Of a DNA stretch of 32,608 nucleotides, positions 1-32,608 are shown piece by piece; the first letter of the stretch is position 1, and every line of letters begins with the position of its first letter. Location: the NCBI GenBank assembly GCA_020354065.1, contig CP070640.1, positions 289,799-322,406 on the forward strand. Direction: 5' to 3'. Below the pieces are notes generated by a model that saw nothing but the letters and a program-made list of their open reading frames with translations, did not search any database and was not told the DNA's origin. Position numbers and translations under genes: made by a program. Source of the stretch: Candidatus Bathyarchaeota archaeon (GTDB lineage: Archaea > Thermoproteota > Bathyarchaeia > TCS64).

Positions 1-586
1 AGAATATCAGCGGGGTGACTCCGCTCTCAATCCGGGCTATGGCTCCAAGAGAAGCGAAAGCCACGGTTCCTTTCTCAGAGTGGGCGATCCCGCTGCTGTT
101 AGCATAGGCGGAATAATAAGAGCTGACTCCGGAGCCCCCAAAGCCAGGGATGAGGCCCGCCTCGGCTTCTGTCGCCATACTCATAATCTCTGCTGCGATC
201 TCTACAACCTTGTCGGACTCGCAGGCGGCCACTGATTCGTTCCACAGCCCCTCGATCTCGTTGTATTCTGAGGGCTCCGGGAGTGCAAGCCAGTCCTTGT
301 CTTCTGTGGTAGCCCTCGCGCTGGAGAGAGCCATGTCGACCGCCTCACTGGCGGCTACCCGGGTGGGGATGTTTGTGAATGCTGAGCCCATTCTCTTCCC
401 CACGTAGAGCCTGATGGCGATCTCGTCCCCTACCTTTCGATTAACGCTGCTTATCTCGCCCATCTCGATGTTTGCTTCCATCTCGTCGACTGATCGAGCG
501 AGGACCTCGACCGCCGATGCGCCCTTCCTTTGGCCCGTGGCTATCAAGTATTCGCAGAGTACCAGGAGTTCATTCTCGCTAACCAT
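1..586 (-). CDS. pmbA: PmbA/TldE-family protein, N-terminal part (cut by window edge)
   Basis: This frame is open from an ATG at 586 to the window edge, so about 195 residues of the N-terminal half are present and the C-terminus is missing. It begins MVSENELLVLCEYLIATGQR and contains segments typical of the TldD/PmbA N-terminal domain, such as the RKVGDEIAIRLYVGKRMGSA stretch. PmbA/TldE is the partner of TldD; together they form a heterodimeric metalloprotease that degrades unfolded or modified peptides in the cytoplasm, and the TldE subunit lacks the metal site. The SD (GGAGGG) overlaps the stop of tldD, 11 nt upstream, so the two genes are almost certainly co-transcribed with tldD first. 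Family assignment rests on the sequence pattern plus linkage to an unmistakable TldD. Confidence 0.85.
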   Translation of the reverse strand, partial: MVSENELLVLCEYLIATGQRKGASAVEVLARSVDEMEANIEMGEISSVNRKVGDEIAIRLYVGKRMGSAFTNIPTRVAASEAVDMALSSARATTEDKDWLALPEPSEYNEIEGLWNESVAACESDKVVEIAAEIMSMATEAEAGLIPGFGGSGVSSYYSAYANSSGIAHSEKGTVAFASLGAIARIESGVTPLIF

Positions 587-597
587 GCTCTTCCCTC

Positions 598-1986
598 CTA
601 GCTCACTCCTCCAAAGGTTATTCCACCCTTCCCGAACCGGATGTTCGGGCCCCCGGAGGCGCAGAAGGCCTCCTGGCCTTTTCCGCAGCGGCCCGCTTCG
701 AAGGGGAACTCCTCCTTGGAGATTGCCTCGATCTTGAACAAGGAGTCGGTGGCGATCCCGGAGATGGAGAGGTCGGTCACCGCCCCACCAATCTCACCTT
801 CCACGATCTCGTAGGCCTCCTGGATGCCCACCTGGAAGCTGGCGTTCATCTGGGCCTGGCCGCCCCTGAAGTCGGCGCAGTAATATCCAAAGTCAATATC
901 CTCGAAGACCTCTTCATCGGCGTAATCACCAGGTTCGAAGAAGGTGTTCCTCATCCTGATGATCGGAGGGTAGAGGTAACTTTGAGCCCGGGCGTTCCCT
1001 GTGAGCCTTAGGCCGAGCTTCGCGGCGTACTCCCTGTTGGTTAGGAGCTCGGTGAGCACCGAGTCCTTGATCAGCTCCACACGGCTCGTGGGGACTCCCT
1101 CGTCATCGTACTTGGTGGTACCTATGTTTCCCGGGTCTCTGCCGTCGTCAACCATGGTGACTCCCCCAGCAGCGACAATGCTCTTCAGCTTCCCGTTGAA
1201 GGCGCTGTTCACGGTGAGGTCTGCCTCCGCGAGGTGGCCCAGGGCCTCGTGGGCTAGGACCCCGATCACCCTCGGGCCGAGGACGCATGGAAACGACCCT
1301 CCCTTAGCGGCCACCCCTTCGAGCTGGAGCTTCACCAGCTTCCCCACTGCCCGGCCTATGGCCTCTGGAGTGGCCACCGTCTCCATATACTCCCAGCCCT
1401 GGTGGGTGGAGGCATCCTCGAACCGGGCGGAGCTCAACCTATCCCCCTCTCTCCCGGTGGCCCAGGGGTAGCTCCAGACGAGCATCACGTCGGACTGGAT
1501 CCTCGTTCCCTCGGAGGTCACGAGATACTTCTTACCGGAGGCGGTCCTCACCCTGAAGGTAACGGCAGTGATCCGGGGATCGAAGCCGCGGATCACATCC
1601 GTCGTGTCCAGCATGTATTTCACCTTCTCCTCGACGGGTACATGCCGGGGATCCCGCTCCACCTTGATCTCAACCTCGTCCTGATATGCCTTGGTTTCGG
1701 CGAGGCTGATCTGCTCCTTCCGTGTTGGGGCAGCTGCTCGGGCCATGGAATAAGCGTCCTTCACAGCCCTGTTTAGGCTCTCCAAGTCCCCGGTGGTGAC
1801 GAAGCCCCACGCGCCATCAGCCAAAACCCTCACGGCCACCCCTCGCTCGATGCGCTGGGTGAGAGCGTTCACCCTCCCGTCGTCCATCTGGAGGTACTCG
1901 ACGAAGCCGTCCTCCCCCCGGAGCTCGACATAGGACGCCCCGAGGCCCAGCCCCGTCTCAACTGCCTTTTCTAACAAGTCAAACAT
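598..1986 (-). CDS. tldD: TldD-family metalloprotease
   Basis: From the ATG at 1986 the protein is 462 residues, normal for TldD. The zinc-binding HExxxH motif is HEALGH at residues 246-251, inside the family signature VLAHEALGHLAEADL. A conserved C-terminal TldD region follows (GGQAQMN, ISGIATDSLFKI). TldD cleaves unstructured peptides together with TldE/PmbA, which lies directly downstream in the same operon. The frame stays open upstream to 2082, but that stretch has a different composition and reads through AT-rich promoter-like DNA (2020-2050). The ATG at 1986, which opens MFDLLEKAVETGLGLGASYV and is preceded by GGAG, is therefore the better start. Confidence 0.93.
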   Translation of the reverse strand: MFDLLEKAVETGLGLGASYVELRGEDGFVEYLQMDDGRVNALTQRIERGVAVRVLADGAWGFVTTGDLESLNRAVKDAYSMARAAAPTRKEQISLAETKAYQDEVEIKVERDPRHVPVEEKVKYMLDTTDVIRGFDPRITAVTFRVRTASGKKYLVTSEGTRIQSDVMLVWSYPWATGREGDRLSSARFEDASTHQGWEYMETVATPEAIGRAVGKLVKLQLEGVAAKGGSFPCVLGPRVIGVLAHEALGHLAEADLTVNSAFNGKLKSIVAAGGVTMVDDGRDPGNIGTTKYDDEGVPTSRVELIKDSVLTELLTNREYAAKLGLRLTGNARAQSYLYPPIIRMRNTFFEPGDYADEEVFEDIDFGYYCADFRGGQAQMNASFQVGIQEAYEIVEGEIGGAVTDLSISGIATDSLFKIEAISKEEFPFEAGRCGKGQEAFCASGGPNIRFGKGGITFGGVS

Positions 1987-2129
1987 TCCCACTCCAACTC
2001 CACTTGGACTATATGCTCTGAAAATTACATCCAACATTCTAAAAACTTTTATTGCATCGAAGGGCGTCGAAGGCGTGGGCATAATATGATATATTTTCGG
2101 AAAGACGACTACTCGTAAAGGGATGGTTC

Positions 2130-3131
2130 TTGGTCAAGCCCAAGGTCTACGTGACTAGGCAGCTCTTCCCGGAGGCCATGGAGATCCTGGAGCACCATGC
2201 CGATGTCGAGGTATTCGAGGGAGTGGACAACTCGATCCCCCGGGCTCTCCTCCTTTCTAAGGTGAGGGACGTTGATGGCCTGCTGCCCCTGCTGACCGAT
2301 AAGATCGATACAGAGGTCATGGACGCAGGGAGAGAGCTCAAGGTCATCAGCAACTACGCTGTCGGCTACAACAACATCGATCTCGAAGCAGCCACCGAGC
2401 GAGGAATCTATGTCACCAACACACCCGGGATCCTCACCGACACCACCGCCGACTGCGCATTCGCCCTCCTTATGGCCGTCGCCCGCCGCATACCCGAGGC
2501 CGACCACCATATTCGAGCAAAAAGGTGGATCCACGCCTGGGGGCCTAAGATGTTCATCGGCTCCGACGTCCATGGGAAAACCCTCGGCATCCTGGGTCTG
2601 GGGAGGATAGGCTCGGCCATCGCGAAGAGGGCCAGGGGTTTCGACATGAGGCTGGTCTACAACGATGTCCGTCGACGAGAGGATCTGGAAAGGGAGCTCG
2701 GCGTCATGTACAAGAGCAGGGATCAGGTGCTGAGGGAGGCCGATTACGTCTCACTGCATGTCCCCCTCACCCCTGAGACCCATCACATGATTGGGGCGAA
2801 GGAGCTGGCCATGATGAAGGAGAATGCCTTCCTGATCAATACCTCTCGGGGGTCTGTCGTTGACGAGGAAGACCTCTATGAGGCCCTCAGGGACGGGGTC
2901 ATCGCGGGGGCCGGGCTGGACGTCTTCGAGGAGGAGCCCCTGAGCCACGACAGCCCTCTCCTTGGCCTGGATAACGTCGTCCTCACCCCCCACATAGCCA
3001 GCGGGAGCATCGAGACTAGGACGAGGATGGCGCTTACGGCCGCCTCCAACCTGGTGAGCGTCCTCCAAGGTCGGGAGCCCCTCAACCTCGTCAATCCTGG
3101 GGTCCGTAAGGTCAGGCCCTTGAGAACTTAG
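2130..3131 (+). CDS. D-isomer-specific 2-hydroxyacid dehydrogenase (glyoxylate/hydroxypyruvate reductase-like)
   Basis: This is a 333-residue NAD(P)-dependent oxidoreductase of the D-2-hydroxyacid dehydrogenase family, which interconverts 2-oxoacids and D-2-hydroxyacids in the cytoplasm. The Rossmann motif GLGRIG is at residues 156-161 inside the helix-strand segment GKTLGILGLGRIGSAIAKRA. The substrate-binding arginine is in NTSRGSVVDEEDL (Arg240), and the catalytic His288 is in TPHIASGSIETR, with the general-base glutamate in the FEEEP segment. The nearest archaeal pattern is glyoxylate reductase (GyaR), but hydroxypyruvate or phenylpyruvate specificity cannot be excluded from sequence. The start is a TTG at 2130 with GGGATGG just upstream; the nearby ATG at 2123 is out of frame. 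It is divergent from tldD and they share the 1987-2129 spacer. Confidence 0.9.
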   Translation: MVKPKVYVTRQLFPEAMEILEHHADVEVFEGVDNSIPRALLLSKVRDVDGLLPLLTDKIDTEVMDAGRELKVISNYAVGYNNIDLEAATERGIYVTNTPGILTDTTADCAFALLMAVARRIPEADHHIRAKRWIHAWGPKMFIGSDVHGKTLGILGLGRIGSAIAKRARGFDMRLVYNDVRRREDLERELGVMYKSRDQVLREADYVSLHVPLTPETHHMIGAKELAMMKENAFLINTSRGSVVDEEDLYEALRDGVIAGAGLDVFEEEPLSHDSPLLGLDNVVLTPHIASGSIETRTRMALTAASNLVSVLQGREPLNLVNPGVRKVRPLRT

Positions 3132-3224
3132 AACCAACATCACCTCCAATTTTCAGTTCGTAATTTTGTCTAGGTTAAATTTTAATATGGAATGGCGCCA
3201 TAAGTGAGGAAGTAGTGATCCGGC

Positions 3225-3995
3225 ATGAAGTATATCCTCTACCCCGTCCTCCTGAGCCTGATCGCCGGTTCCGCCTCGGGATTGGGCGGGCTCATCGTCC
3301 TCCTCTTCGGCAAGGTGGAGGACTGGCTCATGGGATTCCTCATGGGCTTCGCGGGAGGGGTGATGCTCATCGTCTCCTTCCTGGAGCTCTTCACCGAGGC
3401 CCTCAACCTCCTCACCCACATCGAAGCCACCATAGCCTTCGCCACCGGCGCACTGCTTATGATGGCCATCGACCTCACCCTCCCCCACATGGAGGTGGGA
3501 AGATGGGAGAGGGGCGTGGCTAACCCCGAGTTCCTCAAGAGCGGCCTCATCATCGCCCTGGGCATCTCCCTCCACAACTTCCCGGAGGGCCTCGTCATCA
3601 GTGCCAGCTACAGCCACCTCCCCACCCTCGGCCTCATGATGGCCCTCATGATCTGCCTCCACAACGTCCCAGAGGGCATCGCCACCGCCACCCCACTCGC
3701 CCTCGCCGGTGTTAGCAAGCGCAGGGCGGCGACCATGGCGTTCCTATCAGGGATGACGGAGCCCATCGGAGCCCTGGTCGGCTCGTTCATCATCTCCGGT
3801 CTCGGAAGCGGAGACTACATCATTGGCCTGGGCCTCGCCCTCGCCGCAGGCATCATGACCTACATCACCGTGGACGAGCTCATCCCCATGGCCCACGAGT
3901 ACGGCAACCGCTCCTCGAAGCACTACATCAGCACAGGGATCCTGATGGGATTGCTCCTAGGCCACATAGTATCTGTGATCCTGAAAATAGGCTGA
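3225..3995 (+). CDS. ZIP-family divalent metal transporter (ZupT-like)
   Basis: This is a 256-residue integral membrane protein with about eight hydrophobic segments. Both metal-path signatures of the ZIP family are present: HNFPEG at residues 117-122 and HNVPEG at 146-151, in the membrane segments that form the binuclear metal site. ZIP proteins carry Zn, Fe, Mn or related divalent cations into the cytoplasm; the cation cannot be deduced here. The loop between the third and fourth segments is short and charged (residues 88-102) rather than the long His-rich loop of many eukaryotic ZIPs, which fits the ZupT/GufA type. A TATA-like AT stretch at about 3176-3188 is well placed for a short leader before the ATG at 3225. 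Confidence 0.92.
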   Translation: MKYILYPVLLSLIAGSASGLGGLIVLLFGKVEDWLMGFLMGFAGGVMLIVSFLELFTEALNLLTHIEATIAFATGALLMMAIDLTLPHMEVGRWERGVANPEFLKSGLIIALGISLHNFPEGLVISASYSHLPTLGLMMALMICLHNVPEGIATATPLALAGVSKRRAATMAFLSGMTEPIGALVGSFIISGLGSGDYIIGLGLALAAGIMTYITVDELIPMAHEYGNRSSKHYISTGILMGLLLGHIVSVILKIG

Positions 3996-4064
3996 TCAAA
4001 GCTCCAATACGAAAGCCAATCTTAACGTCGAGAAATCTTGCATTGCAGCAATCCGCAGGAATGA

Positions 4065-4256
4065 TCAGAGGATCTTCTTTCTTCTCTTCAGATACCAGGT
4101 CTCCCCGTCATCGCCCCTCTCGATGTAGAAGTCCGGGTTGTAGAACAGCATCTCCTTGACGAACTCTCTCATGGTCGCCCTCGACCCATCAGACCTCACG
4201 ATGACCTCGTCCAGGTCAATGCTTACTCGCTTTCCCTTCTCGTCGACCCCATCCAT
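4065..4256 (-). CDS. Small uncharacterised protein
   Basis: This is a 63-residue, highly charged protein starting MDGVDEKGKRVSIDLDEVIV and ending in a basic tail (LKRRKKIL). I do not recognise a family. The evidence for a real gene is its composition and its promoter. An AGATATACTT TATA element at 4287-4296 (minus strand) sits about 26 nt upstream of about 4265, so transcription would begin at or just before the start codon, giving a leaderless mRNA. A TTG at 4265 in the same frame (TTG ATC GCC ATG) is an alternative start that adds three residues. It has no obvious operon partner; its neighbour on the plus strand is divergent. Confidence 0.6.
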   Translation of the reverse strand: MDGVDEKGKRVSIDLDEVIVRSDGSRATMREFVKEMLFYNPDFYIERGDDGETWYLKRRKKIL

Positions 4257-4378
4257 GGCGATCAATATTAAACTTTGATCGAATGAAGTATATCTCTATT
4301 CCTCCTATCTCAGATGGTTGTATAGGCCCCTGTTCGTGCAGAGCAGACGCAGATCAAGATCCAGAGCCCCATGCAAAA

Positions 4379-4387
4379 CTTATATCT
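4379..4387 (+). promoter_or_regulatory. TATA element of the flavoprotein gene
   Basis: The sequence CTTATATCT lies about 30 nt upstream of the ATG at 4416, so transcription would start at about 4408-4416 and the mRNA would be leaderless or nearly so. This is the main reason for rejecting the upstream ATG at 4371. Confidence 0.55.
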
Positions 4388-4415
4388 CCTGACACACCGA
4401 GTTTCCGAGATCGCC

Positions 4416-4901
4416 ATGAGGTACCACATGAGGAGGCGTGACAAGGAGATAACCGACGAGGCGTCCATGAAGAGGATCCTCAAGACCACCGAGTACATCA
4501 CCATCGCCATGGCCAAGGACAACCAACCCTACCTCGTCTCCCTCAGCCACGGCTACGACGAGGTGAACAACTGCATCTACTTCCACTGCGCGGTAGAGGG
4601 GAAGAAGCTGGACTACCTCAATGCGAACAACACTGTCTGGGGCCAGGCCCTCATCGACCGCGGCTACGCCCAGGGTGAGTGCAGCCACCACTACGCCACG
4701 GTCATGTTCTCGGGGAAGGTTACCTTCCTGGAGAGCCAGGAGGAGAAATGGGAGGCCCTATCCCTCATGATACGGCAGCTGGACAGGGACGCCGAGACAC
4801 TGATCGCCAAGAGGAAGACGGAGAGCTTAAACAACACCGTCATCGGCAGGATCGACATCGATTACATGACTGGGAAGAAATCCCAGGAAGTAATGGTCTG
4901 A
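4416..4901 (+). CDS. Pyridoxamine 5'-phosphate oxidase-like FMN-binding protein (NimA-related)
   Basis: From the ATG at 4416 the product is 161 residues. It shows the split-barrel flavoprotein pattern of the PNPOx-like/NimA group: an N-terminal RRRDKEITDEASMKRILK segment, a central strand set with PYLVSLSHGYD and IYFHCAVEGKKLDYL, and the GYAQGECSHHYATVMFSGKV segment typical of this group. Members bind FMN or heme-type cofactors and include nitroimidazole reductases, but the physiological substrate is usually unknown. A TATA element at 4379-4387 places the transcript start a few bases before this ATG, which supports 4416 over the upstream in-frame ATG at 4371; the TATA box lies inside that extension. 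Confidence 0.85.
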   Translation: MRYHMRRRDKEITDEASMKRILKTTEYITIAMAKDNQPYLVSLSHGYDEVNNCIYFHCAVEGKKLDYLNANNTVWGQALIDRGYAQGECSHHYATVMFSGKVTFLESQEEKWEALSLMIRQLDRDAETLIAKRKTESLNNTVIGRIDIDYMTGKKSQEVMV

Positions 4902-5022
4902 GACCTGCAAATTTATCATTTCTTGAAATCACTAGTCTATCCAATTACAAAGTTTACATTCACTAAAGATCCAGCGATTCTGATGGGCCCGTTCCCCGGT
5001 ACTGCACCTCTGTCACAGAGCT

Positions 5023-6432
5023 TTATTCAGCTCTTAAAAGGTCGGGAGGGTGGTGTTTGTGCCAGTCAGTCATGGACTGGTAGGCGCATGCCACTGAGAG
5101 GACACTGTTCTCCTCGTATGCTCTGCCCATGAACTGGATGCCGGTGGGAAGCCCGATCTCCGTGAAGCCGTTCGGGATGGCTATGGAAGGCAGCCCCGCC
5201 CCGTTTCCAAGGGCGCCCATGACATCTCTCATGGTTCCGGGGGTGACCCTCCTGAACTCCTGGTCGATGGGGGAGGCAGAGCTCCGCCTGGCGGGGGCTG
5301 TGACTGCGTCATATTGGGACATGACCTCGTCCGCCTTCTCAGCTATGACTCCTCTGAGCCTGAGAGCCTTAAGGTAGTCCCTGGCCAGGACGGCAGTGCG
5401 GGCGTACAGGCCGTAGTGGTCCTCGGAGGCGGTCAGCTCCGACATTCTCCCGCTCTCGATGAGCCCCTCGAAGGCGTTGGCGGACTCGGCGTTCAGGATT
5501 GTCCGGGTTACCGCCCCGTAGGGGAGGTCGGGGAGTTCTACCTCCTCGATGGTCGCCACCCTCTTCAGGACACGGAGGGAATCCTCGAAGTTGGCTAGGA
5601 CCTCTTCATCCAGCCCCTCGGCTCCGTCCTTTATGAGGGCGAGTTTGAAATCCTTCCTGTCAGGCTCGGGGTTGTACTTGAAGGGGCGCTGGGTCGTGGA
5701 TGGGTCCTTGGGGTCGGGGCCGGCGATGGCCTCCAGCACCAGCCCGCAGTCGTCAGCCGTGAGGCAGAGGGGGCCAAGCTTGTCCAGGGTCCAGCTAAGG
5801 GCCATGGCGCCGTGCCTGCTCACCCTTCCGTAGGTGGGGCGGAGCCCTGCGACCCCGCAGTTGTTGGCAGGGCTTAGGATTGAGCCCCAGGTCTCGGAGC
5901 CGATAGCGAAGGGGACAAGCCCCGCACTCACCGCCGCCCCCGAGCCACTTGAAGAGCCACCAGTCCAGTACCCAATGTTCCAGGGGTTGCGAGGAGGACC
6001 GGTGAAGGAGGCGTTCGGCTGGCGATAGCCACCACCACCCGCGAGCTCTATCATGGCCAGCTTCGAGGCGAGAACGGCACCAGCGCTTTCCAACTTCCTG
6101 ATTACGGTGGCGTCGAAATCGAAGGTCTGGTCTCGGAAAGGGGCAGCTCCCCAAGTGGTGGGTATACCCCCTGAGGTGGCGAGGAGGTCCTTCGCCCCGT
6201 AAGGGATGCCGTGGAGGGGTCCTCGATAGGTCCCCGAGAGGACCTCATCCTCGGCCTTGCGAGCCTGTTCCATAGCCCTCTCTCGGGTGACGGTGACCAC
6301 GGCGTTGTAACTGGGGCCCAGGGTCTCCAAGCGCTACAAGAAGATGTCAGCAAGCTCCATGGGAGAGATCTTACCAGTGCGCACAAGCTCGCCAAGCTCC
6401 CTGAGGGGCAGGAAGACGGGATTCGGGGCCAC
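5023..6432 (-). pseudogene. Amidase-signature hydrolase with an in-frame TAG codon near its N-terminus
   Basis: The natural frame begins at a GTG at 6432, preceded by AGGAGG, and reads MAPNPVFLPLRELGELVRTG... for 32 codons before a TAG at 6334-6336. It then continues without interruption for 435 more codons. The amidase signature is intact downstream: catalytic Lys in HGIPYGAKD, the cis-Ser in TGGSSSGSG and the nucleophilic Ser in GSETWGSI. The second amidase in this window (29975) aligns straight across the stop, placing a Gly of FGRIERL where this gene has TAG-RLETL. The gene is therefore a one-codon nonsense variant, a read-through gene or a sequence error. If translation restarted at the TTG at 6330, the protein would lack the first helices but keep all catalytic residues. 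It follows an AtzG/GatC-like gene, as does the second amidase. The substrate is unknown; GatA is unlikely because no GatB is nearby. Confidence 0.8.
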
Positions 6433-6436
6433 GACA

Positions 6437-6646
6437 TTACGCCTCCTTCCTGTGGGGCTTGAAAACCGAGAAGGGCTCGACACTGTTCTCCAGCTTTATA
6501 GACCTCAGGGCCGCAGCCGTCTCTGCGATGTGTTCTACCCCGTTCCGGACTTCCTCCAGTTCCTCATCGGTTAGCCTGTCCCCGTAAAGGTCCCTGACGA
6601 ACTCGAAGAGGAGCTCTACCTCCTTTTTCGCGTCGCGATTGTCCAT
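6437..6646 (-). CDS. Small GatC/AtzG-like protein (amidase partner)
   Basis: This is a helical, acidic protein of 69 residues from the ATG at 6646; a frame extension to 6664 adds six residues. It has the pattern of the GatC/AtzG group: a first helix pair (LFEFVRDLYGDRLTDEELEE) and a second region ending IKLENSVEPFSVFKPHRKEA. AtzG-type proteins bind and stabilise a monofunctional amidase, as in the AtzE-AtzG carboxybiuret hydrolase, whereas GatC serves GatCAB. Its stop codon is followed 4 nt later by the GTG of the amidase, and its last codons supply the amidase SD, so the two are translationally linked. A paralogous pair sits at 29780-31294. No GatB is present, which favours the AtzG-like role. 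Confidence 0.7.
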   Translation of the reverse strand: MDNRDAKKEVELLFEFVRDLYGDRLTDEELEEVRNGVEHIAETAAALRSIKLENSVEPFSVFKPHRKEA

Positions 6647-6796
6647 GATTATCAATGGAATCAAGGTGGCAAAAACACTTGGGTCCGGGCTAAATTGTCA
6701 TTAAGCTCTCCGTCGAAAAAATTTTGTGCCATCGGATTTAGCCATTCGGCTGCAATGAGGATAAACTGCGCAGCTCAAAGGAGAGGATTTGAAAAA

Positions 6797-7126
6797 CTAT
6801 TTCTTTCCTCCATGGACCTCTAAGATGTGCTTCTCCAACTCCTCCCTAGTCTTGAAGTTGAGCTTACAGGACTCACATTTGAAGAGCTCGCTCGCCCTCT
6901 CGTGCTCCCTCAAGTGCTCCTCCAGCTCTTTGTTAGATAGGAAGCTGAGACCACATACCTCACATTTGAACTCCTCATCGGACAATGGTATACCCAATAT
7001 TTGTTGTCGAACGGCGAAATATGAATAAACCGAGTCTCTGTTTGCCTTAAACCTATTATCCACCTCAAATGCTCTCACAGCCCTGCTGTTCTCCTCCTCC
7101 AAGGGTATGACATGTACGATATCCAC
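6797..7126 (-). CDS. Two-finger C2H2 zinc-finger protein
   Basis: The product is 109 residues. Two classical C2H2 fingers occupy the C-terminal half: FKCEVCGLSFLSNKELEEHL... with C-x2-C-x12-H-x3-H spacing, and FKCESCKLNFKTREELEKHI... with C-x2-C-x12-H-x4-H spacing. The N-terminal 50 residues (VHVIPLEEENSRAVRAFEVD...) are not recognised. Small C2H2 proteins are scattered in archaea and are presumed to bind nucleic acid or protein; nothing here identifies a target. The start is a GTG at 7126, preceded so closely by GGAGGT that a leaderless start is more likely than SD-driven initiation. It is divergent from the aminotransferase gene at 7245. Confidence 0.82.
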   Translation of the reverse strand: MDIVHVIPLEEENSRAVRAFEVDNRFKANRDSVYSYFAVRQQILGIPLSDEEFKCEVCGLSFLSNKELEEHLREHERASELFKCESCKLNFKTREELEKHILEVHGGKK

Positions 7127-7244
7127 ACCTCCATCATGGGATAATCTAGGTTAGTTTAACAGTCATTTTTAAAAATGTTAAAATTTTACAAAAAATAAAT
7201 TTAATTAAGTTTTTCAAAGTTCATTACCTTCGAGCTGTGAATCC

Positions 7245-8465
7245 ATGAAAATCTGGAAGACCCTCTCCATGCGAGACATGACGATTACAAAGGGTAAAGA
7301 CTCCACGGTATGGGACTCCAATGGTAAACCCTACCTAGACCTCCAATCAGGCTACTGGTGCAACGTCCTCGGGTACGGAAACCCAGACCTCATCGAGCCC
7401 GTGAAGGAGCAGATCACCCGACTTACAAACGTGATGTCGGCTTTCAGGACCGAGGAGGTGGAAGTGGCGCTGTCCGAGCTGGAGAGGATACTCCCAGCTG
7501 AACTGAACAGGGTGGCCTTCCTGAACTCAGGAAGCGAGGCAGTAGACCTTGCCCTGAAGATAGCAAGAGCAGCCACATGGCGAACGGGGATGGTTGTAAA
7601 CGATAGAGGCTACTACGGAGCCACAACATACCCCTTCTCACTTTCATGGTCAGGGAAAGACGCTCCATACCTTCCCGACCCAGGTGAAGTACACCGCCTC
7701 CCACCACCCTTCTGCCAAAGCTGTGAACACGGCTCACGAGAAGACTGCAGGGATTTCAAGTGTCTGGAGCATCTCCAATCTCTCGTGGATGAAGGGAATG
7801 ATAACATCGCGGCGGTCATGTATGAACCAATAGCAGGTTTCGGCATACTAGTACCCCCAATCGGGTACGGCGTTAAACTGAGAGAATACGCTGATGCCCT
7901 AGACGCACTCCTCATATCTGAAGAGGTGACCACGGCTCCCGGTAAGACCGGGCGCTGGTTCGGCTTCCAACACGACGGCATCATCCCCGACATCCTCGTC
8001 CTAGGAAAAGCCATCGGCAGCGGGTTCCCGGTCTCGGTTGTCGTGACCTTCAGCGAGGTTGAGGAGAGGTGTGGGAATGCTCTCCGCCACGTTCAGTCCC
8101 ATCAGAATGACGCCCTCACAGGGAGGATAGTTGGGACGGTCATTTCCGTCATCAGGGAGCAAGGTCTCGTGGAGGAGGCTGCCCGGAAGGGCGAGTACTG
8201 GCTCAACGCGTTGAAGGAATTGATGGAAGAGTTCCCGATCATCGTAGACGTAAGGGGGAGAGGGCTGATGTTTGGAGTCCAGCTCAGCCAAGACCATGTA
8301 AAATCCGGAGAGATCATCCAGGAGAAGCTTCTCGAGGAGGGGTATCTGATGGATTTCCACAGTAGCTCAAGCACATTCAGGTTCTTTCCACCCTATGTAA
8401 TAACATACGAGGAGATCGACTCGTTCATGGCAGCCTTGAGGAAAACCCTCATTACCATAGAATGA
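7245..8465 (+). CDS. Class III PLP-dependent aminotransferase with an unusual Glu at the PLP N1 position
   Basis: This is a 406-residue fold-type I enzyme of the acetylornithine/4-aminobutyrate aminotransferase group. The PLP lysine is Lys255 in LVLGKAIGSGFP, and phosphate-binding residues lie in NSGSEAVDLALK (95-105). At the position of the near-invariant Asp that contacts the pyridine nitrogen (normally LIxDEVQTG), this protein reads LISEEVTTAPGKTGR, so Glu226 replaces Asp. A cysteine-rich segment, FCQSCEHGSREDCRDFKC at 157-173, matches the CxxC...C...C insertion of many GABA-aminotransferase-like enzymes. The amino donor cannot be assigned. The ATG at 7245 lies about 40 nt after an AT-rich promoter-like stretch at 7190-7212. 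Confidence 0.87.
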   Translation: MKIWKTLSMRDMTITKGKDSTVWDSNGKPYLDLQSGYWCNVLGYGNPDLIEPVKEQITRLTNVMSAFRTEEVEVALSELERILPAELNRVAFLNSGSEAVDLALKIARAATWRTGMVVNDRGYYGATTYPFSLSWSGKDAPYLPDPGEVHRLPPPFCQSCEHGSREDCRDFKCLEHLQSLVDEGNDNIAAVMYEPIAGFGILVPPIGYGVKLREYADALDALLISEEVTTAPGKTGRWFGFQHDGIIPDILVLGKAIGSGFPVSVVVTFSEVEERCGNALRHVQSHQNDALTGRIVGTVISVIREQGLVEEAARKGEYWLNALKELMEEFPIIVDVRGRGLMFGVQLSQDHVKSGEIIQEKLLEEGYLMDFHSSSSTFRFFPPYVITYEEIDSFMAALRKTLITIE

Positions 8466-8520
8466 GTGACTTCACGCACGAGATTACAATGCACACAGGG
8501 CTCGGTTTGGTTGATTTAAA

Positions 8521-8596
8521 TGGTGGACTGGGAGGGATTTGAACCCCCGACCTCTGCCATGCCAAGGCAGCATTCATACCACTGAACTACCAGCCC
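8521..8596 (-). tRNA. tRNA-Ala (anticodon GGC)
   Basis: The minus strand folds into a complete cloverleaf of 73 nt plus an encoded CCA. The acceptor stem is GGGCTGG/CCAGTCC, including the G3-U70 wobble pair that is the alanine identity element. The D stem is GTTC/GAAT, the anticodon stem CTGCC/GGCAG closes loop TTGGCAT with anticodon GGC, and the T arm has loop TTCAAAT. The discriminator is A, and the 3' CCA is encoded (8521-8523). There is no intron. A T-rich TATA-like element on the minus strand at about 8616-8630 would serve as its own promoter. Confidence 0.95.
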
Positions 8597-8689
8597 TTCC
8601 ACCAACACATGAAAAAATCACCCTAAAAACCTTCCTAAGGCCCAAGCCAATCCCTACACAACCACTTGAATAACAACACTATGATTAGG

Positions 8690-8696
8690 AAAAAAA
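8690..8696 (-). terminator. Oligo-T terminator of the 68-nt RNA
   Basis: Seven consecutive T on the minus strand follow the closing helix of the candidate RNA after three bases (ACC). This fits the T-rich terminators used by archaeal RNA polymerase and separates the RNA from tRNA-Ala downstream. Confidence 0.6.
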
Positions 8697-8699
8697 GGT

Positions 8700-8767
8700 G
8701 GACAGGGGGGAGCCCCCGCTGCCTCGTGGGGGAAACAAGCGGTCAGCCTCCCCTTTTCCTCTTGTCC
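8700..8767 (-). ncRNA. Candidate 68-nt structured small RNA, possibly pseudoknotted
   Basis: Three signals bracket one short transcript on the minus strand. A TATATATA box at 8789-8796 lies 26 nt before 8767, and the RNA ends in a closing helix followed by ACC and seven T (8690-8696). From 8767 the RNA can form P1 GGACA/TGTCC (8763-8767 with 8700-8704), P2 GGGGAG/CTCCCC (8748-8753 with 8707-8712), P3 GCTG/CAGC (8744-8747 with 8718-8721) and P4 CTTGT/ACGAG (8735-8739 with 8723-8727). The P4 loop carries CCCCC (8728-8732), which can pair with GGGGG (8713-8717) between P3 and P2, making a pseudoknot. An alternative pairing CCGCT/AGCGG competes with P3 and P4. There is no reading frame of note. 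It matches no family I know; C/D boxes and SRP or RNase P signatures are absent. Confidence 0.6.
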
Positions 8768-8807
8768 AGATTCAATCTGTATTATCGGTATATATACAGA
8801 TTCTGTA
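8767..8807 (-). promoter_or_regulatory. TATA promoter flanked by two palindromic operator-like sites
   Basis: The TATA box TATATATA is at 8789-8796. A 13-bp palindrome CAGATTCAATCTG (8767-8779) covers the predicted transcript start. A second one, TACAGATTCTGTA (8795-8807), abuts the upstream edge of the TATA box where the BRE would lie. Their centres are 28 bp apart, they share the CAGATT half-site, and a further CAGAT half-site follows at 8811. Binding at either site would block TBP/TFB or RNA polymerase, so this looks like a repressor-controlled promoter. TATATATA is itself symmetrical and could also fire rightwards. Confidence 0.55.
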
Positions 8808-8913
8808 TCACAGATCCATAACACCTTGGGGTAATCGCATTAGAAAACCCGGGAAAACCCAATCGAGAAACCTATAAGAGGCTCGCGACTTATTCCGATA
8901 CCCGGCGATTCTG

Positions 8914-9393
8914 ATGGATAAAGACGTTGCGGCCCTGAAGAAATTCACCGAGTTCGCCTTCGACAGCCTCGAGAGAACCTGCAAAGACCTCACTGAGAAG
9001 GAGACAGAGTGGAGACCCATGGAGGAGTCCAACGACATCCGCTGGATCCTCAATCACCTCTCCCGTGTATCAAACCTCAGCCTGCCCAGGATCATCATGG
9101 GCGACCAGGAGTATACCCCTGAGGGCTGGCCCAAGGACTACAGGGAGCAGACCTACTCAGCGGAGAAGCTGATGAGCGACATAAAAGCGGGGAGAGCGGC
9201 TGTGATCGAGGGCCTGGAAGGCCTGACCTCTGAGGATCTAGCTGAGGAGATCCCCCTATGGGGAGGAACCCGGCAGCGCCAGTTCGCGCTCAACGCCTAC
9301 CTGGCGGAGATCGTCAACCATAAGGGCCAGATAGCGATGCTCCGAGGCAGCATCAAGAGGCGTAGGGAGAAGAACGAGCACTTCCTCGTCTAG
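8914..9393 (+). CDS. DinB-like four-helix-bundle protein
   Basis: This is a 159-residue protein with the DinB/DUF664 pattern: an N-terminal helix with SLERTCKDLTEKE, the RWILNHLSRV segment containing the first metal-ligand His (His48), and a C-terminal helix with AEIVNHKGQIAMLRG. Family members bind a divalent metal through a His triad and include thiol-dependent S-transferases (for example bacillithiol and mycothiol enzymes). Here His48 and His136 are present, but the usual third His, four residues before the last, is replaced, so metal binding may be altered. A TATA element CCTATAAGAG at about 8871-8880 gives a short leader before the ATG at 8914. Confidence 0.8.
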   Translation: MDKDVAALKKFTEFAFDSLERTCKDLTEKETEWRPMEESNDIRWILNHLSRVSNLSLPRIIMGDQEYTPEGWPKDYREQTYSAEKLMSDIKAGRAAVIEGLEGLTSEDLAEEIPLWGGTRQRQFALNAYLAEIVNHKGQIAMLRGSIKRRREKNEHFLV

Positions 9394-9398
9394 ACCCC

Positions 9399-9404
9399 TT
9401 TTTT
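9399..9404 (+). terminator. T-run terminator after the DinB-like gene
   Basis: CCCC followed by six T lies immediately after the stop at 9393. Archaeal RNA polymerase commonly terminates at such oligo-T tracts. Confidence 0.4.
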
Positions 9405-9449
9405 CCACAATTGTTGAAGAGACCCGCGACCTAATTAGCAAGAAGGAAC

Positions 9450-9905
9450 TTGGTTCTCAGAGACATGAAGCTCGCAGACAGATTCACAGCAAGGGGACAC
9501 CCCAGCATCCGATCCACTCACGAGACCACCCTGATGGTCACAAGGGACATGGACCTAACCCTAAGAGGCGATTGTATAGTAGCCATCGAAGCAGAGAAGG
9601 GCCTGAAGGATCTCGACCCACCCCTCAAAGAACTGATCCGGAATACGGAAACCAGTGTCAGCATTCTCATAGAGGCAGGGGGCTCCAGTTTCAGAGTATC
9701 CGGAAAAGGCGACCCCAGGCTACCCTTGAGCCATCCCTCAGAAATGGTGATCAGGAAGAGCGGCTACGTCTGTGACCGGACACTGATGGTTAGAGCGGAC
9801 AAGGCTGCAAAGGAGGTTCCCCGCGAGTTCGTAGACCTTCTAAAAGACCACGAACGAGTCATAAAAGTAACGATATCAGCCGAACTTGTGACACAAAAAC
9901 GATAA
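9450..9905 (+). CDS. DUF371 family archaeal protein
   Basis: The 151-residue product carries the DUF371 pattern: FTARGHPSIRSTHETTLMVT near the N-terminus, LTLRGDCIVAIEAEKGL in the middle and a conserved C-terminal sheet region (SHPSEMVIRKSGYVCDRTLM). The family is small, largely archaeal and of unknown function; it is predicted to be a cytoplasmic beta-rich protein. The frame opens at a TTG at 9450; an in-frame ATG at 9465 gives a 146-residue product and is equally plausible. The T-run at 9399-9404 separates it from the DinB-like gene, so it probably has its own promoter. Confidence 0.82.
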   Translation: MVLRDMKLADRFTARGHPSIRSTHETTLMVTRDMDLTLRGDCIVAIEAEKGLKDLDPPLKELIRNTETSVSILIEAGGSSFRVSGKGDPRLPLSHPSEMVIRKSGYVCDRTLMVRADKAAKEVPREFVDLLKDHERVIKVTISAELVTQKR

Positions 9906-9970
9906 ATGGGTAGGAAAATACGGTTCTGAAAGATGTTATGTGACACCTAGAGGACACAGGCAAAAGAAAC

Positions 9971-9980
9971 GGTTAAATAC
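9971..9980 (+). promoter_or_regulatory. TATA element of the fae-hps gene
   Basis: GGTTAAATAC lies with its centre about 35 nt before the ATG at 10011, giving a predicted transcript start near 10002 and a very short leader (AGGGATTCTA). No clear palindromic operator was seen within 30 bp. Confidence 0.5.
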
Positions 9981-10010
9981 TCATCCCAAAACAAATAGAC
10001 AGGGATTCTA

Positions 10011-11357
10011 ATGAGCGATGACAAGGGCCTTGTGAGGGCACCGGGCAGGATCACCCAACAGCAGTACAGGTTCATCGAGGGCCTCGTAGAGCAGGGACGC
10101 TTCAGCTCCATGAGCGAGGCTGTGAGGGCCGCCATAGACAGCTTCGGCATGAGGAGCACCCACAATGGGGGAGCATTCCTCATAGGGGAGGCTTTGGTGG
10201 GGGAGGGAGACGAGGTCGCACACATCGATCTCATGATCGGTGACAAGCAGGGACCCGTCGGTTTATCCTTCGCCCAGTCCCTGAGCAACCTTACAGCCGG
10301 GCACACCCCCCTACTCGCCGTCATCAGACCGAACCTGCCACCGAAACCCCACACCGTCATCGTCCCCAAAGTCACAGTTAAGAACATGCAGGACGCCGGA
10401 AAGATCTTCGGACCCGCTCAGTCAGCGGTCGCGAAGGCCGTGGCCGACGCAGTGGAGGACGGGATAATCCCGAGGGCTATCATCGACGACTGGGTCGTCA
10501 TCGTCAGCGTCTTCATCCACCCGAAGGCTCGCGACGAGCGCAAGATCTGGCACTACAACTACAGCGCCACAAAGCTCGCCCTGAGCAGGGCCCTCCAGTC
10601 ATATCCACCCTGGGAGAAGATCATGTACGACAAGGACAGGGCCAGGCATCCGTTGATGGGCTTCAGGGCCCCGAGGCTCTGGCGGCCGCCATACCTCCAG
10701 ATCGCCCTGGACAACCCGAACATCGAGATGATCAAGAGGGTCATCCAGCAGGTCCCCAAGAGCGACAACATCCTCCTGGAGGCGGGTACCCCCCTCCTCA
10801 AGAGGTACGGGGTCGGCGTCATCCGCTCGCTCAGGGAGGCCAGGAGCGACAGTTTCATCATCGCCGACCTGAAGACTATGGACGTGGGCAAGGTGGAGGT
10901 GGACATGGCCTTCGACGAGACCGCCGACGCAGTCTGCTGCGCAGGGGCAGCCTCATCGGCAACGATCGACGAATTCGTCTACGAAGCGAGAAGGCTTGGC
11001 ATATACTCCTTCGTAGACCTGATGGAGGTTGGCGACCCCCTCACCAAGCTCAAATCCCTTAAGAGGTTGCCTGACATCGTCATCCTCCACAGGGCGATCG
11101 ACGTGGAGCAGCGGGGCGGCGAGGTCAGGTGGGGGTATATAGCTGATATCAAAGAGGCGTTCAAGGACAAGAAGCTGCTCATCGCCGTGGCAGGCGGCAT
11201 CAGGCCCAACACCGCCCAGTTCGCTCTGGATGCCGGGGCGGACATACTGATCGTCGGTCGGTACATCACTCAGTCCAGGGATGTGGAGCGATCGGTCAGA
11301 GAGTTCCTCCCGCTGCTGAGAGGGGACATCGACCTCTTCCGGGTCCACGTCGAGTAG
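10011..11357 (+). CDS. fae-hps: Ribbon-helix-helix / formaldehyde-activating enzyme / 3-hexulose-6-phosphate synthase fusion
   Basis: The 448-residue protein has three parts. Residues 12-46 ([20 protein letters not shown], then [13 protein letters not shown]) have the pattern of a ribbon-helix-helix DNA-binding domain. Residues 54-215 are Fae, with catalytic His71 in [14 protein letters not shown] and the conserved [19 protein letters not shown] segment. Residues 226-440 are Hps, a (beta/alpha)8 barrel with LQIALD, the catalytic DLKTMD (D-x-K-x-x-D) motif and a GG-IRP phosphate-binding region. Fae condenses formaldehyde with tetrahydromethanopterin. Hps interconverts ribulose 5-phosphate plus formaldehyde with hexulose 6-phosphate, which in archaea makes pentoses and releases formaldehyde for Fae to capture. 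The hexulose-phosphate isomerase is not nearby. The enzyme fusion is known in archaea; the N-terminal RHH-like extension is the odd feature. Confidence 0.93.
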
Positions 11358-11370
11358 GCGCCGGGCAAGG

Positions 11371-11380
11371 TACATATATC
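11371..11380 (+). promoter_or_regulatory. TATA element of the transglutaminase-like gene
   Basis: ACATATATCC starts 14 nt after the fae-hps stop and would direct a start near 11400, close to the TTG at 11411. It indicates that the next gene has its own promoter rather than relying on read-through. Confidence 0.45.
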
Positions 11381-11410
11381 CCCTCTCCACCTATCCAATG
11401 AGTCCCTAGA

Positions 11411-12517
11411 TTGAGATCGAAGCCACTCGCCACAGTTTTCCTCATCCTGCTGCTCACGGGAGCGGCTCCCAGGGCAATCTGCGCCAGGGAGCAGTTCATC
11501 TTCAGGTCCACGATCAGACTCCAGAACCGAGGCGAGGAGGCATACATTATCACTAGAGAAGACTCCACACTCCACATCTTCCCCGACACCACGTGGCAGA
11601 CGGTCAGCTTTCGTAATGCGAGCCACGGCATCAGGGAGGAGTACACGGACATTGACGGTAACCGAGTGGGCGTCATCGACCTCCCTTCGTCCATTCCACC
11701 GGGTGAAACCCTTGTCTTCTCCATAGAGTATATCATAGCCTCAGAGGATAGGCCCCGTGAAGAGATCAACACCGCCGAGGCCTGGGAGATCACAGATATC
11801 CCATTGGAGCTTGTGGAGAGGTACAACTCCGAGACAGAGACGTTCAGGAGGAACGAGGAGATTGAGGCTCTCGCTCGCGAGCTCGCCGAGGGGGAATCGA
11901 CGGTCTTGGGAGTGGTCACAAGCATTCTCGGCTGGATCGTGAGTAACGTGACCTACTGCAGCTTCGAGGTGCCCCTCTACCCGGACGAGACCCTCGAGGA
12001 CCTCCAGGGCGACTGCGATGATCAGGCCATCCTCTTCATCTCCATGCTCCGCTCCGTGGATATACCAGCCATTCTCCAAATCGGAGTGGTCTTCAGCGAG
12101 AGCATCTCCAGCGAAAAAGACACCTTGCAGGGCCACCTTACCTATAGGCAGGAGGGCGTGGGCTGGCACGGATGGGCCATGGTCTACATCCCACCCTGGG
12201 GCTGGGTCCCCGTAGATCTCACACTGACGAGCTCTAGAGACCCGTTGGAGATGATCCTCCAGGCTCCGGAGTACGAGAGCTTCATAGTCCCAGCCTTCAA
12301 CGTCTCCAGGCAGGCCTACATCGGCGAGAGCCGGGTAAGCAGGGAGCTGCTACTGGTAAGCGACCTCTACATAACCGTCTCGGACATCGTACTCGAAGAT
12401 TCGATGGCACCAGGATTCACGAACATCCTTTACATAGGCATCGGCCTCGCCGCGGGGACGGTCATAGTGTTCTCCATCATGTTCGTGCGCAGGCGAAGAG
12501 CCATAATGTGGGACTGA
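11411..12517 (+). CDS. Membrane-anchored transglutaminase-like protein
   Basis: The 368-residue protein begins with a signal sequence (PLATVFLILLLTGAAPRAIC, residues 5-24), so most of it lies outside the membrane. A beta-rich region covers about 28-125. The transglutaminase-like core follows with its Cys-His-Asp triad visible: Cys202 in LQGDCDDQAIL, His253 in GVGWHGWAMVYI and Asp269 in WGWVPVDLTL. A single transmembrane helix at about 335-357 and a basic cytoplasmic tail (RRRRAIMWD) end the protein. Such archaeal proteins are presumed to be cell-surface peptidases or cross-linking enzymes; the substrate is unknown. The start is a TTG at 11411, because the nearby ATG at 11398 is out of frame and closed after three codons. 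Confidence 0.85.
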   Translation: MRSKPLATVFLILLLTGAAPRAICAREQFIFRSTIRLQNRGEEAYIITREDSTLHIFPDTTWQTVSFRNASHGIREEYTDIDGNRVGVIDLPSSIPPGETLVFSIEYIIASEDRPREEINTAEAWEITDIPLELVERYNSETETFRRNEEIEALARELAEGESTVLGVVTSILGWIVSNVTYCSFEVPLYPDETLEDLQGDCDDQAILFISMLRSVDIPAILQIGVVFSESISSEKDTLQGHLTYRQEGVGWHGWAMVYIPPWGWVPVDLTLTSSRDPLEMILQAPEYESFIVPAFNVSRQAYIGESRVSRELLLVSDLYITVSDIVLEDSMAPGFTNILYIGIGLAAGTVIVFSIMFVRRRRAIMWD

Positions 12518-12676
12518 CGGATGTCGAGTTCAGCTTGGGAGAATGCATCCGATTTTGTAATTCGAGAAGCCTTTGATTAACTCCGAAAAAAGCATGTTCA
12601 ATGTAAGCTTCAAACATCACACACCAACCAATATTAAATTGTAAGGATTACTTCACAATCGAAGCTGAATAGCCTC

Positions 12677-13240
12677 ATGATAATCCAGCTCAGAGAGAGA
12701 TACCGAGACCTCGTCCATCCCCTCAGCCGCCTGGAGATCTTCTTCCCGGGGGCGAAGGTGAGGCTGGAGTATCTGGATCTAAGCAGACAGGATAAGAAAG
12801 GAGCTTTCAGGGTCCACCCCCGCCTCCCTGCGCTGCAGATCTGGCCAGACATGGAGTCTGGAGAACGCCTGCTAAGGTCGATGGGGAGGACGGAGGAGGA
12901 GTTCCTCAACAGGATCAGGATTCAGGAGCAACTGCGGGAGGCCAGGGAGGCAATAATGCAAGCCCGCGCCCGGGGTAGACCCCCCAGTCAGGAAGATTGG
13001 AAGCTGGTACAAGAGACCCGGCTCCGACCCCTGAAGCCAGGCCGATCCAGCAACACAGAGCTCGAAGGCAGGGTTCTCAAGCTCAAAGAAATAGAGTCGG
13101 CCGTCGTACAAGAGAGAAGGGATCTACTGAGAATGCGGGGAGTCCTCCCGACAGAAGCGGTTGAGATCCCGTTGAAGCCCGATGCACCCACTATGCTCAG
13201 GCCGTCGATACAAGTCAAACTCCGGGTCCAGTTTCTCTAG
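12677..13240 (+). CDS. Uncharacterised basic protein
   Basis: This is a 187-residue protein that I do not recognise. It starts MIIQLRERYRDLVHPLSRLE, is rich in Arg and Glu, and has a probable coiled-coil or helical middle (about 75-105, EEEFLNRIRIQEQLREAREA) and another helical run at 125-150. The ending (PTMLRPSIQVKLRVQFL) could be an exposed C-terminal strand. A TATA-like CAATATTAAATT at 12630-12641 lies about 40 nt before the ATG at 12677, which supports transcription. It converges with the next gene, with only 35 bp between the stops. Confidence 0.55.
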   Translation: MIIQLRERYRDLVHPLSRLEIFFPGAKVRLEYLDLSRQDKKGAFRVHPRLPALQIWPDMESGERLLRSMGRTEEEFLNRIRIQEQLREAREAIMQARARGRPPSQEDWKLVQETRLRPLKPGRSSNTELEGRVLKLKEIESAVVQERRDLLRMRGVLPTEAVEIPLKPDAPTMLRPSIQVKLRVQFL

Positions 13241-13275
13241 ATAGAGAGGAGACTGGACAACTGCGATTTGGCAGC

Positions 13276-13680
13276 TCAGGGATTCGACGATCTGACCATC
13301 CGGGCGCCCGGGCTATCCATCGAGATCCCGAGTTCGGCCTCCAACCTCGTCTTCTCTATCGAGAAAGTCCGGAAGCCTTCCAAAGTCTCTTTGATGAAGG
13401 CTATGTCGAAGAGTTTCTCAAGCTCGGAGTAAGTGAACCTGAATTGGTTGAACTGCGGTGAGCTCTCAAGGTCGACGAATACGATCTTGTTCTCGGACCA
13501 GTACTGTTCGTCGAGCTCGTTCCTCAGGCCCTGGGTGAAGTTCTGCATGTTGGCCCAGACCCTCTGGAGGATATCCCTTTTGGACTGTAACTCCTGGGTT
13601 ATCTTCCTGAGCCTGATTAGTTTAATGGTCTCCTCGTCGATGGACATGGATCGGTGCTCCTCGATACTCCACTCGACCAA
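13276..13680 (-). CDS. Uncharacterised helical protein
   Basis: This is a 134-residue protein with no family recognised. It begins at a TTG at 13680 (MVEWSIEEHRSMSIDEETIK) and is predicted to be mostly helical, with a likely coiled-coil between residues 20 and 60. No cysteine cluster, nucleotide-binding motif or membrane segment is visible. A TATA-like GATACAAAATCC on the minus strand near 13702-13713 is placed for a leaderless start. It converges with the gene at 12677-13240; whether the two unknown proteins work together cannot be told from sequence. Confidence 0.6.
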   Translation of the reverse strand: MVEWSIEEHRSMSIDEETIKLIRLRKITQELQSKRDILQRVWANMQNFTQGLRNELDEQYWSENKIVFVDLESSPQFNQFRFTYSELEKLFDIAFIKETLEGFRTFSIEKTRLEAELGISMDSPGARMVRSSNP

Positions 13681-13907
13681 GAATCCTAAATAGAAATAGG
13701 GATTTTGTATCTGTATCCCATACCAGTTTCACGTGTCATCAATACGTGTGAAAGCTCCTAATTCTGGGTCCATGTCTCTAAACAGTGTCCTGAATGAGTT
13801 AATGGCATCCAGAAGCACAGAAAGATCTACAATCTCTAGGAAGGAATTACTGGCTTCTCAGAAGTTTTTTCGTAGTCATGAAAAAGGGTGGGCTGTAAAG
13901 GGAACAC

Positions 13908-14783
13908 CTAAAGATAGGAGGGAAACAGCGGGCTGAACCCGGCTTTCTTCGCGTAGTTCACGGCTTCGATCTGCTCCTCTTCGCCCATGACAGTGAATTT
14001 TTCGGCAGTTTCTAGGACCATCTCCCAGAGCCTCACATCGCATGGGAGGGAGTATGTCACGACCGCCTCTTGAGACAGGGTGTACCTGACGCCAAGCTCT
14101 ATGTCTCGGAGATCGTCTGAGGGGTGATACCAGGTCCCATACCTTCTCTCACCTTTCCATCTACCCCTGGAGATGGCCTTGATAGCTGTCACCGAGACGC
14201 CTCTCTCCGCCGCCTCTTTGAGGACCGGCCTGAAGTCGTTCTGAGGTTGCAAGCCCGCCATGCTGCAAAGGCTGACAGTCAGTAGGACGGAGTCGAAGTC
14301 GAAGCGCTCCAAGGCCTCCCTAAGGATCCTCATGTCCTCGTGCCCAGTGACCCCCAGGTACCTGATGAGGCCCGTATCGCGCGCCTCTTCGAGGGCCTCG
14401 ATGGCTCCACCCACGCCGAGTGCTTGATCCAGCTCCTCTCTTGTCCCGATGCCGTGAAGCTGGTAGAGGTCGAAGCCCTCGATCCCCATCCTGCCAAGGC
14501 TCCCGTGGAGCTCCCTCCACGCGCCCTCCCGCGTCCTCTCCCTCGTCTTCTCAGCGATGAAGAAGGCGTTCCTCATCTTCTGTACCCACGGAGCGAGCCT
14601 GAGCTCAGCCTCCCCGTAGGAGGGGGCGGTGTCGATCATGTTCACCCCGTGACTCAAAGCGAGCTCAACGGCCTCGTCAGCCTCCTCCTGGCTGATGCGG
14701 CCGACCCCGCAACCGCCCAGGGTGATGATCGTGGCATCATAGCCCATCCGCCCGAGGCGTCTTTTCAACAGCAAAACTTTCAC
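13908..14783 (-). CDS. Aldo/keto reductase family protein
   Basis: This is an NAD(P)H-dependent oxidoreductase with a TIM-barrel fold. The catalytic tetrad is recognisable: Asp and Tyr in NMIDTAPSYGEAELRL, Lys in FFIAEKTRERT and His in FDLYQLHGIG. The protein then follows the usual scheme (GLIRYLGVTGHEDMRILREA). The barrel starts close to the N-terminus. The frame opens at a TTG at 14795, but the predicted transcript start from the TATA box at 14810-14822 is near 14789, so the GTG at 14783 (chosen here) or the TTG at 14774, which has AGGTGA in front, is preferred. The substrate is unknown; the last 60 residues carry no ferredoxin-type cysteines, unlike some archaeal aldo/keto reductases. Confidence 0.87.
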   Translation of the reverse strand: MKVLLLKRRLGRMGYDATIITLGGCGVGRISQEEADEAVELALSHGVNMIDTAPSYGEAELRLAPWVQKMRNAFFIAEKTRERTREGAWRELHGSLGRMGIEGFDLYQLHGIGTREELDQALGVGGAIEALEEARDTGLIRYLGVTGHEDMRILREALERFDFDSVLLTVSLCSMAGLQPQNDFRPVLKEAAERGVSVTAIKAISRGRWKGERRYGTWYHPSDDLRDIELGVRYTLSQEAVVTYSLPCDVRLWEMVLETAEKFTVMGEEEQIEAVNYAKKAGFSPLFPSYL

Positions 14784-14807
14784 CTGAGGAGTCAAAACAG
14801 CTAGTGT

Positions 14808-14822
14808 TGCTTAAATATATAG
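14808..14822. promoter_or_regulatory. TATA-rich element between the aldo/keto reductase gene and the 14.9 kb remnant
   Basis: The sequence TGCTTAAATATATAG reads as a good TATA box on both strands. Leftwards it lies about 26 nt from 14789, just before the reductase start. Rightwards it lies 26-27 nt from an ATG at 14843, which opens only 12 codons before TAA in the frame of the decayed antiporter-like segment. Confidence 0.45.
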
Positions 14823-14842
14823 GAGCTTATCGGGCTCTTCGA

Positions 14843-15122
14843 ATGGTGAGGGCGGAACCCGAGGGTGTTAATGCCTTCTAAAAAATTGGATACATACGAA
14901 GCTGGGTACGGATTCCCTATTCCAGCGCTGCTTTAACCAGTCCTTTCGCATCTGGAAAAAAGGTCATCCGGAGTATTGATCGTGACTCCCTCCCTGAGAG
15001 CTTCCCGCTGCTCATCTCATCAATCCTGTTCCTCTGCTGCGTGAGTGGCTTGATCTACACAAAGACGAAGGTACCTGACATCCTCTGGCTGTTAGGCTCC
15101 GGCTATTCCTGCGTGAGCCTGT
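14843..15122 (+). pseudogene. Probable remnant of a cation:proton antiporter N-terminus
   Basis: From the ATG at 14843 the frame is broken by TAA at 14879, then stays open to a TAG at 15120-15122. Its last 55 codons include a hydrophobic segment, FPLLISSILFLCCVSGLIYT, followed by KTKVPDILWLLGSG. This resembles the first membrane helix and the conserved (K/R)xxxPD/E(I/V)L(W)LLxxG turn of CPA-family Na+/H+ antiporters. It then stops just inside the 3' end of the COG1709-like gene. The rest of a transporter is absent. A rightward TATA box sits upstream. The evidence is a short motif match only; it could be coincidence. Confidence 0.33.
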
Positions 15123-15834
15123 AGACTCCGAGAAGAGCCGCCACCACATCGTCCTGGGTGGGGAGCTTGGAGACAGCGAGGGGGATGCCCTCGTTCCGGG
15201 CAAGGCTCACCGCGAGGGGATCGATCATCCCGACGATCCCATGGAGAACAATTATTCTGGGCTTGAAGGGGCTGATCTTCACGGCGATCATGGGCGACCT
15301 CCCCCTGCTCACCCCGACGAAGACGAGGGCCCTCTCGCTCGTGGTCCCGAAGATCCTGTAGAAGTCGAGGCCCGAGAGGGTCTGGATGGCTCTCAGGCTA
15401 TCGATGATGGTGTAGCCGTAGACCTCCTGGTCGAAAGCCTCCTCCCCAATCAGAACCTCGCACTGGAGGGCCTTACACATCTCCCCGATGGTGGTGGGCG
15501 TCACGAACTCCCGCATATCGAGAAAGACATCTTCGGGCGCCAGCATGATCCTGGCCATCTGCTGGATGTAGCGTCCGCCTCTCCTCTCTTCGATCTTGAG
15601 GAGGGCCTCTACGAATCGTTTGATGAAGTTACTCCCGGGGGAGCGGCGGCGCCCCGTCTCGTAGTCGCTGACCACGGAGGGCGAGAGCTCGAGCTCTTGG
15701 GCGACTTCGACCTGGCTGACCTGGAGGAGGGAGCGCCACTTCCTCATGGTCGCGCCCGGGCTGGCGGAGAGCACAATCTCACCGGCGATCCTCCTCGCCA
15801 GCATGTCCTGGATGGAGTCGTTGAAGGTCATCAA
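15103..15834 (-). CDS. Archaeal HTH regulator of the COG1709 type
   Basis: This is a 243-residue DNA-binding protein. A helix-turn-helix of the XRE/lambda-repressor class occupies about residues 28-75: MRKWRSLLQVSQVEVAQELE then LSPSVVSDYETGRRRSPGSN. A conserved C-terminal alpha/beta domain follows (IIDSLRAIQTLSGLDFYRIF, and ...ALVFVGVSRGRSPMIAVKIS), as in the COG1709 predicted transcriptional regulators of archaea. A TATA element TTTTTAAATC (minus strand, about 15854-15863) is about 25 nt before the ATG at 15834, so the mRNA should be leaderless. The gene is head-to-tail with porB but its own promoter separates them. Its target is unknown; control of the adjacent por operon is only a guess from proximity. 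Confidence 0.85.
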   Translation of the reverse strand: MMTFNDSIQDMLARRIAGEIVLSASPGATMRKWRSLLQVSQVEVAQELELSPSVVSDYETGRRRSPGSNFIKRFVEALLKIEERRGGRYIQQMARIMLAPEDVFLDMREFVTPTTIGEMCKALQCEVLIGEEAFDQEVYGYTIIDSLRAIQTLSGLDFYRIFGTTSERALVFVGVSRGRSPMIAVKISPFKPRIIVLHGIVGMIDPLAVSLARNEGIPLAVSKLPTQDDVVAALLGVYRLTQE

Positions 15835-15875
15835 GGAGAGAAGGGTTTAATGTAGATTTAAAAATGGGGGGAGAT

Positions 15876-16850
15876 CTAGCCAACCTTCTCCAGCAGGATC
15901 TGCCAGTTTTGGTCGACCCAGGCCTGGATGCTGTCGATCAGGTCGTCACGCCTCTCGGGCCTGAAGAGGTGGCGGAACCTCCCCTGCATCTCCAAGTACT
16001 CCAACACAGGCTTCTTGGATTCAGGCCTCCTCGCGATAGCGGCGCTGGGCCCGGAGAGCTTGTAGACGGGTCTCCCCTCCTCGAACCGGCACTCGTAGAG
16101 GGGGAAGAAGCAGGTCTGAACCGCCAGCCTGGAGATCTCGATGGTCTTCTCCTGGGGATACCTCCACCCCCTGGTGCAGGGGACGATGGCGTGGAGGAAG
16201 GCCGGTCCCTCAACCTCGAAAGCCTTCCTTGCCTTCCGAATCACGTCCAAAGGCCATGCTGCGCTCAGTGTTGCTACATAAGGGATGCCGTGGGCGATGA
16301 CTATCTCGTCAATGGGCTTCTTCCACTCCCGCTTCCCAGGGATGACCTTGCCAGCGGGGCTTGTTGTCGTCGAGGCGGCGAAGGGGGTTCCGCCGCTCCT
16401 CTGGATGCCTGTGTTCATGTAGGCCTCGTTGTCAAGCAGCACGTAGGTGAAGTCGTGCCCCCGCTCCAGGGCGCCCGAGAGGGCCTGCAGGCCTATGTCG
16501 TATGTTCCACCGTCGCCTGCGAAGGCTATGATGTCGACCGTCTCATACTCCGCTAGGGGGCCCTTCCCTTTCTTCCTCATGGCCTGCCAGGCGGCCTCGA
16601 TGCCGCTGGCTGTTGCGGCGGCGTTCTCGAAGGCGCTGTGGATCCATGGCAGGTTCCAGGCGGTGTAGGGGAAGATGCTCGTTGCGACCTCCAGGCAGCC
16701 TGTTGCCGATGTGGCTATGGTCGGTCCCCGGGTCGCCTTCAGGATCATCCTCGCGATAACGGTCTCGTCGCAGCCGGCGCAGAGCCTGTGGCCAGGCGCG
16801 ATGCCATCGGGCTTCCTCGCAGCTTCCTTAAGAGTCAATCCGCTCACCAT
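15876..16850 (-). CDS. porB: Pyruvate:ferredoxin oxidoreductase, beta subunit
   Basis: This is the thiamine-diphosphate-binding subunit, about 324 residues. The N-terminal cluster-binding cysteines are in HRLCAGCDE, the third in SATGCLEVA and the fourth in VPCTRGWRYP (about residue 226). The TPP/Mg motif is FAGDGGTYDIG, followed by GALERGHDF and LLDNEAYMNTGIQRS, the usual PorB series. The phrase TGCLEVATSIFPYTAWNLPW marks pyruvate-type rather than 2-oxoglutarate-type enzymes. It lies 5 nt after the porA stop. The SD AGGAGG is at 16857-16862; both the ATG at 16850 and the GTG at 16847 (better spacing) are possible starts. The enzyme oxidises pyruvate with CoA to acetyl-CoA, CO2 and reduced ferredoxin, or runs in reverse. 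Confidence 0.95.
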   Translation of the reverse strand: MVSGLTLKEAARKPDGIAPGHRLCAGCDETVIARMILKATRGPTIATSATGCLEVATSIFPYTAWNLPWIHSAFENAAATASGIEAAWQAMRKKGKGPLAEYETVDIIAFAGDGGTYDIGLQALSGALERGHDFTYVLLDNEAYMNTGIQRSGGTPFAASTTTSPAGKVIPGKREWKKPIDEIVIAHGIPYVATLSAAWPLDVIRKARKAFEVEGPAFLHAIVPCTRGWRYPQEKTIEISRLAVQTCFFPLYECRFEEGRPVYKLSGPSAAIARRPESKKPVLEYLEMQGRFRHLFRPERRDDLIDSIQAWVDQNWQILLEKVG

Positions 16851-16858
16851 CACACCTC

Positions 16859-18073
16859 CTATTGCCTTACCCCCACGAAGCAGACTCTGTCCGAGACGGA
16901 GCCCCTCTCAAGAACTCCCATAAGGTTCTCGTAGATCCCCCGGATCATCTGGGGGCTCGTGTCACGGCCTCCCAGGCCGTAGATGTAGTCCACGACCATG
17001 GGCTTCTCAGGCTGGTCGTAGAAAGTGGTCTTGACCTCCTCGTATAGAGGGCCGCCTGGAGCCCCGAAGCTTGCCGCCTTGTCCAGCACCCCCAAGACGG
17101 GGACGTTCCCCACGGTCTTTATCAGCTCCTCCACGGGGAAGGGCCTGAAGACCCTCATCTTGACCAGTCCGGCCTTGACGCCCTCCTCCCTCAGCTGGTC
17201 GACCACATAGCGCACTGTGCCCATGGTTGACCCCAGGCCCAGGATGGCCACCTCCGTGTCCTCCATCCTGTAGGGGTGGAGGAAGTCGTAGCTCCTTCCA
17301 GAGATCTTGGCGTACTCGGCGTCAATCTCCGGGATGGCCTTGAGTGCTTGCTTCATGGCGTCTATCTGCTGGAGCTTGTGCTCGAAGTAGTAATCCTGCA
17401 GGTCGAGGGGGCCCATGGTCAGAGGACATTCGGGGTTGAGCCGGAGCTCGGTCTCCCCCATGTGGCCCTCGACCTTGATGAACTTCCTCTCGCTGACGAA
17501 GTCCCTAACCTTTTCGTCAGGGAGGGTGTAAACGTTCTCCATGGTGTGGCTCAGGGTGAATCCGTCGAGGCAGACCATGACGGGCAGCTGGACATCCAGG
17601 TGCTCCCCGATCCTCCAGGCGGCGAGGCTGGCGTCGTAGACCTCCTGGCTGTTCTCGCAGTAGATCTGGATCCAGCCGCTGTCCCTGGCGCCCATCGAGT
17701 CGCTGTGGTCGGTAGGGATGTTGATAGGGCCGCTCAGCGCCCTGTTCGCTATGGCCATGACGATCGGCAGCCTCATGCCAGAGGCTATGTATGTCATCTC
17801 CCACATGAGGGCTAGACCGTTGGCAGCTGTAGCAGTGAAGGCCCTCGCCCCGGCAGCAGCGGCGCCGATGCAGCTGCTGAGGGCACTGTGCTCGGACTCG
17901 ACGGCTACGAACTCGGTGTCCACCTCGCCGTCAGCGACGTACTCGCTGAACCTCTCCACGATGATGGTCTGGGGGGTGATTGGGTAGGCGGCGACGACAT
18001 CAGGGTTCACCTGTTTCGTGGCATAGGCAACTGCCTCATCCCCATTCAGGCCCATGAGTATCTGGTTTTTCAT
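16859..18073 (-). CDS. porA: Pyruvate:ferredoxin oxidoreductase, alpha subunit
   Basis: This 404-residue subunit has the expected PorA features: GDEAVAYATKQVNPDVVAAYPITPQT near the N-terminus, the EHSALSSCIGAAAAGARAFT segment with the active-site region, ANGLALMWEMTYIASGMRLP, and the C-terminal transketolase-like domain (LGSTMGTVRYVVDQLREEGV; FRPFPVEEL). It pairs with PorB to form the catalytic core, providing the pyrimidine-ring side of the TPP site. Its ATG overlaps the porD stop by 4 nt, and its own TAG sits in the porB SD, so porD-porA-porB are translationally coupled. Confidence 0.96.
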   Translation of the reverse strand: MKNQILMGLNGDEAVAYATKQVNPDVVAAYPITPQTIIVERFSEYVADGEVDTEFVAVESEHSALSSCIGAAAAGARAFTATAANGLALMWEMTYIASGMRLPIVMAIANRALSGPINIPTDHSDSMGARDSGWIQIYCENSQEVYDASLAAWRIGEHLDVQLPVMVCLDGFTLSHTMENVYTLPDEKVRDFVSERKFIKVEGHMGETELRLNPECPLTMGPLDLQDYYFEHKLQQIDAMKQALKAIPEIDAEYAKISGRSYDFLHPYRMEDTEVAILGLGSTMGTVRYVVDQLREEGVKAGLVKMRVFRPFPVEELIKTVGNVPVLGVLDKAASFGAPGGPLYEEVKTTFYDQPEKPMVVDYIYGLGGRDTSPQMIRGIYENLMGVLERGSVSDRVCFVGVRQ

Positions 18074-18348
18074 CTCTTCCTCACCATCTCAATGCACTTC
18101 ACAGGGCACTCCTCGGCGCAGACCCCGCACCCCTTGCAGTAGTCCATACCCACCTCGGGGTGACCGTCCTCACTGATTGTTATCGCCCCTTCGGGGCAGA
18201 AGAAGTGGCAGAGGGTGCACTGGGTGCACCTGCCGAGATCGATGCCGGGTTTCTCCACCCCCCAATCTCCCGTCTTGTACTCGATGGAGGACTTCGGGGA
18301 GACCGCTCCCTTGGGGAGCTCCCTCCATCCTGGAAACCGCTCGCTCAT
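18070..18348 (-). CDS. porD: Pyruvate:ferredoxin oxidoreductase, delta subunit (2[4Fe-4S] ferredoxin)
   Basis: This is a 92-residue ferredoxin-like subunit. Two complete C-x2-C-x2-C-x3-C motifs bind two [4Fe-4S] clusters: Cys41, 44, 47, 51 in CTQCTLCHFFCPEGAI and Cys71, 74, 77, 81 in CKGCGVCAEECPVKCI. The N-terminal 40 residues (GWRELPKGAVSPKSSIEYKT) are the usual PorD lead-in. It passes electrons from the PorAB core to free ferredoxin. It overlaps porG and porA by 4 nt on each side. Confidence 0.95.
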   Translation of the reverse strand: MSERFPGWRELPKGAVSPKSSIEYKTGDWGVEKPGIDLGRCTQCTLCHFFCPEGAITISEDGHPEVGMDYCKGCGVCAEECPVKCIEMVRKR

Positions 18349-18905
18349 CCCTCAACTACCTCCTCATAAGCCGTCTTGATCAACTCCAGGTTCAGCTCCG
18401 CGACTCGCCCGCTGAACCTCTCCCCCGCAACTTCTTGGAGGGAGTCGAGCTTCACCAGCCCGGTCGCCCGCACCACTGCCCCGAGCATGGCCGTGTTTGT
18501 GATCGGCCTGCCCAGGACCTTGAGGGCTAGGCTCGTGGCGTCCAGCACCCAGACCTTCTCTTTGTTCAGAACCAGGCGCTCGGCCAGTTCCTCAGGCGTC
18601 TGGTCAGTGTTCACAACGATGACCGTCTCGGGCTTGACCCCCTGGACGACAGCTGGGCCCAGAAGGGTCGGATCGAGAACGACAACGACATCCGGCTCAT
18701 AAATGCTTGAATGTAGATGGATCGGCTCGTCGCTGATCCTGGTGAAGGCGGTGATTGGCGCTCCAGCCCTCTCAGGACCGAAGGCGGGGAAGCTTTGAAT
18801 GTACTTCTCCTCCCTCAGCCCCGCCTGGGCGAGGAGTAGGGAAGCAGTCCATGCTCCCTGGCCACCCCGGCCGTGGAATCGGACCTCCCTCAGACTCTCT
18901 ACCAA
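18345..18905 (-). CDS. porG: Pyruvate:ferredoxin oxidoreductase, gamma subunit
   Basis: This is a 186-residue PorG subunit with the family signature VRFHGRGGQGAWTASLLLAQ, then SFPAFGPERAGAPITAFTRI, and DALALKVLGRPITNTAMLGA-like C-terminal features (TSLALKVLGRPITNTAMLGA). It is the first gene of the operon. The start is a TTG at 18905, supported by GGAGGT at a 6-7 nt spacing. A TATA element TTTTAATAGG (minus strand, about 18941-18950) gives a predicted transcript start near 18920. The order G-D-A-B with 4-nt overlaps is the classic archaeal arrangement. Confidence 0.94.
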   Translation of the reverse strand: MVESLREVRFHGRGGQGAWTASLLLAQAGLREEKYIQSFPAFGPERAGAPITAFTRISDEPIHLHSSIYEPDVVVVLDPTLLGPAVVQGVKPETVIVVNTDQTPEELAERLVLNKEKVWVLDATSLALKVLGRPITNTAMLGAVVRATGLVKLDSLQEVAGERFSGRVAELNLELIKTAYEEVVEG

Positions 18906-18977
18906 ATTCGAACCTCCGGAATCAGAGAGGTTTGTTCAACATCCTATTAAAACGTAACCAATCGTGAGAGGGATGCC

Positions 18978-19859
18978 TCAGGCTAGGACGCGCTTCCTGA
19001 TCTCGTTGAGCTCGTCCCTCTTCTTCACAGCCTGGATAGCGGCAGCCTCGGCGAACCTCTCCCCGCTCCACCCCAGAGTCTCGTAGGCGAAGTCGATAGA
19101 TCTTGAGGAGGAGACTATGAGCCCTTCTCCGCGGCTGTTAGCTCCCAACTTTAGGGCGCTCACGGGATCCCCGCCCTGAGGCCCCAGGCCCGGCGAGAGA
19201 ATGAGGTGTTCCTCCCCTATGATCGCCCTGATTTCTTCCAGCTCCGATGTCGCGGTGCACCCCACCACGAACCCGTTGCACCCGTGCTTGAAGGCGTCCC
19301 TGGCCAGCCTCAAGTATAAGGCCTCCCCTTCCATCTCCCGGGACATGTAGTCGTGGGCTCCGGGGTTTGACATCCTGCAGAGTGCGAAGACACCCTTGTC
19401 CCTTTCACCGGACCATCTGTAGACGGCGTCGCTCCCGTTCTCATAGCCAGGGAAGGGGTTGAATGTGACGGCGTCGAACCCCGCCTCGGCTATCCAGTGG
19501 AGCCCGGCCTCGTTGGTGGAGCCGATGTCCGAGATCTTCACATCCAGAAGGGCGAGGGAGCCAACCTCGTGGATGGCATCGACTATCTCCCTCAGGCCGT
19601 CGAAGGAGAAGGGGTACAAGATGAACTGGGCGTTTGGCTTGAAGATGGGGGTGTAGGGCGCCACCGCCTGTATGACCTCCAAGCAGAACCTCTTCGTCCC
19701 CTCGAGCACGCCGTGCCGCTTGATCAGCTTGGGCGGGATGACGTACCTGTCTCTCATAGCGGATGTGACCGGGTCCAAGCCAACGCATAGGAAGCTTTCC
19801 TTCTCCCTGCTCAGCTCGTAGTACCTCTCGACGAACCCTCCCCCGAGCATGGAACTCAC
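18978..19859 (-). CDS. pyrF: Orotidine 5'-phosphate decarboxylase, type 2
   Basis: This 293-residue protein catalyses the last step of UMP synthesis. It follows the layout of the longer type 2 enzymes: FLCVGLDP near residue 23-30, KPNAQFILYP, then the catalytic D-x-K-x-x-D motif LLDVKISDIGSTNEAG (Asp106, Lys108, Asp111), TFNPFPGYENG, and LSPGLGPQGGDP at the phosphate gripper. Most archaea have the short form (about 210-230 residues), so a type 2 enzyme here is notable. The start is a GTG at 19859 or the ATG at 19850; a TATA box (CTTTTTTATGC, minus, about 19882-19892) points to a leaderless GTG start. It is a single gene downstream of the por operon. Confidence 0.87.
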   Translation of the reverse strand: MSSMLGGGFVERYYELSREKESFLCVGLDPVTSAMRDRYVIPPKLIKRHGVLEGTKRFCLEVIQAVAPYTPIFKPNAQFILYPFSFDGLREIVDAIHEVGSLALLDVKISDIGSTNEAGLHWIAEAGFDAVTFNPFPGYENGSDAVYRWSGERDKGVFALCRMSNPGAHDYMSREMEGEALYLRLARDAFKHGCNGFVVGCTATSELEEIRAIIGEEHLILSPGLGPQGGDPVSALKLGANSRGEGLIVSSSRSIDFAYETLGWSGERFAEAAAIQAVKKRDELNEIRKRVLA

Positions 19860-19969
19860 AGCTTGATTGTATGCCTCATTGCATAAAAAAGGGTCACGAC
19901 TTGCTGGAGACGTAGGAGTTATACCCCAGCCATCCGTAGGGCTTTAAATCATCTAGTCCGAAATATCTC

Positions 19970-20545
19970 ATGGGAATCATCCGAGGGGACGTTTTGGGTA
20001 GCGAGGAGGAAACTAGGAAGCTCCTAAGGATCAGGGAGAATGTGGAGGGGCGGATCGGTCGCCTCGAGGAGGAGATAGGGGATCTCAGGAAAGCCATCGC
20101 CGAGATAGACAGAGCCATTGTGAGACAGGGGTTCCGTCAACCCATACCTCAGAGTGCCCGCGCTCAACCGACCTTAGACGAGGAGGAGCGTGACGAGAGA
20201 ATTTCCATCAAATCTAAGGACGGCACGACTCTTGGCATCCTGAAGGTGGACGAGACCGAGATCGTCTTCGAGCCGTTGGACTCCTACGACTTCACGACCA
20301 CGCTCCCTCCCTTCCAGTCCTTCCTCATTGACAGGGTCCTCTCCAACATGAGGGCCACCGACGAGGGAAAAGCCGCCAGAGGGGAAAGCTCAGCCGACGA
20401 TGTCCTCTCCTTCCAGGTCTCCACAGAGGGGGAGAGGATAACAGGCGTCATCATCAGGAACTACGGCGGTGAGAGACGGCTGCGGGAGATCCAGAGCAGC
20501 CTCCGTTGGGCCTTCGACAAGATGCACGAGAAGCTACAGCGCTAG
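19970..20545 (+). CDS. Uncharacterised protein with N-terminal coiled coil
   Basis: This is a 191-residue protein not matched to a known family. Residues 10-50 form a clear coiled coil (LRIRENVEGRIGRLEEEIGD...). After a proline-rich linker (about 55-70, PIPQSARAQPTLDEEERDER), a compact alpha/beta domain follows (ISIKSKDGTTLGILKVDETE; LPPFQSFLIDRVLSNMRATD) and the protein ends in an amphipathic helix (SSLRWAFDKMHEKLQR). A TATA element CTTTAAATC at 19942-19950 is about 25 nt upstream of the ATG at 19970, so the mRNA should be leaderless and the start is secure. It has no cysteine motif or membrane segment. Confidence 0.72.
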   Translation: MGIIRGDVLGSEEETRKLLRIRENVEGRIGRLEEEIGDLRKAIAEIDRAIVRQGFRQPIPQSARAQPTLDEEERDERISIKSKDGTTLGILKVDETEIVFEPLDSYDFTTTLPPFQSFLIDRVLSNMRATDEGKAARGESSADDVLSFQVSTEGERITGVIIRNYGGERRLREIQSSLRWAFDKMHEKLQR

Positions 20546-20647
20546 CTCGGGGAGACTCTTTACTCATCGCTTTATCGATGACCCTGGCACAAATGAGTTC
20601 CATCGGGAGCACACGGGGAAAAGGAAACGATCAGCAATAGTCATGGA

Positions 20648-21187
20648 TCAGACCACGTATCGGTAGGACTCGTATATTCCCGCGGTCTCGCTCTCTGAGA
20701 TTATCCTGATCACATCGCCCGGCTCAGCCCCGAGGATGATGGAGACGGGATCGTCGGCCTTTATCCAAGGATACTGATAGGGCTGGGCGTGGTAGGTCTC
20801 TATGAACTTCTTCTTTTCCTCCTCGCTCACAATCTCGGCCTTCGGGACGAGCCTGTGCTCGAAGATGTCGAAGGTCGGCAGGGTCGGGGGTATCAGCTCG
20901 ACCTTCAGCTTGGGAGCGGTGCTCTTGGCGGAGTAGGTGTACTTCCCGTTCCCTACAAGGATGCCCTTCACGGCACCCCTCTCTTCCACCTGATCCCTTA
21001 GGTCCCGCACGTAGGAGATGCCGATGGTCTTCGTGTCTATGAGGCAGATCATCACGTACTGCTCCTCCCCCCGGGAAAGAAAATAGGTGATCTGCTCCTT
21101 GGTCCGCTGTTTCTTGTTGACCTTCAGCTTCCTGTACTTGATTATCAGCTCCGCACGCCGCTCCTCGTCCGATTTCGCCTTGCTCAC
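20648..21187 (-). CDS. rpoH: RNA polymerase subunit H (Rpb5 homologue) with a long N-terminal domain
   Basis: The C-terminal 75 residues (about 104-179) are archaeal RpoH, the assembly domain of Rpb5: FDIFEHRLVPKAEIVSEEEK, then IKADDPVSIILGAEPGDVIR and IISESETAGIYESYRYVV. Typical archaeal RpoH is only about 75-85 residues. Here about 100 residues precede it, including YVMICLIDTKTIGISYVRDL, then AVKGILVGNGKYTYSAKSTA at 72-91. This resembles the N-terminal jaw domain of eukaryotic Rpb5, where the corresponding stretch has a GIKTIK segment, an E-rich helix, an IVV strand and TPSAKQ (recalled from memory, not searched). It sits 16 bp after the rpoP stop and is surely in the same operon. The ATG at 21187 is the only good start that keeps the extension. 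Confidence 0.88.
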   Translation of the reverse strand: MSKAKSDEERRAELIIKYRKLKVNKKQRTKEQITYFLSRGEEQYVMICLIDTKTIGISYVRDLRDQVEERGAVKGILVGNGKYTYSAKSTAPKLKVELIPPTLPTFDIFEHRLVPKAEIVSEEEKKKFIETYHAQPYQYPWIKADDPVSIILGAEPGDVIRIISESETAGIYESYRYVV

Positions 21188-21203
21188 ATCGCTCGCCTCC
21201 GGT

Positions 21204-21392
21204 CTACCTAGCCTTAAGACGCTTCACAATGGGGGCTCTCACCTTTCTGAAGATGCGGTAGCCACAGAAAGGACAGCGGAATGAGATGTATCTCTCCAGC
21301 TCCTTGTAGTCGACCCGGCGACCGCACTTCACACACTCGTATATAGGTCCCCCCCGGTGCTTTGGTACGTCCGCCTTCTCGTCCACGTCCAT
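21204..21392 (-). CDS. rpoP: RNA polymerase subunit P (Rpb12 homologue)
   Basis: This is a 62-residue zinc-ribbon subunit. The ligands are CVKC in PIYECVKCGRRVDYKELERY and CPFC in SFRCPFCGYRIFRKVRAP, giving the C-x2-C...C-x2-C ribbon followed by the basic tail typical of RpoP. The ATG at 21392 has GGAGGT five bases upstream; a TTG six codons earlier is in frame but would put the SD inside the gene. It is the first gene of an rpoP-rpoH operon. Confidence 0.92.
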   Translation of the reverse strand: MDVDEKADVPKHRGGPIYECVKCGRRVDYKELERYISFRCPFCGYRIFRKVRAPIVKRLKAR

Positions 21393-21430
21393 TGGATACC
21401 TCCGACACAAATAGCAACTTTCAGGACTTT

Positions 21431-21438
21431 CTATAAAA
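21431..21438 (-). promoter_or_regulatory. TATA element of the rpoP-rpoH operon
   Basis: TTTTATAG on the minus strand predicts a transcript start near 21410 and an 18-nt leader containing the SD GGAGGT (21398-21403). Confidence 0.5.
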
Positions 21439-21625
21439 CATACCGTCCAAGGTAAAGCCTTTGATCAGTAATAAATTGTCTAAACATCAAATTTAGTTTC
21501 ATTGTAAAATGCATCAATCAACAGTGGAAGCAGAAGGGCTACCTCCATACGTAATAACTAGGAAAGTGTTGTTCGTGATAAATGTGTTCAGTCACTCGCC
21601 TGCGCGCACTGAGCTTGGTAGTGGA

Positions 21626-21730
21626 TTATCGTCGAGCCTTCTTTATTTTATAGATTGTCTTTCCATTCTTAGTTGTCTTGTAGGTAGTTAAAATCCACCC
21701 GCCCGATTTTTCACTTTTACCCATTTTCAT
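21626..21730 (-). CDS. Possible 34-aa basic microprotein
   Basis: A short frame in the 440-bp space between rpoP and the radical SAM gene encodes MKMGKSEKSGGWILTTYKTT followed by KNGKTIYKIKKARR. It is strongly basic, begins with two closely spaced ATGs and ends in TAA. A TATA-like GGATTTTAAAG on the minus strand (about 21778-21788) predicts a start near 21758 and a short leader. The Lys-rich, non-random composition argues for coding. The case against is the short length and lack of a clear SD. I do not recognise a family; nucleic-acid binding would be a guess from charge. Confidence 0.4.
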   Translation of the reverse strand: MKMGKSEKSGGWILTTYKTTKNGKTIYKIKKARR

Positions 21731-21853
21731 TTTTGCAGCGTCAGATGGAAATAAGAGTTCAATGGACTACAAACACGTCTTTAAAATCCATGTTCGCGCG
21801 CGCAGCTCACAGAGAGAAGATTAATAAAAGTCATGAACTCGGGAAAACATCAA

Positions 21854-23482
21854 TTATCGACAACTTTCAGGTAACAACAATCCTCTGATCATCCTGTCCG
21901 AGACCACCCCGGAGACCTCGACCTCGACAATCTCCCCATCCATCCCCTCCCCCCCCTCCACGAGCACCACGGGACCATGGAGCATCGGATACGCCACCTT
22001 GAAGCGGCGGTCCCGGTCGTAGGTCTCGGCCACAACCACCATGAGGCGGGTTCCGATTAGATCCTCCTTGAGAAGCTCGTTCGCCTTCAGGGCTTCGTCG
22101 AAGATCCGCTTACTCAGCGGGTCCTTGACGGCGGGAGGAGCCGAAGGTCTCCCTTGGAAGGCAGACATGGGGAGAGGCTGGAACCTGTACAGTATTATCC
22201 TTGAGGCTCCGGCTTTGACGCTCTCCCCGATAGCCTCCACCGTAGCCTGTACAGTCTCGGCGTCCCGCCCGGGAAGCCCGTGGATGAAGTAGACGTAGGG
22301 CTTGAGCCCTGCCCTCTTGAGCCCTCTCACGGCGCGGAGGTTCTCCTGGGGGATGGAGGAACGCCCTATCTGGAGGCTGTGATCCTCCGATCCGGTCTCG
22401 AAGCCAACATTGACTGCGGTGCCAGCCAAGTATCGGCCCAGAATGGCGGCGGCCCTCTCGGTGACAAGCTCCCCCTTTAGGTTCTCGATCATGACAGAAG
22501 CCTGACCCTCAGCAACCCTCTCCAGCCCAGTGAGACGAGACAGGAGTTCCTCAATAGCCTCATAATTGGGCTCGGGGTTCCTGGGATCCGTCAACGGTTC
22601 CGGCTCTACGAGGAGGTCCCTCCCATAGTCCAAGAAACCCGGCGCGCTCAGGACGACTCTCCTGGCGCCCAGGGATAACAGAGCCTCAACCTCATCGACA
22701 ACCCTGTCAACTGGCCTGCTTTTTGGGGGACCGAAGAGGCTTGGCACAGAACAGTAACCGCATCCGGGTGGGACACCTTGAGGGCAGTAGTAGCGATCTT
22801 CGAGGCTCCCACTATGACACTTCCCGCACACCTCGCAGACTCCCTCGGGAAGGGCCAGTCGAGCTCTATGGTAGTTGCTACACCCCCTGAGAACCTCGAC
22901 ATACACCCTGGCAGAACGGTGGAGGGGATAGTCCTTGACGATCTCGGTGGACGGCTGCAGGGACTCGTATGCCTGACGCGTCATCACGGGCCTCAATCCG
23001 TTTGAGCGAACGACATCCCCGTCTAGAAACGAGGCTCCTAAGACCCTCGAGAGCTCTTCACGGCTCGGAAGGATTCCCTGGCTGATGCCAGCGCTCAACA
23101 GCTCCTTCAGAGTCAGCTCCCCCTCCCCGGTCACAGCGATGTCCGCCCGAGTCTTCAGAAGGGCCCCCACCGGGTCAGAGGCGACGGGCCCGCCAACCAG
23201 AACAGGACCTTCAGACTTGGATCTCCACCTAGAGACCACACGCCTGACAGCAGTGAGATCCGAGGTCATGCCGCTGACGAGGAGAAGGTCGAAATCTTTT
23301 AGAACGACGGATCCTTTTATCACAGCTCCCGCCAAAGCGATGCGAGGGCTGAATCCTTTTTTCTCAAGGACGCCAGCTAAAGCCCTGGGTCCAGCTCCGA
23401 TCACGTCACGGGTGACCACTCTCCTTCCTCTTCCGCTGGCCAGGGCGTCAACTATGAGGGGTCTCACGTTATCAAGCCTCAT
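21854..23482 (-). CDS. Radical SAM protein of the archaeal COG1031 type with extra cysteine clusters
   Basis: This 542-residue protein begins with a B12-binding-like alpha/beta domain (residues 1-130, with LLLVSGMTSD and VLVGGPVASDPVGALL). A Cys-rich core holds seven cysteines: 201, 216, 219, 222, 233, 241 and 244. The radical SAM motif is CPQGVPPGCGYC, that is C-x7-C-x2-C, rather than the standard C-x3-C-x2-C. The preceding CEVCGKC could bind another metal or cluster. The barrel continues to FETGSEDHSLQIGR and VYFIHGLPG. The last 70 residues (LMVVVAETYDRDRRFKVAYP) resemble a TRAM RNA-binding domain. Archaeal relatives are annotated only as Fe-S oxidoreductases; an RNA-modifying role is inference from the TRAM-like end. 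Confidence 0.82.
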   Translation of the reverse strand: MRLDNVRPLIVDALASGRGRRVVTRDVIGAGPRALAGVLEKKGFSPRIALAGAVIKGSVVLKDFDLLLVSGMTSDLTAVRRVVSRWRSKSEGPVLVGGPVASDPVGALLKTRADIAVTGEGELTLKELLSAGISQGILPSREELSRVLGASFLDGDVVRSNGLRPVMTRQAYESLQPSTEIVKDYPLHRSARVYVEVLRGCSNYHRARLALPEGVCEVCGKCHSGSLEDRYYCPQGVPPGCGYCSVPSLFGPPKSRPVDRVVDEVEALLSLGARRVVLSAPGFLDYGRDLLVEPEPLTDPRNPEPNYEAIEELLSRLTGLERVAEGQASVMIENLKGELVTERAAAILGRYLAGTAVNVGFETGSEDHSLQIGRSSIPQENLRAVRGLKRAGLKPYVYFIHGLPGRDAETVQATVEAIGESVKAGASRIILYRFQPLPMSAFQGRPSAPPAVKDPLSKRIFDEALKANELLKEDLIGTRLMVVVAETYDRDRRFKVAYPMLHGPVVLVEGGEGMDGEIVEVEVSGVVSDRMIRGLLLPESCR

Positions 23483-23763
23483 GGGGGATTGTGATAAACC
23501 TTGCCAGGCCAGCCTGGTCCGAGGTTGATCTCAAGAAGGAATTCTTGGATCTGTAATCTCTATTTGGCGTTCATATCCCAGTTAATCTATTTGTGCTACA
23601 CCATCTAGTCACCACATCGCCGGATAACATAAAACACGTCGGAAAAACGACAAGAGCCTTCAAACATATTTAGTTTATTGTAGTTTCGATTTATGCACGA
23701 GCATTAAAATAGACGTTTTAATTAGTTTACTATCTACACGAAACTGTTAAGGAGACTGTCGGC
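23483..23763. other. 281-bp divergent promoter region
   Basis: This spacer separates the leftward radical SAM gene and rightward glmS. It holds the ATTAAAA/TTTTAAT repeat at 23703-23722 and a further AT-rich stretch CATATTTAGTTTATTG near 23664-23679. Just upstream of the radical SAM start is CCAGGCCAGCCTGG (about 23504-23517), a 6-bp inverted repeat with a 2-bp spacer. No gene is seen. Confidence 0.4.
23703..23722 (+). promoter_or_regulatory. Inverted repeat overlapping the glmS promoter
   Basis: ATTAAAA (23703-23709) and TTTTAAT (23716-23722) form a 7-bp inverted repeat around TAGACG. The right arm doubles as the likely TATA element (TTTTAATTAG), with a predicted start near 23746 and the SD AAGGAG at 23749-23754. 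A regulator bound here would occlude TBP. Because the arms are AT-rich, the symmetry could be accidental. Confidence 0.4.
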
Positions 23764-25587
23764 TTGTGCGGGATATTCGGCGTCGTACTCAAGGGGGGGC
23801 GAGTGGCCCCTCTCATCCACGACGGGCTCAAGAGGCTGGAATACAGGGGTTACGACTCCGTGGGATTCGCTACCCTCCACTCCGGAACCCTCCAAGTGAG
23901 GAAGGACGCCGGGAAGATAGACGAGGTTGTGAGAAGCCTCCGGATGGATGAGATGGAGGGATCGATCGGCATCGGCCACACCCGCTGGGCAACCCACGGG
24001 GCTCCGATGATGGTGAACGCCCACCCACACATGGACTGCGACGAGAAGCTGGCTGTGATACATAACGGCGTCATCGAGAACTTCATGGAGCTCAAGGAGG
24101 AGCTCCTGAACAAGGGGCACAACTTCCGGTCCAGGACCGACACCGAGATCATCGCCCACCTCATCGAGGAGGAGATGAGGGGGGACATCGGCTTCGGGGA
24201 GGCGGTCCTAACGAGCCTCAGACGACTCGAGGGCTCCTACGCCATAGCCGTGATCTCCATATCGGATCCGGGCAGAATCTACTGTGCCAGGTATGAGAGC
24301 CCTCTGGTCTTGGGAGTCTCCGATAAGGGCACCTTCTGCGCCTCCGATGTCCCCGCCATGCTCCCCTACACGAACCAAGTCGTCTTCCTCAGGAACGGAG
24401 AGTTCGCCAGCCTCGACGCCGAGGGCTTCCAGATCAGGAGGGTTCAGGACGGCACCCCCGTGCAGCGGGAGCTCACGGAGGTCACATGGTCCCTGGAGAT
24501 GGCGGAGAAGCAGGGCTACCCTCATTTCATGCTCAAGGAGATCTACGAGCAGCCCAGCAGCCTGAGGGGCAGCCTCCGCCTCCAGCGGCAATACCTCGAC
24601 CTGCTCACCGCGTTCCTCGACCGGGGGGAGAAGCTCTTCCTGGTTGCAGCCGGCACCTCCTACCACGCGTGCATAGCCGCCTCCTACATGTTCTCAAGGC
24701 TCGCCAAGATCACAACCTTCCCCGCCATCTCCTCGGAGTTCATCGAGCAGTACGGTGATTCTGCAGCTATCGACACCGTGATGCTCGCGGTGAGCCAGTC
24801 CGGGGAGACCTATGACACCCTGAAAGCGATCGACCACGCCAGGATGAAGGCGGCCACGGTGCTCGGGATCACCAACACCGTCGGCTCGACTCTCACCAGG
24901 GTCTCCAGGGCCTACATCATCCAGCAGTCAGGCCCCGAGATCGGGGTCGCCGCAACAAAGACCTTCACCTCCCAGCTCATGGTCCTCGCACAGCTCGCCC
25001 TCAGACTCGCCAGGACTCGGGGGAAGCTCTCCCAAGACGAGGGTGACGACTTTCACGATCATCTGCAGATGGTTCCTGGTTACGTTGAGGAGGTTCTTAA
25101 GAGGCACGGAGAGGGGATAAAGGCTCTCGTGGAGAAGTACTCGAGGGAGCGGCTCTTCGTCTTCCTCGGGAGGGGGATCAGCGCATCGACCGCCCTTGAG
25201 GGGAGGCTCAAGCTTCTGGAGCTGACCTACGTCCCATCCCTTGCCTACCCCGCTGGGGAGAGCAAGCACGGGCCCATCAGCATCGTCGAGGAGGGGGTCC
25301 CCGTCGTCTTCCTCTGCCCGAGGGGGGACACTAGGAAGGAAATCGTCGGCAGCATCATGGAGATGAAAGCGAGGGGGGCGAGGATAATCTCGGTCTGCGA
25401 GGAAGGGGACGACGACATCATCGGGCTCTCAGACGATGTGATCGAGATGCCCATGGGAATCCCAGAGGCGCTGTCCTCCATCCCATATGTGGTCCCCCTC
25501 CAGTTGTTCGCCTACTACCTGGCGGTGCAGAAGGGGCTGGATCCCGACAAGCCGAGGAACCTCGCGAAGAGCGTCACAGTTCCCTGA
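23764..25587 (+). CDS. glmS: Glutamine--fructose-6-phosphate aminotransferase (isomerising)
   Basis: This 607-residue enzyme makes glucosamine 6-phosphate from fructose 6-phosphate and glutamine, the entry step to UDP-GlcNAc. The start is a TTG at 23764, so Cys2, the nucleophile of the class II glutaminase domain, follows directly (MCGIFGVV). HTRWATHGAP and AVIHNGVIENF are the glutaminase signatures. Two SIS domains follow: AVSQSGETYDTLKAI in the first and AYPAGESKHGPISIVEEGVP in the second. The protein ends DKPRNLAKSVTVP, close to the usual KSVTVE tail. It has its own promoter in a 280-bp spacer and an AAGGAG SD. The cysteine desulfurase gene follows 52 bp downstream. Confidence 0.96.
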   Translation: MCGIFGVVLKGGRVAPLIHDGLKRLEYRGYDSVGFATLHSGTLQVRKDAGKIDEVVRSLRMDEMEGSIGIGHTRWATHGAPMMVNAHPHMDCDEKLAVIHNGVIENFMELKEELLNKGHNFRSRTDTEIIAHLIEEEMRGDIGFGEAVLTSLRRLEGSYAIAVISISDPGRIYCARYESPLVLGVSDKGTFCASDVPAMLPYTNQVVFLRNGEFASLDAEGFQIRRVQDGTPVQRELTEVTWSLEMAEKQGYPHFMLKEIYEQPSSLRGSLRLQRQYLDLLTAFLDRGEKLFLVAAGTSYHACIAASYMFSRLAKITTFPAISSEFIEQYGDSAAIDTVMLAVSQSGETYDTLKAIDHARMKAATVLGITNTVGSTLTRVSRAYIIQQSGPEIGVAATKTFTSQLMVLAQLALRLARTRGKLSQDEGDDFHDHLQMVPGYVEEVLKRHGEGIKALVEKYSRERLFVFLGRGISASTALEGRLKLLELTYVPSLAYPAGESKHGPISIVEEGVPVVFLCPRGDTRKEIVGSIMEMKARGARIISVCEEGDDDIIGLSDDVIEMPMGIPEALSSIPYVVPLQLFAYYLAVQKGLDPDKPRNLAKSVTVP

Positions 25588-25639
25588 TCCCTAGTAAAGT
25601 TTTAAGGGCCTCAAAAGACCCCCTTTTACGGGAATCCAG

Positions 25640-26842
25640 TTGTTTGACGTCGAAGCCGTGCGGAGAGACTTCCCCATCCTGGAGAAGAGCGTCGTATACC
25701 TCGATAACGCGGCGAGCAGCCTGACCCCGGAGCAGGTGGTGCTCAAGGAGATGGAGTTCTACAGGGAGTACAGGGCCAACGTGGAGAGGGGGGTCCACAG
25801 GTTCAGCCAGAGGGCGACCGAGGAGTACGAATGGGCCCACGAGATAGTGGCAGATTTCATCGGGGCTCCCTCTGCGGAGAACGTGGCGATGCTCCGGAAC
25901 ACCACAGAGGGGCTGAACCTGGTCGCCAACTCCCTCAGCTTCGAGGGGGGGAGTAAGATCGTCACCACCGTCATCGAGCATCACTCCAACTTCGTAACCT
26001 GGCTGAGGGCTGCGAAAAAGCACGGTTGCGCCCTCGAGGTGGTCAAACCAGACAGAGAAGGAAGATTCGACATGGCCGATTTCGAGAAGGCCATCGACGA
26101 CTCGACCAGGCTCGTGGCGGTGACCAAAATCTCGAATGTCCTTGGATGCATCGTCCCCGTCAAGGAGGTGGCGTCCATCGCCCACGAGCACGGGGCTTTA
26201 ATAGTTGAGGATGGAGCCCAGGAGGTCCCGCACATGCCCACCGATGTCTTGGACTCCGGCGTAGACTTCATGGCATTCTCGGGCCACAAGATGCTTGGAC
26301 CGACAGGGGTCGGGGGCCTCTACATCACCGAGGAGGAGCTCTACAGAACAGAGCCTCTCTCCATAGGCGGGGGGACCATCTCGGACGTGAGCATCGACGG
26401 ATATGAGCTGGCAGTCGCACCGTTGAGGTATGAGGCGGGGACCCCGGCCATAGCCCAAGTCCTCGGCCTCGGCGAGGCGTGTAAATACCTTGAGAGGGTG
26501 GGGATGGAGACCGTGAAGGCTTGGGATGTGAAACTGGCGAAGAGGATATTGGAAGGCTTGCAGGAGATCGAGGGAGTCGAAGTCCATGGGCCGAGCGAGC
26601 CAAAGAACCGGGTGGGGATCGTGTCCTTCAACGTCGGTGATGTGAACCCCCACGACGTGGCCCTCACCCTGGATGCGGAGTACGACATCGCGGTCAGGTC
26701 AGGCCATCACTGCGCTCTCCCCATGATGAAGGAGCTTTTCGGCCTTCCGGAGGGGACCGTCAGGGCCTCAACCTACATCTACAACACCCTGGACGAGGTC
26801 GAGCGCCTCCTCGGAGCGGTTGAGGACATAGCACGAGGATGA
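25640..26842 (+). CDS. Cysteine desulfurase / selenocysteine lyase (SufS-like)
   Basis: This is a 400-residue class V PLP enzyme. The PLP lysine is Lys217 in AFSGHKMLGPTGVG, the N1-contacting Asp is in VEDGAQEVPH, and the catalytic Cys358 is in VRSGHHCALPMM, the position used by SufS/CsdA-type enzymes. It starts with MFDVEAVRRDFPILEKSVVY LDNAASS-type family sequence. The reaction transfers sulfur from cysteine as a persulfide for Fe-S cluster or thio-cofactor synthesis; no SufBCD or SufU partner is adjacent. The start is a TTG at 25640. A T-run at 26859-26864 follows the stop. Confidence 0.93.
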   Translation: MFDVEAVRRDFPILEKSVVYLDNAASSLTPEQVVLKEMEFYREYRANVERGVHRFSQRATEEYEWAHEIVADFIGAPSAENVAMLRNTTEGLNLVANSLSFEGGSKIVTTVIEHHSNFVTWLRAAKKHGCALEVVKPDREGRFDMADFEKAIDDSTRLVAVTKISNVLGCIVPVKEVASIAHEHGALIVEDGAQEVPHMPTDVLDSGVDFMAFSGHKMLGPTGVGGLYITEEELYRTEPLSIGGGTISDVSIDGYELAVAPLRYEAGTPAIAQVLGLGEACKYLERVGMETVKAWDVKLAKRILEGLQEIEGVEVHGPSEPKNRVGIVSFNVGDVNPHDVALTLDAEYDIAVRSGHHCALPMMKELFGLPEGTVRASTYIYNTLDEVERLLGAVEDIARG

Positions 26843-26858
26843 GAGGGATATCTGAACA

Positions 26859-26864
26859 TTTTTT
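26859..26864 (+). terminator. T-run terminator after the cysteine desulfurase gene
   Basis: Six T about 16 nt after the stop codon at 26842, between this gene and a convergent neighbour whose stop is at 26889. Confidence 0.4.
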
Positions 26865-26888
26865 ATCAAATACGTCTTTCGTCCTAGC

Positions 26889-27113
26889 TCAATCGATCAA
26901 TAGGGCCTCGTAGCAGGCCACGTGATACCATTTGACTTTGCTGCCCCGCCGGGAGGGCTTCGACATCACCATGTCGTAGAGCTTGAACTCCCTGTCGCAC
27001 TGGGAGCAGCGGAACTCCTCTCCGAAACGGGCCCTCATCGAGCCGTAGACTCCTTTTTTTAAGACATAGACGCGGTAACGAGGCAAAATCGACACATCAT
27101 CCAGAAGCACCAA
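26889..27113 (-). CDS. Small zinc-binding protein
   Basis: This is a 74-residue protein with a CSQC motif in FRCSQCDREFKLYDMVMSKP and a second ligand pair in KVKWYHVACYEALLID (His and Cys). Together these make a C-x2-C...H-x2-C treble-clef-like site. The first 25 residues are hydrophobic/basic (RYRVYVLKKGVYGSMRARFG). Similar small proteins occur in archaea without known function. The start is a TTG at 27113 or a GTG at 27110. A TATA element CCATAAATTAC (minus, about 27138-27148) puts the transcript start at about 27117, so the gene is likely leaderless. Confidence 0.72.
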   Translation of the reverse strand: MVLLDDVSILPRYRVYVLKKGVYGSMRARFGEEFRCSQCDREFKLYDMVMSKPSRRGSKVKWYHVACYEALLID

Positions 27114-27205
27114 TATTTTGCGGGTGAACCGATAAGTAATTTATGGTTTTAAGGAGCTTCTAGCTGTGAAAAAATCAATGAAATAATAGTGTACTTGTTA
27201 TTGGT

Positions 27206-27349
27206 CTATCTGACGAAGCGCTGAGGGGCCTTGTCAAAGGCTTTTTTGCACCCCTCATTGCAGAAATAGTATGTCTCTCCCTCGTACTCGCTCTTCCACT
27301 TGGCTTTCTCCTCGTCGACGGTCATGCTGCAAACAGGGTCTCTCGCCAT
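27206..27349 (-). CDS. YHS-domain microprotein (47 aa)
   Basis: A 47-residue frame starts at the ATG at 27349 and ends TAG at 27206. It reads MARDPVCSMTVDEEKAKWKS with the YHS signature DPVC at residues 4-7, and continues EYEGETYYFCNEGCKKAF, with FCNEGC at 29-34. This is the complete YHS/TRASH-like metal-binding domain pattern. YHS domains occur alone or fused to metal transporters and are thought to bind metal ions. An SD-like GGAG lies about 9 nt upstream. The opposite strand is only the untranslated 5' extension of the amidohydrolase frame, which removes the main reason to overlook it. Confidence 0.85.
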   Translation of the reverse strand: MARDPVCSMTVDEEKAKWKSEYEGETYYFCNEGCKKAFDKAPQRFVR

Positions 27350-27444
27350 CCCGGATCGCTCCAGTGATACGAGTGGCAGCTTTCAAAGGTTTCGGCGGGG
27401 GCGAGCCTCTTTTATCTGCCTCACCCTTACTGTCTTTGGTTCTA

Positions 27445-29070
27445 ATGGACAATGAAGGAGCTCTCGAGGCGAACATGGTCCTTGTCGACGGGAAGGTGTT
27501 GACAGTCGATCAAAACGACTCGATCGTGGAGGCTGTGGCCATCAAAGGCAGCCGGATCCTCGCAATGGGCACCACTTCGGATATCATGAAGCTCACAGGG
27601 GAGGGCACCAGAGTCATCGAGCTGAATGGAAAGACGGTGCTGCCTGGGATCATCGACACCCACACACACCCCAGCGGCGCTGCTGTCAGGCTCCACGAGA
27701 TCAGCTGCCGCTCTCCGCCTGTCGAGAGCATCGGAGAGATCCTGGAGATGGTGGCCGAGAAGGTTGCTGAGGTGGGGCCTGGCTGGTGGATCAGGGGCGC
27801 GAACTACAACGACATCAAGCTCCGGGAGAGGAGGCATATCACCCGCTGGGAGCTGGACGAGGTAGCCCCGGAAAATCCGGTCTTCATCAGCAAGGAAACA
27901 GGCCACCTCTATGTGGTGAACAGCAGGGCCCTTGAGATCGCGGGAATCACTGAGGAGACCCCTGACCCTCCCGGGGGTAAGATCGACCGAACGGGAGAGA
28001 GGGAGGCGACGGGCCTCCTCTACGAAACCGCGAGCACTCTGGTCTACAACATGATCCCACCATACACCGTAAAGGAGATCAAGGAGGGGATGAGGAGGGT
28101 CTGGGACCAGTTCTCCGAGTGGGGGGTCACCACAACCCATGATGCGAGTGGCTACCGGGACGCCATCGTGGCTTACCAGCAGCTACTGTCGGAAGGCATA
28201 CGCCAGGTGAGAACCCTGCTCATGGTGAGCGCCCGCCGACCCGAGGGAACGGACATCATCGGCTCCCTGAGAGCTTTGGGAGTTCAGTCTGGCTTCGGGG
28301 ACTACTGGCTCAAGGTGATGTCCCTGAAGATCATGGGGGACGGGTCGGGCAGTGGCGGCTCCGCTGCGGTCTACACGCCCCAGCACCGGGGGATGAAGGA
28401 CCTCGGCCTCATGACGACTAGCGAGGAGGAGATCACCCGGCTGACAGTGGCGGCCCACGAGATGGGGATCAGGGTGAGCATCCACAGCATCGGTGACCGG
28501 GGCATCGACGCCGCATTAGACGCGATCGAGGAAGCCCAGAGGAGGATGCCTATGGAGGACATGCGGCATAGGATCGAGCACAACAGCGTCTGCACCCCCA
28601 AGCAGCTGGAGAGGATCAAGGCTTTGGGGGTGACTCCCTCCTCCAGTATTGGATACATGTACGGGATCGGCGACGATTACGTGGAGAACTTCGGTCCCGA
28701 GCGGGTCCGATGGCTCCACCCACACAAAACGATGCAGGAGACGGGGATCACAGCCGGAGGGAACAATGACTACCCGGTCACAAGCTACAGCCCCTTCGTC
28801 CAGATCTACGAGGCTGTGACCAGGAGGACCCGGACGGGGCAGGTGGTGAGCCCGGAGGAGGCGATCGGCGTGATGGACGCGGTCAGGCTCTACACCTGGA
28901 ACGGCGCCTACCTCGGGAAGGAGGAGGACTCCAAGGGGAGCATTGAACCTGGGAAGCTCGCGGATCTCATCGTGATCGACATGGACATCCTTACGATCCC
29001 CCACGAGGAGATCAAGGAAATCAAGGTTCTGACCACCATCGTCGGCGGGAGGATCGTCTACAAGCGTTGA
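27445..29070 (+). CDS. YtcJ-like metal-dependent amidohydrolase
   Basis: From the ATG at 27445 the protein is 541 residues. The metal-binding DTHTHPSG (His73 and His75) follows a small beta-sandwich segment (MVLVDGKVLTVDQND). Later ligands are in IRVSIHSIGDRGIDAALDAI and MEDMRHRIEHNSVC, and the tail ends with the composite second half of the sandwich (SIEPGKLADLIVIDMDIL). This is the amidohydrolase-3/YtcJ arrangement; substrates of this subgroup are mostly unknown amides. The frame runs upstream to 27271, but that part overlaps the YHS gene on the other strand and has shadow composition. A TATA box CTTTTATCTG at 27409-27418 points to a leaderless start at 27445. Confidence 0.9.
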   Translation: MDNEGALEANMVLVDGKVLTVDQNDSIVEAVAIKGSRILAMGTTSDIMKLTGEGTRVIELNGKTVLPGIIDTHTHPSGAAVRLHEISCRSPPVESIGEILEMVAEKVAEVGPGWWIRGANYNDIKLRERRHITRWELDEVAPENPVFISKETGHLYVVNSRALEIAGITEETPDPPGGKIDRTGEREATGLLYETASTLVYNMIPPYTVKEIKEGMRRVWDQFSEWGVTTTHDASGYRDAIVAYQQLLSEGIRQVRTLLMVSARRPEGTDIIGSLRALGVQSGFGDYWLKVMSLKIMGDGSGSGGSAAVYTPQHRGMKDLGLMTTSEEEITRLTVAAHEMGIRVSIHSIGDRGIDAALDAIEEAQRRMPMEDMRHRIEHNSVCTPKQLERIKALGVTPSSSIGYMYGIGDDYVENFGPERVRWLHPHKTMQETGITAGGNNDYPVTSYSPFVQIYEAVTRRTRTGQVVSPEEAIGVMDAVRLYTWNGAYLGKEEDSKGSIEPGKLADLIVIDMDILTIPHEEIKEIKVLTTIVGGRIVYKR

Positions 29071-29498
29071 CTCCCATCCCCTCTCTTCATGACTCCTCCA
29101 TGATAGGGGTGTTTGCCATCATCCCCCAGCGCGGAAAAATCCTCCTGATCAGGAGAGGTACAATGCCCTTCCAGGACTACTGGTGCCCTCCCGGAGGTGT
29201 GATCGATGAAGGGGAGACCGCCGGTGAGGCGGTCGTGAGAGAGACGATTGAGGAGACAGGGATCCGGGTCAGAGTGGTCGAGAAGCTCGGGGATGTTACT
29301 GGACCGATCACGGGAAGGAATCAGGGCGTGTATCTCTGCACACCCATGTGGGGAAGAGCAGAGCCGTCCCCACCTGAGGTCACCGATGTGAGATGGGTGT
29401 CCTTCGATGAACTACCCTCACTTCCTATACCACCCTTCATTCGGAGATTTCTCGACGATTTGGACCTGGGGAGCTTTGATAATAGATCTGGGAAATAA
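29067..29498 (+). CDS. NUDIX hydrolase
   Basis: This is a 143-residue protein with a complete Nudix box at residues 44-66: GVIDEGETAGEAVVRETIEE then TGI (G-x5-E-x7-R-E-U-x-E-E-x-G-U). Nudix enzymes hydrolyse nucleoside diphosphates linked to another moiety; the substrate is not predictable here. The TTG at 29067 overlaps the amidohydrolase stop by 4 nt and suggests coupling. The ATG at 29100 (MIGVFAIIPQRGKILLIRRG) is an alternative that starts exactly at the first strand of the fold. Confidence 0.9.
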   Translation: MTPIPSLHDSSMIGVFAIIPQRGKILLIRRGTMPFQDYWCPPGGVIDEGETAGEAVVRETIEETGIRVRVVEKLGDVTGPITGRNQGVYLCTPMWGRAEPSPPEVTDVRWVSFDELPSLPIPPFIRRFLDDLDLGSFDNRSGK

Positions 29499-29779
29499 TC
29501 ATTGTAAATCAGGAAAATGAATCGACTAAAAGAAGCAAGAACTAAAAATTTCTACTGCTATAATTGAGGCTCTTTGAACTCGATAATTGCGGCCTCGTGC
29601 GCATTCTTTCGTATGCTATGGTGTAGCCAGTTGGCATGATTGCCTTGCGCTTGAAGATACTATGAAGGATGGGTTCAGCTCATATGATGACGTTCAAGGC
29701 TTGGGCGGTTGATATCCTTGCATGGTGGCTGACCGCATCATCGATATATAACACAGGCTCCACATGATCCCCACCAGAA
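29499..29779. other. 281-bp intergenic region with a weak C/D-box-like element
   Basis: No convincing gene is visible in this spacer. It holds an ATGATGA (29684-29690) and a CTGA (29729-29732) 49 bp apart on the plus strand, the span of an archaeal C/D guide RNA, but the internal D' and C' boxes are poor. At its right end, CGATATATAAC (about 29741-29751) is a good TATA box for the leaderless gene at 29780. Confidence 0.3.
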
Positions 29780-29974
29780 ATGAAGGACAGGCAGGAGAGG
29801 GGAGAGGTCATCGACAGCATACTCAGTATGGCTAGGGAGAGTTACAGCGATGAGGAGGCCGAGCAGATGCGACCGATCCTTGAGCTGATCGGAGAGGCCA
29901 TTTGGAGGGTTCAGAGCTTCAAGCTTGATCAGGGTGAGGAGCCATCAAGCGGGCTTGGAGGTGGGATGGAATAG
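29780..29974 (+). CDS. Small GatC/AtzG-like protein (second copy)
   Basis: This 64-residue acidic helical protein starts MKDRQERGEVIDSILSMARE and continues YSDEEAEQMRPILELIGEAI then WRVQSFKLDQGEEPSS. It follows the same plan as the protein at 6437-6646 (a helix pair, a spaced S/K-L segment, a short tail before a downstream amidase) and ends directly at the amidase ATG: its TAG occupies 29972-29974 and the amidase starts at 29975. The predicted transcript start from the TATA box just upstream falls within a few bases of the ATG at 29780. An AtzG-like role as amidase partner is inferred from context and pattern, not from strong sequence identity. Confidence 0.68.
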   Translation: MKDRQERGEVIDSILSMARESYSDEEAEQMRPILELIGEAIWRVQSFKLDQGEEPSSGLGGGME

Positions 29975-31294
29975 ATGAAAGCGTACAGGCTCACCATCGC
30001 CGAGGCCTCTGAGCTCATCAGCGGTGGGAAGCTCACTCCGACCGAGCTCCTCGAATCGGTATTCGGGCGCATCGAGCGTCTAGAGCCCAAGCTAGAGGCG
30101 TGGGTGTCCCTCGACAAAGAGGGAGCCATGGACACTGCTGAGGGACTGACCGTGGAGGCCGAGGAGGGGATGCTCAGGAGCCCCATTCACGGGATTCCGA
30201 TAGGCGTGAAAGACATCTACTACACCGAGGGTATCAAGACTACCATGGGCTCACCGCTGTACAGGGACTTCGTCCCTTCCTACGACGCCGAGACCGTAAA
30301 GGTCATCAAAGAGGCCGGAGCGGTCATCCCCGGGAAGACTGAGACCACCGAGTTCGCGGCCTTCGACCCGGCTCCAACCCGGAATCCCTGGAACCTTGAG
30401 CACACGCCTGGGGGATCGAGCAGTGGCTCTGCCGCTGCGGTCTCGTCGGGGATGGTCCCGGCGGCTCTTGGTTCCCAGACGGGGGGCTCTGTCATCCGTC
30501 CAGCGGCCTTCTGTGGGATTGTAGGGATGAAGCCCACGTACGACTTGATAAACCGTTGCGGAGTCTTCCCCCTGAGCTGGAGCCTCGATCACGTCGGCTT
30601 CTTCACCCGATCGGTGGAGGATGCTAGAATCATGCTGGATGTGCTGGCTGGTAAGAGCATGACCCAGGTCAGTGCGCCCGAAATCGAGACTGTCGCCCCC
30701 AGGTTGGGTCTTCTCAGAGGCTACTTCCAGGAGAACGCTCACGAGGAGGTCTGGCTTGGCTTGGAGGCTGCGGTGGAGAAGCTGAGAGACGCCGGAGCCG
30801 AGGTGTTGGAAACCCCTCTTCCAGAGAGCTTCGAGGTGGTCCACGCGGCGTATAGCCTGATCTTCGCCTCTGAGGCCGCCTCGGTCCACGAGGAGGAGTT
30901 CAGGAGGCGAAGATCCGAGTATAGATTGAAGATGAGGAGTCAGATCGCCGCGGGGCTGCTGGTCCCCGCCTCCGCATACCTCAGGGCCAAGCGTATCAGG
31001 GGCAGATTCATCATGGAGGTGGAGGCCCTCCTCAGGGGCGTTGATTGCGTTCTGACACCCTCGTCTGTGACTCCAGCCCTGAGGGGACTGGAGTCCACCG
31101 GAGACCCGGCCTTCAACTCTCCGTGGAGCTTCTGTGGATTCCCGGTCATATCCCTCCCATGCGGGCTGACGAAAGACGAGCTGCCCCTGGGAATCCAGTT
31201 TACGGGCAGGCCGTTCCGCGAGGGCGAGCTACTGGCCGCTGCTGGGTGGTGTGAGGGGGTGCTGAAGTTCCCGAATACGCCACGGGATCCATGA
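29975..31294 (+). CDS. Amidase-signature family hydrolase (second copy, intact)
   Basis: This 439-residue protein carries the full Ser-cisSer-Lys triad: Lys79 in HGIPIGVKDIYY, the cis-Ser in TPGGSSSGSAAAV and the nucleophilic Ser172 in GSQTGGSVIRPAAF. The reaction is hydrolysis of an amide to acid plus ammonia or amine. Without a GatB gene and with a GatC/AtzG-like partner fused in operon, a catabolic amidase is more likely than tRNA amidotransferase. Its N-terminal 35 residues align over the TAG in the first amidase of this window, with FGRIERLEPKL opposite FL-TAG-RLETLGPS. The two enzymes are diverged paralogues, not a recent duplication. Confidence 0.9.
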   Translation: MKAYRLTIAEASELISGGKLTPTELLESVFGRIERLEPKLEAWVSLDKEGAMDTAEGLTVEAEEGMLRSPIHGIPIGVKDIYYTEGIKTTMGSPLYRDFVPSYDAETVKVIKEAGAVIPGKTETTEFAAFDPAPTRNPWNLEHTPGGSSSGSAAAVSSGMVPAALGSQTGGSVIRPAAFCGIVGMKPTYDLINRCGVFPLSWSLDHVGFFTRSVEDARIMLDVLAGKSMTQVSAPEIETVAPRLGLLRGYFQENAHEEVWLGLEAAVEKLRDAGAEVLETPLPESFEVVHAAYSLIFASEAASVHEEEFRRRRSEYRLKMRSQIAAGLLVPASAYLRAKRIRGRFIMEVEALLRGVDCVLTPSSVTPALRGLESTGDPAFNSPWSFCGFPVISLPCGLTKDELPLGIQFTGRPFREGELLAAAGWCEGVLKFPNTPRDP

Positions 31295-31606
31295 AGCTGG
31301 AATCCCTACCTCTACAGTCCAGCCTGCTCTCTGACTCGAATAATGGGGTGGGGGGAAAAGTGGTTCCACCCTAGGAGATAGGCGCCCCAGCCGCATTTTT
31401 TGGATACGAGCCTTACTCCGAAGCCCGAGCGGCCGGAGGTCGTCTCCGAAGCAAATCTCTATCGGTACTAAATATAAAGGTCATAGTGATTCAATTACCG
31501 ACCTGGTATCTGCACTTGGGGTCAGGATCGAGGCTATAGATCGCCGATAGAGTTCTGCTGAACTGAATTCAGATATGGAGTAGTCCTAAGGAAAAAAGGA
31601 GGATGG
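31295..31606. other. 312-bp spacer between convergent genes
   Basis: No open frame of interest. A GGGTGG/CCACCC hairpin (31346-31351 with 31366-31371) followed by six T at 31396-31401 could terminate the amidase operon. Six T on the minus strand (31592-31597) follow the M20 gene. A TATA-like TTTATATTTAG (minus strand, 31468-31478) would fire towards 31448 into a stretch with CGGAG/CTCCG hairpin potential and a 9-bp direct repeat CTCCGAAGC (31412-31420 and 31444-31452); no clear transcript end is visible. Confidence 0.35.
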
Positions 31607-32608
31607 TTAGCTCACCATCTTCCGCATGAATTCGGTGTACTCCTCCGTGGAGATAGTCGGATTGAAAGATTCTACGATCTCATTTGCTTTAGCGGCTCCA
31701 TCGTAGAGGAGATCTATGCAGGCGATAGCGAGAACCTTGGCGGGTGTGACGTACTCGAGCTCCTTATCGACGATCTTGTAGGTCCGCCCGTGTCCGGTTC
31801 CCGTGACACCTCCCATCCTGATCGAGCTTGTGGGCATCACACAGGAGATGTCCCCCATGTCCGTGGAGCCGGTGCTGTGACCCCGCTCCTCCAACCGGTC
31901 CTCGCCCAGGACAGCGGCGCAGTTCTCCCTGAGCAGGTCATCCAGATCTGGGTGGTGCTGATAGGGCATGTATCCAGGGATGTCGTTGATCTCCACCTCT
32001 GCCCCGACTGCCATTGCGCCCGCCTTGAGGGCTCGATTCACCTTCCCGTTGGCCTCGATGATCGCCTCGACAGTCTTTCCCCTCACATAGGTCTCGATAC
32101 GGACATCGGCGGGCACGTTGTTGACGATCTCCCCGCCCTTCGTGATGATGGGATGGACACGGATGGTGTCCTCCTCCTTGAAGGTCTCCCTCTGGGCGTG
32201 GATCCCCATCAGCCCAAGCATGGCGGCGTTCAGGGCGTTGATCCCCTTGTCTGGGGCGCCCCCTGCGTGGGATTCGAGACCGATGTAGCGGACCAGCTTG
32301 CCGATGAAGCCGTTGTTGGACCCTCCCACTCCGAGCCTGTCCTCCAGGTCACTCCCCGAGTGGGTGCCGAGGCTGATGTCGATGTCTGAGAGCGCCCCGA
32401 TGTGGATGAACTCCTGCTTGCCCCCTAGGAACTCCAGCTGCCCCCTCTCCTTGAGGCTGTTCCTGTAGTCGATCTCCAGGTACTCCTCGGCGGGCACCGC
32501 GACCATCACCACGTTTCCATCCAGCTCGTCGATGACTCCGCTTTCGGACAGGCCGAAGCCTGCTCCCAGCATTGCGGCGATCTGGGCGTTGTGACCGCAG
32601 GCGTGGAC
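31607..32608 (-). CDS. M20-family metallopeptidase / amidohydrolase (cut by window edge)
   Basis: The frame runs through the right edge, so the N-terminus is missing; at least 333 residues are present. The first residues visible are VHACGHNAQIAAMLGAGFGL, the M20D metal-site motif with a Cys ligand, followed by the catalytic Glu in VAVPAEEYLEID. The dimerisation (lid) domain comes next (YIGLESHAGGAPDKGINALN). The C-terminal part includes SSIRMGGVTGTGHGRTYKIV. This group (AbgB-like and M20D) removes amide-linked groups such as N-acyl or aminobenzoyl-glutamate. Its TAA is followed by a T-run at 31592-31597. It converges with the amidase. Confidence 0.88.
   Translation of the reverse strand, partial: VHACGHNAQIAAMLGAGFGLSESGVIDELDGNVVMVAVPAEEYLEIDYRNSLKERGQLEFLGGKQEFIHIGALSDIDISLGTHSGSDLEDRLGVGGSNNGFIGKLVRYIGLESHAGGAPDKGINALNAAMLGLMGIHAQRETFKEEDTIRVHPIITKGGEIVNNVPADVRIETYVRGKTVEAIIEANGKVNRALKAGAMAVGAEVEINDIPGYMPYQHHPDLDDLLRENCAAVLGEDRLEERGHSTGSTDMGDISCVMPTSSIRMGGVTGTGHGRTYKIVDKELEYVTPAKVLAIACIDLLYDGAAKANEIVESFNPTISTEEYTEFMRKMVS

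Follow-up and report, generated by a model that had tools for sequence, protein, structure and literature searches.

A candidate species-restricted small-RNA unit beside tRNA-Ala(GGC) in a Bathyarchaeota genome

The source genome is a Bathyarchaeota metagenome-assembled genome, present as 1 contig of 1.5 Mb with an estimated completeness of 76.7%. In the window (the whole stretch of 32,608 nucleotides that was analysed), a 68-nt segment is placed between the gene for tRNA-Ala(GGC) and a divergent gene of the DinB superfamily (Table 1). The nearest named relatives of a neighbouring gene belong to Candidatus Bathyarchaeota QDN_3, bin16 and BS750m-G27. A DinB scan of named genomes gave no match. 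Positions 10011-11357 (plus strand) encode a fused Fae-Hps-like protein with 80-86% identity in named Bathyarchaeota relatives, where its gene is likewise close to the tRNA-Ala/DinB pair, and the product of positions 6797-7126 (minus strand) is a small protein that carries two C2H2 zinc fingers. The single-contig genome, at its 76.7% completeness, gave just 20 matches to tRNA and none to rRNA.

Table 1. Features of the segment, its neighbours and a possible pairing site (positions in the window)
Feature	Position	Strand	Remarks
tRNA-Ala(GGC)	8521-8596	-	neighbour; own conserved upstream box
T7 run, presumed archaeal oligo-T terminator	8690-8696	-	direct reading, terminator-like scan
Candidate 68-nt RNA	8700-8767	-	GGACA at start, TGTCC at end; predicted irregular hairpin
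Terminal arm GUUUC-CCCCAC-GAGGC, C-rich loop	8721-8736	-	predicted fold
P3 5' strand CCGCU	8738-8742	-	partner AGCGG 8716-8720; core pair probabilities 0.99-1.0
P2 5' strand GGGGAG	8748-8753	-	partner 8707-8712; pair probabilities 0.87-0.98
P1 5' strand GGACA	8763-8767	-	partner TGTCC 8700-8704; DNA permits sixth pair 8768/8699
Repeated ACAGAT/ATCTGT half-sites around TATA box	8766-8809		ATACAGA-A-TCTGTAT; ACAGATTGAATCTG
TATA box TATATATA	8789-8796	-	-29 to -22 from G1 of the 68-nt segment
DinB-superfamily protein gene	8914-9393	+	neighbour, divergent
Possible pairing site GCTTCGTGGGGG	16870-16881	-	porA end, shortly before porB Shine-Dalgarno

Direct reading of the minus strand bears out the layout given by the initial annotation, namely a box about 26 nt ahead of GGACA, a closing TGTCC and a T7 end. 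The centre of TATATATA is located 25-26 nt upstream of GGACA, which is an archaeal promoter position (-29 to -22); its fit with archaeal start sites argues for a small-RNA unit. At the other end, TGTCC is followed by ACC and then by T7, which provides an oligo-T termination site at 8696-8690. TATATATA occurs once in the window (shuffles predict 0.03 occurrences), 7-nt A/T runs only twice, and the box and the T-run are about 100 nt apart, in the correct order and on the correct strand. Their combination is the strongest portion of the case for a small RNA. The annotation had described the unit as having its own promoter and terminator: the elements are there and outline a candidate unit, but the TATATATA region does not match the BRE/TATA consensus that PMC3124441 gives for Pyrococcus abyssi. 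The tRNA gene has its own conserved upstream box, distinct from TATATATA. The latter is thus not needed for the tRNA and would need another purpose, and the segment is indeed separate from tRNA-Ala, as had been claimed.

The joint pattern of a TA-rich box, a 5-bp closing stem and at least six T was evaluated with criteria that were chosen post hoc; on that basis, of 1000 shuffles of the 317-nt intergenic DNA at this locus, 6 contained it, as did none of 20 whole-window shuffles. This coincidence of box, stem and T-run exceeds the shuffles, which speaks against the main rival, namely that some 160-190 nt of non-functional lineage-specific intergenic DNA, inserted or expanded between tRNA-Ala and DinB, contain by chance an imperfect, GC-rich inverted repeat together with a TA-rich stretch and a run of A/T. 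As a window holds about 25 intergenic gaps, the local rate of 0.6% is not overwhelming.

Two of the repeated ACAGAT/ATCTGT half-sites form near-perfect palindromes around the TATA box, and the repeats look like a putative operator. No other genomic site lies within one mismatch of the operator-like 15-mer, and a regulon for the ATACAGAATCTGTAT palindrome was rejected on this ground.

The GC content is 70% over 8700-8759, compared to about 45% in the surroundings. The annotation considered a small GC-rich, switch-capable RNA in an AT-rich strip improbable by chance; the local GC contrast is confirmed, but 3.7% of all 60-mers of the window, whose GC content is 57%, are equally GC-rich, so that GC content alone is weak evidence. 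A protein-coding remnant was rejected, since the three short ORFs that cross the segment (on both strands) have no Pfam match.

The minimum-energy fold is a single irregular hairpin, with predicted energies (in kcal/mol) of -32.7 for the 68-mer and -34.4 for the 78-mer. It consists of the helices GGACA/UGUCC, GG/CC, GGGGAG/CUCCCC, CU/GG, CCGCU/AGCGG and GUUUC/GAGGC, and is capped by the loop CCCCAC. The nested P1-P4 structure proposed initially reaches only -22.3 kcal/mol (-24.6 with two extra P1b pairs) against -34.4 kcal/mol for the 78-mer, and does not hold. The proposed pseudoknot (C36-40:G51-55) fares no better: the nested scaffold contributes -18.6 kcal/mol and the C5/G5 helix adds -9.1, which gives a total of about -28 (about -30 with P1b) before any penalty, so that it is some 4-7 kcal/mol worse than the hairpin with the penalty uncounted. 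This pairing would also disrupt the CCGCU/AGCGG helix, which had been presented as a competing switch element and is instead predicted as the core of the minimum-energy fold (probabilities 0.99-1.0). No competing folds of similar energy, as expected for a riboswitch or a pseudoknot switch, were found.

The predicted stability of the hairpin is modest and ordinary for its composition. Compared to dinucleotide shuffles, the z-score is -1.65 to -1.74, with 9-11 of 200 shuffles equally good, so that folding is not clearly beyond composition; z-scores of -1.65 or lower are obtained for 7.7% of the window segments. The absolute stability is matched by only 0.3% of these segments, which counts in favour of a small-RNA unit. 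The opposite strand folds almost equally well (z of -1.25 to -1.47). The ordinary z-score and the folding of the opposite strand are what non-functional DNA would be expected to show.

The syntenic comparison covered three genomes of the same genus (G001, G002 and G003) and one of another genus of the same family (G006). In all four, tRNA-Ala and DinB are divergent neighbours, separated by about 130-157 nt, compared to 317 nt here; the gap is thus 160-190 nt shorter. It retains the promoter side of the tRNA, with a conserved CCTAAAAA block, and that of DinB, and neither a GC-rich hairpin nor a T7 is found in the gap of any of the four. The simplest history is that about 160-190 nt were gained on the lineage of the source genome. 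The initial annotation had itself named relatives that keep the neighbouring genes and lack the pairing as the finding that would tell against it, and this is what the comparison gives. The absence of the segment from all the relatives that retain both neighbours also favours its being non-functional DNA, as does the absence of any homologue in the searches described below. We regard non-functional DNA as a serious contender, with somewhat less than an even chance of being correct, nearly that of the preferred reading.

The element is single copy in its own genome. A blastn search of this genome and of 100 relatives returned only chance-level pieces outside the source locus. The best of them (E 1.6e-4, in 1 of the 101 genomes, G007) was rejected as a chance match: it is an A-rich stretch in a coding frame, and this frame has an M23-peptidase-like match below the family cut-off. 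A covariance model (R1), built from the single sequence, retrieved nothing else above noise in 27 genomes of the family, and only the window itself in 257 genomes of the class, so the covariance search across related genomes that had been suggested yielded no support. Weak R1 matches (13-17 bits) were rejected, the two that were checked for ORFs being inside open frames. As there are no homologues with compensatory changes in the 27 family and 257 class genomes, no covariation can be counted and the fold rests on one sequence. This conservation comparison is the decisive test, and it points against a conserved RNA. Support for the idea of a new RNA that is structured and switch-capable goes no further than an orphan candidate.

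Lineage-restricted DNA of this kind could also be the remnant of a mobile element (a MITE-like end or a decayed insertion) beside a tRNA gene. The extra DNA is confined to one lineage and is bounded by the imperfect inverted repeats TGGACA.../...TGTCCA, both of which would be consistent with such an origin. We nevertheless consider it unlikely, given that there is no second copy in the genome, no match in phages, plasmids or viral contigs (the viral scan being that of one exact 20-mer only), and no recognisable target-site duplication or transposase. In addition, tRNA genes are usually invaded at their 3' side, and the segment lies 5' of the tRNA gene.

Could the segment belong to one of the known archaeal RNA classes without having been recognised, for instance as an H/ACA guide, a C/D guide or a degenerate or split tRNA? 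Its size and its own promoter would be consistent with this, its 3' GUCCACC is similar to the 3' end of tRNA-Ala, and one way of drawing the fold gives a 5-bp/7-nt arm that resembles an anticodon arm. However, there is no ANA box 3' of the hairpin, where the tail is ACCUUUUUUU, and no k-turn, the internal loop GCUGA/GGG having no G-A tandem. There is no C box (RUGAUGA) either, and the single CUGA is internal rather than a D box near the 3' end. The tRNA reading was rejected because neither a D arm nor a T arm is present (ARAGORN, Rfam) and only 16 nt separate the arm from the 3' acceptor strand; ARAGORN does not recognise the RNA as a tRNA, and the R1 match to tRNA-Ala in L106 has an E-value of only 0.61. 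Rfam gave nothing meaningful at gathering or relaxed thresholds, in agreement with the earlier statement that no known family is matched; mir-4429 and Magnesium-II (E about 1) are on the wrong strand. The sequence largely refutes membership of a known class, which we consider scarcely credible.

The reading that we prefer, tentatively and at slightly less than an even chance, is that of a young, species-restricted small-RNA transcription unit. It is narrowly favoured over non-functional lineage-specific DNA. Weighing against it are the absence of homologues in the genome itself, the family and the class, the absence of a syntenic hairpin, and a z-score of about -1.7, so that the segment is no more than a species-restricted candidate for a small RNA, of putative function. 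TATATATA would direct RNA polymerase to a start near 8767, and transcription would stop inside the T7 run, to give a transcript of about 68-78 nt. The latter is predicted to fold into a single GC-rich hairpin, which is irregular and ends in a C-rich loop. The product is possibly an antisense sRNA: if active, it would most likely act, by analogy with sRNA162 (see below), by pairing of its C-rich loop with a G-rich mRNA near a ribosome-binding site.

One possible target is found in the window. Nucleotides 36-47 of the RNA (CCCCCACGAGGC) are complementary to 16881-16870 on the minus strand (12 bp including one G-U), a stretch which comprises the last porA codons and is about 10 nt upstream of the porB Shine-Dalgarno. 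None of 200 shuffled loops equalled this match over the 29 gene starts of the window. The same 12-mer class is matched exactly at three further non-self sites of the genome, each of them within a coding frame, so that one match in four near a start is unremarkable; we estimate the chance of one falling near a start at roughly 15-20%. Compared to the two RNAs folded separately, the cofold is better by only 4.7 kcal/mol. The complementarity is thus a lead and not evidence. It is very unlikely, in our opinion, that this is a recently born Bathyarchaeota antisense RNA which, by a 12-bp pairing of its C-rich loop with the porA-porB junction at a distance of 8 kb, tunes the pyruvate:ferredoxin oxidoreductase operon at its second cistron.

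If the segment is transcribed, it would exemplify the birth of a regulatory RNA gene in a single Bathyarchaeota lineage, at a site flanked by two conserved genes that can still be seen empty in the closest relatives. Our literature searches turned up no work on regulatory RNA in Bathyarchaeota. Being a single orphan candidate which is not conserved, the segment carries small weight.

The candidate resembles the adjacent tRNA-Ala(GGC) in its 3' GUCCACC and in one possible 5-bp/7-nt arm; unlike tRNA genes, it has no D arm and no T arm, and has CCU in place of CCA. It also resembles the sRk RNAs of Pyrococcus abyssi (PMC3124441), which are also small, structured and intergenic, with a TATA box and a GC-rich patch. 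The sRk RNAs were found partly via GC-rich patches (PMC3124441); the genome of the candidate is not AT-rich. They have been detected by Northern blotting, and the majority are conserved with covariation across Thermococcales (PMC3124441), whereas the candidate has no relatives.

The sRNA162 of Methanosarcina mazei is proposed to mask an internal ribosome-binding site, and its homologues are confined to two close relatives (PMC3510493). The candidate is likewise archaeal, intergenic and restricted in range. In contrast, sRNA162 is an RNA of 191 nt that has three stem-loops and pairs through a single-stranded linker of 39 nt, compared to about 70 nt and one hairpin without a linker; its expression and its targets have been shown, whereas the candidate is a predicted RNA. 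For the masking, sRNA162 uses a different part of its sequence. The porB lead may be compared to the way in which sRNA162 is proposed to mask a second cistron's ribosome-binding site (PMC3510493).
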